Below, in pieces: positions 1-64,000 of a stretch of 64,000 nt of DNA. Below the pieces are notes generated by a model. That model ran no database searches. It had not been told where the DNA came from and was given only the letters and a program-made list of their open reading frames with translations. Numbering within the stretch: position 1 is the stretch's first letter; each line of letters opens with the position of its first letter. The DNA comes from Planctomycetaceae bacterium. Its GTDB lineage: Bacteria > Planctomycetota > Planctomycetia > Pirellulales > UBA1268. The stretch is from positions 2,720 to 66,719 of the forward strand of contig JAJTED010000027.1 of assembly GCA_021300535.1 (NCBI GenBank), written 5' to 3'. The translations under genes and the position numbers were made by a program.

Positions 1-522
1 CTGCTTGACGTCGTGGGCCACGGCCGCCGCCATGAGGCTCGTCTTCATGGCCCGCTCCAGGTCCGCCATCTTGTCCGCGGCGGCGGCCAGTTCGCGGCCC
101 CGCGCTGCCTCGGCCTCGGCCTCGGCCCGCTTCCGCGTCGTGACGTCGAAGATCACGCCGTCCCAGTAGGCCCCGCCACCGGGCCGCGGCCGGGGATTCG
201 ACTCCGCCGAAAACCAGCGGATCTCGCCCCGGATGAAGGCCCGCCCCTCCCAGCGAAAAACGGTGATCCCGTTCCACGACTCCTCCGACGGCTTGAGGAA
301 GGCGGCGAAATCGTCGGGGTGGATGTTGGCGTAGATCTCCCGCCAATCCCGCATCACGGCCTCGCGTTCGACCGCCAGCATGTCGAGCAGCCGGTTGCTG
401 ACGAACACGAACTGCCGGGTGCCGTCGGGCAGCATCTCCGTGACGAACATGCCCACCGGCATGTTCTCCGTCATCTCGAAGGCGGCGGGATGATCCCCGG
501 CCGGGGCGTCCGCGGGCGTCAT
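1..522 (-). CDS. PAS-domain sensor histidine kinase (partial, runs off the window start)
   Basis: Minus-strand reading from ATG at 522: MTPADAPAGDHPAAFEMTENMPVGMFVTEMLPDGTRQFVFVSNRLLDM...GVIFDVTTRKRAEAEAEAA...AAAVAHDVKQ. PAS fold followed by the start of a histidine phosphoacceptor region; directly downstream of a response regulator. Confidence 0.75.
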   Translation of the reverse strand, partial: MTPADAPAGDHPAAFEMTENMPVGMFVTEMLPDGTRQFVFVSNRLLDMLAVEREAVMRDWREIYANIHPDDFAAFLKPSEESWNGITVFRWEGRAFIRGEIRWFSAESNPRPRPGGGAYWDGVIFDVTTRKRAEAEAEAARGRELAAAADKMADLERAMKTSLMAAAVAHDVKQ

Positions 523-536
523 CGGGGGCTCGGGCG

Positions 537-1199
537 TCAGCGGGACGGCTCGGAGGAGGAGACGGGGATACGGTCGGCGGTGAGGCCGCCGTGGCGATGG
601 AGCGTGGCCAGCCGCACCAGGGCCGCCCCGCTCTGGCCAAGCTTCTTGGAGATCGCCTTGCGGTGCGTCTCGACGGTGCGGGTGGAGATCCCGAACCGCT
701 GGCCGAGCTCCTTGTTGGAGAGCCCTTCGCCCAGCATGGTGAACAATTCGAGTTCGCGGGGCGTGAGCCGTGAGTGGAAGTTGTCCGGTGCGCCGGAACC
801 CACTGCGTCCGAGGCGGCCGCTCCGACGGCGTTGCCGACCGCGGCCAGAAGCGCGTCGCAGGCATGGGCCTTGTCGATCACCGACACCACGCAGTCCATG
901 AGGTCCGGCGGACAGACGAAGTCGGTCACGCAGCCGGCGATCACGATGCACTTCAGGCCCGGATGGTGAGCCCGCACCACGCGGACGAGATCCATGCCGT
1001 CGCCGGAAGGAAGCTTCCTGTCCACGATCAGCAGGTCGACTCGGTCGAGGGCCGCGATGCGGGCGGCATCCGAGACATCGGTGGCGGTGGTGGCAATCGC
1101 CAGGCCGGGAACCCCCCGGATCGCCCCGACGAGCAGTTCGAGGAGCATCACGTGGTCGTCGATGACGACGCACTGCGTCAACTCGTGATCGCTCGGCAT
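537..1199 (-). CDS. LuxR/NarL-family two-component response regulator
   Basis: Receiver domain (CVVIDDHVMLLELLVGAI...LLIVDRKLPSGDGMDLV) plus C-terminal HTH (LTPRELELFTMLGEGLSNKELGQRFGISTRTVETHRKAISKKLG). Confidence 0.9.
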   Translation of the reverse strand: MPSDHELTQCVVIDDHVMLLELLVGAIRGVPGLAIATTATDVSDAARIAALDRVDLLIVDRKLPSGDGMDLVRVVRAHHPGLKCIVIAGCVTDFVCPPDLMDCVVSVIDKAHACDALLAAVGNAVGAAASDAVGSGAPDNFHSRLTPRELELFTMLGEGLSNKELGQRFGISTRTVETHRKAISKKLGQSGAALVRLATLHRHGGLTADRIPVSSSEPSR

Positions 1200-1353
1200 G
1201 GTTCACCCGCCTGGAACCCGACTGGCTTATTCTTCTGCAAAATCTACCCGACGACCCAAGAGCGCCGCAGAGCCGCACGAAATGGCTACCCAATACTACG
1301 CAGGGAAGCGTTGACTCGGCCCACGCGGCAGGGAACTGCGGCAGCAACGGCCG

Positions 1354-1580
1354 ACATGGACACGCTTTACGCCCTGGCGGCATTGGCGCTGCAGCGCGAC
1401 CGGACCCGGATCGTCTCCATGGAAAGCCCGTTCGGCTAGGCCTCGAGCATCAGGGGCACGTCGGACACAACGACCGCGCCCCGGAGAGCATGCAGCGGCC
1501 CGCGACGAACGCCAGCGACCTGCTGCGGACGATCAGCGAGGTGTGCGGCGTCCCGGCGAAAGGCTTCGGTGGCCTGCCGT
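1354..1580 (+). pseudogene. Degenerate fragment of a DUF1552 gene
   Basis: MDTLYALAALALQRDRTRIVSMESPFG* matches MDTMFELIYLALRTDSTRVVSFATTES of the intact DUF1552 protein at 2863-4206. Downstream ASDLLRTISEVCGVPAKGFGG matches MSDLLRTISEQMGVDAKGFGE. Internal stop and deletions. Confidence 0.75.
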
Positions 1581-2706
1581 CACGGCGCCGCGTCGAGCGC
1601 CAACAGCCGGCCCGCGGTGCGAAACACCATTCGATCGCCCACGATCGCCGGCGTCGCCCGGCAGGTCTCGCCGAGCGGCACACGGCCCAGCACCTCGAAC
1701 GAGTCGCCCCTCCGGATCGCCACCGCCTCCCCGTCGGCCGACACGTTGCGGATCGTGTCGCCGACCGCGATCGGCGAGGCTGAATAGGTGCCGCCGACTC
1801 GGCCGCGCCAGACCGTTTCTCCCGTGGCGGCCCGCACGCACGTCACGACGCCTCGATCACCCCACAGATACATGAACTCGTCGACGACGAGCGGCGTCGG
1901 CACGTACGGGGCGATGCTGCGATCGAGCGTGTAGGCGATCTCGGGCTCAGCGCCGGCGCCGGCCGGTGGCCGCACCGCCGCCAGCAGGTTGTCGCCGCCG
2001 CCGTCGCCACTGGTGCCGATCACGAGCGGTCCGGCCAGGATCGGCGGCGATGCGGTGGCGGCGCCGTCGACGACGAGCGGCGTGGCATACCCCGCCTTGG
2101 CAGACTCGCGGGGCAACCGCCAGCGTTCGGCACCCGTCGCTGCATCGACCGCGACGATGGCGCTCTTGCCCTCCTGATCGATCGACACGACCAGCAGGTC
2201 ACGGCACACGGCCGGCGTGGTCCCGAAGCCGTGCTCCCCCTCGTAGCCGCCCAGGTCCACGTGCCACCGCGGTTCGCCGGCGTGCGAGAAGGCCTCCACG
2301 CGGACTCCGTCGCGGGTGCCCCAGACCCAGTACACGCCCCGGGCATCGGCCGCCACGGACCCCGAGGCCGAACTGTTCTGGGCGTGGTGCCGCTCGATCG
2401 GTCCCGGCAGGGCGCGGGTCCAGAGGAGTTTGCCGTCGGCCAGCGCATGCGCCGTCACGAACCGCCGGCCAGCCGCCTCGTCGGCCGACGCCGTGTAGAT
2501 CCGGCCGTCCAGCACGACGGGCGACGCATTGCCCGCCCCGGGCAGAGCGGCAGTCCAGGCCCAATCGGATTCGGCCCACGTCACGGGGAAACGCGTCCCG
2601 CCCCCCTGCCCCGCGCCGTCGGCCCCCCGCCAGCGCGACCAGGGATTGGGATCTCCGCCCGACGCGGCGGCCATGGTGGCCGTCAAACAAATCACCGCGA
2701 ACAGCA
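1580..2706 (-). CDS. PQQ-binding-like beta-propeller repeat protein, secreted
   Basis: Signal peptide MLFAVICLTATMAAASGG, repeated propeller blades (GAERWRLPRES..., TGETVWRGRVGG, RMVFRTAGRLLALDAA). Start re-assigned from 2866 to 2706 because the upstream extension is a repeat element. Confidence 0.8.
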
Positions 2707-2723
2707 TCCGGCTGAGCGGGCCC

Positions 2724-2844
2724 AGCAGACTGTGGAACAAGGCTGCTCGAGCAGGATGCGAGGAATGCCGACCAGGGAAACCCTCGGCGGTTCCACCGGT
2801 CGGCCCAGTGGACAAAGGCCATGGAGGGCTTTGTCCACGGACAG
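2724..2844 (+). repeat. 121-bp hairpin-rich dispersed element, copy 1 (intergenic)
   Basis: About 90% identical (12 mismatches, no indels by hand alignment) to the reverse complement of 20969-21089. Contains GTGGACAAAGGCCATGGAGGGCTTTGTCCAC and GCCGACC...GGTCGGC hairpins. Confidence 0.9.
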
Positions 2845-2862
2845 CGGAGGGCGAAGTCATAT

Positions 2863-4206
2863 TCAAGACATCACCTCGTGCAACGTCCGGCGGCTCTCCC
2901 CGAATCCTTTCGCGTCGACTCCCATTTGTTCAGAAATCGTCCGCAGGAGATCCGACATCATGACGCTTTCGGGGCCGAGCTTGGGCCCCGTGAGGTAGTT
3001 CTTTTCCTGGGGAACGGCTTTCTTCTGGCCGTTGAACGCCAGGTGGCGGCCATGCACGAACTTCAGTCCCTCGCCACCCGCCAGGAGGAGCGGCAGGTTG
3101 TGGCTGCGGTGCGAAGCCGGCCACGACATGCCGCTGCCGTAAAGGACTGCCGTCCGATTCAACATGTCGTGACCGCCTTCCCGGGTGGATTGCAGGCGGT
3201 CGAGGAACTTCGCCAGCCGCGCCGTCCACCAGGCATCGTATTCGCTCAGGATGGCGTATTCCTTCACTTTCTGATCGGGTGGCTCGTCACCGGTGCTGTG
3301 CCCGACATTGTGCCAGGAGCCGCAGGGAAGGTTCTTCAGGGGTCCCACGCCCTCCGACTCCGTGGTCGCGAAACTGACCACGCGGGTGCTGTCGGTGCGT
3401 AGGGCGAGGTAGATCAACTCGAACATCGTGTCCATGTACGCCGCATAATCGAGGGGCTTGTAGGGATCGGCCTGCAGCTTCAGCCGTGCCTCATCCATCA
3501 CGTCGGCTTTGGCTGCCGCCTGCCAGGCGATATCGGCCTGCACCCGCTTTTCGACGGCGCGGACGGAGTCGAAATACTCGTCGAGCTTTCGCTCGTCGCC
3601 CTTGCCCAACTCCTGCCGCAGGCTCTTGGCCTGGGCGGCGACGAAGTCCAGGACGCTGGCGCGACGCGGCAGCCGGTCCCGATTGGCGACGCCCACGAGC
3701 TCGGCGAAGATCGCGGCCAGGTCATTGTCAGCCAGCACCGGCTCCCCCTGGCGGTCGAAGGAGATCGTCCTCCTTCCTCCCGAGCCGCCGACCACCATGC
3801 TGGACCAGCGGGTCTGCTTGCCGACCGATTCGGCGATGTGCTGGTCGATCGAGATCGAACTCCGCGTCACCGCCCCCTTGCCGGCCGTGTAGTTGGCGTT
3901 GGCCGTCAGCCACACACCCAGCTCGCCATGGCCGCCGCCGGTCGTGTGCTGCAGGCCGGAAAAGACGGTGAACCGCCTCCGTAATTCGGCCAGGTTCCGC
4001 AGCGGCGGCGTCAGCTCATAGTCCTCACCCGTCGTTGCAGGATGCCACTCCCACATGTTGACGCCGTTGGGAACGCACACGAACACGGCCCGCATGGGCG
4101 GACTCGCGGCATCGGCCGCCGTGGCAAACCGTTCGAGCATCGGCAGCGTGAGGCTCACGCCGCCGGCCGCGAGAAATTCACGACGCTTGAGGGGCATGTG
4201 GTTCAT
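2863..4206 (-). CDS. DUF1552 domain-containing protein
   Basis: MPLKRREFLAAGGVSLTLPMLERFA Tat-like signal; FSGLQHTTGGGHGE..., SSISIDQHIAESVG, DLLRTISEQMGVDAKGFGE typical of planctomycete DUF1552 proteins. Confidence 0.9.
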   Translation of the reverse strand: MNHMPLKRREFLAAGGVSLTLPMLERFATAADAASPPMRAVFVCVPNGVNMWEWHPATTGEDYELTPPLRNLAELRRRFTVFSGLQHTTGGGHGELGVWLTANANYTAGKGAVTRSSISIDQHIAESVGKQTRWSSMVVGGSGGRRTISFDRQGEPVLADNDLAAIFAELVGVANRDRLPRRASVLDFVAAQAKSLRQELGKGDERKLDEYFDSVRAVEKRVQADIAWQAAAKADVMDEARLKLQADPYKPLDYAAYMDTMFELIYLALRTDSTRVVSFATTESEGVGPLKNLPCGSWHNVGHSTGDEPPDQKVKEYAILSEYDAWWTARLAKFLDRLQSTREGGHDMLNRTAVLYGSGMSWPASHRSHNLPLLLAGGEGLKFVHGRHLAFNGQKKAVPQEKNYLTGPKLGPESVMMSDLLRTISEQMGVDAKGFGESRRTLHEVMS

Positions 4207-4221
4207 GTCAGATCCTCCTGG

Positions 4222-6789
4222 CTACTTGTTCCGGAACGGTTCAGAGAGCACCATCGCGGCCAACAGGTCACGCAGACCGACAGCGGTCCGCCCCGTGGCC
4301 AATGCCATGGACCGCAGATGTTTTTCATCACCGTGGTCGAGACTGCGGCCGAGCACGTAGGCGTAGAGTCGGCGTTGGAATGCGTCGGTGAAACGCGGCA
4401 TGGTCGCGGTGGGCTCGATCAGCAGCCGGCGAAACTCGTCCATGTCGGCGAACGGGGTTTTGTCTGGCAGGCTTCCCTTGGTCGCTGCCGCGATCAACGT
4501 TCCATCCTTGCCGCGCCGCATCTGGCCGAACATGTCGTACTGGTCCCAGACGAATCCCAACGGGTCGATCCGCTGGTGGCACACGGCACAGGTATTGACG
4601 CTCGAATGAGCCTCGACATGCATCCGCGGCGTCAACTGGCGAAGCTTCTTGTCATTGTTCAGTTGCACGTCGAGTGGCTGCACGTTGCCCGGCGGCGTCG
4701 GGATGTCGATGCCGAGAATGCGTTCGACCAGATAGACGCCCCGGAGGATCTCCGCCCGTTCCCTCCCGTGCGATGCGGCCGCGATGCAGCCCGCCTGCGT
4801 CAGCAGCCCGCCGCGCCGCTCCGCGGGCGCCGGCACGGTGCGGAAATGGTGCCCCGACACGCCTTCCATCCCGTAGAACCTGGCCAGGCGGTCGTTCACG
4901 ACCACAAAATCGGCGTCGACGAACGCCTCGATCGGCCCGTTTCGCCGGAGCATTTCCTGGAAAAATCGGGGAGGTTCGTCGGCCAGGTCTCGCCGGATTG
5001 CCGTTTCATAGAACGAAAGGTCTTCCTTATCGTCGATGGTCGGTCGCGTGAACGTGCGCGGCTGGAGATGGATCACGGTATCGAGGCGGAGCCACTGGCG
5101 GACGAAATCCCGACAGAACTCGTAACTCCGCGGATCGTCGAGCAGGCGGTTGAGCTGACGTCGCAGCTCGTCCTCGCGCAGCAGGCTGCCATCGGCGGCG
5201 TGGGCACGGAGCTCTTCATCGGGGCAGGTTCCCCACGCCAGAAAGGACAGCCGAGAGGCAATTTCCCACGCCGTCAAAGGCCGCTGCTGAACGTCTTTCG
5301 GCTCGACCAGATAGAACATCGGCGGCGAAATCAGCGCGGCGACGACCGCCAGCTTGTACGCCGCGAGAAACGGGCCTCCGCGTGCCCGCTCGGCGTCATA
5401 AAGACCCAGATACGCCGCCATTTCGCTGTCGCGGACCGGCCGGCGAAACGCTCGTGCGAGCATGACCTCGAGCGACTCGCGGGCGCGGTCGCGGTCGGTC
5501 TGCCCCGCCGTCGCGGAGGCCAGCAGGTCCGGCGAACGAGAGGGCGATCCCACGACTTCCACGGCCAGTGAAGTCAGGATCAATTCGTTGCGTGGTGGCA
5601 GCGGAAGCTCGTGCTCCTTGCGGTGATCGCCGTTCTCGCGTGGCGTCGGGTACGAGAGTGCGGCGGCGTTGTCGATCTGCACACTCAGGTGCCCGTCGCG
5701 ACGAATGCCTTTCCAGTCGGCGCTGACGAGGGCCAGCGGCACTTCGAGGACGTGTTCCACAGGCTCGTCAGCGGACGCCGTGACGACCATTTCGGCAACT
5801 GGCACCGCGACCTTTTCGCGGGTGATGCTCACCCGGAGCACGGGACTGGCTTCCCCTGCCGGAACGTTGCCGCCAGCCGTCGCCCGGATTCGCAACACGC
5901 CCCGGTCGGCAACCCGCGGCATTTCCAGGATCAGGCATTCCGCGGGGAGGTCGATGAGCCGGGGGTTTGGCTGGAGCACGACCCCGCGCTCGGAGTCGAG
6001 CCGTGCGGCCGCCAGCCGGCCGCGTCCTTTCCCCGGGGCGATCCAGCGGCCCGTCAGTTTCAGCGTCGCCTTCTCGCCGTCCCGTGCCCCTGGAATGTCG
6101 AGTTTCAGGGCTGGATTTGGGTTCGTCAGCTTCCCCTGGAATGCGGCCGCGTATTCGCGGAGGTCGATTTTGTAACTGACCGGGGCGGAATCCTCGGCGT
6201 CGGGCAAGGCCACATCGACGAGCTGCTCGGCGAGATCGAGACTCCGCCGCAGCAGGAGCGGCTGAGTCGTTTGCAGGTTGCTGTCGTTGCTGAACCCGTC
6301 GGCACCGGTGTCCTGTGCCAGTCGTGAACTCAGATCGACCGCGAAGTGCGGGAACGACATCCCGAGCGTGTCCAGCGCCGCGTTCACGTATTCGCGGGGC
6401 GTCAACCGGCGCAAGGCCCTGCGGCCGATGCCGCCGCGGGTGACGGTGGCGGCCCGGCCTGCCGCGTCGTCGATCCAGGCCAGCACGTTCGTCAGTTCGT
6501 CGGCGGTGGGCCGTGGCCGGCCCTCGGGAGGCATCTGCCCCTGCGCGATCAGTTGCTTCGCGGTCAGCCATCGCTCGGCCTGATCCCGATCGACCAGATC
6601 GGGCATCGGCCCGTCGAACCGGACATCCGACTCCTGCTTATCGGGCCCGTGGCAGGCGACGCAGTGCCGCTTGAGAAACGGCACGACCGTGTCGGCATAG
6701 GCCGACTCATGCTGCTGCTGCGCGGAAGCCGGATCGACAGCCAGCAGGGCCACGCACAGGAATCCCAGGGTGTGCCGTCGCGCCATCAC
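4222..6789 (-). CDS. DUF1592 domain-containing protein (planctomycete cytochrome c-like with DUF1587/DUF1588/DUF1585-type modules)
   Basis: CVACHG haem motif near the N-terminus; GGLLTQAGCIAAASHGRERAEILRGVYLVERILG; VNTCAVCHQRIDPLGFVWDQYD; paired with DUF1552. Confidence 0.9.
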   Translation of the reverse strand: MMARRHTLGFLCVALLAVDPASAQQQHESAYADTVVPFLKRHCVACHGPDKQESDVRFDGPMPDLVDRDQAERWLTAKQLIAQGQMPPEGRPRPTADELTNVLAWIDDAAGRAATVTRGGIGRRALRRLTPREYVNAALDTLGMSFPHFAVDLSSRLAQDTGADGFSNDSNLQTTQPLLLRRSLDLAEQLVDVALPDAEDSAPVSYKIDLREYAAAFQGKLTNPNPALKLDIPGARDGEKATLKLTGRWIAPGKGRGRLAAARLDSERGVVLQPNPRLIDLPAECLILEMPRVADRGVLRIRATAGGNVPAGEASPVLRVSITREKVAVPVAEMVVTASADEPVEHVLEVPLALVSADWKGIRRDGHLSVQIDNAAALSYPTPRENGDHRKEHELPLPPRNELILTSLAVEVVGSPSRSPDLLASATAGQTDRDRARESLEVMLARAFRRPVRDSEMAAYLGLYDAERARGGPFLAAYKLAVVAALISPPMFYLVEPKDVQQRPLTAWEIASRLSFLAWGTCPDEELRAHAADGSLLREDELRRQLNRLLDDPRSYEFCRDFVRQWLRLDTVIHLQPRTFTRPTIDDKEDLSFYETAIRRDLADEPPRFFQEMLRRNGPIEAFVDADFVVVNDRLARFYGMEGVSGHHFRTVPAPAERRGGLLTQAGCIAAASHGRERAEILRGVYLVERILGIDIPTPPGNVQPLDVQLNNDKKLRQLTPRMHVEAHSSVNTCAVCHQRIDPLGFVWDQYDMFGQMRRGKDGTLIAAATKGSLPDKTPFADMDEFRRLLIEPTATMPRFTDAFQRRLYAYVLGRSLDHGDEKHLRSMALATGRTAVGLRDLLAAMVLSEPFRNK

Positions 6790-7079
6790 TGCTCATGCCC
6801 CTCGGGTGTCCCGCCGCCGGACGGACGGGCATCGTCCGCCTACGATCCCATTCGCCTGGAAAGACACCGCGGCATCTTCCAGTTGGTATCGCATCGGAAG
6901 CCCCTGAACATCAAACTTTTCCCATATTCCCGTCGAAAGTGGAGTCTTTCTCGGCACGGTCCTGATACACCTATACTATAGTCTTCCGGCGGAAGATTTC
7001 AGCCGGTGCACCGGAATCGAACGCTGGCAGGGGGCTGCAGGGCGTCCGGCGGCACTTTTTGATCGACGTTCGCCGGCGG

Positions 7080-8210
7080 CTACGGCCCGGCAAACACCTC
7101 ACCCACCATGAGCCGGCGGGCGGTGCGGTAGACGCGGGCCGAGATCGCCTGCCAGCCATCCGGTGTGCGTTGGACGACGGCGGAGACCGGCAGGACGCCC
7201 GACGGGTTGGCGACGCGGATGTCCGCACTGCTCGCCCGGGCCAGGGCATGCGGGACGGAACCGACCAGCCGCGTCGCGACGGCCACGCACATGGCTCCCG
7301 TCAGGGTCACCGCGCGGTGGCATTTTTCCATGGAGATGATGCGGACGGAGATCTCGGCGGCGTCGGCCGCAAGCCGCTCGCCACCGATGGTTTCAAAGTC
7401 CGCCGGCGGACCGACCATGGCGATTTTCGGGTTCGCCAGCCCCACCTCCTCCGGCGATCGACCCAGCCCCATCCGCACCCCACCGGCCCGGCGAAGGCGG
7501 TCGAGCAGGGCCATGAGGCGTCCATCGCGCTCGATCTCGGTCGGACTCGCGGTGACGGAACCGCCGACGGCGCGGGCATCCACGAACACCACCGGGTTGG
7601 TGGCATCCACCAGCGAGACGGTGAACCGGCCATCGCCCGGCAGGTCGATCTCGTCCGTGGGATTGCCTGTGGGGAGCAGCGCCAGGCAGACCGAGCCGCC
7701 CGGGTCGAGAAAATCCATGCGGATGCAGCCGCCCGTGCCCGCCACCCCGGCGATCGCGAAATCGCCATGCTCGACCGGCTCGCCCCCCGCCACGGCGAAC
7801 GTGGCGTGGCAGATCTGGCTGGTGTTGGTGAGGAAGATGCGGACACAGACCTCACCATCGTCCGGAGCGGGCACGAGCCCGCGGTCGATCGCGAACGGAC
7901 CGACGGCCGAGGCCAGGTTGCCGCACGTGGCACCGTAATCGACGACCGGGCGGTCCACCGCCACCTGGGCGAAGGTGAAGTCGACGTCGGCATCAGCGCG
8001 GGTGGAGGGAGCGATGAGCGCCGCCTTGGAAACCGACGACAGGCCCCCGCCCATCCCGTCGAGCTGGCGACCATACGGATCCGGACTGCCGAGCACGCGG
8101 AGCAGCAGGGCGTCGCGGGTGGCGCGGTCGTCGGGCAGGTCACGGGCGAGAAACATCACGCCCTTGCTGGAGCCGCCGCGCATGAACACCGCCGGGATGC
8201 GTCGCGTCAT
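7080..8210 (-). CDS. prpF: PrpF-family protein (2-methylaconitate isomerase-like)
   Basis: MTRRIPAVFMRGGSSKGVMFLARDLP... signature; adjacent to and overlapping an aconitase-family gene. Confidence 0.85.
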   Translation of the reverse strand: MTRRIPAVFMRGGSSKGVMFLARDLPDDRATRDALLLRVLGSPDPYGRQLDGMGGGLSSVSKAALIAPSTRADADVDFTFAQVAVDRPVVDYGATCGNLASAVGPFAIDRGLVPAPDDGEVCVRIFLTNTSQICHATFAVAGGEPVEHGDFAIAGVAGTGGCIRMDFLDPGGSVCLALLPTGNPTDEIDLPGDGRFTVSLVDATNPVVFVDARAVGGSVTASPTEIERDGRLMALLDRLRRAGGVRMGLGRSPEEVGLANPKIAMVGPPADFETIGGERLAADAAEISVRIISMEKCHRAVTLTGAMCVAVATRLVGSVPHALARASSADIRVANPSGVLPVSAVVQRTPDGWQAISARVYRTARRLMVGEVFAGP

Positions 8211-10897
8211 CGGAGTGCGCCTTGGGAAAGGGAAGGGGGTGCCAGGAGGTCGCGGAGCACGCACGGGAGGATGCCGCCGGAGCGGAAAAACTCCCGCTCC
8301 TCGGGCGTGTCGAGGCGGACGCGGACCGGAACGGTGCAGCAACTGCCATCGAGCCGGTGGACGGTCAGGTCGAGCAGCCGGCCCGGCTCATGGGCCGTCG
8401 CCAGACCGTCGAACTGATAGGTCTCGGAGCCGTCGAGGGCGAGGGACCGGCGGGTGGCCCCGGCGGTGAACTCCAGCGGCAGGATCCCCATGCAGACGAG
8501 GTTCGTGCGGTGGATCCGCTCGAAGCTCTCGGCCAGCACGACGCGGACACCGAGCCAGAACAGGCCCTTGGCGGCCCAGTCCCGCGACGAGCCCGCGCCG
8601 TAGTCCTTGCCGGCGATCACCAGGGTCGCCTCGCCACGCGCCCGGTACGCGTTGGCGGCGTCGAAGATGGACAGCACCCGCCCCTCGGGCATCAGGCGGG
8701 TGAAGCCGCCGGGGTTGTCCGGTGCCATCTCGTTCCGCAGCTGGACATTGGCGAACGTGGCCCGCATGCCCACCTCGTGGTTGCCGCGGCGGGTGCCGTA
8801 GGTGTTGAAGTCGGCCTCGACGACCCCATGCCCCCGCAGATACTCACCGGCCGGGCTCTTGGCGTTGATGGCGCCCGACGGAGAAATATGGTCGGTGGTG
8901 ATCGAGTCACCGAGGATCGCCAGGGGCCGCAGGCTGGTCCGATCGGCGAGCATCTCCGGCGGGGTGTCGAAGTAGGGCGGGCGGCGGAGATAGGTGCTCG
9001 ACTCGTCCCACGGATACGTCGCCGCCGCGACCGCCGGGCCGCCGCTCCAGGCGTCGGCATCGGCCACGAACGCCTCCGCCCAGGCCTGGAACAGTTCCGG
9101 GCGGACGGCGGCCCGGACCACTTCGTCGATCTCCGCGTTCGTCGGCCAGAGGTCGCGGAGGAAGACGGGCCGGCCATCGGCGTCGACCGCCAGCGGCTCG
9201 GTGGTGACGTCGATCGTCATCGACCCGGCGATCGCATACGCCACCACCAGCGGCGCCGAGGCGAGGTAGTTGGCCCGACAGTTCGGGTGGATGCGGGCCT
9301 CGAAGTTGCGGTTGCCGGAGAGCACCGCGGCACACACCAGGCCGTGCTCCTCGATGGCCGCCCGGATCGGCCCGGCCAGCGGCCCCGACATCCCGTTGCA
9401 GGTCGTGCACCCGAAGCCGATGACGTTGAACCCCAGGGCGTCGAGGTCGGCTTGAAGGCCCGTGGCTCGCAGATATTCGGCCACGACCCGCGACCCGGGC
9501 GCCAGCGACGTCTTCACCCAGGGCCGCGGCCGCAGCCCGCGCTGCACGGCCCGGCGGGCGACCAGCCCGGCGGCCACCATGCCGGCGGGATTCGACGTGT
9601 TCGTGCAGCTGGTGATCGCGGCGATGACGATGTCGCCATCGCCCAGCGCATGATCGGCCCCCGACACCGGGTGCCGTTGCTGCGACCGGTCTGGAGAGCG
9701 GCGGTAGTCGTGCTCCAGGGCGGCGGCGAAGGAGCGGGCGACGTCGGGAAGCGGGACGCGATCCTGCGGCCGGCGGGGCCCCGCGACGCAGGCGACGATC
9801 GCGGCCAGGTCGAAGTCGACGACCCGGTCGAACTCCGGCTCCGGGGTGTCGGCCTCGCGCCACAAGTGCTGGGCCCGCATGTACGCCTCGACCCGCTCGC
9901 AGTGGTCGGCGGTGCGGCCGGTGAGCCGCAGGTATTCCAGCGTGCGGCGGTCCACCGGGAAATAGACGCACGTGGCGCCGTATTCGGGTGCCATGTTCGC
10001 GATCGTGGCGCGGTCGGACAGCGACAGGTCGTCGAGCCCCGGACCGGTGAACTCCACGAAGGCGTCGACGACGCCGACGGCCCGCAGCCGCTCGGTCAGG
10101 GTGAGGACCAGGTCGGTCGCGGTCACACCCTCCCGCAGCCGGCCGTGGACCCGCACGCCGACGACGGCCGGGAGCGGGAACGCGAGCGGCCTTCCGAGCA
10201 TCGCGGCCTCCGCCTCCAGCCCGCCCACGCCCCAGCCGAGCACGCCCAGGGCGTTGATCATCGGCGTGTGACTGTCGGTGCCGACGAGCGTTTCCGGATA
10301 GATCCAGGGCAGGCCGCCGTCCGCGGCCGCGGCCGCTGCGTCGGTCGCGACGACGTGCGCGAGATGCTCGAGGGCGAGCTGGTGAAGGATGCCCTGACCC
10401 GGAGGGATGACGCGGAGCCGCTCGAACGCCCCAGCGCACCAGCGGAGGAAGTGAAACCGCTCGTGGTTCCGCTCGCGCTCCAGGGCTTCGTTGCGACCGC
10501 GGGCATCGGCGGAGCCGGCGAACACCGCCATCAGCGAGTGGTCGATCACGCAGTCGACCGGGACGACCGGGTTGACCGCCCGCGGGTTGCCGCCACGCTC
10601 GGCTACCGCGTCACGCAGGGCGGCGAGGTCGACGAGCAGCGGCACGCCGAGCAGGTCCTGGAGGAGGACGCGCGACGGGCGGAACCGCACCGTGCACGGC
10701 TGCCGCTGCACGAAGGCGGCGAGCCCCGCCTGCGCCTCGGGGTCGGTGGCGTTTCGCCAGCCATTCTCCAGAAGCACGCGGAGCGAGACGGGCCAGCGGC
10801 GGACCGCCGGCACATGCTCAGCGAGCTGCGGCAGGCTCACATAGCGGTACTCGCGGCCCTGCACGCGGAGGGTGCGAATCACATCAGGGAGTTCCAT
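8207..10897 (-). CDS. acnD: Aconitase family protein, probably Fe/S-dependent 2-methylisocitrate dehydratase (AcnD) given prpF
   Basis: GTDSHTPMINALGVLGWGVGGLEAEAAMLG, AAITSCTNTSNPAGMVAAGL, ILGDSITTDHISPSGAI, GKDYGAGSSRDWAAKGLFWLGVR. acnA is not excluded. Confidence 0.85.
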   Translation of the reverse strand: MELPDVIRTLRVQGREYRYVSLPQLAEHVPAVRRWPVSLRVLLENGWRNATDPEAQAGLAAFVQRQPCTVRFRPSRVLLQDLLGVPLLVDLAALRDAVAERGGNPRAVNPVVPVDCVIDHSLMAVFAGSADARGRNEALERERNHERFHFLRWCAGAFERLRVIPPGQGILHQLALEHLAHVVATDAAAAAADGGLPWIYPETLVGTDSHTPMINALGVLGWGVGGLEAEAAMLGRPLAFPLPAVVGVRVHGRLREGVTATDLVLTLTERLRAVGVVDAFVEFTGPGLDDLSLSDRATIANMAPEYGATCVYFPVDRRTLEYLRLTGRTADHCERVEAYMRAQHLWREADTPEPEFDRVVDFDLAAIVACVAGPRRPQDRVPLPDVARSFAAALEHDYRRSPDRSQQRHPVSGADHALGDGDIVIAAITSCTNTSNPAGMVAAGLVARRAVQRGLRPRPWVKTSLAPGSRVVAEYLRATGLQADLDALGFNVIGFGCTTCNGMSGPLAGPIRAAIEEHGLVCAAVLSGNRNFEARIHPNCRANYLASAPLVVAYAIAGSMTIDVTTEPLAVDADGRPVFLRDLWPTNAEIDEVVRAAVRPELFQAWAEAFVADADAWSGGPAVAAATYPWDESSTYLRRPPYFDTPPEMLADRTSLRPLAILGDSITTDHISPSGAINAKSPAGEYLRGHGVVEADFNTYGTRRGNHEVGMRATFANVQLRNEMAPDNPGGFTRLMPEGRVLSIFDAANAYRARGEATLVIAGKDYGAGSSRDWAAKGLFWLGVRVVLAESFERIHRTNLVCMGILPLEFTAGATRRSLALDGSETYQFDGLATAHEPGRLLDLTVHRLDGSCCTVPVRVRLDTPEEREFFRSGGILPCVLRDLLAPPSLSQGALR

Positions 10898-11214
10898 GAC
10901 TGTCGGCCTCTCCGTTCATGCCGTGGATCGGCAGACGAACCGCGCGCCGGTCGCCTGACAGGCATCGAACCGCGGGCCGATCGCCGGCCCGGCCGAGAGG
11001 CGGTCACCGCCCCGGAGCACGCCCGCGCCGCCGAAGTCCCAGCGGATCCGGTCCCAGAAGAACAGCCGGATGCGAGCCACCGCCGGCAGGAACGAACGAC
11101 GGGGCAACGGCCGACCCTCTTGGACCCGAAAAGACCGATCCTTACACTGCGTTCGATACGTTTCAGATCATAGGTTCCGGTCGTCCGGTCGCAAGCCCGG
11201 CTCGGGAGGCTGGC

Positions 11215-11994
11215 ATGCCCGGTCGCTACGGAAAAGTTCGTCTCGAGTCCTGGGGACCGCAGGCGCTGTCGGTGGCGGTCGGCCTGACGGTGTGGGAAAT
11301 CGCAGGCAGGCTCGTCTCAGCCGCGATCCTCGCTCCCCCGAGCCGCGTGCTTGCGCGGATGGCCGCGATGACGGCGTCGGGCGAACTTCCCGCCCTGCTG
11401 GCCGCCTCGTCGCTCCACATGCTGGCGGGCTTCGGACTGGCCGTGCTGGTCGCGGTGCCGATCGGCTTCTTGATGGGCCGTGTGCCGTGGGTGTCGCGGC
11501 TGCTCGATCCGCTCGTGACCGCCTTCTACTCGCTGCCCACGGTGGCGCTGGTGCCGCTGATCGTCATCTGGTTCGGGCTCTTCTATGCGGCCCGCGTCGC
11601 CCTGGTCTTCTGCATGGCCGTGCCGGACATGATCGTCGTGATGGCGGCCGGAGCCCGCGACATCGACCAGCGGCTCGTCGACGCCGGCCGTTCGCTCGGG
11701 GCCGGCTGGATGCAGCAGTTCCGCACGGTTCTCCTCCCGGCGAGCCTGCCGTTCGTCTTCACCGCGCTGCGGGTGGGGGCGGTGCGGGCCATCAACGCGA
11801 TGATCACGGCCGAGCTGTTCTTCGCGGCCGTGAACCTGGGCGCCTCCATGAAAAAGGCGGCCAGTGCCTTCGACAGCGCCGGACTCTTGGCCGTGCTGGC
11901 CACGCTGTGCCTGGCCGGCCTGGCGGTGCAGGAACTGCTCCGCCTGCTGGAGACATGGGCGTCGCCGTGGCGTCAGGGGGTCGGGAATGGCTGA
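11215..11994 (+). CDS. ABC transporter permease (nitrate/sulfonate/taurine type)
   Basis: SsuC/TauC-like: GFGLAVLVAVPIGFLMGRVPWVSRLLDPLVTAFYSLPTVALVPLIVIWFG. Confidence 0.85.
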   Translation: MPGRYGKVRLESWGPQALSVAVGLTVWEIAGRLVSAAILAPPSRVLARMAAMTASGELPALLAASSLHMLAGFGLAVLVAVPIGFLMGRVPWVSRLLDPLVTAFYSLPTVALVPLIVIWFGLFYAARVALVFCMAVPDMIVVMAAGARDIDQRLVDAGRSLGAGWMQQFRTVLLPASLPFVFTALRVGAVRAINAMITAELFFAAVNLGASMKKAASAFDSAGLLAVLATLCLAGLAVQELLRLLETWASPWRQGVGNG

Positions 11995-12757
11995 GTCGTC
12001 ACCGTTCCGGTCCGCTGGGCGGCTCGGCTCGCTCGCCGGGATCGCCATCGCGCTGGTGGTGTGGGAGGTGGCCGGCCGGGCCGCCGGGTCCGCCCGGTTC
12101 GCCCCCTTCTCGGAGGTGGCTCGCGAGTTCCTCACCGTCCTGGGCGACGGCCTCACCCTTCCCGCCTTGGGGTCGTCGCTGCTGCAGATGCTGGTCGGAT
12201 ACGGCGCCGGACTTGCCGTCGGCGTGCCACTGGGCGTCCTCATGGGGCGGCAGGCCTGGGCCGACCGGGCCTTCCAGCCGTGGGTGAGCATGATGGTGGT
12301 CACGTCGACCGCGGCGCTCGTCCCGCTCTTGATCGTGCTCTTCGGCACGGGGTTCTGGTTCCGGACCGCCGTCGTCTTCCTGGCGACGGTGTGGTACGTG
12401 GTCATCACGACCTACCAGGGCGCGCGGGGGATCGATCCGCGGTATCTCGGCGCGGCGCGGTCGTTCGGCGCCGGCGGCTGGCAGACCTTTCGAATGGTCC
12501 ACCTGCCGGCCCTGTTTCCGTATCTCATAACCGGCGCCAGCGTCGGTCTCGTGCATGCCATCCGGGCGATGGTGATGGCCGAGATGTACGTGCTCATCGG
12601 GTTCGGCGGAAGGCTGCAGCAGACGGGGCTCTCCATCTCGACCGCCCCGCTGCTGTGCTACCTGCTGCTGCTCATGCTGGTTGGTGTCGTCGCCACCGGC
12701 GGGTTACGCTGGATCGGCGGGCGGCTGGCACCCTGGTACGAGGAGGCCCGGGCATGA
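11987..12757 (+). CDS. Second ABC transporter permease (nitrate/sulfonate/taurine type)
   Basis: GYGAGLAVGVPLGVLMGRQAWADRAFQPWVSMMVVTSTAALVPLLIVLFG; overlaps the preceding gene. Confidence 0.85.
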   Translation: MAESSPFRSAGRLGSLAGIAIALVVWEVAGRAAGSARFAPFSEVAREFLTVLGDGLTLPALGSSLLQMLVGYGAGLAVGVPLGVLMGRQAWADRAFQPWVSMMVVTSTAALVPLLIVLFGTGFWFRTAVVFLATVWYVVITTYQGARGIDPRYLGAARSFGAGGWQTFRMVHLPALFPYLITGASVGLVHAIRAMVMAEMYVLIGFGGRLQQTGLSISTAPLLCYLLLLMLVGVVATGGLRWIGGRLAPWYEEARA

Positions 12758-12780
12758 GAGGCCCGGGCGGGAGAGCAACG

Positions 12781-13845
12781 ATGCGAATGTCTGCGTCCTC
12801 GAGCCGCCGCGTCCTGCTCCGCAACCTCGCGGGGGTTGCGGCGGGGGGCGTGCTCGGCCTCGGCGCGTGTCGCCGCGGCGACGAATCCGGAAGCCGGAGG
12901 ATCGGCGTCCACACCGTGGGCTACACACTGGGCATCCAGACGCCGGCGATCGCCGCCTGGTCCGAATTGCTCGGGGAGGTGCCCGGCTACGGCCCGGCGA
13001 ACATCACCCGCCTGGACCGGTTGCCGGTCATCACCCAGTCGATCATCTCCGGAGCCGGCGACATCGGTGACGGCGACATCCTCACGACGCTGCGGGCGAT
13101 CCGGGCGGGGGCGGACCTGAAGATCATCGGCCTGTCGTATCATTCCACCGGCCTGGTGATCGTCGCCCACAAGGGCCGGGTGCCGACGGCCGCCGACCTG
13201 GCCGCCGAGGGCACGGTGGTCGCCATCAATTCCCGCGGTGACTTCACGCATGTCCTGCTGCTCAAGCCGCTGCAGGACGCGGGGGTCGATCCGGCGCGGC
13301 TGAACCTCCTGGAGATCGGCGGCTCGGGGGATCGGATGCGGGCCCTGCTGGCCGGCCGGGTGCATGCCGTGCCGGTCCACCTCGACCAGGCGGCCGAACT
13401 CCTCGCGCAGGGAGACTTCCACGTCATCATCGAGCCATGGCAGGTGTTTCCGGCGTTCCCCTGCGCGGTCCTCTTTTGCCGCGGCGCCTGGCTGGCCGAT
13501 CCGGCGAACCGCCCGGCGGCCGTCGCGCTGGTGGCGGCGACGATGCGCGGCTTTCGCCGGGCCAATGCCGATCTCGACTGGTTCACCGACCGCTATCGCA
13601 CCTATGCAACCCGCCCGGACAGGGAGAAGGTCGGTCCCGAAACCCTGCGGCCGCTGTGGGAAACGCTCCGCGACCGGGTGCGTGCCTGGCCGGAGCGGAT
13701 GGAGCTGCTCACCCCGGAGGCGATTCAAGCCCTGGTGCCGTTCTTCCGCCAGGCCGACGCGCTCCCCGACGACGTCGACATCGAACAGGCGCTCGACATG
13801 ACCGTTATGGACGACGCCCGGCGGGAGTTGGACCGCGATGCCTGA
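12781..13845 (+). CDS. ABC transporter substrate-binding protein (NMT1/SsuA-like), lipoprotein
   Basis: RRVLLRNLAGVAAGGVLGLGAC lipobox-like; periplasmic binding fold; between permease and ATPase genes. Confidence 0.8.
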   Translation: MRMSASSSRRVLLRNLAGVAAGGVLGLGACRRGDESGSRRIGVHTVGYTLGIQTPAIAAWSELLGEVPGYGPANITRLDRLPVITQSIISGAGDIGDGDILTTLRAIRAGADLKIIGLSYHSTGLVIVAHKGRVPTAADLAAEGTVVAINSRGDFTHVLLLKPLQDAGVDPARLNLLEIGGSGDRMRALLAGRVHAVPVHLDQAAELLAQGDFHVIIEPWQVFPAFPCAVLFCRGAWLADPANRPAAVALVAATMRGFRRANADLDWFTDRYRTYATRPDREKVGPETLRPLWETLRDRVRAWPERMELLTPEAIQALVPFFRQADALPDDVDIEQALDMTVMDDARRELDRDA

Positions 13846-14617
13846 GGTGAAACTGGCGGTCCGCAACGTGTCCAAGGCGTTCCGCACGCCGACCGGCTCC
13901 TTGCCGGTGCTCGTGGACCAGTCGCTGAACGTCGGCGACCGGGAGTTTTTGGCCCTCCTCGGCCCAAGCGGGTGCGGCAAGTCGACGCTCCTGCGGATCA
14001 TCGACGGGCTGGTCCAGCCGGACAGCGGGGAGGTGATCCAGGATGGAAGGAACGTCACCGGACGCACCGGGTTCGGCAAGGCGATGGTGTTTCAGACGTT
14101 CGACCTGTTCCCGTGGCGGACCGTGCTGGACAACGTCGCCTTCGGCCTGGAGGTTCGCGGCGTGGACCGGAAGACGCGGCACGAACGCGCCCGCCGGCTG
14201 ATCGAGCAGGTGGGACTGGCCGGGTTCGAACGGTCGTTCCCGCGGCAGCTCTCGGGCGGGATGCAGCAGCGGGTCGGCATCGCGCGGGCCTTGGCCGTCG
14301 ATCCCGACATCCTCCTCATGGACGAGCCATTCGGGGCCCTCGACGTCATGACCCGGGAGGTGCTGCAGGACGAGCTCCTCGGGATCTGGCAGCAGGATCG
14401 CAAGACCGTCGTGTTCGTCACACACGGCGTCGAAGAGGCGCTCTACCTGGCGGACCGGGTCGTGATCTACAGCCCCCGTCCCGCCCGCGTGTGTGCCGAC
14501 CTGACCGTTCCCTTCCCAAGGCCGCGTTCCGAAGAGACCCGCTGGCTCCCGGCCTTCGCGGAGATGCGCCGCGAGATCGGGGAGATCCTCAAGCAGGCGG
14601 GGAAAGGCAGACCATGA
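13838..14617 (+). CDS. ABC transporter ATP-binding protein (SsuB/TauB-like)
   Basis: Walker A LLGPSGCGKSTLL, signature LSGGMQQRVGIARALAVDPDILLMDEPFGALD. Confidence 0.93.
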   Translation: MPEVKLAVRNVSKAFRTPTGSLPVLVDQSLNVGDREFLALLGPSGCGKSTLLRIIDGLVQPDSGEVIQDGRNVTGRTGFGKAMVFQTFDLFPWRTVLDNVAFGLEVRGVDRKTRHERARRLIEQVGLAGFERSFPRQLSGGMQQRVGIARALAVDPDILLMDEPFGALDVMTREVLQDELLGIWQQDRKTVVFVTHGVEEALYLADRVVIYSPRPARVCADLTVPFPRPRSEETRWLPAFAEMRREIGEILKQAGKGRP

Positions 14618-15531
14618 TGACGTTTGCGGCACCGGAGCTGACGGCCCAGGTCTTCGCCCGGCTCCCCGAGCGGTTCCGGCTGGCGGGGCGGCCGTCCGAC
14701 TGGACGGTCGGCAAGGACCGGTCGGACCTGCACTCGTTCCTGGAAGGACCGGCCGTCGACCGGGACGGAAACCTGTACGTCGTCGACATCCCTTTCGGGC
14801 GGATCTTCCGCATCGGGCCGGATGGGTCGTTCGAACTGTTCGTGGAGTACGACGGCGAGCCCAATGGGCTGGCGATCCATCGCGACGGCACGCTGTACGT
14901 GGCCGACCACCGCCGCGGCCTGCTGACCATCGATCCCCGAACCCGCGAGGTCCGCACGCGGCTGGCCCGTGTCCGCCGCGAGGGATTCAAGGGGCTCAAC
15001 GACCTGACGTTCGCCGCCAACGGCGACCTGTACTTCACCGATCAGGGGCAGACGGCGCTCCACGACCCGACCGGCCGCGTCTACCGCCTGTCGGCCACCG
15101 ACGAGCTCACCTGCCTGATCGACAACGTCCCCAGCCCCAACGGCCTGGCGCTGGCGCCGGGCGACCGCCTCCTCTATCTCGCCGCGACCCGCGCCAATCA
15201 GATCTGGCGGATTCCCCTCCATGCCGACGGCAGTATCTTCAAGGTCAACCTCTTCCTGCAGCTGCAGGGCGGACTGACCGGCCCGGACGGGCTGGCCGTG
15301 GACGAGCAAGGCAACCTGGTCGTCTGCCACTGCGGCCTGGGGACGGTGTGGGTGTTCAGCCGCACCGGCGAGACCCTGTACCGGATCCGGTCGCAGACGG
15401 GCATCGACACCAGCAATGCCGCCTTCGGCGGGCCTGACAACCGCACGCTCTACGTCACCGAGTCGGAGTCCGGGTCGATTCTGGCGGTGCCGCTGCCTGT
15501 CCCGGGCCGGACGTTGTTTTCCCACGCCTGA
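14614..15531 (+). CDS. SMP-30/gluconolactonase/LRE family protein
   Basis: EGPAVDRDGNLYVVDIPFGRIFRI, NGLAIHRDGTLYVADHRRGLLTID, GLNDLTFAANGDLYFTDQG, SPNGLALAPGDRLLYLAATRANQIWR. Confidence 0.88.
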   Translation: MMTFAAPELTAQVFARLPERFRLAGRPSDWTVGKDRSDLHSFLEGPAVDRDGNLYVVDIPFGRIFRIGPDGSFELFVEYDGEPNGLAIHRDGTLYVADHRRGLLTIDPRTREVRTRLARVRREGFKGLNDLTFAANGDLYFTDQGQTALHDPTGRVYRLSATDELTCLIDNVPSPNGLALAPGDRLLYLAATRANQIWRIPLHADGSIFKVNLFLQLQGGLTGPDGLAVDEQGNLVVCHCGLGTVWVFSRTGETLYRIRSQTGIDTSNAAFGGPDNRTLYVTESESGSILAVPLPVPGRTLFSHA

Positions 15532-15557
15532 TTCCCGGCATTGCCCAGGAGAGTTTC

Positions 15558-16046
15558 ATGTCCCTCGACTTCAAGACGCCCGACTTGTGCGACCGGCACG
15601 GCGACCGGGTGCAGGTCGTGCTGCCGATCTTCCGGCACTTCGGCGGGCGGAGGCGGTTTTGCGGGCCGATGGTGACGGTGCGGTGCCCGGCCGACAACTC
15701 GGTGGTTCGCCAGTGCATCGATGAGCCGGGCGCCGGCCGCGTGCTCGTGGTCGACGGCGGGGGCTGGCAGGGGAACGCGCTCCTCGGGGGACGGCTGGCG
15801 ATGAAGGCGGCCGCCGGCGGCTGGGCGGGCATCCTGATCCACGGCTGCGTCCGGGACGTGGCGGAGATCGCCGCGGCGGACATCGGCGTCATGGCCCTCG
15901 CGGCCCACCCGCTGCGGACCGAGAAACGCGGCCTCGGGGAGCGGGACGTCGTCGTGGCGTTTGCCGGCTCCGTCTTCGAGCCCGGGCATTCCCTGTATGC
16001 GGACGAGGATGGCATCGTGATCGCCGCCGCGCCATTGCTCCCATGA
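15558..16046 (+). CDS. rraA: RraA family protein
   Basis: FKTPDLCDRHGDRVQVVLPIFRHFGGRRRFCGPMVTVRCPADNS...GRVLVVDGGG resembles RraA along its length. Confidence 0.85.
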   Translation: MSLDFKTPDLCDRHGDRVQVVLPIFRHFGGRRRFCGPMVTVRCPADNSVVRQCIDEPGAGRVLVVDGGGWQGNALLGGRLAMKAAAGGWAGILIHGCVRDVAEIAAADIGVMALAAHPLRTEKRGLGERDVVVAFAGSVFEPGHSLYADEDGIVIAAAPLLP

Positions 16047-16804
16047 GCGAGCCGCGCATCATCGTCGTGACGGGGGCGGCCCGGGGCATCGGCCTGGCCA
16101 CGCTGGCGTGCTTCGCCCGCGACGGCGATACCGTCGTCGCGATCGACCAGGATGGTCCGGCACTCGACCGCGCCGTCGCGGAAGTCCGCGCCGCGGGCGG
16201 ATCCATCGCCGGGCGGGTGGCCGACATCGGCAAGCCGGACGACATTCGGGATCTGTTCGCGCAGCTCGCCCGGGAGCACGGCCGGCTCGACGTGCTGGTG
16301 AACAATGCCGGGATCGTGGCCGCCGCGCCGGCCCTGGAAACGTCGCTGGCAGACTGGCAGCGGGTGCTGGCGATCAACCTGACCGGGACGTTCCTCTGCT
16401 GCCAGGAGGCCGGCCGCCTCATGGGTGTCCAAGGACGCGGGAGCATCGTCAACGTCTCGTCGCACTCGGCGATCCGCGGGAGCCACCGCCGGGCCGCATA
16501 CGCCGCCTCCAAGGGCGGCGTCGAGGCCCTGACCCGTGTCCTGGCCGTCGAGCTCGCCGAGCGGGGCATTCGCGTCAATGCCGTGGCCCCGGGGCCGATC
16601 GAGACGCCGCAGGTCGCCACGGGACACAGCCCGGCGCGGCGGCAGGCCTGGCTCGATGCCGTGCCGCTGGCCCGCTACGGCACCGTCGACGAGGTCGCCG
16701 CCACGATCCGGTTTTTGGCCTCCGAGGCCGCTGCTTACATTACCGGCCAGGTGATCCGCATCGACGGCGGCTTCACGGCGGCCGGCCTCCAGTCGCCCGT
16801 CTGA
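16043..16804 (+). CDS. SDR family NAD(P)-dependent oxidoreductase
   Basis: VTGAARGIGLATLACFARDG, NNAG motif, YAASKGGVEALTRVLAVELAERGIRVNAVAPGPIETP. Confidence 0.92.
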   Translation: MSEPRIIVVTGAARGIGLATLACFARDGDTVVAIDQDGPALDRAVAEVRAAGGSIAGRVADIGKPDDIRDLFAQLAREHGRLDVLVNNAGIVAAAPALETSLADWQRVLAINLTGTFLCCQEAGRLMGVQGRGSIVNVSSHSAIRGSHRRAAYAASKGGVEALTRVLAVELAERGIRVNAVAPGPIETPQVATGHSPARRQAWLDAVPLARYGTVDEVAATIRFLASEAAAYITGQVIRIDGGFTAAGLQSPV

Positions 16805-16824
16805 CCACCACCGGAACCGGATCA

Positions 16825-18978
16825 ATGCCCCTCAGGAGATTTACGATGGCTCTTGCTCGCATCGCGGCCGCGATCGCCTTCGGCTGGTGGATCGTCACGG
16901 CCCCGTGTCTGGCGGCCGAGTCCCCGGTGTCGGGCGACCTGCGGAAGTGGCACCGCGTCACGGTCACGCTCGACGGCCCGCAGGCGGCGGAGCGCGGCAC
17001 CCCCAACCCGTTCCGCGACTTCCGCCTCGTCATGACCTTCGAGCATGCGGCCACGAAGACGGTCCATACGGTTCCCGGCTTCTTCGCGGCCGACGGCCGG
17101 GCCGCCGAGTCCGGCGCCGAGCAGGGGAACCAGTGGCGGGCCCACTTCACACCCGATCAGGAGGGCGACTGGACCTGGCGGGCGGCGCTGCGGAGCGGCA
17201 AGGACGTGGCGCTGTCGGCGGATCCGGAGGCCGGGCAGCCGGTCGCCCTGGGCACCGCCCAGGGGCAGTTTCAGATTGCTTCCAGCGACAAGAAGGTGCC
17301 GGACTCCCGGGCCCGCGGCATGTTGCGGGCCGTCGACCAGCGGTATCTGCGGTGGGCGGAGACCGGCGAGTATTTTCTCAAGGGGGGCGCCAACAGCCCC
17401 GAGAACTTCCTGGCGTACGCCGATTTCGACGGCACGCCGCCCAAGCATCGTTATCGGCAGCACGAGATGGACTGGCGGGAAGGTGACCCGACCTGGGCCG
17501 CCGGCAAGGGCAAGGGGATCATCGGCACCATCAACTACCTGTCCTCCGTGGGGATGAACTCCCAGTATTTTCTCACCATGAACGTCAACGGCGACGGCGA
17601 CGACGTCTGGCCCTGGGTGGACCGCGACGCGCGGGACCGCTTCGACTGCAGCAAGCTCGACCAGTGGGAGATCGTATTCCAACACATGGACGCCCGGGGG
17701 CTCCTCGTGCACGTCGTCTTCAATGAGCAGGAGTGCGACCAGTTGCTCAACGATGGCGAACTGGGCCCGGAGCGCCGGCTCTACTACCGGGAACTGGTCG
17801 CCCGCTTCGGGCATCACCTCGCGCTGACGTGGAACATCGGCGAGGAAACGACCAACACGCCGGCCCAGCGCGACGCCTACATCGACTTCATCCGGTCGAT
17901 CGATCCGTATCGGCACCCGATCGTGGTCCACTCGTTTCCCGGCCAGTACGACCGCATCTACGATCCGTTGCTGGGCAACCGGAACTTCACCGGTCCGTCG
18001 CTCCAGCTCGGCGATCCGCAGTACGCCCATGGCGAAACGATCAAGTGGCTGGATCGATCGACCACCCGCGGCCGTCCCTGGTGGGTGTGCCTCGACGAGA
18101 TCGGCCCCGCCCGCGACGGCCTCGTGCCGGACTCGGTCGATCCCGACCACGACGCCGTGAGGCATCGGGCGCTCTGGGGCCACCTCCTCGCCGGGGGCGG
18201 CGGGGTGGAGTGGTACTTCGGCTGGGGCCATCACAACCATGACCGGGCCCTCGAAGACTTCCGCACCCGGGAGAACATGTGGCGGCAAACCGACCACGCG
18301 CTGGGTTTCTTTCGCCGCCATCTGCCGTTCGACCGCATGTCCCACAACGACGGGCTCACGCAGTCGCCCGACGACTACTGCTTCGCGGACCCGAGCCGCA
18401 CCTACGCTGTCTACCTGCCCCGGGGCGGCGAGACCGTGATCGACCTGGGGAGCAGCCAGGAGGCGTTCACCGTCGACTGGTTCGACCCGCGGAACGGGGG
18501 CGATCTGCGGCCCGACAAGCCGATCCGCGGACCGGGCTGGCAGACGATCGGCCCGCCCCCCGCCGATCCGCAGAAGGACTGGGTGTTGTTGGTCCGCGAG
18601 GTGCGGGCCGCGGACATCACCGGCCCCGGAAGGATCACCGGCTTTTCACTGATCGATTGCGATACGCATCAACCCGTGGCCGGCTTCGACCCCATCCCGC
18701 CCGACGCCGTGCTCGACATGGCTCGGCTGCCGAAGCGGCTGGCGATCCGGGTCAACACCGAACCGGGCCAGGTCGGCAGTGTGATCTTCGGCGGGAACAA
18801 GGCCGCCTACGACTCGACGGCGCCGTTCGCCTTCCCCCGCGACGTGAACGGGCGTTACGAACCCTGGAAGCTCGCCGCCGGTCGGCACGAGATCCAGGCC
18901 ACCCCCTACGCCCAGGGCGCGGGCGATGGTGCGGCCGGCGAAACGCGGACCGTGCGTTTCGAGATCAAGAATCCGTGA
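16825..18978 (+). CDS. DUF5060 domain-containing glycoside-hydrolase-like secreted protein
   Basis: Signal peptide; N-terminal KWHRVTVTLDGPQAAERGTPNPFRDFRLVMTFEH; TIM-barrel-like NIGEETTNTPAQRDAYIDFIRSIDPYRHPIVVHSFPG. Confidence 0.75.
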   Translation: MPLRRFTMALARIAAAIAFGWWIVTAPCLAAESPVSGDLRKWHRVTVTLDGPQAAERGTPNPFRDFRLVMTFEHAATKTVHTVPGFFAADGRAAESGAEQGNQWRAHFTPDQEGDWTWRAALRSGKDVALSADPEAGQPVALGTAQGQFQIASSDKKVPDSRARGMLRAVDQRYLRWAETGEYFLKGGANSPENFLAYADFDGTPPKHRYRQHEMDWREGDPTWAAGKGKGIIGTINYLSSVGMNSQYFLTMNVNGDGDDVWPWVDRDARDRFDCSKLDQWEIVFQHMDARGLLVHVVFNEQECDQLLNDGELGPERRLYYRELVARFGHHLALTWNIGEETTNTPAQRDAYIDFIRSIDPYRHPIVVHSFPGQYDRIYDPLLGNRNFTGPSLQLGDPQYAHGETIKWLDRSTTRGRPWWVCLDEIGPARDGLVPDSVDPDHDAVRHRALWGHLLAGGGGVEWYFGWGHHNHDRALEDFRTRENMWRQTDHALGFFRRHLPFDRMSHNDGLTQSPDDYCFADPSRTYAVYLPRGGETVIDLGSSQEAFTVDWFDPRNGGDLRPDKPIRGPGWQTIGPPPADPQKDWVLLVREVRAADITGPGRITGFSLIDCDTHQPVAGFDPIPPDAVLDMARLPKRLAIRVNTEPGQVGSVIFGGNKAAYDSTAPFAFPRDVNGRYEPWKLAAGRHEIQATPYAQGAGDGAAGETRTVRFEIKNP

Positions 18979-19098
18979 CGCGGGCCCGGGTCGACCGGTC
19001 GGCAGCGCCGCAAGCTCACGATATCCTAACAGAACGGGCCGCGGCCGGCGGCGGGCTGCCGCAGGCCATCGATGGTCCGCCCTCGGTACGCGGCGTTC

Positions 19099-19959
19099 AT
19101 GGGCTTCCTGTCGAACCTGTTCGGCGGCTCCTCGCGGGTCGACCTGTGGAAGCGATTCGAGCGGCTGCGCGAGAGCCACTCCGGCACGATGTCCGCCTTC
19201 TACAAGGTGAAGGACATCCGCACCGGCACCGTCCTCGGCCTGAAGATCGTCGACAAGGCGAGGGTGGCCCCGGTCGAGTCCCGCTACAAGGGCCTCGGCA
19301 AGCCGACCGAGGGCGAGATCGGCAGCCAGATCACGGGGCCGAACATCGTGCGCACGCTGGAATGGGGGGTGTCCACCGCCGGCGAGCCGTTCGTCGTCAC
19401 CGAGTTCATCGAGGGCACGCTGCTCCACGCCCTGCTGTCGGCCCAGCGGCCGCTGCAGCCGGGCCGGCGGATCGACCTCGTGCGCCAGGCCGCCGCGGCG
19501 GTCGCCGCCGTCCACGCGGCCGGCTTCGTCCACCGTGACATCTGTCCCCGCAACTTCATGCTCCGGCCCGACGGCCGCCTGGTGCTCTTCGATTTCGGGC
19601 TCACGGTGCCCGACAAGCCGGTGTTCCTTCAGCCGGGCAATCGCATCGGGACGCCGAACTACATGGCCCCGGAAGTCGTCCGCCGCCGCCAGGCCGACAA
19701 GCGGCTCGACGTCTTCTCGTTCGGCGTCACCGCCTATGAGATCTGCACGCTCCACTCGCCCTGGCCCCGTGGCTCGAGCGGCAACGCGGCCCTGGCGCAC
19801 GACCAGCCGCCGGAGGACATCCGCCGGCATTGGCCCGAAATTCCCGAGCCGCTGGCCGCCGCGATCACCGCCTGCCTGGCGGCCGATCCCGACAGGCGTC
19901 CGCCGACGATGGACCGTTTTCTGGGCATGATCGCGAAACTGCCGGCCACCATCGCCTGA
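19099..19959 (+). CDS. Serine/threonine protein kinase
   Basis: HRDICPRNFMLRPDGRLVLFDFG, GTPNYMAPEVVRRRQADKRLDVFSFGVTAYEI. Confidence 0.88.
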   Translation: MGFLSNLFGGSSRVDLWKRFERLRESHSGTMSAFYKVKDIRTGTVLGLKIVDKARVAPVESRYKGLGKPTEGEIGSQITGPNIVRTLEWGVSTAGEPFVVTEFIEGTLLHALLSAQRPLQPGRRIDLVRQAAAAVAAVHAAGFVHRDICPRNFMLRPDGRLVLFDFGLTVPDKPVFLQPGNRIGTPNYMAPEVVRRRQADKRLDVFSFGVTAYEICTLHSPWPRGSSGNAALAHDQPPEDIRRHWPEIPEPLAAAITACLAADPDRRPPTMDRFLGMIAKLPATIA

Positions 19960-20096
19960 AAACCCCGCTGCCGGCGGACGACGAAAGGCTCCCTTGAACC
20001 GTGACCACGGCGTTCGTACCTTGGGAGGTTCCGCGGCGGCCCGTTCGCTGCACACCTCCCTGCCACCACTGACCACTGACTGAAGGATCGCCTGCC

Positions 20097-20339
20097 ATGA
20101 CGATGGACAAGAGCCTGCGGGTGCGGAAGGGCTCCTCGAGCGCCCGCGGCGTGCTGACTCGTGCCGAACGGATCGCCCGGCTGAAGGAGCAGGAGCGCTG
20201 GACCGAAGGCCGCAGCCCCCTCGGCCTCCCGAAGGTCCGCGTCATGAAGATGGCGATGAAGAAAAAGAAGAAGGCCAAGGACGAGGCCGCCGAGGGCGCC
20301 GCGGCCGCGAAGCCGGCCGCAGGGGCCAAGAAGAAGTAG
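20097..20339 (+). CDS. Small basic protein (PVC-associated small basic protein family)
   Basis: MTMDKSLRVRKGSSSARGVLTRAERIARLKEQERWTEGRSPLGLPKVRVMKMAMKKKKKAK; Lys-rich tail; resembles the small basic protein annotated in planctomycetes/verrucomicrobia. Confidence 0.7.
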   Translation: MTMDKSLRVRKGSSSARGVLTRAERIARLKEQERWTEGRSPLGLPKVRVMKMAMKKKKKAKDEAAEGAAAAKPAAGAKKK

Positions 20340-20374
20340 TCGGCCCGCCGCCGAGCCGGGCCCGCGGCGGATGG

Positions 20375-21919
20375 TCAGCCAACGGCTCGTGCGGCCAATA
20401 CCGCCGCGGCAGCCGCCCGGCCCGAGGCGATCACCTGCGGGATGCCGACGCCTCGATAGGCGGCCCCGGCGAGCACGAAGCCGCCGATCGCCCGGCCGCG
20501 TTCCTCGATTCGCGCCACGCGGTCCAGGTGGCCGACGTGGTACTGCGGCATCGCCGCCTGCCAGCGATCGATCTGCACGAGCAGCGGCTGGCCTGTCGCG
20601 CCGATCAGGATCGCCACCTCCTCGCGGGCCAGCGTCGTGAGGTCCGCATCGGACAGCCGGGCGGTTGCCGGGTCGAGCGCCCCGCCGACGAACACCCGCA
20701 CGAGCACGCAGCCCGCCGGCGCCCGGCCGGGAAACTTCGCGCTGGAAAAGCTCACCGCCAACGCCCGCCGCCCTGCGGCCCGGGGCACCACCATGCCCGC
20801 CGCGTCGAGAGGATGCGCGACGCGGTCGCGTGGAAAGCCGAGCGACACGACCGCCGAGCCGGCGTATTCGATCGCCGCCAGATCGGCGGCAAGGGCGGCA
20901 TCGACGGTGCCGACGAGACCCGCCGCCACCGGCGCCGGCACCGCGACGACGACCGCATCGGCCTCCAGCTGTCCGTGGACAAAGCCCTCCATGGCCTTTG
21001 TCCACTTGGCCGACTGGTGGAAATGCCCAGGGTTTCCACGGTCGGCATTCCTCACATCCTGCTCGGACAGACTTGTGCCACAGTCTGCTAGCGGCGGCAG
21101 GGCCGTGCCCGCGGCGACGAGCGGGATCAGCCACCGCCCGGATGCGTCACGGGCGAGCGGGCCGGCGGCTGCCGTGATGAACGCCACGCCGCGGTCGGCG
21201 AGCACCGCCGCCAGCCGCCGGGGCAGGACCTCCATGCCGTCGGCGAGCGTGACAAACTGACCGTAGCGGGCGCCCGCCGCCGCGGGGCCGGCACCGGCCT
21301 GCCGCAACCGGGCCCGTTCGCCTGCCCACAGGCTGCCGTGCGTTCGTTCCATCGCGAAAAAATCGGGACAGGCCGCCGCCATGCTCAGGCGGGCCGGGTC
21401 GGCCGTCCAGATGCCGGCGGCCAAGGGCTGCACCAGCCGCTCGAACGCCTGCCGGCCCAGCCGTCGCAGGGCGAACGACTCCAGCGATTCGTCCGTGGCC
21501 GCGGGATCGCGGGTTGGAATGAAAGGTTCCGCGAGCAGTCGCAGCCGTCCAGCCGGCGACAAGAGCGGGGTGCCGAGAATGCCATCGACGCGGCCCGGGG
21601 CCAGCAGGCGGAAGCCGGTCGGCGCCGGGACGGCCCGCCCAGCGTGCCAGATGAGTGCCCGTCGCACCCGTGGATCGACGCCCACGAGCTCGGCCGCGAG
21701 GCCGAGCCTGTGGGCGAGCTCCATTCCCTCGGGGCGGACGGCGAGGAAACTGTCGGCCGAACGCTCCACGAGCCATCCATCGCGCCGCGCGGTCGCGATC
21801 ACGCCCCCCGGCCTGCCGGTGGACTCGACGACGGAGACGCGACACGCAGCGGCGGCGACGATCGCCTCCGCGGCGGCGAGGCCGGCCATGCCGCCGCCGA
21901 TCACCACTACATGCTGCAT
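20375..21919 (-). CDS. hemY: Protoporphyrinogen oxidase (HemY-type), carrying an in-frame repeat insertion
   Basis: MQHVVVIGGGMAGLAAAEAIVAAAACRVSVVESTGRPGGVI dinucleotide fold; C-terminal IGGFVLAGAAYRGVGIPQVIASGRAAAAAVL. Start re-assigned from the longer ORF. Confidence 0.85.
   Translation of the reverse strand: MQHVVVIGGGMAGLAAAEAIVAAAACRVSVVESTGRPGGVIATARRDGWLVERSADSFLAVRPEGMELAHRLGLAAELVGVDPRVRRALIWHAGRAVPAPTGFRLLAPGRVDGILGTPLLSPAGRLRLLAEPFIPTRDPAATDESLESFALRRLGRQAFERLVQPLAAGIWTADPARLSMAAACPDFFAMERTHGSLWAGERARLRQAGAGPAAAGARYGQFVTLADGMEVLPRRLAAVLADRGVAFITAAAGPLARDASGRWLIPLVAAGTALPPLADCGTSLSEQDVRNADRGNPGHFHQSAKWTKAMEGFVHGQLEADAVVVAVPAPVAAGLVGTVDAALAADLAAIEYAGSAVVSLGFPRDRVAHPLDAAGMVVPRAAGRRALAVSFSSAKFPGRAPAGCVLVRVFVGGALDPATARLSDADLTTLAREEVAILIGATGQPLLVQIDRWQAAMPQYHVGHLDRVARIEERGRAIGGFVLAGAAYRGVGIPQVIASGRAAAAAVLAARAVG
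20969..21089 (-). repeat. 121-bp hairpin-rich dispersed element, copy 2 (in-frame within hemY)
   Basis: Same length as and about 90% identical to 2724-2844 in inverted orientation; encodes the extra segment around DCGTSLSEQDVRNADRGNPGHFHQSAKWTKAMEGFVHGQ. Confidence 0.9.
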
Positions 21920-22142
21920 CGTCGTGTTGCAGGGGGAAGGGAGGGCCACCGCGGCCCGCGCTGATCTGCCTGCCGGAAGTCTACCGCGGCCGCGACCGCA
22001 GGCTACGAAAAATAGGAAGCGTGGGCGGCCGTCGTTTCCCGCCGCAGTCTGCTCTGGACCGGGCGCAATGGGAAGCCTACCGTCCCTGCCGCGATCGGGC
22101 CGGATGCCCGGTGCTACGTTCTCGGAGGAACTTGTCGTGGCC

Positions 22143-24203
22143 ATGCTGCGGAGCCATTCATCGCCGACATTGCACGCCTTCCTGCTCACCGCCTGCGTTG
22201 CGGCAGCCGTCGCCAACGCGGCGGAGCCGCAGTCGGGTCCGCGGACGCTGATGCGGCTGCCGGGCTGGGTTGACTCCGCCACCGAATCGGCACCCCAGAT
22301 GGACACGCCGGCCGGTCGCCGCGCCGCACCGGCGCCGCTGGTCGATACCGCTTCCGCACCGGTGACCAACGCCGTCGGCCCGAGTGGCGGCACGGCGTGG
22401 AACGAACTCGTGCCGGTCGCGGCCGCCGACGGTCCGCCCGGCACACGGCAAGCCGCCCCGGCGGCACCGAAGCCGCCCCTGGTGCCGGAAACGAACGGGC
22501 TGAAGCGCTGGATCAACAACCGCGTCGCCCAACTGCCCAAGCCGACGGGTCTGATCGCCAAGCCGGTAGACCCACCGGCGCCGGCCGAGAAGGCCGAGCC
22601 GACGGCGACGCCGGCTGCCGCCAAAGCGGCCGCACCCGTGAACGCACCCGTGGCCGCGACCCCCGACGAGATGCCGACGCTGTCCATCGATCCAGCCAGT
22701 TTCCGCGGCGTCAATCCCGGCAAGACAACCCGCGCTGAACTGCTGGCGTCATGGGGCGCCGGCGAGGCCCTCGGCGGCGGCGATGGCACGACCGGCTTCG
22801 CGTGGAAGATCGAGCCCTTCGACCGGGTCGAGGTCGCGCTCGACGGTGACACCGTGGCCACGATCCTCGTGAAGCTCGCCGAACCGGTGCCGGTGACCGA
22901 GCTCGCCCGACAGCTCGAGATCGCCGACATCCGCACCGTGACGATCTTCGATGATCAAGGGGTTTCCATCGGCGAGGTGTATCCTGAGCGCGGCGTGATC
23001 TTGAGCGTGAAGCCCGGCACGCAATCGGCCACGGCGATCATGATCGAGCCGCTCGACCCCGAGTCGTTCGTGCTCCGCGCCGAGAGCGAGATCGAATCCT
23101 GCTCCGCCTACGCCGTCGCCGACCTCCAGTACGCCATCCAGATCGACCCCCAGCACGTGCGGGCGCATCGCCTCCTGCTCGGCATGACCACCGAGCAGGG
23201 CAAGTGGACGCAGGCAATCACGCTCGCGGAAACCGCCACGCGGCTCGATCCCGCCGACGCCTGGACCCAGCTCAAGTACGCGTCGGCCCTGCTGGCGCTC
23301 GACCGCCCCGCGGAGGCCCGGGCCGTCCTCATGGCCGTGAAGGCCCGCGAGAACCCGTCGCCGCTGGTGGTGGCCCAGGCCGAGCGGCTCCTGGGCCGCG
23401 TTGCCCTGGCCGGCGCCACGCCCGACCACCAGGCGGCGGTGCAGCACTTCGCCGAAGCGATTCGCCGTGCCTCGCCGCTGCTCGTCAAGCGAGCTCCCGC
23501 GGTGCAGACGGCCGCCCGCGAGGTGCTGCTCGACGCCCACCTGGGCACCGCCCTGGCCATCGCCCGCGGCACCTGGCAGCAAAAGGGCCGGGTGATCCCC
23601 AAGTGGATCTCGCGCAGCGAGACGATCGTCACCGAGTTCCAAGGCCGGCAGATCGACTGGGAGACGGGGCAGGGGCTCGCCGACGCCCTCGCCGCCGCCC
23701 AGAAGCGCGGCGATGCCGCCGACCTGCTCGACAACGCAACGCTCACGGCGGCCTACCTGGAGCGCGGTGCCGAGCAGCGGGAGCTCACCGCGGCCGAGCG
23801 CAAGAAGATGGGCGAACTGATGTTCCGCATCGGCATCATGTACAGCCTGCAGCGTGGCGATCACGCCACCGCCGTGACCTGGTTCGATCGCACCGTGCCG
23901 CTCTGGGAGGGCAATGACAACTTCGATCGTGACGGCGACCTGGGCCGCCTCGGCGAGTCGTACGTGAGCATGGCCATTTCGTACTGGCAGGTGGATCGCC
24001 GCGCGGACGCTCTCGCCTTGAGCCGCCACGGCGTCGACCTGATGGTCGCCGCGGTGGACAAGAGCCAGCTGGAGGAGCGGTCGCTGGCCGTCGCCTACGG
24101 CAACCTCTCGACGATGTACGCGGAGGAGGGCGACGACAAGCAATCGCAAACCTACGCCGAGATGGCCAGCCGCGCCGAAGCCTCGGGCAGCACGCTCCGG
24201 TAG
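22143..24203 (+). CDS. TPR-repeat secreted protein
   Basis: Signal peptide HAFLLTACVAAAVANAAEP; AYAVADLQYAIQIDPQHVRAHRLLLGMTTEQGKWTQAITLAETATRLDPADAWTQLKYASALLALDRPAEA TPR-like pattern. Confidence 0.75.
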   Translation: MLRSHSSPTLHAFLLTACVAAAVANAAEPQSGPRTLMRLPGWVDSATESAPQMDTPAGRRAAPAPLVDTASAPVTNAVGPSGGTAWNELVPVAAADGPPGTRQAAPAAPKPPLVPETNGLKRWINNRVAQLPKPTGLIAKPVDPPAPAEKAEPTATPAAAKAAAPVNAPVAATPDEMPTLSIDPASFRGVNPGKTTRAELLASWGAGEALGGGDGTTGFAWKIEPFDRVEVALDGDTVATILVKLAEPVPVTELARQLEIADIRTVTIFDDQGVSIGEVYPERGVILSVKPGTQSATAIMIEPLDPESFVLRAESEIESCSAYAVADLQYAIQIDPQHVRAHRLLLGMTTEQGKWTQAITLAETATRLDPADAWTQLKYASALLALDRPAEARAVLMAVKARENPSPLVVAQAERLLGRVALAGATPDHQAAVQHFAEAIRRASPLLVKRAPAVQTAAREVLLDAHLGTALAIARGTWQQKGRVIPKWISRSETIVTEFQGRQIDWETGQGLADALAAAQKRGDAADLLDNATLTAAYLERGAEQRELTAAERKKMGELMFRIGIMYSLQRGDHATAVTWFDRTVPLWEGNDNFDRDGDLGRLGESYVSMAISYWQVDRRADALALSRHGVDLMVAAVDKSQLEERSLAVAYGNLSTMYAEEGDDKQSQTYAEMASRAEASGSTLR

Positions 24204-24230
24204 GTCAGGCCTCGAGACGCTCGCCCCGGT

Positions 24231-24356
24231 GCCGGGATCCGGCTGCGAATCGTGTTTTGAGGACACGTGACCAGGGGATCGGTCCCTTCACCGGCCCAAG
24301 AAGCCCCGGGTGGAAACCCGGGGACTCCGGGCATGACAACCATCCCACCAGCCATG
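24231..24356 (+). repeat. Partial copy of the MITE-like dispersed element (half A plus leader)
   Basis: Leader GGGATCCGGC-GCGAATCGTGTTTTGA...GATCGGTCCC..CACCGGCCCAAGAAGCCCCGGGTGGAAACCCGGGGACTCCGGG shared with 46248-46345. Confidence 0.85.
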
Positions 24357-25131
24357 CCCCACTTGATCCACCCCCTCGAGCGGCGGCAGGTGGGCGCACA
24401 GCGCCCGCTTGTAACCGACCCGCTCCAGTTGGGACACGAGTTTGCCGTACTCGACGTTGCCCTGGCCGATCCGCACCTGGAAGGCGTCGGGCTGCGTGTC
24501 CCGCAGGTGCACATGGCAGACGTACTTGAGGATCGCCTCCCAGGACGCCGGCTTCTTGTGGCCGAAGATGAAGTGACTGGGATCGAGGGTCACGCCCAGG
24601 CCGGGCACGTTGCGACACAGCGAGGCGGTCGTTTCGGCGTCCTGCGTCATCCGCCCCGCCTCGGTCTTCACACCCACCACGACGCCGAGACCGGCGGCGA
24701 TCGCCACCATTTTCCGCAGCCGCTCGATCTCCCCGTTGAAGGGCGTCCCCAGCTCCGACGAATCCACCACCAGGGTCACCACCCCCAGGGCCTTGGCGAG
24801 CCGACAGCAGGCCAGGAAGCGATCGTAGAGCTCCGGCGACTCGGGAGCCGCGAAGGACACGGCCACGGGCCGCAGCCGCTGCAGATCGCTGCAGGCCGCG
24901 ATCGCGGCCTCGGGGTCGGCCGCGACCTGCGCCGGCTGGAGGTGGCCGCCCTGCTCGTGCACGTCGAGCTCCACCGCGGTGAACTCGAGTTCCGCCAGCC
25001 GCTCCATCGCCTGGGCGAGCGGTGCAAAGCGAACGCGCAGCCGGTCAGGGTAGCCGCAGCAGGCTCGGCGTGGCAACCGCACGGCGGCGGCTGGAGAGAC
25101 GACGTACACTGGAGGCAGTTCCGCCCCCATG
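24288..25131 (-). CDS. Sugar phosphate isomerase/epimerase family protein; C-terminus formed by repeat DNA
   Basis: RRACCGYPDRLRVRFAPLAQAMERLAELEFTAVELDV...LGVTLDPSHFIFGHKKPASWEAILKYVCHVHLRDT; start codon uncertain. Confidence 0.75.
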
Positions 25132-25148
25132 CCGCAGGAGCCAAGACG

Positions 25149-26192
25149 ATGGACATCGAACGCCACCAGCCGCCGACCCGCGTGATCCTCGAGCACGCGA
25201 GCCCCTGGGGCCGCTGGGGCACGCGGATCGCCTGGACCGTGGCGGGCATCGCGGTGCTGGCGGCCCTGGGGAGCGCCGGCGCGTGCGCCCAGTATTTCCA
25301 GCGCGACGGCCGCGTGGTGGAGAAGTATCACTCGCTCTCGAAGTCGGCGCCCGCCAAGGTGGCAATCGTGACGCTCGCCGGCGCGATCATGGGGGGTGAC
25401 GGCTTCATCCGCTCCCAGCTCGACCACGTCGCGGAAGACGAGAGCGTGAAGGCGATCGTGCTCCGGGTCGATTCACCTGGTGGCACGGTGAGCGGCAGCG
25501 ACGAAATCCACCACCGGCTCGCCCAACTCGCCGCCCAGCGCGAACTGCCCGTGGTCGTGAGCATGGGGGGGATCGCGGCCAGCGGCGGCTATTACGTGGC
25601 CATGGCCAACGGCGGCCGCGACGACGTGATCTTCGCCGAGCCGGCGACGCTCACGGGTTCCATCGGCGTGATCATTCCCCGCTTCGACCTCTCGCAGATG
25701 CTCAAGCGGTTCGACGTCCGCGACGACTCCGTCGCCAGTGGCCCGCTCAAGGAGATGCTCAGTCCGACGAAGGACCGCACGCCCGAACTGGCCGACCGCG
25801 AGCGGCGGCTCATCAAGGCACTGGTGGACGACATGTTCGTGCGGTTCAAGGAGATCATCCGCCTGGGCCGGCCGAAGCTCGACGCGGAGGCCGTCGACAA
25901 GGTGGCCACCGGACAGATCTTCACCGCCCAGCAGGCCAAGGAGGCCGGGCTCGTCGATCGGATCGGGTTCCTCGAGGACGCCGTGGCCCGGGCGGTCGAA
26001 CTCGCCGGCCTCACCGAGAAGACGGCCCGCGTCGTGAAATACTCCAAGCCGAAGGGTTTGCTCGACGAGGTGCTCGGCGGCGACGCCGGAGCGGGAGGCC
26101 GCGTCTCGCTCGAGGCCTTCGCGGACCTGACCACGCCCCGCGCCTGGTACCTGTGCAGCTGGTGGCCGGCCCTGGTCGCCACCGGCGAGTGA
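25149..26192 (+). CDS. sppA: Signal peptide peptidase SppA
   Basis: AIVLRVDSPGGTVSGSDEIHHRL, VVSMGGIAASGGYYVAM, LTGSIGVIIPRFDLSQML, VATGQIFTAQQAKEAGLVDRIG. Confidence 0.92.
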   Translation: MDIERHQPPTRVILEHASPWGRWGTRIAWTVAGIAVLAALGSAGACAQYFQRDGRVVEKYHSLSKSAPAKVAIVTLAGAIMGGDGFIRSQLDHVAEDESVKAIVLRVDSPGGTVSGSDEIHHRLAQLAAQRELPVVVSMGGIAASGGYYVAMANGGRDDVIFAEPATLTGSIGVIIPRFDLSQMLKRFDVRDDSVASGPLKEMLSPTKDRTPELADRERRLIKALVDDMFVRFKEIIRLGRPKLDAEAVDKVATGQIFTAQQAKEAGLVDRIGFLEDAVARAVELAGLTEKTARVVKYSKPKGLLDEVLGGDAGAGGRVSLEAFADLTTPRAWYLCSWWPALVATGE

Positions 26193-26242
26193 TGCGGGCC
26201 GGACACGCAGGCAAACCCCCCGCACTCCGGGCCTGGCACTCA

Positions 26243-26406
26243 CACAAGAAGCCCCGGGTGGAAACCCGGGGACTCCGGGCATGAAAACCACCCCGCCGTC
26301 CATGCCGGATGACGGCACACATTGTCCCGGTTCAAACCCACATCGCATGGCACCTGGGAAGGCATGCGACCCGGAGTCCCCCGGCTTCCGCCGGGGGCTT
26401 CTTGTG
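26243..26406 (+). repeat. 164-bp MITE-like element with inverted hairpin ends (full copy)
   Basis: Begins CACAAGAAGCCCCGGGTGGAAACCCGGGGACTCCGGG and ends CCCGGAGTCCCCCGGCTTCCGCCGGGGGCTTCTTGTG (inverted homologous ends); same 164-bp length as 34455-34618 and 46309-46472. Confidence 0.9.
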
Positions 26407-26454
26407 CCGTTCGCGCGTGTGAAGCCGAGAGCAAGACTGGGGAACGCGCACCAT

Positions 26455-26539
26455 CAAAAGGCGCGAGCCGAGGGAATGCGGATGGCCGCACGTGAAGCGA
26501 CGCGTAATCCCTCATCTTGCGATTCGGGCTTCCCAGCAA
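26455..26539 (+). repeat. About 85-bp dispersed hairpin repeat, copy 1
   Basis: CAAAAGGCGCGAGCCGAGGGAATGCGGATGGCC...GCGACGCG..ATCCCTCATC..GATTCGGGCTTCCC.GCA, shared inverted at 46123-46208. Confidence 0.85.
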
Positions 26540-26686
26540 CTGGGCACACCGTCGCAGACCGACAAGCAAGGGCGAGAGCGGAGCCTCCCACGGCGCCAGG
26601 CCCGGAGGGCCGGGGTGACACCTGCGGGCGGAGGCCCGCCAGGCAAAAATCGCACGATGCGATGTTTTGCCGACAAACAGCCACCG

Positions 26687-29600
26687 TCACTCCGCGACCA
26701 TGTGGCCGAGCGCCGCCAGGGCCGCGTGATCGGCGGACGTGAGCCGGCCGCCGCGGACGCGGGCGGTCGCCAGACGACACCAGCAGTCGGCCGCGGCCGC
26801 GGTGCGGGCGTCGGCTGCGGCGGCATGATGCGCGACCGCGAGCACGCTCACGAGCTCCCGGACCTCGGCCGCCAGTGCCGCCACCTCAAGCTGCCGCTCC
26901 GCAAGCTGCCGACCGTGCCGGCGGATCGCGCGGTCGATGCGGACCGCGGCCGCGGCCATCAGCCGCCGCGCCTCCGCCGCGTGCACGCGGAGCCGCGGGT
27001 CGGCGATGGCCGCGTCCTCGGCCGCGCGGCCGGCCGCCAGCCGTGACGCCCGCCAGGCGAGCCAGTCACCGGCCCGCCGCAGGCCCGTCGCATCGGCCGC
27101 CGCCGCCAGCGGATGGGCCTTCGCCAGCCCCTTGAAGAGCGCCAGGCCGAGCAGATCGCTCTCCCCCTCGTAGACCGTGACGGCGAAGTGATCGTGGAAC
27201 GAGTCGCCCAACGGGTGGCCGACGAGGAAGGCCCGGCCCCCGTGGATGCCCAGCGCGTCGATCGCCCCCTCGCGGACACAGGTGCTGGCGACGATCTTCG
27301 CCGCGATCGCCTCCAGTTCGCCGGTCTGCCCCGCGTCGATCGCCGCGGCCGCCCAGGCGGACAGCGCGTCGCAGGCGACGATGCCGGCGGCGATCCGCGC
27401 CAGCCGTCCCTGCACGAGCTCGCGGGCGGCGATCGGGCGGCCCCAGGTGGTCCGCCGACGGGCATGGTCGACGGCATGTCGCAGCAGACAGCGCAGGGTG
27501 CCCCCCGCCTGCGCGGCGAGCGTCACGCGGCCCCGATTGAGACCGTGCCAGACGATCGCCATGCCGTCACGGCCCGCGGGGGCCGCGAGCAGATCATCCG
27601 CGGCGACCGGAAAGCGGTCGAACTCCAGCGCCGCGTTGTGGGCGTGCTTGAGCGGATGGAGGGCGTAACGCCGCAAGCGGAACGTCGGCCCGTCGGCGGC
27701 GGGCAGGCGGACGACGGCCACCGCCGGATGGCCGTCGAGCCGCGCGAGCACCTTCACGAGCCGCCCATGCACGGCGTTGGTGATGAACATCTTCGTGCCG
27801 GTGAGCACGAGACCATCTGCCTGCCGGGCGAGCACCGCCTGCACCGCGGCGAGGTCGCAGCCCACGTCCGGCTCCGTGCCGCCGAAGATCGAGAGCGGCC
27901 GGCCCGCCGCGAGGCCGGGCAGATGGCGGGCCTGCTGGGACTCGCTGCCGAAGGCCGCCAGCGCGGAGACCGCGCCGATCGACGAGTGCACGGCGAGCAT
28001 GCCGGCGGCGGTGGGACAGTCGGCGGCGACGTGCGTGATCGCCCGGGCGAGTTCCGCGAGCGACGCCTCCGCGCCGCCGAACCGCGCCGGCACGGCCAGG
28101 CCCCACAGGCCCGCGGTCCCCAGGACTTCTTCGGCACGACTGGAAAACCGGCCGGTCGGCGGTTCGGGAGCGTCGGCCAGCGGCGGCCGCGGCAGCGGGC
28201 TCGCACCCTCGACCGCGTCGTAAAGTCGCCCCTCCGCCCGCAGCTGCGCCAGCCCGCCGGTCGTCCGCGTGAGCACGTCGGCCACCGCGGGCCGCAGCGC
28301 CGCGGCGGCGGCCGCCGCGGCGAAACCGTTGGCCTGCTCCCCGCGGCCACCCGTCCACAGGCATCCCGCCAGCCACGATCGCTGCGTCATGTCGCTCCGC
28401 ACGGCGTGCTCCTCCTTTCCCATGTCGCTCGGCACCGCGCCGACCCACCGCGGCGGCTGCGCAGCGGCGGCGGCCGCGATCGGCGTGGCGAAGTGCGCGG
28501 CGATCGCGGGCCGCTTGAGCTTGAAGGACGGCGTCGCCTCGCCGTGACCGGCGTCGAACGGCCGCCCCACGAGCACGACCCGCCGCACCTGCCACGCGCT
28601 CGGCAGCCGCCGCTGTCGGCGGGCGATGCGTCGCGCCATCCATTCCACGATGCGGTGATGGCGGACCGCGCCCCGGCGACTGAACACGGGCAGCCGCAGC
28701 CGCCGCACGAGTCCGCGGACCATCCCCGGCTCCGGCACGACCAGCGCCACCGGCCACCGCAGGCCGTCGCCCACGACGCACACCTGCGCCACCGCCGGAT
28801 CCTCGGCGAGGACCCGCTCGACCTCGGCCGGCGGCACCTTGAGGCCGGTCGAGAGCACGAGCCGTTCCGACAGCCGCCACTCCGGCACGGGCTCGATCGC
28901 CGCAGCCGCCGCAGCCGCCGCGGACTGACGCGGTTCCTGCCGCGGGGGCCGCACGATCCCCAGCGCCCGGCTCGGCGTCCGCACGAAGAGTTCCCCGTCC
29001 GCGTGATCGTCGATCCGCAGCTCCACGCCGGCCAGCGGCGGACCGACCGTTCCCGGCCGCGCGATCCGCGGATTGGAGAGCGTCACCACGGGACCGGCTT
29101 CGGCGAGGCCGTAGCCCTCCACGAGCGGCACGCCCGCCGCGGCGAAGAACTCGGCCGTCCGCCGCCGCAGCGCCGCGCCGCCGGACACGCATACCCGCAC
29201 CTCGCCACCCAATGCAGCCCGCAGATGGGCGATTTTTCCGGCCCGGGCCGCCGCCTCCAGCCGCTCGAAGAACGCGGGCACGCCGAGCACCACGGTGGGG
29301 GGCAGGGCGGCGCAGGCGTCGAGCACGCGGATGCGGTCACGGACGACGTTCAGACAGCCACCGCGGACCAAGGCCGTGTAGAGGTCGCCCGTGCGGGCCA
29401 GGGCGTGGCTCATCGGCAGCCAGGCGAGCCGGACGTCGCGCGGATCGTCGAGGAACATCTCGGCGGCGGCGATCGCATTGGCCGCCAGCGCCCGCTGGGA
29501 ATGAAGCACGCCGTGCGGCGCGCCGGTCGTGCCCGAGGAGAGCACGATCGTGCAGGGGGCGTCGGGATCGCAGGTCCGCGCCCGGCGGCCGAGCGCTTCG

Positions 29601-30175
29601 AGCAACGCTTCGCGATCGCCGGCCCGCGGCCGCAAGGCCGCGGCACAGGCACCCGACGTCAGGTCGAGGCACGGTCCGGCCACGCCCGCGACGCGGCGAG
29701 CACCGCCGCTGACGATCGCGGCCCGCAGCCCGAGCCACGCGAGCGAGCCGCGGTCGCCGGGATCGTCGTGCAACGCGACATGCACCGCGCCGGCGAGCAG
29801 GCAGGCCAGATCGACCACGATCCAGTCGGGCCCGTGCGGCCCCAGGTGGGCCAGACGGTCGCCGCGCCGCACGCCCGCAGCCTCGAGTGCCTCGGCCAGC
29901 GCCAGCGCCTTCGCGGCGAGCTCCAACCATGTCCAGGCCGCTCCCGTGGCGCAAGCCTCCAGGCTTGCGAATCCGGGTGGTGGAACCTCAGGCCGGTTTC
30001 GACGGTCGGACACCGCCGCTCCAGAAGCCAGACCATCGACGATCGCCGGACGGTCGCCGCTGGCGACGACGCGATCGTGAAGCAGGGCGACGAGAGACGC
30101 GGCCGCCGGATGCGGCATCACCGCGGCCGGCACCCGCCCGTGTGGCACGACCGTGGCCATCGCGTCTCCCGTCAT
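26687..30175 (-). CDS. Fusion protein: AMP-binding acyl-CoA ligase (N) plus acyl-CoA dehydrogenase (C)
   Basis: ANL motifs CTIVLSSGTTGAPHGVLHS and VEGYGLAEAGPVVTLSNP; ACAD motifs GLAVPARFGGAEASLAELARAI, IFGGTEPDVGCDLAAV, LTGTKMFITNAVHGRLV in one continuous frame. Start re-assigned from 31129 to 30175 (overlaps the thiolase stop). Confidence 0.85.
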   Translation of the reverse strand: MTGDAMATVVPHGRVPAAVMPHPAAASLVALLHDRVVASGDRPAIVDGLASGAAVSDRRNRPEVPPPGFASLEACATGAAWTWLELAAKALALAEALEAAGVRRGDRLAHLGPHGPDWIVVDLACLLAGAVHVALHDDPGDRGSLAWLGLRAAIVSGGARRVAGVAGPCLDLTSGACAAALRPRAGDREALLEALGRRARTCDPDAPCTIVLSSGTTGAPHGVLHSQRALAANAIAAAEMFLDDPRDVRLAWLPMSHALARTGDLYTALVRGGCLNVVRDRIRVLDACAALPPTVVLGVPAFFERLEAAARAGKIAHLRAALGGEVRVCVSGGAALRRRTAEFFAAAGVPLVEGYGLAEAGPVVTLSNPRIARPGTVGPPLAGVELRIDDHADGELFVRTPSRALGIVRPPRQEPRQSAAAAAAAAIEPVPEWRLSERLVLSTGLKVPPAEVERVLAEDPAVAQVCVVGDGLRWPVALVVPEPGMVRGLVRRLRLPVFSRRGAVRHHRIVEWMARRIARRQRRLPSAWQVRRVVLVGRPFDAGHGEATPSFKLKRPAIAAHFATPIAAAAAAQPPRWVGAVPSDMGKEEHAVRSDMTQRSWLAGCLWTGGRGEQANGFAAAAAAAALRPAVADVLTRTTGGLAQLRAEGRLYDAVEGASPLPRPPLADAPEPPTGRFSSRAEEVLGTAGLWGLAVPARFGGAEASLAELARAITHVAADCPTAAGMLAVHSSIGAVSALAAFGSESQQARHLPGLAAGRPLSIFGGTEPDVGCDLAAVQAVLARQADGLVLTGTKMFITNAVHGRLVKVLARLDGHPAVAVVRLPAADGPTFRLRRYALHPLKHAHNAALEFDRFPVAADDLLAAPAGRDGMAIVWHGLNRGRVTLAAQAGGTLRCLLRHAVDHARRRTTWGRPIAARELVQGRLARIAAGIVACDALSAWAAAAIDAGQTGELEAIAAKIVASTCVREGAIDALGIHGGRAFLVGHPLGDSFHDHFAVTVYEGESDLLGLALFKGLAKAHPLAAAADATGLRRAGDWLAWRASRLAAGRAAEDAAIADPRLRVHAAEARRLMAAAAVRIDRAIRRHGRQLAERQLEVAALAAEVRELVSVLAVAHHAAAADARTAAAADCWCRLATARVRGGRLTSADHAALAALGHMVAE
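29945..30025 (-). repeat. Palindromic element inserted in-frame in the ligase domain
   Basis: GGCGCAAGCCTCCAGGCTTGCGAATC perfect palindrome core; encodes the extra segment LASGAAVSDRRNRPEVPPPGFASLEACATG between RPAIVDG and TWTWLELA. Boundaries approximate. Confidence 0.6.
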
Positions 30176-31368
30176 TCGCACCGCTCGAACAGCACCGCGA
30201 TGCCCTGGCCGAGGCCGATGCACATCGTGGCCAGGCCCAGGGGCACCGCCGCGTCGCGCATCGCGTGCAGGAGCGTGGTGGTGATCCGCGCCCCGGAGGC
30301 GCCGAGCGGATGGCCGATCGCCAGCGCGCCGCCGCGGACGTTGACCCGCGCGGAATCGAAGCCGAGCGCGTCGATGCAGTGGATCGCCTGCGCGGCGAAA
30401 GCCTCGTTGAGTTCCACCAGGCCGATGTCGCCGCGGCCGATGCCGCGGCCCGCGACCCGCGCCAGGAGTTTTTCCGTGGCCGCGATCGGCCCGGTGCCCA
30501 TGGCGGCCGGCGGCACGCCGACGACGGCCGTGGCCACGACCCGCGCCCAGGGCTCGAGCTGCTGCCGGGCCGCCTCCGCCTCCGACATCACGAGCACCGC
30601 CGCGGCGCCGTCGCTCACCGGGGCGCTCGTAGCCGCAGTGATCGTGCCCAGCTGCGGCAGGAACGCCGGCTCGAGCGTCGCCATCGCCTCCAGGCTCGTG
30701 TCGCGGCGGATCGACTGGTCGTGCAGCATCTCGGCCGCGGCGCCGTGCTCGTCGTGGCCGAACACGGGCACGATCTCGTCGTCGAACAGGCCCGCGTCGC
30801 CGGCCCGCGCGGCGCGGGCATGGCTCTCGAGGGCGTATTCCTCCTGCCGCCGGCGCGAGATGCCGTGGGCCGCCGCGAGCTGCTCGGCCGTCAGCCCCAT
30901 CGAGAGCATGCCGCGGCTCGAGCGGGCGAAGACCCGCGGATGGATGTCGACGGCGGAGTCCATGGGCAGGTGGTGCATGTGCTCGACGCCGGCGACCACC
31001 TGCACGTTCTCGGCGCCGGCCGCGATCGCGTGGCAGGCCTGGGCCAGGGCCTGCAGCGACGAGCCGCAGAGCCGGTTGACGGTCGTGCCGGCGGTGGACA
31101 ACGGCAGCCCCGCCATCAGCGCCGCGCACCGCCCCGCGTTGCCGCCGAGCTCGCCCCGCTGCTGCGTGGCTCCGAGGACGACGTCCTCGATCGTGGCCGG
31201 CTCGACGCCGGAGCGGTCCACGACGGCCGCGATCACGGCCGCCGCCAGCTCGTCGCCACGCACGTGGCGGAAGATGCCGCGGTCGGGGTGCGCGCGGCCG
31301 ATCGCCGTGCGGCAGCAGGCGACGACGACGGGCGTGGTCGCGGGATCACGTGAGGCGCCGGGGTTCAT
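30172..31368 (-). CDS. fadA: Acetyl-CoA acyltransferase (thiolase)
   Basis: NRLCGSSLQALAQACHAI, VELNEAFAAQAIHCIDALGFD, NVRGGALAIGHPLGASGARITTTLLHAM. Confidence 0.92.
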   Translation of the reverse strand: MNPGASRDPATTPVVVACCRTAIGRAHPDRGIFRHVRGDELAAAVIAAVVDRSGVEPATIEDVVLGATQQRGELGGNAGRCAALMAGLPLSTAGTTVNRLCGSSLQALAQACHAIAAGAENVQVVAGVEHMHHLPMDSAVDIHPRVFARSSRGMLSMGLTAEQLAAAHGISRRRQEEYALESHARAARAGDAGLFDDEIVPVFGHDEHGAAAEMLHDQSIRRDTSLEAMATLEPAFLPQLGTITAATSAPVSDGAAAVLVMSEAEAARQQLEPWARVVATAVVGVPPAAMGTGPIAATEKLLARVAGRGIGRGDIGLVELNEAFAAQAIHCIDALGFDSARVNVRGGALAIGHPLGASGARITTTLLHAMRDAAVPLGLATMCIGLGQGIAVLFERCE

Positions 31369-31384
31369 GCAGTTCGTCCTCGCT

Positions 31385-33568
31385 TCATGCCGTGAACGCC
31401 AGGCCGTCGCGGGCCATCGCGAGCAGACGATCGGTGGGCACCATCCGCGGCCCCAGGTCGGCCAGCGGCTCGAGCCGCCTCACGACCTCGGCCGGCCCGA
31501 GCGTGTCGGCCCAGGCGAGCAGGCCGCCGCGAAAGGGAGGGAACCCGAGGGCGTGGATCACGGCGAGGTCGATGTCGCGACCGTCGCGCACGAGCCCTTC
31601 GTCGAGCGCGCGGACCGCCTCGAGCAGCATCGGGAGGAGCAGCCGGTCGGCAATCGTGCGGTCGCTCGTCTCGCGGGCGGGCAGCGCATAACGGCGGATC
31701 AGCTCCGCGGCACCGGCGTCGGGGCCGAGCATTCGCGGTTTGCTGGCCGCGGCCGCGTAGCGGTAGAAGCCGCAGCCGCTCTTGCGGCCCAGCCGCCCCG
31801 ACTTGACCAGCGCCGGGATCACCGGCGAAGCCTCGATGCGATCGCCGTAGGCCGCGCTCAGCACGAGCCCCGCGTAGAACGCGGTGTCGAGGCCGATCAT
31901 GTCGTAGAGCTCGATGGGGCCCATCGGCATCCCGAAGCCCCGTGCCACGCGGTCGATCCGCCCGCACTCCACGCCCTCGCGGGCCATCTCCACGGCCTCG
32001 TGGAGGTAGGGCATGAGGATGCGGTTGACGAGAAAGCCCGGACTGTCGCGGACGACGACCGGGCACTTGCCGAGCCGCTTGGCGTGCGCGACCACCGCGG
32101 CGACGGTGGCGTCGCTCGTCGCCGGCCCGCGGACCACCTCGACGAGCGTCATCCGCCGCACGGGATTGAAGAAGTGCATCCCACAGAACCGCGCCGGATC
32201 GGACAGGCCGGCGGCCAGCCGGGCGATCGGATTGGTGGAGGTGTTGGTGGCGATGATCGTGGCGGGGCCGACGAGCCGCTCGATGTCGGCGAGCACCTGC
32301 TGCTTGACGTCGGTCCGCTCGGTGACACTCTCGATCACGAGGTCGGCGTCGGCGACGGCCGCGAGCTGCGTGGCGGTGCGGAGCCGACCGGCGAGGGCCA
32401 ACGCCCGTGCGGGATCGGTCCGCTTCGTGGCCCGGTCCCAGGCGGCCTCGTCGAGCAGCCCCGGCACGGCGGCCGCGAGAGCGGCGGCGGAGACGTCGAT
32501 GAGTGTGGCGTCACAGCCGGCGCGGAGATGCGCGGCCGCGATTCCCGCCCCCATGATGCCCGCCCCGATCACGGCAGCCGCGGCGACCGGTGCGGCAGAC
32601 GGCTCGGCCGCGGCATCACCGCTGCCGATGCCCGGATCGCGGCGGTTACGCTCGCCGCCGCGGAACACACGGAGCAGCTGGCCGGCCACGGGCGAGCGGG
32701 CGAGTTTCGCGAACGCAGCCGACTCGATCGCCCCGGCCGCGTCGGCATCGACCGCCGCCCCGGCGAGGATCGTCCGCAGGATCGCCGGGGGCGCGGGATA
32801 GTGGCCACCGGTCCGGCCGAGGATCACGGCGGACGACGTCGCCTCCAGGAACTCGCGTTCCAGTGGATCCAGTTCGACAGCCGACGCCTGCCGGCGGCGG
32901 CGGGCGGCGACCGCTCCGCTCTCCCCTTGGGCATCGACGAGCCGGCGGGCCGTCTCGATCGCCTGCTCGGCGGGCACACAGGCATCGACCAGCCCCATCC
33001 GCGTCGCGGCCGCCGCGGCTACGTTCTCGCCCGACGCCGCCAGTTCCACCGCCGGGCCGGGACCGATCAGCCGCGGCAGCCGCACGGTGCCACCCCAGCC
33101 GGGCAGCAGGCCGAGCTTGACCTCGGGAAAGCCGAGGATCGTGTGCTCGGCATCGGTGGCCACCCGGAGGTCGCAGGCCAGGGCCAGTTCCAAACCGCCG
33201 CCGAGACAGACGCCGTCGATGACCGCCACCGAGGGCCAGGGCAGCCGCGATAGTCGGGCGAAAAGCGCCCTGCCCGCATCGCACAGCCGTGCGATCTCCG
33301 CCTCTGGCAGGCGGCGGACCTCGTCGAGCCGCGCCACGTCGGCGCCGGCGAAGAAGGATCCGGGTCGGGCGGAGCGGAGCACGACGCCCCGCGGGCGGCG
33401 GCGTGGCGGCCGGTTCTCGAGGTCGTCGAGGACGGCGGCCAGGTCGGCGAGCACGCCCGGCGTGAGCACGTTCTGGCGGTGGTCAGGAACCGCGAACGCG
33501 AGCGTCACGAAGCCATCGTCGGTGTGCTCGATCGCGAGCGTGGCGGAGTGGGGGAATGCCGCGGGCAT
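31385..33568 (-). CDS. fadJ: 3-hydroxyacyl-CoA dehydrogenase/enoyl-CoA hydratase (FadB/FadJ-like)
   Basis: ECH: LPWPSVAVIDGVCLGGGLELALACDLRVATD; HAD: AVIGAGIMGAGIAAAHLRAGCDATLIDVS, GMHFFNPVRRMTLVEVVRG. Start re-assigned. Confidence 0.92.
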   Translation of the reverse strand: MPAAFPHSATLAIEHTDDGFVTLAFAVPDHRQNVLTPGVLADLAAVLDDLENRPPRRRPRGVVLRSARPGSFFAGADVARLDEVRRLPEAEIARLCDAGRALFARLSRLPWPSVAVIDGVCLGGGLELALACDLRVATDAEHTILGFPEVKLGLLPGWGGTVRLPRLIGPGPAVELAASGENVAAAAATRMGLVDACVPAEQAIETARRLVDAQGESGAVAARRRRQASAVELDPLEREFLEATSSAVILGRTGGHYPAPPAILRTILAGAAVDADAAGAIESAAFAKLARSPVAGQLLRVFRGGERNRRDPGIGSGDAAAEPSAAPVAAAAVIGAGIMGAGIAAAHLRAGCDATLIDVSAAALAAAVPGLLDEAAWDRATKRTDPARALALAGRLRTATQLAAVADADLVIESVTERTDVKQQVLADIERLVGPATIIATNTSTNPIARLAAGLSDPARFCGMHFFNPVRRMTLVEVVRGPATSDATVAAVVAHAKRLGKCPVVVRDSPGFLVNRILMPYLHEAVEMAREGVECGRIDRVARGFGMPMGPIELYDMIGLDTAFYAGLVLSAAYGDRIEASPVIPALVKSGRLGRKSGCGFYRYAAAASKPRMLGPDAGAAELIRRYALPARETSDRTIADRLLLPMLLEAVRALDEGLVRDGRDIDLAVIHALGFPPFRGGLLAWADTLGPAEVVRRLEPLADLGPRMVPTDRLLAMARDGLAFTA

Positions 33569-33701
33569 GACAGTGATTTCTCGTGTTTCGCTTGCCCTGG
33601 GCGTGAAAACCGCTAGTGTATCGGACGTTTGGCGGTTCCCCAGGGTGGGAATCGAGCCGCCCGGAACTGGTCTCGAACGCACACACGGAGGTCGCCCGCC
33701 C

Positions 33702-34328
33702 ATGCAGACGAAGTCATCCAGTGGTGCCGAGACAGCAGCGGGCGACTGGTGCAGCCTGCGCGGCCGCAGCGGCCTGGCCATGGCCGCGGCTTGGTTCGTG
33801 CTCGTGGCCGTCGCCGTCGTCGGCAGGATGTGGCGGCCGGAGTGGAACGGCACGCCGCTGTGGAACGTGACCCCGCTGGCCGCCGTGGCCCTCGCCGCGG
33901 GGGCGTTGTTTCCGCAGCGACTGGTGGCGGCCTCGGTGCCGCTCGCCGCGCTCGCCATCAGCAACCTTTTCGAGCCCGGGTATGGCAATTTGGCAATCGC
34001 TGCCGTGGTGTATGCAGCCTCCGCCTGGCCGGCGCTCATCGGCCGGCTCGTGAACCGCGGCCGCTGGGCGGCGGTGGTCGGTGGTGCGGCGGCGAGCGCG
34101 GTGGTGTTTTTCGTGACCACGAACCTGGCCCACTGGTTCTTCATCGGCGGTTACCCGCGCACGATGGCGGGTGTCGTCGAGTGCTACGTCGCCGCACTGG
34201 CCCACTTCCGGCCCCTCGGTGACTTGGCCTGGAGCCTGGTGCTGTTCGCCGGGATTGTGGCCGTCGCCGCTGCCGACGATCTGCTCGCCCGCCGCTGGCA
34301 TCCGGCCCCCGCCTCGCGGGCCCGTTGA
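33702..34328 (+). CDS. Integral membrane protein (DUF6580-like)
   Basis: Multiple hydrophobic helices; WNVTPLAAVALAAGALFPQRLVAASVPLAALAISNLFE; NLAHWFFIGGYPRTMAGVVECYVAALAHF. Confidence 0.65.
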   Translation: MQTKSSSGAETAAGDWCSLRGRSGLAMAAAWFVLVAVAVVGRMWRPEWNGTPLWNVTPLAAVALAAGALFPQRLVAASVPLAALAISNLFEPGYGNLAIAAVVYAASAWPALIGRLVNRGRWAAVVGGAAASAVVFFVTTNLAHWFFIGGYPRTMAGVVECYVAALAHFRPLGDLAWSLVLFAGIVAVAAADDLLARRWHPAPASRAR

Positions 34329-34369
34329 ATCTCTGGTCGATCCCGGGGGTTTGATTCGCGCTAACCCGT

Positions 34370-34719
34370 GCCGTCGTGCGGCATGGATGGCGGGATGGTT
34401 TTCATGACCGGTGTCCCCGGGTTTCCACCCGGGGCTTCTTGGGCGCGACCATCCCACAAAAAGCCCCCGGCGGGAGCCGGGGGACTCCGGGTCACACGCC
34501 TTCCCACATGCCATGCGATCCGGGGCCGAACCGGGAAATTGCATGCCGTCGTGCGGCATGGATGGCGGGATGGTTTTCATGACCGGTGTCCCCGGGTTTC
34601 CACCCGGGGCTTCTTGGGCGTGACCCTCCCACAAAAAGCCCCCGGCGGGAGCCGGGGGACTCCGGGTCGCACGCCTTCCCACATGCCATGCGATCCGGGT
34701 TCGAACCAGGGCATCGCCC
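34370..34719 (+). repeat. Tandem array: two near-identical 175-bp units of the MITE-like element
   Basis: GCCGTCGTGCGGCATGGATGGCGGGATGGTTTTCATGACCGGTGTCCCCGGGTTTCCACCCGGGGCTTCTTGGG... starts at 34370 and 34545; a 164-bp end-to-end element lies at 34455-34618. Confidence 0.9.
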
Positions 34720-34891
34720 GCAGTCGTGCCCCGTGGAACTGTCAAACCAGGCATCGCAACATCAAAACCTACGATTGCCCCCACAGCCCAGGGACGTGGC
34801 AGGCGCACCCCCTTCGATCTCAAATCTCGGACCACGAGCCACCTGACGGCTTGACTGGAGGCCGAACCGGTTGAGAATGCGTTGCATCGCC

Positions 34892-34975
34892 GCGGGAATG
34901 GCGGAATTGGCAGACGCGCCAGGTTGAGGGCCTGGTGGTAGTAATACCGTGCAGGTTCAAGTCCTGTTTCCCGCA
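34892..34975 (+). tRNA. tRNA-Leu(GAG)
   Basis: GCGGGAATGGCGGAATTGGCAGACGCGCCAGGTTGAGGGCCTGGTGGTAGTAATACCGTGCAGGTTCAAGTCCTGTTTCCCGCA; acceptor GCGGGAA/TTCCCGC, anticodon stem CCAGG/CCTGG, loop TTGAGGG, GTTCAAG T-loop. Confidence 0.95.
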
Positions 34976-35013
34976 TTTGAAGTTCGACGGCCCGCTCCGA
35001 TCGCCGCTCCACG

Positions 35014-36636
35014 ATGAATGAGACTCCCGATTCTTCGCCCGCGGACGCATCCGAGGGTGAGCAGCCGTCGCGACGGATTCCGATCGGCACGCAGCGGCCC
35101 GGCGTGAAGCCGCCGTCGCTGGCGCCGAAGGTGCAGTACGTCACCGGTTCCGCCCCCGCGCCGACACCTGCTGCGACTGTCGCCCCTACTGCGACGTCAC
35201 CAGCGGTGCCCGCCGTGGCCGAGCCCGCACCAGCTGCCGCGACGGAAACCGCTGCACAATCGCCACCGCCGCCGGCTGGCGAGCGTCCGGCTGGTCGCGG
35301 TGGACGACGTGATCGGCGGCGCGAGAGCGGCACGAAGTCGCCGTTCGCCGATGTCCTGCCGCCCGCGAAGCGGGTTGCCGTGCCGAATCTGCGGGCCGCG
35401 CTCGACGACGACCTGGAAGCCGACTTCGAAGCGGCGCTCGGCGACATGGCGGTGGATGACCTGCTCGCCGCCGAGGTCGGTGCCAAGGCCGACGCGCCGC
35501 TGGAGCCGGGGACGCGGCTCGTGGGCACCGTGCTGGCGGTCGGCCCCGACACCGCGTTCATCGACCTCGGCGCCCGGCGACAGGGGGCGATGCGGCTCGC
35601 GGGACTACTGGAGGCCGGAGAAGATCTGCCGGCCGTCGGCGAATCGGTCGAGGTCTCCGTCGGCTCACGGAACGAGGAAGACGGACTCTACGACGTGGCC
35701 CCGGCGAATCGCGCCGTAGCCGTCGAGGACTGGACGCAGCTCCAGGCCGGGATGATCGTCGAGGCGCACGTGAAGGCGGCCAACAAGGGTGGCCTGGAGT
35801 GCGAGGTCGGCGGACTGCGCGGCTTCATGCCCGCGAGCCTGGTAAGCACCTGGCGGATCGAGAACCTCGAGGAGATGGTGGGCCAGACGCTCGAAAGCCT
35901 GGTCACCGAACTCGTGCCCGAGGCCCGACGGCTCGTGCTCTCGCGGCGGGCCGTGATCGAGAAGCAGGCCGCCGACGCCAAGGCGAAGTTGCTCGAGACG
36001 CTCGAGCCCGGGGATGAGCTCGACGGCATCGTCCGCAGCGTCCGCGACTTCGGCGCGTTCGTCGACATCGGCAACGGCGTCGAGGGACTCGTGCACGTCA
36101 GCGAACTGTCCTGGGAACGGGTGGCGAACGCCGCCGACGTCCTCCAGGCGGGGCAGAAGGTCCGCGTCATCGTCAAGAAGATCGATCGCCAGACCGGCAA
36201 GATCGGCCTCTCCGCCCGCGACCTCGTGGAGAGCCCGTGGAAGCGGGCCGCGGAGAAGTATCACGTGGGCGCCACGGTGCGCGGCGCCGTCAGCCGGATC
36301 GCCCAGTTCGGCGCGTTCGTACGGCTCGAGCCGGGTGTCGAGGGGCTCGTTCACATCTCCGAGCTCGCCACGCGGCACATCCGCAGTGTGGCCGACGTGG
36401 TCAAGGAAGGGGAGCCGGTCGAGTGCCGCGTGCTCGCCGTCGATCCGGACGAGCAGCGGATGTCGCTGTCGATCAAGGCACTGGCGCCGACGCCGGTGGC
36501 CAAGGAAGCCGTGGAGCCGGAGGAGCCGGCGGCTGAAGAGCCGGCCCAGCCGCCCGTCGTGAAGAAGCGGTCCGGCCCGCTCAAGGGCGGGCTCGGGGGC
36601 GAGTCGCAAGGGGCGAAGTTCGGCCTCAAGTGGTGA
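35014..36636 (+). CDS. rpsA: S1 RNA-binding domain protein / 30S ribosomal protein S1-like
   Basis: Repeated S1 domains: GDELDGIVRSVRDFGAFVDIGNGVEGLVHVSELSWERV, GATVRGAVSRIAQFGAFVRLEPGVEGLVHISELATRHI. Confidence 0.9.
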   Translation: MNETPDSSPADASEGEQPSRRIPIGTQRPGVKPPSLAPKVQYVTGSAPAPTPAATVAPTATSPAVPAVAEPAPAAATETAAQSPPPPAGERPAGRGGRRDRRRESGTKSPFADVLPPAKRVAVPNLRAALDDDLEADFEAALGDMAVDDLLAAEVGAKADAPLEPGTRLVGTVLAVGPDTAFIDLGARRQGAMRLAGLLEAGEDLPAVGESVEVSVGSRNEEDGLYDVAPANRAVAVEDWTQLQAGMIVEAHVKAANKGGLECEVGGLRGFMPASLVSTWRIENLEEMVGQTLESLVTELVPEARRLVLSRRAVIEKQAADAKAKLLETLEPGDELDGIVRSVRDFGAFVDIGNGVEGLVHVSELSWERVANAADVLQAGQKVRVIVKKIDRQTGKIGLSARDLVESPWKRAAEKYHVGATVRGAVSRIAQFGAFVRLEPGVEGLVHISELATRHIRSVADVVKEGEPVECRVLAVDPDEQRMSLSIKALAPTPVAKEAVEPEEPAAEEPAQPPVVKKRSGPLKGGLGGESQGAKFGLKW

Positions 36637-37651
36637 GCCGCCGCCGGCGCCACCACGGGCGCCGCGGCACTGGCGCCGGTGCCGGTGCCGGCGAAACCGA
36701 AGTCCGCTCGGCCAGCACGTCGTCGAGCAGCATCTCGTAGTCGGCCCGAATGCGGCCGTGCGTCCAGGCGGCCCGAAACGGCTCCAGCGGGGCGGTGCCG
36801 GCGGCGAGGATGTCGTGCAGCGACCGTTCCTCCACGCAGATCGAGGGCGACGCCGCGACCACGTGCCGAAACATGCTCGTCCGCCGCACGGCCACGGGAC
36901 GTCCGGCGGCGATCGCCAGATCGACCGCACTGGAGATGCCGCGGCCCTCTTGCTCGACGTAGAAGAAGGCGTTGAGCGAGTTGCGGGCCAGGAAGTCGAG
37001 CACGCGGGGAATGCTGCGAAACTCGTGCGACACCTCGAGGCGGACGCCGGGTTTGGTGAGCAGCGCCCGACACCGCCGGGCCAGCGCCCGCGACGCCGTG
37101 CCGTCCGGATCGCCGAACGCGTTGAACGGCAGCGCCATGCGGATCAGGCACTCGTCGAACTCCTCCTGCACCCGGAGCACCAGATCCTCGAGACCCTTCG
37201 TGGGGCCGGCGAATCCAAAGGTTCCGATCGTGGGCAGCGGCGGCGGGGCGAAGGGATTCGCATAGGCTGGCAGCGGGCGACAACTCCGCACGAACCGCGG
37301 ATTGTCCCGCCGACCGCTCGGATCGTGGTCGATGCAGTGGTCGAATGGCAGGGCCGCCGGATCCTGCACCATGGCGTCGGTGATCTCGTGCATCAGGGCC
37401 GCGATCGGCAGTCCCGTGGCCCGGAAGGCCCGCGGCGGCACGCCGGGAAACGTGATCGGATGCCAGTTGACGAGCATGGCCTCCGGCCGGGCGGCGGCGA
37501 TCGCCTCCTCCAGGTCTCCCACGGTGGCGACTGCGGCCGGTACGAACCGGTAGCGGCCCGAGGATGACAGGATGTCGAGGATCTGGAGGCCGAATTGATG
37601 CACGCCGCAGGCTCGTTGCGGATGTGTGACGAAGAGGACGGTCCGCTGCAT
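36626..37651 (-). CDS. Glycosyltransferase-like protein
   Basis: MQRTVLFVTHPQRACGVHQFGLQILDIL; part of a same-strand glycosyltransferase cassette; 3' end overlaps the 3' end of rpsA. Confidence 0.55.
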   Translation of the reverse strand: MQRTVLFVTHPQRACGVHQFGLQILDILSSSGRYRFVPAAVATVGDLEEAIAAARPEAMLVNWHPITFPGVPPRAFRATGLPIAALMHEITDAMVQDPAALPFDHCIDHDPSGRRDNPRFVRSCRPLPAYANPFAPPPLPTIGTFGFAGPTKGLEDLVLRVQEEFDECLIRMALPFNAFGDPDGTASRALARRCRALLTKPGVRLEVSHEFRSIPRVLDFLARNSLNAFFYVEQEGRGISSAVDLAIAAGRPVAVRRTSMFRHVVAASPSICVEERSLHDILAAGTAPLEPFRAAWTHGRIRADYEMLLDDVLAERTSVSPAPAPAPVPRRPWWRRRRLTT

Positions 37652-37696
37652 GCGAGGCGCTCCGTGAGTGGTGGGGATCGACCGGCCCCGCCTGCA

Positions 37697-39364
37697 TCAG
37701 GCGGCCGCGGCCGCGGCCGGCCGCCCGACCTCGATGCGGACGTCCGCGGCCCGACCGCCGAGCGCGGCGATGATCCGGTCGCGGCATACGACTTCATCGA
37801 CCAGGAAGCCCGTGATCTCGCCCGTGTCGATGAGCCAGCGCAGGGCGGCCGCCAGGTCGGAGCAGCGGCTCCCGAGCGACGAGGCGAGCAGGCGCACGGG
37901 GTTCGACCCCGGTATGGAAACCCAGCGTTCGACGTCACAGCCGATGCGGGTGGCGAGGATCTGATCGAGGAGATCGTGCCGCGCCGTTGCCGCATCGAGC
38001 ATGAAGATCGCCCGCCGATACCGGCTGCCCGTGAGGACCGTGGGCACGATCTCGAGCGGGAACACGCGGCCCAAATGGACGGTTGTCGACATGCCGCAGG
38101 CGTCCGGCGGCAGAAAAAGATCGACGGCACACCCGGCTGCCCACGGGCCGAGGGTGAACCGCGCGGCCATGTCACGATCGGCGACGACGGCGACACGGTT
38201 CGGTGGCGGGCTGGTTGCTGAACGGCCCGCCGCCCGAAGGCACGACGCGATCCGGTCGGCCGCCGCCGGCCAGCCGATCCGGCCCAGCACCCGCCGGCCG
38301 AAGGCCAGCGACCGGTCGCGCAGCCCAGGGTCGGCCCGCAGCCGTCCCAGCGCCGCCGCGATCGCATCCGGACTCGCGGCATCGAAGAGCAGCTCCGGCA
38401 GCACGAGCGCGCTGATCGCGGAATTGTCGGCGCCGAGGACCGGTGTTCCCGCCGCATACGCCTCGAGGATCGGCAGGCCCAGCCCTTCATAGAAGGATGG
38501 AAACACGGAGGCCTCGGCATGCCGGACCAGCTGGATCAGGTCGGCATCGCTGACGTATCCCGTGCACACGACGGCCCCCGGCGCGAGCCCCGCGGCCGTA
38601 GCCAGAGCCTCGAGTTCGGCCCGCTGCGGCTCCGCCAGGCGGCATGTGATGGCGAGTTTGCAGTCCGGGTCGCGCCGGTGATAGGCGGCGAAGCCGTGGA
38701 CCATGCCCGTCAGGTTCTTGCGCCAATCGCCGCCGCCGATGTACAGGAAGTAGGGGCCGTCGAGGCCGTGCCGGCGCGGAACCAGCGGATCCGCGGCCGC
38801 GGCCAGCAGGCGGCGTTTGCCTTCGTCGATGTCGCCGTCGATGGTCACGATCCGCCGGCCGGCAATGCCCGCCAGGCGGATCGCGTCGCGCCGCGTCGTC
38901 TCGCTGATGGCGAACAGCGCGTCATACGATCGCATGGTGTCGAACGCCGTCATGTAGTTGCAGCGGGCGGTCGCGTCGGCGAGGTAGGCCTCCGGAAACA
39001 GGTACGGGATCAGGTCGTACACGATCCCGATCCGCAGCGGCGCGTGGGGCTGCAGCCACCGGGGCAGGAGATACTCCGCGCCGCGGCCTTGCAGCCAGAC
39101 GAAGAAACAGGCCGTGAACACCGCGTCGATGCGGCCACCGGCCCCGGCGGCGAGGGCCTGCTCGTCGTGCCAGGTGCCAAGACGCGAAAGTTCCGCGTGC
39201 CGGACCGGCAACGGCTGGTTCGGGTCGTGGAGGAACAGGCACCGTGCCTCCGGCATGGCGCGGCACAGGTGTTCGACGAGCGCCTGGGAATAGGTGGCGA
39301 TGCCCCGCTCGGGATTGGTCTGCGCGGCCCGCAGATCGATCAGCAGGGTGGAGATGCGTCGCAT
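37697..39364 (-). CDS. Glycosyltransferase family 1/4 (GT-B)
   Basis: YFLYIGGGDWRKNLTGMVHGFAAYHRRDPDCKLAITCRL, SVFPSFYEGLGLPILEAYAAGTPVLGADNSAI; C-terminal extension of about 150 aa. Confidence 0.85.
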   Translation of the reverse strand: MRRISTLLIDLRAAQTNPERGIATYSQALVEHLCRAMPEARCLFLHDPNQPLPVRHAELSRLGTWHDEQALAAGAGGRIDAVFTACFFVWLQGRGAEYLLPRWLQPHAPLRIGIVYDLIPYLFPEAYLADATARCNYMTAFDTMRSYDALFAISETTRRDAIRLAGIAGRRIVTIDGDIDEGKRRLLAAAADPLVPRRHGLDGPYFLYIGGGDWRKNLTGMVHGFAAYHRRDPDCKLAITCRLAEPQRAELEALATAAGLAPGAVVCTGYVSDADLIQLVRHAEASVFPSFYEGLGLPILEAYAAGTPVLGADNSAISALVLPELLFDAASPDAIAAALGRLRADPGLRDRSLAFGRRVLGRIGWPAAADRIASCLRAAGRSATSPPPNRVAVVADRDMAARFTLGPWAAGCAVDLFLPPDACGMSTTVHLGRVFPLEIVPTVLTGSRYRRAIFMLDAATARHDLLDQILATRIGCDVERWVSIPGSNPVRLLASSLGSRCSDLAAALRWLIDTGEITGFLVDEVVCRDRIIAALGGRAADVRIEVGRPAAAAAA

Positions 39365-39627
39365 GATGCGGATGTCCTTCTCGGGGCGGTTGCCGGTCCG
39401 CGCGGGATCGCACTGGGCTGCGGTTCACCGGCCTCACGGAGGGCCACGTACTGCAGGCCGAGGCTCTCCCGGAGCAGCCGCTCCAGGAGGTCGAAACGCG
39501 ACTCCATCCGTTCCACGAGAACGTCACGGCCGTCCGCTTCCCTCCGCCGCCGGCCTCTTCGCAGCAGGGGCCGCAGGCAGCCCCGCTCGAAGCGGCGCGC
39601 CAGATCGCGAAACACGGGCATGGTCAT
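39340..39627 (-). CDS. Small Arg-rich hypothetical protein
   Basis: MTMPVFRDLARRFERGCLRPLLRRGRRRREADGRDVLVERMESRFDLLERLLRESLGLQYVALREAGEP; between a methyltransferase and a glycosyltransferase on the same strand. Confidence 0.5.
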   Translation of the reverse strand: MTMPVFRDLARRFERGCLRPLLRRGRRRREADGRDVLVERMESRFDLLERLLRESLGLQYVALREAGEPQPSAIPRGPATAPRRTSASCDASPPC

Positions 39628-39649
39628 GGTGATCCTCCGGGATGTGAGT

Positions 39650-40924
39650 TCAGGCTGCCCGCCGCAGCCCCTCGCGGCCGAACAGCTCGATCCGGGGCAG
39701 GGGAAACAGCAGCGTGCCGCCGCGCTGCAGGTGGAGCTGCTCCCGGGCGACGATCGCCTGCCGGAAGTGCCACGGCAGCACCAGCAGCACGTCGGGCCGC
39801 ATGGCATGCACCTGGTGCTCCGGCAGGATGGGGATGCCGGTGCCGGGCGTCACGCAGCCGAACTTGGAAGGATTGACCTCGGCGATCGCCGGGAGGTCGC
39901 GGGGCGTCAGGCCGCAGTACTGCAGCACGACGTTGCCCTTGGTCGAGGCGCCATAGCCGTAGACCCGCTTGCCCGCGGCCGCCAGGTCCCGCAGCCGGCC
40001 GCGGAGCTGATCGCGGTGCCTCTCGACGCGGTGCCGGAAGGCCGCGTACACGAGGTGCCCGCCATGGCCCATGCTTTCCTCCCACTCCAGCAGGCTCTCG
40101 ACCCGGCGGTCGTCGGCCGTGTGGCGGGAGCCGCGGCGTGCCAGCGTCGTGGCGAAACTGCCCCCGTTGACGTCGTTGATCTCGACGTCGAGCACGACGA
40201 GCCCGGCCCGTTCCGCCATCCAGCAGACCTGCCGCAGGGCGAAGTAGGTCAGGTGCTCGTGGCAGACCGTGTCATACGCATCCCGCTCGATCATCAGCGG
40301 CAGATAGCTCTGCTCCAGGACGCAGACCCCATCGTCGTCCAGCAGGTCGTGCACGTCCCGGAGAAAGCCCGTCGGATCCTCCAGGTCGTAGAACATGGCG
40401 ATGGCGGTGATCAGCGTCGCCCGCCGACCGCCCAGATGCCGCCGGACCGCGTCGCGGCTGAAGAACTCGGGAATCCGCTCGATCGCCCGATGGTGGTGCG
40501 ACGCGAGCGCGTCGGCGGCGGGATCGATGCCCACGAGCCGGGCGCCGGTATCGACCAGCGAGTTGAGGAGCGTGCCGTCGTTGCTGCCGATGTCGAGCAC
40601 GATGTCGCCGGGACCGAGGTCCACCTGCCACCGTGCCACCTGCCCGCGGTGGACCAGATGGTCCACCATCGAGGCGTTCAATCCGGACCGGTAGCCGTAG
40701 CCGGCGCCGTACATCTGCTCCGGGGCATGCGTGTGTCGCAACTGCACCAGGCCGCAGCCCGCGACCTCGTCGCACAGGACCAGCTCCAGCGGTGCGGCCG
40801 GGACGGGTTCCGTGGACGAGGCCGGAAACACTCCCGTGAGCGCCTGCATGCCCAGGTCGAGGATCGGCCGCAAACTCCCGCCGCCACAGATGCGGCACCG
40901 GCTGACTTCTCGGTACATCGCCAT
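39650..40924 (-). CDS. Class I SAM-dependent methyltransferase with N-terminal zinc-binding motif (sugar C-methyltransferase-like)
   Basis: CRICGGGSLRPILDLGMQALTGVF Zn knuckle; GDIVLDIGSNDGTLLNSL SAM motif; YFALRQVCWMAERAGLVVLDVEINDVNGGSFATTLAR. Confidence 0.85.
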   Translation of the reverse strand: MAMYREVSRCRICGGGSLRPILDLGMQALTGVFPASSTEPVPAAPLELVLCDEVAGCGLVQLRHTHAPEQMYGAGYGYRSGLNASMVDHLVHRGQVARWQVDLGPGDIVLDIGSNDGTLLNSLVDTGARLVGIDPAADALASHHHRAIERIPEFFSRDAVRRHLGGRRATLITAIAMFYDLEDPTGFLRDVHDLLDDDGVCVLEQSYLPLMIERDAYDTVCHEHLTYFALRQVCWMAERAGLVVLDVEINDVNGGSFATTLARRGSRHTADDRRVESLLEWEESMGHGGHLVYAAFRHRVERHRDQLRGRLRDLAAAGKRVYGYGASTKGNVVLQYCGLTPRDLPAIAEVNPSKFGCVTPGTGIPILPEHQVHAMRPDVLLVLPWHFRQAIVAREQLHLQRGGTLLFPLPRIELFGREGLRRAA

Positions 40925-41047
40925 CAGGCCTCCTGCCCGCCGGGTTCCGTGCACCCACACCAGACACCCCCTTTGCGGGCGTGCCACCTTCGCGGGGGTG
41001 TCTATAGTTCGGCTGGCGGCCCGGGAAAAGCCCAATTTTTCACGGCA

Positions 41048-44000
41048 TCAGGCTCCACTGGCGGCGATGGCCAGGTCATCGATGCTCGCGCCGGCCGAGC
41101 CGCGAATGCCCACGCCCCCCGCCGTCACGAGGCCGGTGGTGCGGGTGAGCAGCGTCACGCCGTCGACGGCCAACTGGAGCGCAGACCCGTTGGCCACCAT
41201 CCGCACGGCGTGCGGGACGGCGACGTCGCCCGGAGCGGCGGCGGCACCGAGCAGCTGCCAAATGCCCCCCTGATTCGCCCACAGTTCGGCCGAGATGCCG
41301 CCGCCGCGGTTGACGATCCCGCCCCAGAGCAGGTTGCGGTCGCCGCCGCCGGCGGCCCGGCTGGCGAACCCGGCGTAACTGCCCACCACAGGCACACCGA
41401 TCAGGGCCTGCATGTCGGCGTCGAGCACAGCGACGCCGTTGAGCAGCGCGAGATTCAGCTCGGTCTGCCCCACCGCCGCGGAAGATGACGTGGAGAACCA
41501 GCCCACCGGCTCGGTCCACTGGCTGGAGAGCAGACCGTCGGTGGTCGCGTCAAAGCCGGTCGCGAACGGCAGCCCGGCCGGCGTGGCCGACAGCGGCGTG
41601 ACCGCGAGGTCGTCGAAGGTCACTCCTCCGGACGACCGCAACGCGAACAGTCCGGCGGCGGCGACGCCACCGTCGTTGGCGAACGTCCGCAGCGCGCCGT
41701 CCACAAACAGCCGCAGGGCCGTCCCCTCGGCATCCATGCGGACCACATGAGCGACGCCCGCCGGCATGCCCACGAGCGTCGTACCCGCGACGAGGCTCCA
41801 GCCGGCGCCCTGGTTCCGCCAGAACTCGGCGAACAGGGTGCCGCCGCGGTTCGCCAACCCGCCCCACACCATGGTGGTGTCGCCGGGACCGGCGTAGCGC
41901 ATCGCGAAGCCGGCATATTCGGCGTCACCATCCACCAGCAGCGCGGCCGTGGCGGACAGGTCGGCCACGGGGGCGGTGTTCAGCGTGGCCAGGTTGAGCG
42001 GCGCCAGGGCGACGGCCGCCGAGGTCGCGGTCGAGAACCCGCCGATCCGGGTCGTCCATCCCGGGCCGAGCGTGCCGTCCTCCTGCGCCGGGAAGGAGGT
42101 CGAATACGGCAGGCTCACGGACTGCGGAGCCTCGACCACCACTTCTCGGACCACACCCCCCGCTCCGGTGCGGATGCCGAAGGATCCCGGGCCGGGCAGG
42201 GCCGCATCCTGGGCGGTCGTCACCAGCGTGCCATCGACCGTCAGCCGCAGCGCGGTGCCGGCCAGATCGAACCGCACGTCGTGCGCCGCCGTGGGGACGG
42301 CCGCCGGCAGACGGGTGGAGGCGAGGAGGAAATAGCCCCCGTTTTGGATCCGCCAGATCTCGGCGAACAGCACGTCGCCCCGATTCGCCAGGCCCGCCCA
42401 ATACAGATCGCGATCGCCGAAGCCCGTATAGCGACCGCTGACGCCCGCGAAGCTACCCGCCACGTCGGCGACCACCGTCGCCCGCACCGTGCCGTCAGCC
42501 CCGGCCGGGGCGTTGAGCGTGAAGTTGTTCACCGCACCCGCGCCCACCGCCTCGTGGCCGTCGATCGTGAAGTCGCCGGCGCGGTCCACCCAGAAGCGGC
42601 TCGGCTGCGACCCATTCGAGAGGTTGAAGAAGTCGCGGAAGGTGTAGGTGCCGGCGGCATTCTGCAGAGCCACGAACCGGAAGTCGTCGGCCGTCGTCTC
42701 GGCCGACCCGCGGATGCCCGCTCCGCCGGGGCCGGAGATGGAGCGATCGTTGGCGAACACGACGAGTTCGTCGTCGAAGAAGAGTTGCAGCGCGTCGCCG
42801 ATCACCTCCAGCCGCACGACCCCGGTGCCGGCGGAGATGGACCGCGTGCCGACCAGCGACCAGGTGCCGCCGACGTTCTTCCAGATCTCGGCGCTGAACT
42901 TCCCGTCGAGCCGCTTGATCCCGCCCCAGTACATGTTTCGGTCGCCGGCGCCGCCGTAGCGGGCGACCACACCGCCGTAACTGTAGGCCGGCCCGCCGAG
43001 CGTGACCCGCGCCTCCACCGCGACATCGGCCAGGCTCACGCCATCGAACGTGGCGACTCCCAGCGGGGTTCGCACCGCCGCCATGTCACCCTCGATGTCG
43101 TAGGATCCGACGTGCGCCGTCCAGGCCGGCCCGAGCGACGCCTGGTTGCCTCGATTGAAGTCGTCGGCGATGAACCGATACCGCTGACCCGAAGTGCCCT
43201 CCGTGCGATCGAGGCCCTGACCCGACCAGAAGATGTTGAAATCCCCAGTCACCCGCTGGGCCACGGCGGGCAGGATCTGAGGCCCTGCCTGCGCCGTGTT
43301 GACCCGCGTCTCGGAGCCGACCGGCAGCCCGTCGGCGCCGTACTGCCGCGCATAGATTCCCCAACTGCTCGCGTCCTGGCCGATGGTCTGCCAGGCGATG
43401 GCGAAGCGACCGGCGGCGTCCACCCCGACCGCCGGAAACCGCTGCGACTCCGCGACCGTCTGGTTGACGCGGAACTCCTGCGTCTGCGGCGACGAGATTG
43501 TGCCCGCCGCCTCGTCGACGACGAACTGCCGGGCGTAGACGCCCCAGCTCGAGCCCTCGCCATCGACGTTCAGTTCCTGGTTGATGCTCTGCCAGACGAG
43601 CGTGAAGTCGCCCGCGGCATCGATGCCCACGGCGGGGCTTTCCTGGGCGTCCTTCGTGTAGGTGTGGGCGAGCAGGTCGTCCGCGCCCAGGCGATCGCCG
43701 TCGGCTGCATACCAGGCCACGAAAATGCTCTTCTCCGTGTCTTCCGCATCGGTGAGCACGTTGTGGTCGCTGACCCAGGCGATCGCCGCCGCGCCCGCCG
43801 CATTCATGGCGATCGCCGGCCCGGACTGGGATGTCCGCCGCTCGGCGTTGACCAAAAACTCGCCGCCCGGCTGCGGTGTGCCATCGGCGGCGAACCGGCG
43901 GGCCCGGATGCCGGTGCCTTCCACGTCCGCAGTGTCGGGATCCTCGTCGGAGCCGACCCACACGACCATGAAGTTGCCGGCGGCGCCCATCGCCACCGCG

Positions 44001-45802
44001 GGAGCGACCTGATCGCCGGCGGTGATCTGATTCACGAGGAAGTCCGCGTCGTCGGCCCAGCCCTTGAAGGACGCGTCGTACCGCCGTCCCCGGATCGACG
44101 TTCCCGATCCGTCGCCCTGGGTCGACTGCCAGACGACCACGAAGTTGCCGGCGGCGTCCATCGCCACGGCCGGACTCGACTGGCCGCCCACGGTCAGCGT
44201 GTTGACCAGCAGCGTGTCGTCATCGATGCCGTTTTCGTCGATGTCGATCGGCACGCCGTTGGCCTGGAAGAGCTTCGCGTAGATGCCGAAGTCGCTGCCG
44301 TCGCCCGTGTCTTCCCAGCTCTGCCAGACGACGACGAAGTTTCCGGCGGCGTCGGTGGCGACCGCCGCCGGCTGGTCCTCCAGGCCGACGAAGGTGGCCA
44401 GGCTGAGTTCGCCGCCGCCGGCCGTGCCGCTCGCGTCGTCATAGATCTGCGCACGAATGGATGGCTGCCGGCCCCCTTCCTCCGCTTCGGGCACGAGCGG
44501 TCCGACCCACACGACCACCGTCCGGCCGCCGCCATCCATCGCGATCCGCGGCGCCACCTGCGGCCCCGACTGGATGCCCGTGTTGACGAGCGATTCGGCG
44601 CCGAACGTGTCGGCGGCAGCCGCGTACCGCCGGCCGTAGATGCCCCAGCTGAAGCCGTCCTGCTCCTGGCTCTGCCAGGCCGCGAAAATGTCGCCATCAG
44701 CGTCGATGCCCACCGTCGGCGCCCGCTGCGGCTTCGCGGTCGTGGTGTTCAACGCGAAGTCGCCAGTGCCGGCCCCGGCGGTCGCCAGCGGCGTGGCTTG
44801 CGCCGGATCGCGACTGAACGTGAACCGCCGGCCATAGACATCGGAACCGCTGCCCTCGGATCCCTCCACCTGCCAGGCCACGACGATCCCGCCCGCGGTG
44901 TTCATCGCGACGGCCGGAGCGACGATGTCGTTGTAGGTGGCGGCATTGCCCCGGACATCGCCCGTGTCGGCGAGCGTGTCGGCATTGAAGGCCTTGAAGA
45001 ACACGCCCCCCGCGACCTCGCCCTCTTCACCGGCGGCGGTCGGATCCGGCCCGCGCCAGGCGAGCACGAAGTCGCCGGTGGCCGCATCGATCGCGGCCTC
45101 CGGGCTCGTCTGATCGCCGGTCGTGTACGTGCTCACCACAACTTCGTCGCCCGCCGCGAGACCCGCGGCGGTGCCCCGCTTGTAGAACACGTCCGTGCCG
45201 TCGGCGGCGTCGCCCTGCCAGGCGAGCACGAAGTCACCGTCGGCCGCCATCGCCACCGCCGGAGCGGTCTGGTCGCCGAGCGTCGCGAGTGTGTTCACTC
45301 GGGCCTGTGCCGAGAGCGTCACCACGCCCGCGCCGTCCACCGTGCCCATGCGGTAGTACACGTCATAGCCGCCGGCGACGGTGTCTTCCGACTGCCACGC
45401 GACCACGAACCGGCCATTGCCGTCGCTCGCCACGGTCGCCGCGATCTGGTTGCCGTCACCCGAAGGCACGAGCACAGGGTCGTTCACCGCGAAGGGTCCG
45501 CTGCCGAGCGCCGTGCCGTCACGATCGTAGACCCGCGCGACGATGTCGAACCCGTCGGCGCCGTAGGTCTGCCAGACGGCCACGAATCGGCCGCCCGTGC
45601 CGGGTGTCGTGTCGAGGATCGCCGCCGATGCGGTGTTTTCCGGGGGCGACAGCGCCTCATCCACGAGGAACTGGCCGCCAACGGGCACTGCCGAGAGCAC
45701 GGTCCGCGATTCGAGCCGCTCCAGCGTCGACTGCAGGCGTTGCCGGCGACTGCGGCTGCGGCGGCGGTCAATGCGGGCACGTGACAGGCGGGAAGCGGAC
45801 AT
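41048..45802 (-). CDS. Giant surface protein with LEPR-XLL-like N-terminus, tandem AVAMDAAGNFVVVWQS repeats and C-terminal LamG/concanavalin-like repeats
   Basis: RQRLQSTLERLESRTVLSAVPVGG N-terminus; more than ten 'PAVAMDAAGNFVVVWQS' units; four C-terminal 'ADRNLLWGGIVNRGGGISAELWANQGG'-type modules. Confidence 0.85.
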   Translation of the reverse strand: MSASRLSRARIDRRRSRSRRQRLQSTLERLESRTVLSAVPVGGQFLVDEALSPPENTASAAILDTTPGTGGRFVAVWQTYGADGFDIVARVYDRDGTALGSGPFAVNDPVLVPSGDGNQIAATVASDGNGRFVVAWQSEDTVAGGYDVYYRMGTVDGAGVVTLSAQARVNTLATLGDQTAPAVAMAADGDFVLAWQGDAADGTDVFYKRGTAAGLAAGDEVVVSTYTTGDQTSPEAAIDAATGDFVLAWRGPDPTAAGEEGEVAGGVFFKAFNADTLADTGDVRGNAATYNDIVAPAVAMNTAGGIVVAWQVEGSEGSGSDVYGRRFTFSRDPAQATPLATAGAGTGDFALNTTTAKPQRAPTVGIDADGDIFAAWQSQEQDGFSWGIYGRRYAAAADTFGAESLVNTGIQSGPQVAPRIAMDGGGRTVVVWVGPLVPEAEEGGRQPSIRAQIYDDASGTAGGGELSLATFVGLEDQPAAVATDAAGNFVVVWQSWEDTGDGSDFGIYAKLFQANGVPIDIDENGIDDDTLLVNTLTVGGQSSPAVAMDAAGNFVVVWQSTQGDGSGTSIRGRRYDASFKGWADDADFLVNQITAGDQVAPAVAMGAAGNFMVVWVGSDEDPDTADVEGTGIRARRFAADGTPQPGGEFLVNAERRTSQSGPAIAMNAAGAAAIAWVSDHNVLTDAEDTEKSIFVAWYAADGDRLGADDLLAHTYTKDAQESPAVGIDAAGDFTLVWQSINQELNVDGEGSSWGVYARQFVVDEAAGTISSPQTQEFRVNQTVAESQRFPAVGVDAAGRFAIAWQTIGQDASSWGIYARQYGADGLPVGSETRVNTAQAGPQILPAVAQRVTGDFNIFWSGQGLDRTEGTSGQRYRFIADDFNRGNQASLGPAWTAHVGSYDIEGDMAAVRTPLGVATFDGVSLADVAVEARVTLGGPAYSYGGVVARYGGAGDRNMYWGGIKRLDGKFSAEIWKNVGGTWSLVGTRSISAGTGVVRLEVIGDALQLFFDDELVVFANDRSISGPGGAGIRGSAETTADDFRFVALQNAAGTYTFRDFFNLSNGSQPSRFWVDRAGDFTIDGHEAVGAGAVNNFTLNAPAGADGTVRATVVADVAGSFAGVSGRYTGFGDRDLYWAGLANRGDVLFAEIWRIQNGGYFLLASTRLPAAVPTAAHDVRFDLAGTALRLTVDGTLVTTAQDAALPGPGSFGIRTGAGGVVREVVVEAPQSVSLPYSTSFPAQEDGTLGPGWTTRIGGFSTATSAAVALAPLNLATLNTAPVADLSATAALLVDGDAEYAGFAMRYAGPGDTTMVWGGLANRGGTLFAEFWRNQGAGWSLVAGTTLVGMPAGVAHVVRMDAEGTALRLFVDGALRTFANDGGVAAAGLFALRSSGGVTFDDLAVTPLSATPAGLPFATGFDATTDGLLSSQWTEPVGWFSTSSSAAVGQTELNLALLNGVAVLDADMQALIGVPVVGSYAGFASRAAGGGDRNLLWGGIVNRGGGISAELWANQGGIWQLLGAAAAPGDVAVPHAVRMVANGSALQLAVDGVTLLTRTTGLVTAGGVGIRGSAGASIDDLAIAASGA

Positions 45803-45850
45803 GACGATGCTCTCCGGTGATGCAGGGATTCGGATTCACATCCGTGCACC

Positions 45851-45902
45851 AAAAAAGCCGCCCAGAATCCACGCCCCTGCGGGCCGGGTTCTGCAGCGGC
45901 TT
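45851..45902 (-). promoter_or_regulatory. Terminator-like hairpin in the 5' region of the giant-protein gene
   Basis: Minus strand: AAGCCGCTGCAGAACCCGGCCCGCAGGGGCGTGGATTCTGGGCGGCTTTTTT, a stem followed by T6, about 50 nt upstream of the ATG. Confidence 0.5.
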
Positions 45903-46122
45903 ACGGTTCGCCGGGCTCGCGCTGTTGCGGTCAGCCCTGCGTCTCGTCCACCACGCGATCCGTCGGCTGATTGATCGCAGCCCGCGATCGCGGCGGCAAA
46001 TCAAACGCCCGTGCCCGCTGCATGCCGGGCCCGACGACGCGAGGACAGTTTCGGCGGCGTGCGGCCGCCGCGGCCACGGCGAGAATCTGCAAGACCGCGC
46101 AGCGGCGACTTGTGCAGCCCCC

Positions 46123-46208
46123 GCTGCCGGGAAGCCCGAATCTTCAGATGAGGGAATCCGCGTCGCTCCACCGGAGGCCATCCGCATTCCCTCGGCTCAC
46201 GCCTTTTG
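46123..46208 (-). repeat. About 85-bp dispersed hairpin repeat, copy 2 (inverted relative to 26455-26539)
   Basis: Reverse complement CAAAAGGCGTGAGCCGAGGGAATGCGGATGGCC...AGCGACGCGGATTCCCTCATCT.AAGATTCGGGCTTCCCGGCA. Confidence 0.85.
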
Positions 46209-46247
46209 CTGTTGCGCGGAGGAGTTCAACAGAGCGGCGCCGCTGCA

Positions 46248-46472
46248 GGGATCCGGCGGCGAATCGTGTTTTGACCACCCGTACACAGGCGATCGGTCCC
46301 GTCGCCGGCCCAAGAAGCCCCGGGTGGCAACCCGGGGACTCCGGGTGTGAAAACCATCCCGCCGTCCATGCCGCATCACTCAACGTGATTTCCCAGTTCA
46401 AACCCACATCGCATGGCACCCGGGATGAGATGCAACCCGGAGTCCCCCGGCTCCCGCCGGGGGCTTTTTGTG
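46248..46472 (+). repeat. MITE-like element, full 164-bp copy (46309-46472) with leader
   Basis: CCCAAGAAGCCCCGGGTGGCAACCCGGGGACTCCGGG ... CCCGGAGTCCCCCGGCTCCCGCCGGGGGCTTTTTGTG; leader shared with 24231-24300; homology to 26407-26454 continues downstream. Confidence 0.9.
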
Positions 46473-46654
46473 CCGGTCGCGCATGTCAAGCCGAGCGCAT
46501 GACTGGAGAACGCGCAACACCAAAACTCACGCCTCGGGCTTCAAGGAACGGGACCACCGAACCGGACAGACCGGAAACGCACCATCAGTCCCAAGAGGCA
46601 GACTGGCTCAACGACGGGGCGAGATGTGCGAGACACACCCACGTCGAATCCGGG

Positions 46655-47773
46655 CTACCGCCGCGGCGGCGCGATCGTCCGCTTGCCCATCCAGGCGACC
46701 AGCGGCTCCGGCACGGTCACGGTGCCGTCGGCCTGCTGGTGGTTTTCCAGGATCGCGATCAGCGCCCGGCTGATCGCGACCGCCGTGCCGTTGAGCGTGT
46801 GGACGAACTGCGTTCCCTTCTCGCCCGGCTTGCGGTAGCGGAGCCCGAGCCGCCGCGACTGGTAATCGGTGCAGTTCGAGGTGCTCGTCACCTCGCCCCA
46901 CTCACCGGCCGGGCCGCGGCCCGGCATCCAGGCCTCGAGGTCGAACTTCCGGTAGGCGGGGCCGCCCAGGTCGCCCGACGCCGTGTCGATGACGCGGTAG
47001 GGGATGCCCAGGCCGTCGAACAGGCGGCACTCCAGATCGAGCAGCAGGTCGTGCATCGCCGCGCTTTGCTCCGGCGCCGTGAAGGCGAACATCTCCACCT
47101 TCGTGAACTGGTGCACGCGGTACAGCCCGCGGGTGGCCCGGCCGTGGGCGCCGGCCTCGGTGCGGAAGCAGTGGCTGATGCCGCACAGCTTCAGCGGCAG
47201 CTCCTCGGCCTCGAAGATCCGCTCGTGGAAGGCGCCGCCGAGCGTGATCTCGGCCGTGGCCACGAGCGACAGGTCGGAGCCGGTGATCGAGTAGATCTGC
47301 GTCTCGGGCCCGCGCGGCATGAAGCCGGTGCCCTCGAGGATCGTGTCGCGGGCCAGGTCGGGCGTGGTCATGACCGTGAACCCTTCCCGCTGCAACAGAT
47401 CGACGGCATACCGCTGCAGGGCCAGCTCGAGGAGCACGGCGTCGTTCTTGAGGAAGTAGAAGCCGTGGCCGGCGACGGTGGCGCCGGCCTCGAAGTCGAA
47501 CAGGTCGAGGGCGGCGCCGAGGTCCACGTGGTCACGGGCCTTGAACGGAAAACTCGGCACCGGCGTCGCCCCGCGGCGGATCTCGACGGCGGCATCCTCG
47601 CCGCCGACCGGGGCCGCGGGATGCGTGAGGTTGGGGATCGCCCGGAGGATGGCGTCGCTCTCGGCGACGATCTCCAGGGCGGCGAACTTCGCGACGTCGG
47701 CCGCCGAGCCGCGGGCGCGGCAGTTGGCGGCGACGAGATCGACGTTGTCGGCGACGAAGCGGCGGTCGAGCAC
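46655..47773 (-). CDS. serS: Seryl-tRNA synthetase lacking most of the N-terminal coiled-coil arm
   Basis: Class II core: RGPETQIYSITGSDLSLVATAEITLGG, CFRTEAGAHGRATRGLYRVHQFTKVEMF, GEVTSTSNCTDYQSRRLGLRYR, FVHTLNGTAVAISRALIAILENHQQADGTVTVPE. Start placed at GTG 47773 (VLDRRFVADN), by analogy with MLD.. starts. Confidence 0.85.
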   Translation of the reverse strand: MLDRRFVADNVDLVAANCRARGSAADVAKFAALEIVAESDAILRAIPNLTHPAAPVGGEDAAVEIRRGATPVPSFPFKARDHVDLGAALDLFDFEAGATVAGHGFYFLKNDAVLLELALQRYAVDLLQREGFTVMTTPDLARDTILEGTGFMPRGPETQIYSITGSDLSLVATAEITLGGAFHERIFEAEELPLKLCGISHCFRTEAGAHGRATRGLYRVHQFTKVEMFAFTAPEQSAAMHDLLLDLECRLFDGLGIPYRVIDTASGDLGGPAYRKFDLEAWMPGRGPAGEWGEVTSTSNCTDYQSRRLGLRYRKPGEKGTQFVHTLNGTAVAISRALIAILENHQQADGTVTVPEPLVAWMGKRTIAPPRR

Positions 47774-47890
47774 GGCGGACTCCACGAAGGCGGTGGACGA
47801 CGAGCGGGCCACTGGCGGCCGCCCGGGGCACCATATAATGCGGCGTTCCCGGGCGGTGCCGGCCCCGGGGTTTCGGAGTGTGCCAGACCG

Positions 47891-48259
47891 ATGCCTGACT
47901 CCGCCAGTGCCGTTCTCGAAGCTGCCGCCGCGGAGGCCGTCGTTCCCGTCCGCCTCCCGCGGCCCGCGACCGGGGAAAAACCGCGCCACCAGCCCCGCTA
48001 TCACGTCGTCCTCTGGAACGACGACGATCACACCTACGACTACGTGATCGCGATGCTGCGGCGGCTCTTCGGCCATACCGCGGAGACGGCCTTCAAGATG
48101 GCCGCGGAGGTCGACACGCGGGGCCGCGTGATCGTGCTCACGACGACGAAGGAGCACGCGGAGTTGAAGCGCGACCAGATCCACGCCTTCGGCGCCGACC
48201 GGCTCATCGCCCGCTCCACGGGCTCGATGTGGGCCTCGATCGAGCCCGAGCCGTCGTGA
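47891..48259 (+). CDS. clpS: ATP-dependent Clp protease adaptor ClpS
   Basis: YHVVLWNDDDHTYDYVIAMLRRLFGHTAETAFKMAAEVDTRGRVIVLTTTKEHAELKRDQIHAFG. Confidence 0.9.
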   Translation: MPDSASAVLEAAAAEAVVPVRLPRPATGEKPRHQPRYHVVLWNDDDHTYDYVIAMLRRLFGHTAETAFKMAAEVDTRGRVIVLTTTKEHAELKRDQIHAFGADRLIARSTGSMWASIEPEPS

Positions 48260-48268
48260 CGGTCGGCG

Positions 48269-51200
48269 TCAGGACGGATAGCCGGGGGCCGCCGCCGACG
48301 TGAAGGCCGTGCCGTTCGAGACGGCCTTCCACCACGTGTTGCCGGCAGTGCTGCTCGGTGACCGGCCGAGGATGCCGGCCTTCTTGGGCGATCCGGCCTG
48401 CTGGGTGAAGATGCCGGCGAAGGCCTGGGCCCAGGCCGACGTGGTCGGCCACGCACCCTGGTAGTTCACGCTCTGGTAGCCGGAGCCCTGCTTCTGCACC
48501 ACGTACCAGGCGCCAGTGGAGTTCTGCCGGCCCGCGATGCCCACGGCCCCGGTGGCGTCGCCCGCGAAGTTGCCGACCACGACGTTCTTCCACGTGCCCG
48601 CCGCCCAGGTGGCCATCAGCGTGGGCTGCTGGCTCGGGGTGCCGGTGTTCGAGACCGTGTACCAGGCGTTGCTCGCGTTGCGGGCGGCGATGCCCTCCTT
48701 GCCGTCGGCGGCGCCGCTGAAGTTGCCCACCGAGAAGTCCGACCAGGTCGTCTGGTCGGACCAGTTGGTCGTGATCGCGGTGTTGGTGAACGTGCCGGGG
48801 CCGGTGTAGTCGAGCTGCCACCAGGTGGTGCCGGCCAGGCCGGCGATCGAGTCGCGGGGGCTGGCCCCGCCGTCGAAGTCGCCGGCCACGACCGCCTTCC
48901 AGTCCACTCCCGGATTCCACTCGCCGATCTTCACGTTCTTGGCCGCGTAGTCGGCGGGCGTCGCCGTCTCGGCGGCGTCGGCCAGCATCCACCACTCGCC
49001 GAGGTCGTGGCTGCGAGCGGCGATGTCCGTCTTGCCGTTGCCGTCGAAGTCGCCGGCGACAAAGTCGAGCCACGCTCCCTCGATCAGCCACGAGCCGACG
49101 AAGTCGGTGCTCCAGGCGGTGCCGTCATATGACAGCTTCCACCAGCTACCGATGCCCGTGCCCGAGGCCCGGGCCACGATCACGTCGCGGTCGCCCCGCC
49201 GGATCACGGTGACATCCTCCCAGTCGATGCCCGCCGTCGCCCAGGGCGTGCCCACGTTCTGGGTCGTCGGGTCGCCCGCGGCGGGCGTCAGGGCCACCCG
49301 CCATTGGCCGGTGCCCGTGAGCTCGGCCACGTCGTCGAGGCCGTTGCCGTCGAAGTCGCCCGAGACGAAGGCGATCGAGCTGCCCGCCGTGGTGCCCCAG
49401 GGATCGAGCGTGATTTGGAGGACGGCCGTCTGATTGGAGGGCCCCGTCAGGCTGGGCCGCGCCTCGATGTCGGAACTGAAGTCCATGAAGTCGCTGTAGG
49501 GGTCGCCGTAGGCCCGGCCGTCGATGTTGACGGTCTTGCCGTCGATCAGGCTCGTCGTGAAGTCGCCCTTGTTCTGGAAGAACGCCGAATAGGCGTCGTA
49601 GACGGAGCCCGTCTCGTACAAATGGAAGAACTGCAGGTTGTCTGGGGCATACGCCGGCAGGGCGTTGACCGCCGTGGCGGCGATCTGCACCGTCTGCCCC
49701 ACGGTGGTGACCGAGTCGATCTTGAGCGGGAAGCTCAGCTGCCGGAACGAACTGACGTACATGCCGGGCTTGATCAACGGAGCGAGCGCCCGGTCCGCGG
49801 CGCTCGTCAGCGTCCACGTGCCCTTCGTGGCATCCGTCTGGTCGGGGGTGAACGTGGGCAGGTCGGCCGCATCGACGGCGTTCGCGGTGGCGACGAGCGT
49901 GGTGCCGTAGCCGCGGATCAGGGCGGCGGCCACGTCCCGCTCGAGATCGGCGAGCACCGTCTGGTTCTGCGACGGGAAAATCTCGGCCTGCCCCTTCTGG
50001 TCGGCGAAGACCCCGCTGGCGCCGAAGATCATCTCGCTCGGCGACATGTAGTTGACCAACGCCTGCAGCGAGTTGCCCAGCGTGAAGTAGGCGGGAGGCG
50101 GCGGCACGTCGTGGCCGAACGGATCCTGCTTGCCCACGGGGGAGTTGGTCGTGAAGTAGGGGTAGAAGATGTTGTAGGTGCCAGTGTCCGTTGGAGTCGT
50201 GGCCGCGTCCTTGAACTGGAGAACGGCATAGGTTGAGGTTTCGCCGTTGATGTCGGTCGCGGTGATCTGCGTCACCTTCCCCTCGTAGAGCACGACGCTG
50301 GTGGTGCCGTTGTCTTCCTGCCAGAACGTGTTCGTCTTGTAGAACGCAAAAAAGTCGTCGATTGCATTGCCGCTGTTGACGTTGGCCGTCGACTGCCAGG
50401 TGGGGCCGAACCAGGACGCCATGCCGGTGAATCCGCCCGGAGGCACGGGGACGAAGTTGAGGCCCGTGCCACCCACCGTCGGCGTGACGGTCTTGGTCGG
50501 GAACGGATTGCTGCTGCCGCCCGTGTTCACGACCGTCAGGATCGTCCTGTCGGCCGAGATCGACTGCACGTAGGTGCCGGCGGGAATGAACGGGCCGCTC
50601 ACGAACGAGCCCTGCTTGACCTGGCCGCCGAGGGTGGCGGGGACGGTGATCGTCGCCAGCCAGCCGCCGGCGGAGCTGCTGGCAGGAAGGATCGAGGCCG
50701 ACGTGCTCGCGGCCTGCTGCACCGCCGCCGCCTGATACTGTCCGTTGATGACGTGCTGGGGCGCGAGGATTTGGTGAAGCGGGTCACCGGCGACCACCGT
50801 GACGCAGTCCTGATAGGCGGCGAAGAGGCCGACCATCTCCTCCTTGAACTTCTCGATGATCTGCTGCCGCGTGATGCCGGAGTTGACACCCGAGCCAAGC
50901 GTGTGGGCGGGATCGCCGGGGATCACCTGGATGGTGATCGGCATCCCGAACTGGTCGACCTGGGAGGTGTCGACGTTGAGTTTCGACGCCAGGAACGTGG
51001 GCTCGACGTAGTCGTAGTAGAAGGCATTGCCGCCGGCGGCCGGCTGCGCCGTCATCGTCGCACTGGTCGTGAAATAGAGCCGCGCGGAGGAGAGGTATTC
51101 GGTGGTCGTGATCGTGGTGCGGCCGTTCACCTTGTTCGTGATCGCCGCGAGGGCCGTGGGGGTGGCGCTCGTTCCAGCCGCCGTGATCGTGCCGCTGGTG

Positions 51201-52048
51201 TTGATCGTGTAGTACTGCCCGTTGGCTTCGAGCAGCAGGTAAAGCTCCGCCCCGTCGGGGAGCGGACCGGTTTTGTCGACGATCTGGATCTCGGCCTTGG
51301 TGAAGACGGGGTCGGCGACGAACGTGTAGGTGTTCGCGCCGGCGGTCAGCGGGATCGAGATGGGATGCGTGGCCGAGTTCACGACGACGGTTGCGGCGCC
51401 GTGGTTCGTGACGGCTGGCGTGGTGACCTGGATCTGCATCGGTGACACCCAGGTCACGTCCGTGCCGAACGTGGTGGTGGATCCCTGCACGAATCCGACC
51501 GTCACCCCTGCGGTCTTGAACGTGTCGGAGGTTCCGAATCCGAAGGCGGCCGAGGGCGCGGTGATCGTGATCGTCTGACCGCCACTCTGGTAGCCCTGGA
51601 TCGCCGACAGCCTCTGGATTTCGGCCGACTGCACCGTGAACTGATTGCTTCCGCTCGTCGGCCGCGCGGGCTGCTGGGTGTCGGTGAGCGTGAGCGGAAT
51701 GCTCAGGGGCGTGTTGCTCCAGCCTGTCAGCGAGGCCAGGGCGGGCGACGTGACCGTGATCTGCGTGGGGGAGAGGCGGCTCGCTTGTAGTTGGGGCCCG
51801 CTACCGAACGTCACGAGCTGCTCGCCCGTGCTGCTGAAGGGCGTGCTGTCCGCCGCGAGCGTGATCGTCAGCCCGCCGCCACCGGCGACCGACCAGGCCG
51901 CCGGCGTGATCGAGGCGATCTTGAAGTCGCTGGCCAGGGCCAGCCTGGCCTCGAGCGATTCGATCGCCAGGCGGCGGCGGGTCCGGTGAGCCAGGTCGGC
52001 GGCCCGCCGGCGGTGGACGGCGGCGCGGAAAGAGTTGGCGAGCAGCAT
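48269..52048 (-). CDS. Giant secreted protein with LEPR-XLL-like N-terminus, IPT/TIG-like domains and VCBS/FG-GAP-like repeats
   Basis: RTRRRLAIESLEARLALASDFKIASITPAAWSVAGG; GDFDGNGLDDVAELTGTGQWRV, GDFDGNGKTDIAARSHDLGEWWML, GDFDGGASPRDSIAGLAGTTWWQLD repeats. Confidence 0.8.
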   Translation of the reverse strand: MLLANSFRAAVHRRRAADLAHRTRRRLAIESLEARLALASDFKIASITPAAWSVAGGGGLTITLAADSTPFSSTGEQLVTFGSGPQLQASRLSPTQITVTSPALASLTGWSNTPLSIPLTLTDTQQPARPTSGSNQFTVQSAEIQRLSAIQGYQSGGQTITITAPSAAFGFGTSDTFKTAGVTVGFVQGSTTTFGTDVTWVSPMQIQVTTPAVTNHGAATVVVNSATHPISIPLTAGANTYTFVADPVFTKAEIQIVDKTGPLPDGAELYLLLEANGQYYTINTSGTITAAGTSATPTALAAITNKVNGRTTITTTEYLSSARLYFTTSATMTAQPAAGGNAFYYDYVEPTFLASKLNVDTSQVDQFGMPITIQVIPGDPAHTLGSGVNSGITRQQIIEKFKEEMVGLFAAYQDCVTVVAGDPLHQILAPQHVINGQYQAAAVQQAASTSASILPASSSAGGWLATITVPATLGGQVKQGSFVSGPFIPAGTYVQSISADRTILTVVNTGGSSNPFPTKTVTPTVGGTGLNFVPVPPGGFTGMASWFGPTWQSTANVNSGNAIDDFFAFYKTNTFWQEDNGTTSVVLYEGKVTQITATDINGETSTYAVLQFKDAATTPTDTGTYNIFYPYFTTNSPVGKQDPFGHDVPPPPAYFTLGNSLQALVNYMSPSEMIFGASGVFADQKGQAEIFPSQNQTVLADLERDVAAALIRGYGTTLVATANAVDAADLPTFTPDQTDATKGTWTLTSAADRALAPLIKPGMYVSSFRQLSFPLKIDSVTTVGQTVQIAATAVNALPAYAPDNLQFFHLYETGSVYDAYSAFFQNKGDFTTSLIDGKTVNIDGRAYGDPYSDFMDFSSDIEARPSLTGPSNQTAVLQITLDPWGTTAGSSIAFVSGDFDGNGLDDVAELTGTGQWRVALTPAAGDPTTQNVGTPWATAGIDWEDVTVIRRGDRDVIVARASGTGIGSWWKLSYDGTAWSTDFVGSWLIEGAWLDFVAGDFDGNGKTDIAARSHDLGEWWMLADAAETATPADYAAKNVKIGEWNPGVDWKAVVAGDFDGGASPRDSIAGLAGTTWWQLDYTGPGTFTNTAITTNWSDQTTWSDFSVGNFSGAADGKEGIAARNASNAWYTVSNTGTPSQQPTLMATWAAGTWKNVVVGNFAGDATGAVGIAGRQNSTGAWYVVQKQGSGYQSVNYQGAWPTTSAWAQAFAGIFTQQAGSPKKAGILGRSPSSTAGNTWWKAVSNGTAFTSAAAPGYPS

Positions 52049-52204
52049 CGGCCGAGCCCTCGGGAGGAGTGGGGTCCGGAATCAAACCCCTTCGATAGAC
52101 CCTACCCCAGCCCGGCAAGGTGGTCAAAAAACCGGCGGGAAACCTGCTTGCTTCGCTGAGAACTGCCCTCGCCGCGAGCGTGGTGCCTCGCTACCGTCCC
52201 CGCC

Positions 52205-52705
52205 ATGCCATTTCGCCCTGCCATCCCCGAACACGAAGCCGGCCTGGCTGGCCTGTTTTCCGCCTTGGCGGCCGCCGGCGATGAGCGGTTCTTTCATCCC
52301 CACCCGCTCACGCCCGAGGCCGCCCGCGCGATCTGCCGCCGGCGCGACACGGTCGCGACGAATACGGCCGACGAGTTTCACGTCGCGATCGATGGCTCTG
52401 GCGGTGACGGCCCCGGGGTGATCGTCGCTTATGGGCTGCTGCGGGGCTGGGCCGAGGGCTTCGCTGTTCCCAGCCTGGGCATCGCCGTGCACCCGGCCCA
52501 CCGTGGCCGCGGCATCGCCCGCTCGCTCATGCATCACCTCCACGACGTCGCCGCCGGCCGCGGCGCTGAACGGGTGCGGCTCAAGGTCTACCGACACAAC
52601 TCGGCGGCTCTGCGGCTTTACGAGTCGCTCGGCTACGAGTTCCGCCCGCACTCGCCGACCGAGCTCGTGGGCTTGCTCACGCTTCGTCAGCCGGTCGCCG
52701 CCTGA
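52205..52705 (+). CDS. GNAT family N-acetyltransferase
   Basis: PSLGIAVHPAHRGRGIARSLMHHLHDVAAGRGAERVRLKVYRHNSAALRLYESLGYEF. Confidence 0.9.
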   Translation: MPFRPAIPEHEAGLAGLFSALAAAGDERFFHPHPLTPEAARAICRRRDTVATNTADEFHVAIDGSGGDGPGVIVAYGLLRGWAEGFAVPSLGIAVHPAHRGRGIARSLMHHLHDVAAGRGAERVRLKVYRHNSAALRLYESLGYEFRPHSPTELVGLLTLRQPVAA

Positions 52706-52731
52706 ACACTCCACCCCGCCGGGATCGCCGC

Positions 52732-53937
52732 ATGCCGCCCCGCACCATCCCCGTCTCGATGCCCGACCTCTCCGGCCACGAGCAGGCCTACGCCGCCGAG
52801 GCCGTGGCCAGCACCTGGATCTCGTCCAGCGGTCCGTTTCTCGACCGCTTCGAGCGGGAGTTCGCCGCGGCCTGCGGCACGCCCCACGCGGTCGCCACCT
52901 CCAACGGCACCACCGCCCTGCACCTCGCCCTGGCGACGCTCGGCGTCGGCCCCGGCGACGAGGTGATCGTGCCGGCGATGACCTACATCGCCACGGCCAA
53001 CGCCGTCACCTACTGCGGGGCCACCCCCGTGTTCGTGGACATCGATCCCGAGACCTGGTGCCTCGACCCGCGGCGGATCGAGGCGGCGATCACGCGGCGG
53101 ACGAAGGGTGTGATTCCGGTGCATCTGCTCGGCCATCCCGCCGACATGGATCCGATCGCCGAACTCGCCCGCACCCACGGGCTGTGGGTGGTGGAAGACG
53201 CCGCTGAGGCCACGTTCGCCCGCTACAAGGGGCGGCCCGTCGGCTCGCTGGGCCAGGCCGCGACCTTTTCCTTCTTTGGCAACAAGATCATCACCTGCGG
53301 CGAGGGGGGCGCGGTCACGTTCGCCGACCCCGGCCTGGAGCGGCGGATGCGCATGCTCCGCGGCCAAGGCATGGATCCGGCTCGCCGCTACCACTTCCCG
53401 ATCGTCGGCTTCAACTACCGGCTCACGAACGTGGCGGCCGCGATCCTCTGTGGGCAGATGGAGCGGCGGGAGGCGATCGTGGCCCGCCGTCGCGAGATCG
53501 TCGCCCTCTACGCCGCGGAACTCGCCGGCGTGCCGGGCATCGGCCTGCGGACCGACGCTCCCTGGGCCGAGACGGCGCCCTGGATGGCCGCGTGCCTCGT
53601 CGAACCGGGGCGCTTCGGCTGCGTCCGCGACGACCTGGCCGCCACGCTCGCCGACCGCGGCATCGACACGCGGCCGATGTTCATCCCGATCCACCGCCTG
53701 CCCCCCTACGAGCCGGCCGCGCGGAAGCGGCGGACGGACCTGCCGGTCACCGACCGACTCGGCAGCCTCGGCCTCATGCTCCCCACCTACCCGCAGCTCA
53801 CCGACAACGACGTGCGGCACGTCTGCCACTCGATCGGCGCGATCGGCGCGGCGGCCCTCCGCCGCCGGCGGGCGGCTGCGGCCAGGCGGGTCGCTGCCGA
53901 CGACGCGGCCGCAGCCCGGTTGCCCCGGGCCGCCTGA
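52732..53937 (+). CDS. DegT/DnrJ/EryC1/StrS family aminotransferase
   Basis: ATSNGTTALHLALATLGVGPGDEVIVPAMTYIATANAVTYCGATPVFVDIDPETW; ATFSFFGNKIITCGEGGAVTF PLP-Lys region. Confidence 0.93.
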   Translation: MPPRTIPVSMPDLSGHEQAYAAEAVASTWISSSGPFLDRFEREFAAACGTPHAVATSNGTTALHLALATLGVGPGDEVIVPAMTYIATANAVTYCGATPVFVDIDPETWCLDPRRIEAAITRRTKGVIPVHLLGHPADMDPIAELARTHGLWVVEDAAEATFARYKGRPVGSLGQAATFSFFGNKIITCGEGGAVTFADPGLERRMRMLRGQGMDPARRYHFPIVGFNYRLTNVAAAILCGQMERREAIVARRREIVALYAAELAGVPGIGLRTDAPWAETAPWMAACLVEPGRFGCVRDDLAATLADRGIDTRPMFIPIHRLPPYEPAARKRRTDLPVTDRLGSLGLMLPTYPQLTDNDVRHVCHSIGAIGAAALRRRRAAAARRVAADDAAAARLPRAA

Positions 53938-53944
53938 CGACGGT

Positions 53945-55210
53945 TCAGGCGTGGCGGCCCACCGCCTCGCGCAGCACGGCCAGCCAGTCGGCCGCCACGT
54001 CGGCCCACGAGCGCGGTGGTAGCGCTGCAACCGCCTCCGCCTGCCGCCGCCACGTGCCCTCGCGGTCGGCGAGCACGCCGATCACGGTGGCGGCGATCGC
54101 CGCGGGGGAGAGTGGATCGAAGAGCGGCACGGTGCCCGCGAGCGGAGCGAACGCTTCGCGCAGCGCCGGAATGTCGCTTGCCGCAGCCGGGCAGCCGCAG
54201 CGGATCGCCTCCAGGACCGGAAACGATCCCTGCTCGTAGAGCGAGGGCACGACGGTCGCGGCCGCGGCCCGATAGAGCGCCGCGAGCAAGGGCCGGTCCA
54301 CCGAACCGATGGCATGCACGGCCGCGGCGCGGCCGAGATCCGCTGCGAGCCGGGCGAGGTCGGCCGGCAGCGGGCCGAAGCCCGTGAAGATCAGCTGCAT
54401 CTCGGGGTGGCCGCCCCGGCGGACCAGGTCGAGGGCCGCGATCAGCCGGGCGTGGTTCTTGTAGGTCCGCAGCGCGGCGGGATAGAGGAGGAAGGGGCGG
54501 GCCGCCGCGGGCACGGCCGCCAGGAGCCGGTCGCGGTCGGCCGGCGCCCCCAGGTCGTCGGGCGTGGCAGCGGGCACGACGCGCACCTTCTCCGGCGGGC
54601 AGCCGAGCAGGCCCACGACATCGGCGTCGCGGATCGTGCACGACATCGTGCCCACGAGCGCGGCCCGGGAGACCATCCGCTGCGAACGGCGGCGAAACGA
54701 CTCGCGGTCGGCAGCCTTGACGACCCCGGCATGGTGGAGCGGCACCATGTCGTGCACCACCACGACCGTCGGCGCCGCGAGCGGCCGCTCGACGGCGACG
54801 TGGGGCAACAGCCACACGTCGCGGGGCGGAAGCCCGGCCGGCTCGACGATCCGCTGCCGGGCGAAGAGCCGATCGATGGCCCGCTCCACCGCATCGCGGC
54901 GGGCCGTGAGCCGAGCGGCACCGGGATCGGCCGCGAGGCGATCGCAGAGCCGGCGGTGCCGGCGCCGCAGGGCCTTCCACCGCCAGCGGTCGAGCCAACC
55001 CTGCCGGTGGAGCGTCGCCACGTGGATCCGGCCCCTGCCCGCTGCGACCGTGGCCGCCACGGCCGGCTCGTCCCCCGCGTGGACGAGCAGTTGCACGTCA
55101 CCGACGTCGGGCAGACTGGCGAGTCCGCGGGCCACCGCGTGCGTGAAGACGCCGATCCCCTCGGTGGGCATGAGCGTGCGGCCGTAGGCACACCAGATCC
55201 CGATCCGCAT
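53945..55210 (-). CDS. Glycosyltransferase family 4
   Basis: MRIGIWCAYGRTLMPTEGIGVFTHAVARGL; PFLLYPAALRTYKNHARLIAALDLV; ATVVPSLYEQGSFPVLEAIRCGCPAAASDIPALRE. Confidence 0.88.
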   Translation of the reverse strand: MRIGIWCAYGRTLMPTEGIGVFTHAVARGLASLPDVGDVQLLVHAGDEPAVAATVAAGRGRIHVATLHRQGWLDRWRWKALRRRHRRLCDRLAADPGAARLTARRDAVERAIDRLFARQRIVEPAGLPPRDVWLLPHVAVERPLAAPTVVVVHDMVPLHHAGVVKAADRESFRRRSQRMVSRAALVGTMSCTIRDADVVGLLGCPPEKVRVVPAATPDDLGAPADRDRLLAAVPAAARPFLLYPAALRTYKNHARLIAALDLVRRGGHPEMQLIFTGFGPLPADLARLAADLGRAAAVHAIGSVDRPLLAALYRAAAATVVPSLYEQGSFPVLEAIRCGCPAAASDIPALREAFAPLAGTVPLFDPLSPAAIAATVIGVLADREGTWRRQAEAVAALPPRSWADVAADWLAVLREAVGRHA

Positions 55211-55228
55211 CGGCCACCTCCTCCGCCA

Positions 55229-56491
55229 TCAGCGGCGATCGCGGCCGAATCGCTTGAGAAGCCGGCGCAGGCCGCGGAACCGCCCCGTGCCCAACCAGTG
55301 GCGACGGGCCGGCGGCGGGACCGATGCTCCCGACTCGGAGCGCGGGTCGTAGTCGGTGACGACCTCCCGCATGATGGCGACGGTGGTGGCGGCGACGTCG
55401 TCCCAGGTGCGGCCGCAGCCGACGTTCTCCGCCGCGACGGCCCGCAGTTCCTCCGCCCGGTCGCAGGCGTCGTCAAGGGCCGCCGCGATGTCCGCCGGGC
55501 ACTCCGGGTCGATCCAGCGGATCGCGCGACTGCGGCCGTCGTAGTGCTCGTGAAGCACCTCGATGTCGGATGCGACCACGGGAACACCAGCGTCGATCGC
55601 CTCGTGGATCGGCAGCCCCATTCCCTCCGCCCGCGTCGGCATCGCGAGCGCCACCGCCTGCCGCAGCAGGGCGGCTGCCGTCACGTCGTCCACATAGCCG
55701 AGGCTTTGGAAGTCGCGGCCCGCCAGGAGGCCGCGGTCGCGGATCAGGCGGTTGATGCGGTTGAGATGCGCCTGCTCGACGAGGCCCGCGCCGCCGATCT
55801 GCTCGGTGCCGTAGCCGCAGAACAGCACCGGCACGTCGCGGCGCCGCCGGCGGGCCAGGGCCAGAAGCAGCGTCTCGTGGTTCTTGTGTTCCGACGCATT
55901 GGCCGGATAGAGCAGGAACGGCGGCCGCACGCCCCAGGGGAGCGGTGTCGGCGCCGGCTGTGATCCAACCGCCGCGGCCTGGTCTGCATGGACCTCGGTC
56001 GCCATGTGGGGGACGACGGCGATCCGCTCGGCGTGGTCGCTGCCCACGATCTCGAGCATCCTGCGCCGCGTGTAGTTCGAGGTCACGATCACCCGGTCGT
56101 GATACGCGACCGCGTCCTGCACACCGCGGGCCATCGCCTCGAGAAACTCCCGGGTCGCATGGCCCCCCAAGGCGTCGAGCAGGATCGTGTCCTGGAAAAC
56201 GCAGACCTTCGGCAGGGCGGCGGGCGAATGCGGCGTACCGTGTGGCCAGGGGATCCAGACCGCGTCGTGGCCCATGGCGTGCGCGGCCAACGGGATGTCG
56301 GCGTCGATGCGGACGATCGTCAGGCCGCGTCCGGCCGCCAGCGGCGAAAGCGCCGCCGTGGAGTACCGCCGGTTCACCGCCAGCGTGATCGAGTCGATGG
56401 CGGGCTGGCGGCCGAGCGCCGCAACCATCCGCCGCAGCACCTCCAGGCCGCCGCCCAGCACGTAGACCGGCTGCCAGACGAGGAGCCTCAT
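55229..56491 (-). CDS. Glycosyltransferase family 4
   Basis: MRLLVWQPVYVLGGGLEVLRRM; PPFLLYPANASEHKNHETLLLALARR; ALAMPTRAEGMGLPIHEAIDAGVPVVASDIEVL. Start re-assigned from the longer ORF. Confidence 0.88.
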   Translation of the reverse strand: MRLLVWQPVYVLGGGLEVLRRMVAALGRQPAIDSITLAVNRRYSTAALSPLAAGRGLTIVRIDADIPLAAHAMGHDAVWIPWPHGTPHSPAALPKVCVFQDTILLDALGGHATREFLEAMARGVQDAVAYHDRVIVTSNYTRRRMLEIVGSDHAERIAVVPHMATEVHADQAAAVGSQPAPTPLPWGVRPPFLLYPANASEHKNHETLLLALARRRRRDVPVLFCGYGTEQIGGAGLVEQAHLNRINRLIRDRGLLAGRDFQSLGYVDDVTAAALLRQAVALAMPTRAEGMGLPIHEAIDAGVPVVASDIEVLHEHYDGRSRAIRWIDPECPADIAAALDDACDRAEELRAVAAENVGCGRTWDDVAATTVAIMREVVTDYDPRSESGASVPPPARRHWLGTGRFRGLRRLLKRFGRDRR

Positions 56492-57726
56492 CGGCGGCCT
56501 CCGCCGATGAGCGGCAGGAAGTTCTCCCGCCAGGCGCAGGCACAGCGGTCGGGCTGGAAGTGCTCGAGGATCGCCCGCTGCCGGCCGCGGATCGCCTCCC
56601 GCAGGCCACGGTCGCCATCCCGCAGCCGGCCGATCTTCTCGCGGGCCTCGGCGTAGGTGCGGCAGAGCCCCGGCTGATCGGGGCCGCCGAGCGACTCGAG
56701 CAGGCCGCCGGACATGAACACCAGCGGCTGGCCCATCGCGATCGCCTCCAGGGGGTGATAGTGGAGGTGTCGCGGTTCCTGGGAGTGATAGAACATGCAG
56801 AAGCAGCGCCGCAGCAGGTCGTCGAGCCGCTCGCGGGAGACGTAGCCGAGGATTGAATCGTCCGCGGTGGTGAGGGGCGTGGCGACGCCGTGCAAGTCCT
56901 GGCGGCCGGCGATCCAATAAGGCAGGCTGCCGAGTTCGTCGCGGAATCGCAGGTAGATGCGGCGATAGTAGTCGATCTGGTCGATGTTCGGGCAGACGAA
57001 CAGCAGCCGGTCCTCCCCGCCGGTCCAGGTGTCGCCGCCGCCGAGCAGCGAGTCCGGCAGCGCCAGCGGCATGAAGACCGAGCGGCGGCCGAGGAACGGC
57101 CGCTCATGGTCGATGATCTCCCGGTAGGCGGCCGCGAGGTGGAGCCGGTCGCGGACCCGCGTCATCTCGGTGGTGACGACGTTGCGAAAAGTCGGCCGGT
57201 CGGCAATCGGCAGCTGGTTGCGCACCCGGGCCAGCAGGCGGCCAGGCCAGGTCGAGGGCGGCGTATAGGAGGAGCGGTCGAGCGTGGCAAAGGGGATCGT
57301 GGCCGTCGCCGACTCGTAGTCGAAATCGCCGGCGTGGCCGAAGGCCCGCATGAAGATCCGCCCCGTGAAGCACCGCAGCAGATAGTGAAGGCCCGGAAAG
57401 ACCGAGGCCGCGATGGCGACTTCGAAATGACGATTGATCGTCGCGGCGGTGCGGCGGGAAAGGGGCGCGTCGTAGAAGTTGACCGTGTTGAGGTGGGCGA
57501 GGTCGGCGGCAGGAATCGTGAGCGAGGCGTCGTGGACGTCGGTCACGGTCGCGGTGCGGCCATTGGGGCCGACGGGCAGCACCTTGGGCACGAACACCTC
57601 GAACCCCTCCGCCCGGAGCATGGGCACCTCCCACTCCATGAGCGTGGTGTGGTTGAGGATCCAGAGCACCCGCCGCGGGCGCCGCTCGGCCGAGAGGGTC
57701 ATCCACCGCACTCCATTGCCTGCCAT
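56488..57726 (-). CDS. Glycosyltransferase-like protein
   Basis: RRVLWILNHTTLMEWEVPMLRAEGFEVFVPKV; MFYHSQEPRHLHYHPLEAIAMGQPLVFMSGGLLESLGG; overlaps the next gene's start. Start could be 57702. Confidence 0.65.
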   Translation of the reverse strand: MAGNGVRWMTLSAERRPRRVLWILNHTTLMEWEVPMLRAEGFEVFVPKVLPVGPNGRTATVTDVHDASLTIPAADLAHLNTVNFYDAPLSRRTAATINRHFEVAIAASVFPGLHYLLRCFTGRIFMRAFGHAGDFDYESATATIPFATLDRSSYTPPSTWPGRLLARVRNQLPIADRPTFRNVVTTEMTRVRDRLHLAAAYREIIDHERPFLGRRSVFMPLALPDSLLGGGDTWTGGEDRLLFVCPNIDQIDYYRRIYLRFRDELGSLPYWIAGRQDLHGVATPLTTADDSILGYVSRERLDDLLRRCFCMFYHSQEPRHLHYHPLEAIAMGQPLVFMSGGLLESLGGPDQPGLCRTYAEAREKIGRLRDGDRGLREAIRGRQRAILEHFQPDRCACAWRENFLPLIGGGRR

Positions 57727-58171
57727 CGCACGGGACGCCTGGCCCGCGGCCGGAACGGCGGTCGGAGTCTAACGATCCGCGGACAAAGCCATCCATGCCC
57801 GTCCACTCGGCCACTCGGCCGACCTGCGCTGATTCGGAAGGGGTGCCCATGCCCCAGGAGCCGGCGTAGGTGGCCAGCGCAGGCAGGATGCCGGAGCGCC
57901 AGCCACCTCCGAGTGAGCGGAGGCCCGGACGGCCGCAGCGAACGTCCGGCGATGGGGCGTGGGCAACCCCGACCAGCGTCGCGGGCGAGGATCGAGTGTT
58001 ATCCGTATTGCGTGCAGCACCGGCTCAGGGGCGGCAAAAGTCTCCTCGCTGTGGCCGCGGCGGCCACACGCTCGTCGAGCGTTCGCCGACCCCTTCGCCT
58101 CGCCTTCGCAAACTGCCAACTCGTCGATACGGCGAAACGATACGCCATCTTGCGACGGATCGGAAAAGCAA

Positions 58172-58199
58172 GCGGCCCGGGCTTTTCAGCCCGGGCCGC
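58172..58199 (-). terminator. Strong hairpin downstream of the YTV-type gene
   Basis: GCGGCCCGGGCT-TTTC-AGCCCGGGCCGC: 12-bp perfect stem, 4-nt loop; minus strand continues TTGCTTTTCC. Confidence 0.55.
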
Positions 58200-58265
58200 C
58201 GCCGTTCCCAGTCGTATCTCACCGCCCTGCGTGGGGGCGGGTCAGAAGCATCGGCAGTCCTGCGA

Positions 58266-60875
58266 TCACTCGCAGCACGGCACCTCGCGGTACACGGTCT
58301 TCGGCACGCAGCGGGTCACCGTGTAGGCGACCTGCTTGGGCACCATCCGCACCACGTCCACCGTCTTGGTGTAGTGGACCGGGCGGGTCGTGCAGACCGG
58401 CACCTGCTTGGTGCGGGTCTCCTTGACCATCGTGCAGACCTTGTAGCACTCCTCGCGGGAGCACTCCTCGCGGACCATCTTGCAGACCTTCGAGGTGCAG
58501 GTCTTCACCCGCTGCTCGGCCACCATGTGGCAGACCCGGTAGGTGCAGGTGCGCACCTGCTCCTCGGGCACCATCCGGCAGACCTTGTAGCTGCAGGTGC
58601 GAACCCGCTGCTCCGGCACCATCTTGCACACCTGGTAGGTGCGGACCCGCTGCTCGGGCACCATCTTGCACACCTGGTAGGTGCAGGTCTTCACCTGGAC
58701 CTCCGGCACCATGCGGCACACCTGGTACGAGCAGGTGCGGACACGCTGCTCGGGAACCATGCGGCACACCTGGTAGGTGCGGACCCGCTGCTCCGGCACC
58801 ATGCGGCACACCTGGTACGAGCAGGTGCGAACCCGCTGCTCGGGGACCATGCGGCACACCTGGTAGGTGCGGACCCGCTGCTCCGGCACCATGCGGCACA
58901 CCTGGTACGAGCAGGTGCGGACACGCTGCTCGGGGACCATGCGGCACACCTGGTAGGTGCAGACCCGCTGCTCCGGCACCATGCGGCACACCTGGTACGA
59001 GCAGGTGCGAACACGCTGCTCGGGAACCATGCGGCACACCTGGTAGGTGCGGACCCGCTGCTCCGGAACCATGCGGCACACCTGGTACGAGCAGGTGCGA
59101 ACCCGCTGCTCGGGGACCATGCGGCACACCTGGTAGGTGCGGACCCGCTGCTCGGGCACCATCTTGCAGACCTTGTACTCGCAGGTCCGGACCCGCTGCT
59201 CGGGCACCATCTTGCAGACCTTGTAGCACCGCACCCGCTCCTCCGGAACCATCCGGCAGACCGTGTAGGTGCAGGTCTTCACCCGCTGCTCGGCCACCAT
59301 CTTGCAGACCTTGTAGGTCTGCTTCTCGACGATGGTCTCGTTCTCGTAGCGGACGCAGTTCACTTCCTTCTCGCAGACCGTCGGCACCCACGTCTTCTTC
59401 GTGATGGTGCGCGGCGGGCACTGCTCCTCGATCATGCAGACCTTGCCCGGCACGTAGCACTTCTTGCCCGTGCAGGGATCGCAGACCCAGCAGCCCGGCT
59501 CGCGGATGCACCGCTTCACCACGGGGCCCGGAACCTCGCAGGTCTCCGTTTCCCAGCGGCCGCTGCAGACCTTGACGGTCTTGGTGTAGTGCACCGGCTT
59601 GCAGACCGTCCGGCAGACGTCACGCTCGCGGGTCTCCCACACCGGCTTGCAGACGGTGTAGGGGATCTCCTTCGTGCACACCTCCTTGACGGGCTTGCAG
59701 ACCGTGTAGGTCTCCTGCCGCTCCTCGTACACCGGCTTGCAGACGGTGTAGGGGATCTCCTTGACGCAGGTCTCCCAGACGGGCTTGCAGACGGTGTAGG
59801 CCTGCTCGCGGGTCTCATACACCGGCTTGCACACGGTGTAGGGGATCTCGCGGGTCCGCGTCTCGTACACCGGCTTGCAGACGGTGTAGGTCTGCTCGCG
59901 GGTCTCGTACACCGGCTTGCACACCGTGTAGGGGATCTCCTTCGTCATCGTCTCGTACACCGGCTTGCAGACGGTGTAGGTCCGCTGCCGCGTCTCGTAC
60001 ACGGGCTTGCACACCGTGTAGGGGATCTCGCGGGTCCGCGTCTCGTACACCGGCTTGCACACCGTGTAGGTCTGCTCGCGGGTCTCATACACCGGCTTGC
60101 AGACCGTGTACGGGATCTCCTTCGTGCAGGTTTCGTACACGGGCTTCATCACCGTGTAGGCCTGCTCGCGGGTCTCGTACACGGGCTTGCACACCGTGTA
60201 GGGGATCTCCTTGGTCACCGTCTCGTACACGGGCTTGCAGACCGTGTGCCGGATCTCCCGGGTCCGCGTCTCGTGCACCGGCTTCATCACCGTGTAGCAC
60301 TGCTCGCGGGTCTCGTACACCGGCTTGCACACGGTGTAGGGGATCTCCTTGGTGACCGTCTCCCACACCGGCTTGCAGACCGTGGTGCGGATCTCGCGGG
60401 TCTTGGTCTCGTACACCGGCTTCATCACCGTGTACGGGATCTCCTTGACGACCGTCTCCCACACCGGCTTGCAGACCGTGTAGTTGACGGTCCGCGAGCG
60501 GGTCTCCCACACCGGCTTGCAGACGGTGTATTCGACCTCCTTGAACGACTTCTCCGTCTCGTAGCGGACGCAGTCGATTTCCTTCTGCTCGACGACCTTC
60601 TCGCAGATCGTCTTGTAGCAGGTGTACTGCTTCTGCTCGTAGACGACGTCCTTGACCAGCCGTGTGCCGCAGCACGAAGGCCGCGCCGCACAGCTCGGTT
60701 CGTCGGACGATTCACAACTCGCACACCCTTCACGGGCCCGGGCGAAGCTGACCGTGGTCATCTTCGCCGCGCCGTGTTTGTAGCTGGCGAGCCCGCAATA
60801 CGCCGCGTCGGCCGAGGGGACCGACGTCGCGATGCAGGCCAGCGCCAGCAGACAACAAAGCCATGGACTTTTCAT
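58266..60875 (-). CDS. Cys-rich tandem-repeat secreted protein, planctomycete YTV-type cell-wall protein
   Basis: Signal peptide MKSPWLCCLLALACIATSVPSADA; many YTVCKPVYETR.. repeats in the N half and YQVCRMVPEQRVRT(CS) repeats in the C half. Confidence 0.85.
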   Translation of the reverse strand: MKSPWLCCLLALACIATSVPSADAAYCGLASYKHGAAKMTTVSFARAREGCASCESSDEPSCAARPSCCGTRLVKDVVYEQKQYTCYKTICEKVVEQKEIDCVRYETEKSFKEVEYTVCKPVWETRSRTVNYTVCKPVWETVVKEIPYTVMKPVYETKTREIRTTVCKPVWETVTKEIPYTVCKPVYETREQCYTVMKPVHETRTREIRHTVCKPVYETVTKEIPYTVCKPVYETREQAYTVMKPVYETCTKEIPYTVCKPVYETREQTYTVCKPVYETRTREIPYTVCKPVYETRQRTYTVCKPVYETMTKEIPYTVCKPVYETREQTYTVCKPVYETRTREIPYTVCKPVYETREQAYTVCKPVWETCVKEIPYTVCKPVYEERQETYTVCKPVKEVCTKEIPYTVCKPVWETRERDVCRTVCKPVHYTKTVKVCSGRWETETCEVPGPVVKRCIREPGCWVCDPCTGKKCYVPGKVCMIEEQCPPRTITKKTWVPTVCEKEVNCVRYENETIVEKQTYKVCKMVAEQRVKTCTYTVCRMVPEERVRCYKVCKMVPEQRVRTCEYKVCKMVPEQRVRTYQVCRMVPEQRVRTCSYQVCRMVPEQRVRTYQVCRMVPEQRVRTCSYQVCRMVPEQRVCTYQVCRMVPEQRVRTCSYQVCRMVPEQRVRTYQVCRMVPEQRVRTCSYQVCRMVPEQRVRTYQVCRMVPEQRVRTCSYQVCRMVPEVQVKTCTYQVCKMVPEQRVRTYQVCKMVPEQRVRTCSYKVCRMVPEEQVRTCTYRVCHMVAEQRVKTCTSKVCKMVREECSREECYKVCTMVKETRTKQVPVCTTRPVHYTKTVDVVRMVPKQVAYTVTRCVPKTVYREVPCCE

Positions 60876-61154
60876 GTCTGCCGCCTCTGTCGAGGAGGGC
60901 TCCTGGAAAAACTGGGATCAAACCGGGAACAACACGCTGGCGCGGAGCGTGGTCGCCCACTTCCGCACCATCCAAAACATCGACCACAAACTCCCCCCAG
61001 GTTGACCACTCGCCGCGACCCGCCGGCTTTTTCCAGCCTTCCAGGCGCGTTACAACCGTCACCACCCGACGGCGGCCGGCAGCCCTGTTGGCCTTGGCCG
61101 GGAGGATCGGTAGAGTCACACCCCTCCGGGGCAGGTTTTTCGGCAGGCTTTCCC

Positions 61155-61889
61155 ATGACCGAATCCCGACCGCAGGCCGCACAACCGGGCGAGCCGCCTT
61201 CCGACTCGACCGTGCCGAAGGTCGTGGTCAGCCGGATCAGCCTCTACCTCCGGGAGCTGCAGCGGCTCGAGGCCTCGGGCCAGCAGACGATCTCCTCCGG
61301 CCAGCTCGGCACGCTGCTGGGGTTCAGCGACGCCCAGGTCCGCAAGGACCTCGGCTTCTTCGGCCAGTTCGGCTATCCGGGCGTCGGCTACCGCTGCGAC
61401 GAGCTGATCCGGGCGATGCGCGACATCCTCGGCACCAACCATGCCTGGAGCGTGGCGATGGTGGGCGTGGGCAACCTCGGCCAGGCGCTCCTCGGCTACC
61501 GGGGCTTCGGCCACCAAAACTTCGCCATCGCCGCCGCCTTCGACGCCGACCCGACGAAGGTCGGGCAGACGATCCAGGGCATCCTCATCCAGCCCGTCGA
61601 GGAGCTGGCGGCGACGGTGAAGGCCAAGGGCATCCGCCTGGGGATGATCGTGGTGCCCGCCGCGCGGGCCCAGGAGGCGGCCGACCGGCTCGTAGCCGCC
61701 GGCGTCGACGGGATCGTGAACTTCGCGCCGGTGACGCTCGTACCAACAAGCTCACCAAGCCCGGCGACGAAACCCAGGCGTAGCGGGGCCCGGGGGCGGC
61801 CCACCGAGGGCGTGGCGTGCGGTATGCTGGCGGGAGTCCTGCCCGATGGTGTAACGGTAGCACAAGGGATTTTGGTTCCCTTTGTCTAG
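61155..61889 (+). CDS. rex: Redox-sensing transcriptional repressor Rex, with an atypical C-terminal extension running into tRNA-Gln
   Basis: VVVSRISLYLRELQRLEASGQQTISSGQLGTLLGFSDAQVRKDLGFFGQFGYPGVGYRCDELI; MVGVGNLGQALLGYRGFGHQNFAIAAAFDADPTKVGQ; GIVNFAPVTL. True 3' end uncertain. Confidence 0.8.
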   Translation: MTESRPQAAQPGEPPSDSTVPKVVVSRISLYLRELQRLEASGQQTISSGQLGTLLGFSDAQVRKDLGFFGQFGYPGVGYRCDELIRAMRDILGTNHAWSVAMVGVGNLGQALLGYRGFGHQNFAIAAAFDADPTKVGQTIQGILIQPVEELAATVKAKGIRLGMIVVPAARAQEAADRLVAAGVDGIVNFAPVTLVPTSSPSPATKPRRSGARGRPTEGVACGMLAGVLPDGVTVAQGILVPFV

Positions 61890-61910
61890 GTTCGAATCCT
61901 AGTCGGGCAA
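61840..61910 (+). tRNA. tRNA-Gln(TTG)
   Basis: TGCCCGATGGTGTAACGGTAGCACAAGGGATTTTGGTTCCCTTTGTCTAGGTTCGAATCCTAGTCGGGCAA; acceptor TGCCCGA/TCGGGCA, anticodon loop TTTTGGT, T-arm CTAGGTTCGAATCCTAG. Confidence 0.95.
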
Positions 61911-62188
61911 ATTTTCTGCGGCCGGACGGCCGCTTGCTGCCGTGGTTTTTTCTGATAAGATCTGCCGCAACGGGCACCGCTGATCGTGGCCCGTTCCTTC
62001 CGGAACCGCTCGTGAACGCGTAGCCGCCGTCTCGTTTCGGACGCTGGCTCCTTCTTTTCGGTGACCGTTCCCCCGCCCGACATCCGGCTCGGCGGCCCTT
62101 TCGTCACCGGTTTGGATGGCTGATCCACTCGAGATCGCTGCTGCGCGGTCACGCTCCCCCGGCCTTTTTGCATCGCATGGAGAACATC

Positions 62189-63172
62189 ATGATTCGCCGC
62201 TTGGTTTTGGCCCTCGTCGCGGCCCTCACCCCTGTGGTCTTTGCTCATGCCGACACGGTGTACTTCACGAGCAAAAGCGAGGGATCGCTGTTCTCGTTCA
62301 ACTGGACTGCCACGACGTCTGGAACGATCGTTGCCACACCCGTGCGAACGGGCCTTCTCAGCCCAAGCGGCATGGCTTTGGGGCCGGATGGCAATCTCTA
62401 CGTGACCGAAACGGGAAGCAACCGTACGGGAGTAATCACCCGAGTGCAGCCGTCAACGGGGGCTTCAAGCCTCGTCGTGAGTCTTCCAGGAACGGATCCG
62501 GCCGGCGTGACGTTTCTGCCAAACAGTGGAAACATGATCGTCAGCAGTCTTGCTCCCGACGACAGCGAAGCCGGAATCGTTTTGTTCGAGGTTTCCGGAT
62601 GGTCGGGCGGCTCCGCGTCGGCCAACCCGTACACGGCGTCTCTTCTTCTGAACGGCGGCGCCGCGGTGGCAGCCGGGCCCAACGACACGGTGTTCGTCAG
62701 CAACAATCCTGGGTACAACGGCAACGTCCTTGGCTTTACGAGCGGCTCGGCCGCACCGACGACCGTAATCGACAACGGATTCGGCTCCTCCCAGACGGCC
62801 GCCCCGACCGGCCTGTTGGTGGATGGCTCGACGCTCTACTCGCTCAGCATCATCGACGGGCGTCTGCTGAAAACGGACTTTTCCACCGAGACACCTACGA
62901 CGATCACGCGAGCAACACTGACTCCTAATCCTTTCCCCAGCTCGCTCACGATGCTGTCGAACGGAAGCCTGCTTCTGGCCACGGCCGACTTTAGCGGCAA
63001 GTTTTTCGTCGTCGATCCGCTCACGGGCAACTCCACCGACTTCGTCGTGTCGGGCGCTGGCCAGGTCGGCGGTGTCGTCGCGGTGCCGGAGCCCGCATCT
63101 TTGGTGTTGGTCGCCACCGGCGTAGCGGCGCTCGGCTGCATGGCACGGCGGCGACGAGGTGGTCTGGCTTGA
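62189..63172 (+). CDS. PEP-CTERM sorting domain-containing secreted protein
   Basis: Signal peptide [22 protein letters not shown]-terminal [27 protein letters not shown] tripartite sorting signal; propeller-like [21 protein letters not shown]. Confidence 0.85.
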
Positions 63173-64000
63173 TGGCAGCGGCATCAGACAGACCTGGCGT
63201 CACGCTCGTCGAGCTGTTGGTCGTCGTCGCAATCATAGGCACGCTCGCGGGCCTTCTGATTCCTGCGGTTCAGCAGGCCCGCGAGACCGGGCGCCGCGCG
63301 ACATGTACGAACAATCTCCATCAACTCGGCGTGGCGATGCTCCACCACGAGTCGGCCCGCCGGGCCTTTCCGATCGGCTCGGAGTCGCGGCAGTGGCCGG
63401 CCAATACGGCGCATCCGCACCAGTTTTTCCGCTGGTCGGCCCTGGCCCATCTGACGCCATATTTTGAAAACGAAGACATCCTACGAGGGCTCGACCTCTC
63501 CGTGCCACTTTACGGGACGGGGTTTCAGGTGATGCCACAGAATCAGGCGATCGTTTCGCTGGTGGTGCCGATGTTTCTCTGCCCCAGCGACCGTCGCGTG
63601 AGCGTGGCTGACGGGTTCGGTCCCACGAATTACGCCGCCTGCGCGGGCAGCGGCGCCGGCGGGGGGACGCCGTTCGAGACGGACGGCATGTGCTTCATCA
63701 ACTCCAGGGTCCGATCGGCTCAAGTGACCGATGGCCTGTCGAAGACGGTTCTCATGTCCGAGAGCATTCTTGGTGACGGTCCGGAGGCCTTCAGTGATCG
63801 AACGCTGGTAAACAATGTCACGACGTACGCGTTTATTTTCTCCGTGCCACTTACCGCCAGCCGCTGTAGCCGCGCCACGTCCTGGAATTACACCAATCGC
63901 CGCGGTTTTTCCTGGGCGAACGGGGAGTACCGAACGGGGCTTTATAACCACGCGAGGACGCCGAACTCGAGTCTCATCGACTGCATCGGCGTCGATATGA
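63172..64000 (+). CDS. DUF1559 domain-containing prepilin-like protein (partial at window end)
   Basis: Not in the ORF track but open to the window end: [60 protein letters not shown]...MFLCPSDRR. Confidence 0.9.

Follow-up and report, generated by a model that had tools for sequence, protein, structure and literature searches.

Why should a protoporphyrinogen oxidase gene, hemY, contain a stretch of some 40 codons whose DNA recurs between two other genes? The question is raised by a 64,000-nucleotide stretch (the window) of a planctomycete MAG of 4.0 Mb (197 contigs, 86% complete). We consider it about 80% probable that the stretch in hemY is a copy of a 119-bp MITE moved in trans by an IS1182-like DDE transposase. 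The features on which this reading rests are collected in Table 1.

The HemY insertion and the extent of its family

The reading frame that holds the stretch matches TIGR00562 with 249 bits (cut-off 98). A preliminary description of this DNA held that the frame stays open across the segment, with an in-frame gain of about 40 residues at a likely loop, and this agrees with what we see: 41 residues, modeled by AlphaFold as a disordered stretch (pLDDT ~32, against a mean of 73 for HemY) at the tip of a beta-hairpin, between strands 263-268 and 316-320, in a region that varies among orthologues. Given the disordered loop and the variable region, the insert is likely tolerated, and HemY would still be functional with it. 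Alignment of orthologues shows HemY of all 21 other genomes of the genus without the 41-residue segment, which identifies it as an insertion. That it is instead an ordinary conserved part of HemY, with the second copy arising by chance or as a local duplicate, is refuted by its absence from these orthologues and by dozens of copies elsewhere.

Within the window, positions 20969-21089 and the reverse complement of 2724-2844, each 121 bp long, are 90.1% identical, with 12 mismatches and no gaps, much as the preliminary description had it (121-bp pair, about 90%). The second copy lies 21 bp past the stop codon of the preceding minus-strand gene, and a remnant of part of the first hairpin lies further along (Table 1), without a match to the structure model. 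The pair is no local duplication: the 121-mer has 48 BLAST matches in its own genome (E <= 1e-3, 73-100% identity), and a covariance model, R1, built on 48 copies, has 99 matches there (150 candidates scored).

BLAST matches are found in 18 of the 22 genomes of the genus, at 0 to 47 per genome. R1 matches extend to 65 of 72 genomes of the GTDB family, spanning all 12 of its genera, with counts per genome that level off at ~50, since 50 candidates were scored in each. An even sample of the order contained the element in 25 of 26 genomes of this family and, by a weak match (E 5.5e-5), in 1 of 131 outside it. When 85,462 species genomes were scanned with a strict pattern, 27 stretches matched, each from a MAG labeled as planctomycete and in most cases as Pirellulales or Planctomycetaceae. 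Copy number among related species varies from 0 to ~100, and locations mostly differ. These searches confirm that the element is dispersed through its own genome and its relatives and nearly absent from the rest of the order, and the earlier view of a structured, mobile-like element has held.

Table 1. Features of the hemY locus, of the element copies in the window, and of a repeat nested in other copies (positions are those of the window unless a locus is named)
Feature	Position	Strand	Evidence and remarks
hemY, protoporphyrinogen oxidase, 514 aa including insert (start codon assumed)	20378..21919	-	TIGR00562; PDB relatives 3i6d, 2ivd
41 inserted HemY codons, residues 278-318 of 514	20966..21088	-	missing from 21 genus orthologues; pLDDT ~32
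Element copy 1, 119-bp unit CTG...CTG	20969..21087	+	antisense to hemY; alignment and structure model, 129.8 bits
Left border tetranucleotide CCAG, imperfect partner of CTAG	20965..20968	.	sequence; border statistics
Hairpin H1, loop TCCAT	20975..21005	+	co-variation
Hairpin H2, loop type GCCGAGG	21009..21046	+	co-variation
Hairpin H3, eroded in copy 1	21050..21066	+	co-variation in relatives
Hairpin H4, right end	21067..21088	+	co-variation
Right border tetranucleotide CTAG	21088..21091	.	sequence; border statistics
Element copy 2, intergenic	2726..2844	-	structure model, 129.5 bits; genomic context
Element remnant, hairpin H1 part only	57776..57812	+	BLAST E 4e-5
Repeat inserted in H1 loop	L038:2925-3140, L043:2840-3090; also L030, L031, L039, L192, L195		

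Four hairpins and their co-variation

Aligned copies share one order: a CTAG-like border, CTGTCC, the hairpins H1, H2, H3 and H4, and a second CTAG-like border. Two hairpins had been named at the outset; both are present, and two further ones, H3 and H4, are found besides, as are a CTAG-type target, border repeats, tandem and nested copies and a likely autonomous partner insertion sequence, none of which that description had noted. H1 in the aligned copies is GTGGANAAAG, with TCCAT in its loop; the H2 loop has the consensus GCC[G/A]AGG, H3 (CGCCGCATCCTGCGGCG) is eroded in most copies of the own genome, and the H4 stem is GCAGACT...AGTCTGC. Both ends carry imperfect terminal inverted repeats, CWGWCYGTGGA(A)CAARG (left CTGTCCGTGGACAAAG; right, inverted, CAGACTGTGGAACAAGTC). 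As a single strand the element folds better than 200 of 200 shuffled sequences (z = -3.5 as RNA, -4.1 as DNA), and an Rfam search at gathering and relaxed thresholds returned no match.

Evidence of conservation comes from paired changes. Among 48 copies, nearly all from the genus, double-sided changes occur in 19 of 40 pairs (89 cells against 26 +/- 3.5 when shuffled). In a second set, of 46 distinct copies drawn from other genera and from public contigs, a few of them once more from the genus, they occur in 34 of 40 (195 cells against 54 +/- 7), this alignment being fitted to the model and hence leaning towards structure; sliding the partner by 1-3 columns leaves at most 49 cells. Loops are nearly invariant and the linkers between hairpins variable. 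The four stems co-vary strongly over 12 genera with their loops fixed, and the fold is conserved. An outer stem proposed by RNAalifold (columns 1-5 with 98-102) competes with H4.

The four-hairpin fold finds no account in DDE transposition, which needs no co-varying hairpins. A possible, though rather doubtful, explanation is that mutation itself produced the co-variation. Quasi-palindromes are known to undergo template switching, a mutational process that would repair one arm from the other without selection on structure; the stems are indeed long near-perfect palindromes, and the slid controls of the pair count show merely that pairing is specific. By itself, however, template switching leaves both the invariant loops and the eroded H3 of the own-genome subfamily unexplained.

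Copies also vary in composition. Short forms ending at H3 occur, as do tandem copies (L044, L046, L116 and L121, for example), and many loci (L023, L030, L036, L194, L196-L198, L203, L204, L207) hold a subfamily whose H2 includes an additional hairpin (CAGACCTCGGCGCAGCCGAGG). The H1 loop of copies L038 and L043 is interrupted by another short repeat (ends GTTCGGCACGA...TCGTGCCGAAC), which sits at the identical point in several copies; it seems that this composite spread as a unit or that the site was struck repeatedly. At L005 (G000:C121, ~5300-5750), an element copy is flanked by another tandem repeat made of a chain of hairpins (CGTAGCGAAATGGCCATGGATGGCATTTCG...); the stems of this repeat differ, and two of its loops, ATGGAT and AGGA, are identical to the complementary-strand loops of H1 and H3. 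In genome G021 (L081-L087) the short form is part of a larger repeat whose inverted arms are CCCCCGAGCC...GGCTCGGGGG. On the complementary strand of 20969-21089, GGA is present in the loops of H1, H3 and H4 (ATGGA, AGGA and TGGAA, respectively); GGA is a motif bound in hairpin loops by CsrA-type proteins.

CTAG-like borders and gene 3' ends

Borders of the element show a preference with partial repeats. The left tetranucleotide has C in 69, T in 64, A in 57 and G in 64 of 76 copies, and the right has the identical consensus. Left and right agree in 29 of 76 copies, where shuffling predicts 19.6 (p 0.0006); many others are imperfect, and the association rests mainly on the last base, the only one individually associated. 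Five identical pairs other than CTAG occur (TGAG, CTCG twice, CTAA twice); when the flanks of L018, which has TGAG at both borders, are joined there, the result is MRLTLSIPPRRWLAAVMAGICLVAIGQSAHAQ, plausible as a signal peptide. While both segments do have the 121 bp originally assigned to them, the register favored by the borders is instead 119 bp plus 4-bp border repeats. These patterns support, rather than prove, a unit of 119 bp that duplicates 4 bp of its target, and the duplication would be the chemistry behind the repeats. In this register the net gain is 123 nt (119 + 4) in 41 of 48 full-length copies, making insertion frame-neutral.

The main habitat of the element is the 3' ends of genes, often precisely on the stop codon. 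In a codon-usage scan of 71 loci, with a coding model trained on the window, the left border coincides with the end of the upstream gene's stop codon in 18, and in another 6 the right border is overlapped by the stop of a convergent gene. Such abutment (24 of 71) is far commoner than any other distance, and among the abutting copies the sense orientation is favored 18 to 6. A few of the stop-codon loci are orthologous between species, so independent events are fewer than copies. One gene has a copy at its stop codon that three sister species share (L056, L057, L061), and the own genome has a truncated copy of a different subfamily at the stop of apparently that gene (L040), which suggests an independent strike on one CTAG.

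Clear in-frame intragenic copies number 3 among the ~41 BLAST-detected loci of the own genome, in HemY, in a HEAT-repeat protein (L021), and at the N-terminus of a signal-peptide protein (L018). With so few in frame and most copies at gene 3' ends, the protein-tolerated family akin to Rickettsia palindromic elements (RPEs) that the preliminary description envisaged is not supported. RPEs are elements of 105-146 bp with stem-loops and terminal inverted repeats, inserted in frame within conserved protein genes (PMC2229807). The present element resembles them in size range, stem-loops, terminal inverted repeats and in-frame insertion in protein genes; it differs in lying mostly at gene 3' ends, with intragenic copies rare rather than frequent, and in having an identified likely partner insertion sequence (IS). 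RPEs belong to another phylum and are, as far as known, unrelated in sequence, the two being set apart by description.

Under the transposon reading, the transposase would recognize the imperfect terminal repeats and cut CTAG-like targets, producing 4-bp target copies on either side. CTAG holds TAG on both strands and, in this GC-rich genome, often stands at stop codons; insertion there would regenerate the stop and leave the protein unchanged, which would account for the placement. The fresh CTAG at each border could be struck again, and tandem copies would follow from these new sites. An insertion within a gene would be tolerated at a loop, provided that the reading frame stays open through the element, HemY being the example.

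An unlikely alternative is that the element is a functional RNA or single-stranded DNA whose fold is maintained by selection for a role in the host at gene 3' ends, mobility being secondary. Such selection would be in keeping with the paired changes (34 of 40 pairs; 195 cells against 54) and with loops held nearly invariant between linkers that are not. The same can be said of the gene 3'-end placement and the 18-to-6 bias in orientation at stops, but a CTAG target alone yields the placement. Copy numbers of 0 to ~100 among related species, at mostly different locations, further argue against a host function, as do the copy that interrupts hemY and the lack of an Rfam match.

A candidate partner insertion sequence

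To return to the transposon reading, a scan of DDE_Tnp_1 loci for the ends of the element led to two loci of the sister genome G007, L277 and L287. At both, a transposase gene lies between inverted end sequences with CTAG, within 1.49 kb, and CTAG flanks either side. L277 has an open frame of ~450 codons; its ends, CTAG-CAGCCTGTGGAAAAAGTC and, inverted, CTAG-CAGGCCGTGGACAAAG, each match their own counterpart in the MITE, the inverted right end and the left end, with 16 of 18 and 14 of 16 bases identical. The MITE ends are in this way common to an autonomous transposon. Another IS copy of G007 (L257) contains a single internal stop, and G004, which has many MITE copies, contains a related transposase gene that is uninterrupted for 448 codons and lacks a clean right end.

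The transposases combine DUF772 and DDE_Tnp_1, as in the IS1182 family. Their nearest NCBIfam model is that of IS1182 (NF033551), at 182 and 193 bits; this is under the curated cut-off of 270 and still the best match, and by sequence the partner appears to be an IS1182 relative rather than a proven member. Literature on IS1182 with CTAG offered nothing useful. In the own genome, neither an end-pattern search nor the DDE_Tnp_1 loci revealed an IS of this kind, the former returning only further, truncated or nested copies where inspected; nor did one turn up among the DDE_Tnp_1 loci of four other genomes with many MITE copies (G005, G014, G015, G021). These loci were identified by PF01609, which some transposases may escape. 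MAGs lose repeats, and the absence from the own genome may reflect loss or MAG gaps. An IS of the L277/L287 type is the likely mobilizer, and the matching ends and CTAG flanks suggest that it moved the MITE.

Another candidate was an IS701-type transposase (DDE_5). The target of IS701 is YTAG. We rejected this candidate, as PF13546 was found only in G006 and G007, both with few BLAST copies.

Like other bacterial MITEs (PMC2229807, PMC10969869), the element is short (119 bp), non-coding and dispersed in many copies, with terminal inverted repeats, border repeats, and ends that match a full-length IS. What sets it apart is that four hairpins have co-varied over 12 genera around unchanged loops, that its CTAG target falls on stop codons, and that it is nearly confined to one planctomycete family.

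It is very unlikely that the element is of REP/REPIN type, moved as single-stranded DNA by a RAYT (Y1 HUH) transposase, CTAG serving as the tag and the hairpins forming the fold that is recognized. GTAG REPs, known in planctomycetes, are single hairpins of 20-40 bp with GTAG at one end that supply TAG stop codons to neighboring ORFs, some copies being intragenic (PMC3733652). The element likewise has hairpins adjoining a tetranucleotide tag, provides TAG stops and has some intragenic copies, and one short-form copy lies ~300 bp from the only RAYT gene of its own genome. Yet it is 119 bp long, with four hairpins and CTAG rather than GTAG, at both ends, and the Y1 gene is absent from G001, G004, G015 and G021, which carry 13-36 copies. 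Conversely, G009, G012 and G017 have Y1 genes and no BLAST copies, and among 19 Y1 loci scanned with the model a copy was found at the own-genome locus only. Lacking such an association across the genus, RAYT was rejected as mobilizer, and RAYT/REP membership is not supported. Repeated GC-rich hairpins of the ccccgggtttccacccgggg type border the own genome's RAYT gene (L079:6109-6606, G000:C177) and are probably that gene's own REP families.

Among literature on palindromic or miniature elements in planctomycetes, the REP survey alone was relevant, and a search for stop-codon MITEs found nothing relevant. As far as the searched literature shows, single traits such as TAG supply and in-frame genic copies are already known, and their combination, together with the conserved four-hairpin fold, is new.

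The likely IS1182-like partner, a CTAG target that would regenerate stop codons, and a frame-neutral length would together explain how such an element can multiply in gene-dense genomes with little damage. For annotation, ~100 copies per genome become recognizable, and in-frame or C-terminal extensions such as that of HemY can be explained. The family also provides a clear case of mobile DNA whose secondary structure is kept by paired changes over 12 genera, and the origin of a transposon fold becomes testable, whether in selection as RNA, selection as single-stranded DNA, or template switching. Our guess is that the fold has an effect at mRNA 3' ends. It is conceivable, if improbable, that the element is a mobile regulatory module, with selection acting on the folded four-hairpin structure and its fixed loops (H1 UCCAU, H2 GCCGAGG, H3 UCC) through a host or element-encoded binding partner. 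If so, a transposon would have distributed one standard device for 3' ends among dozens of genes throughout a whole bacterial family, with stop codons as its landing sites.
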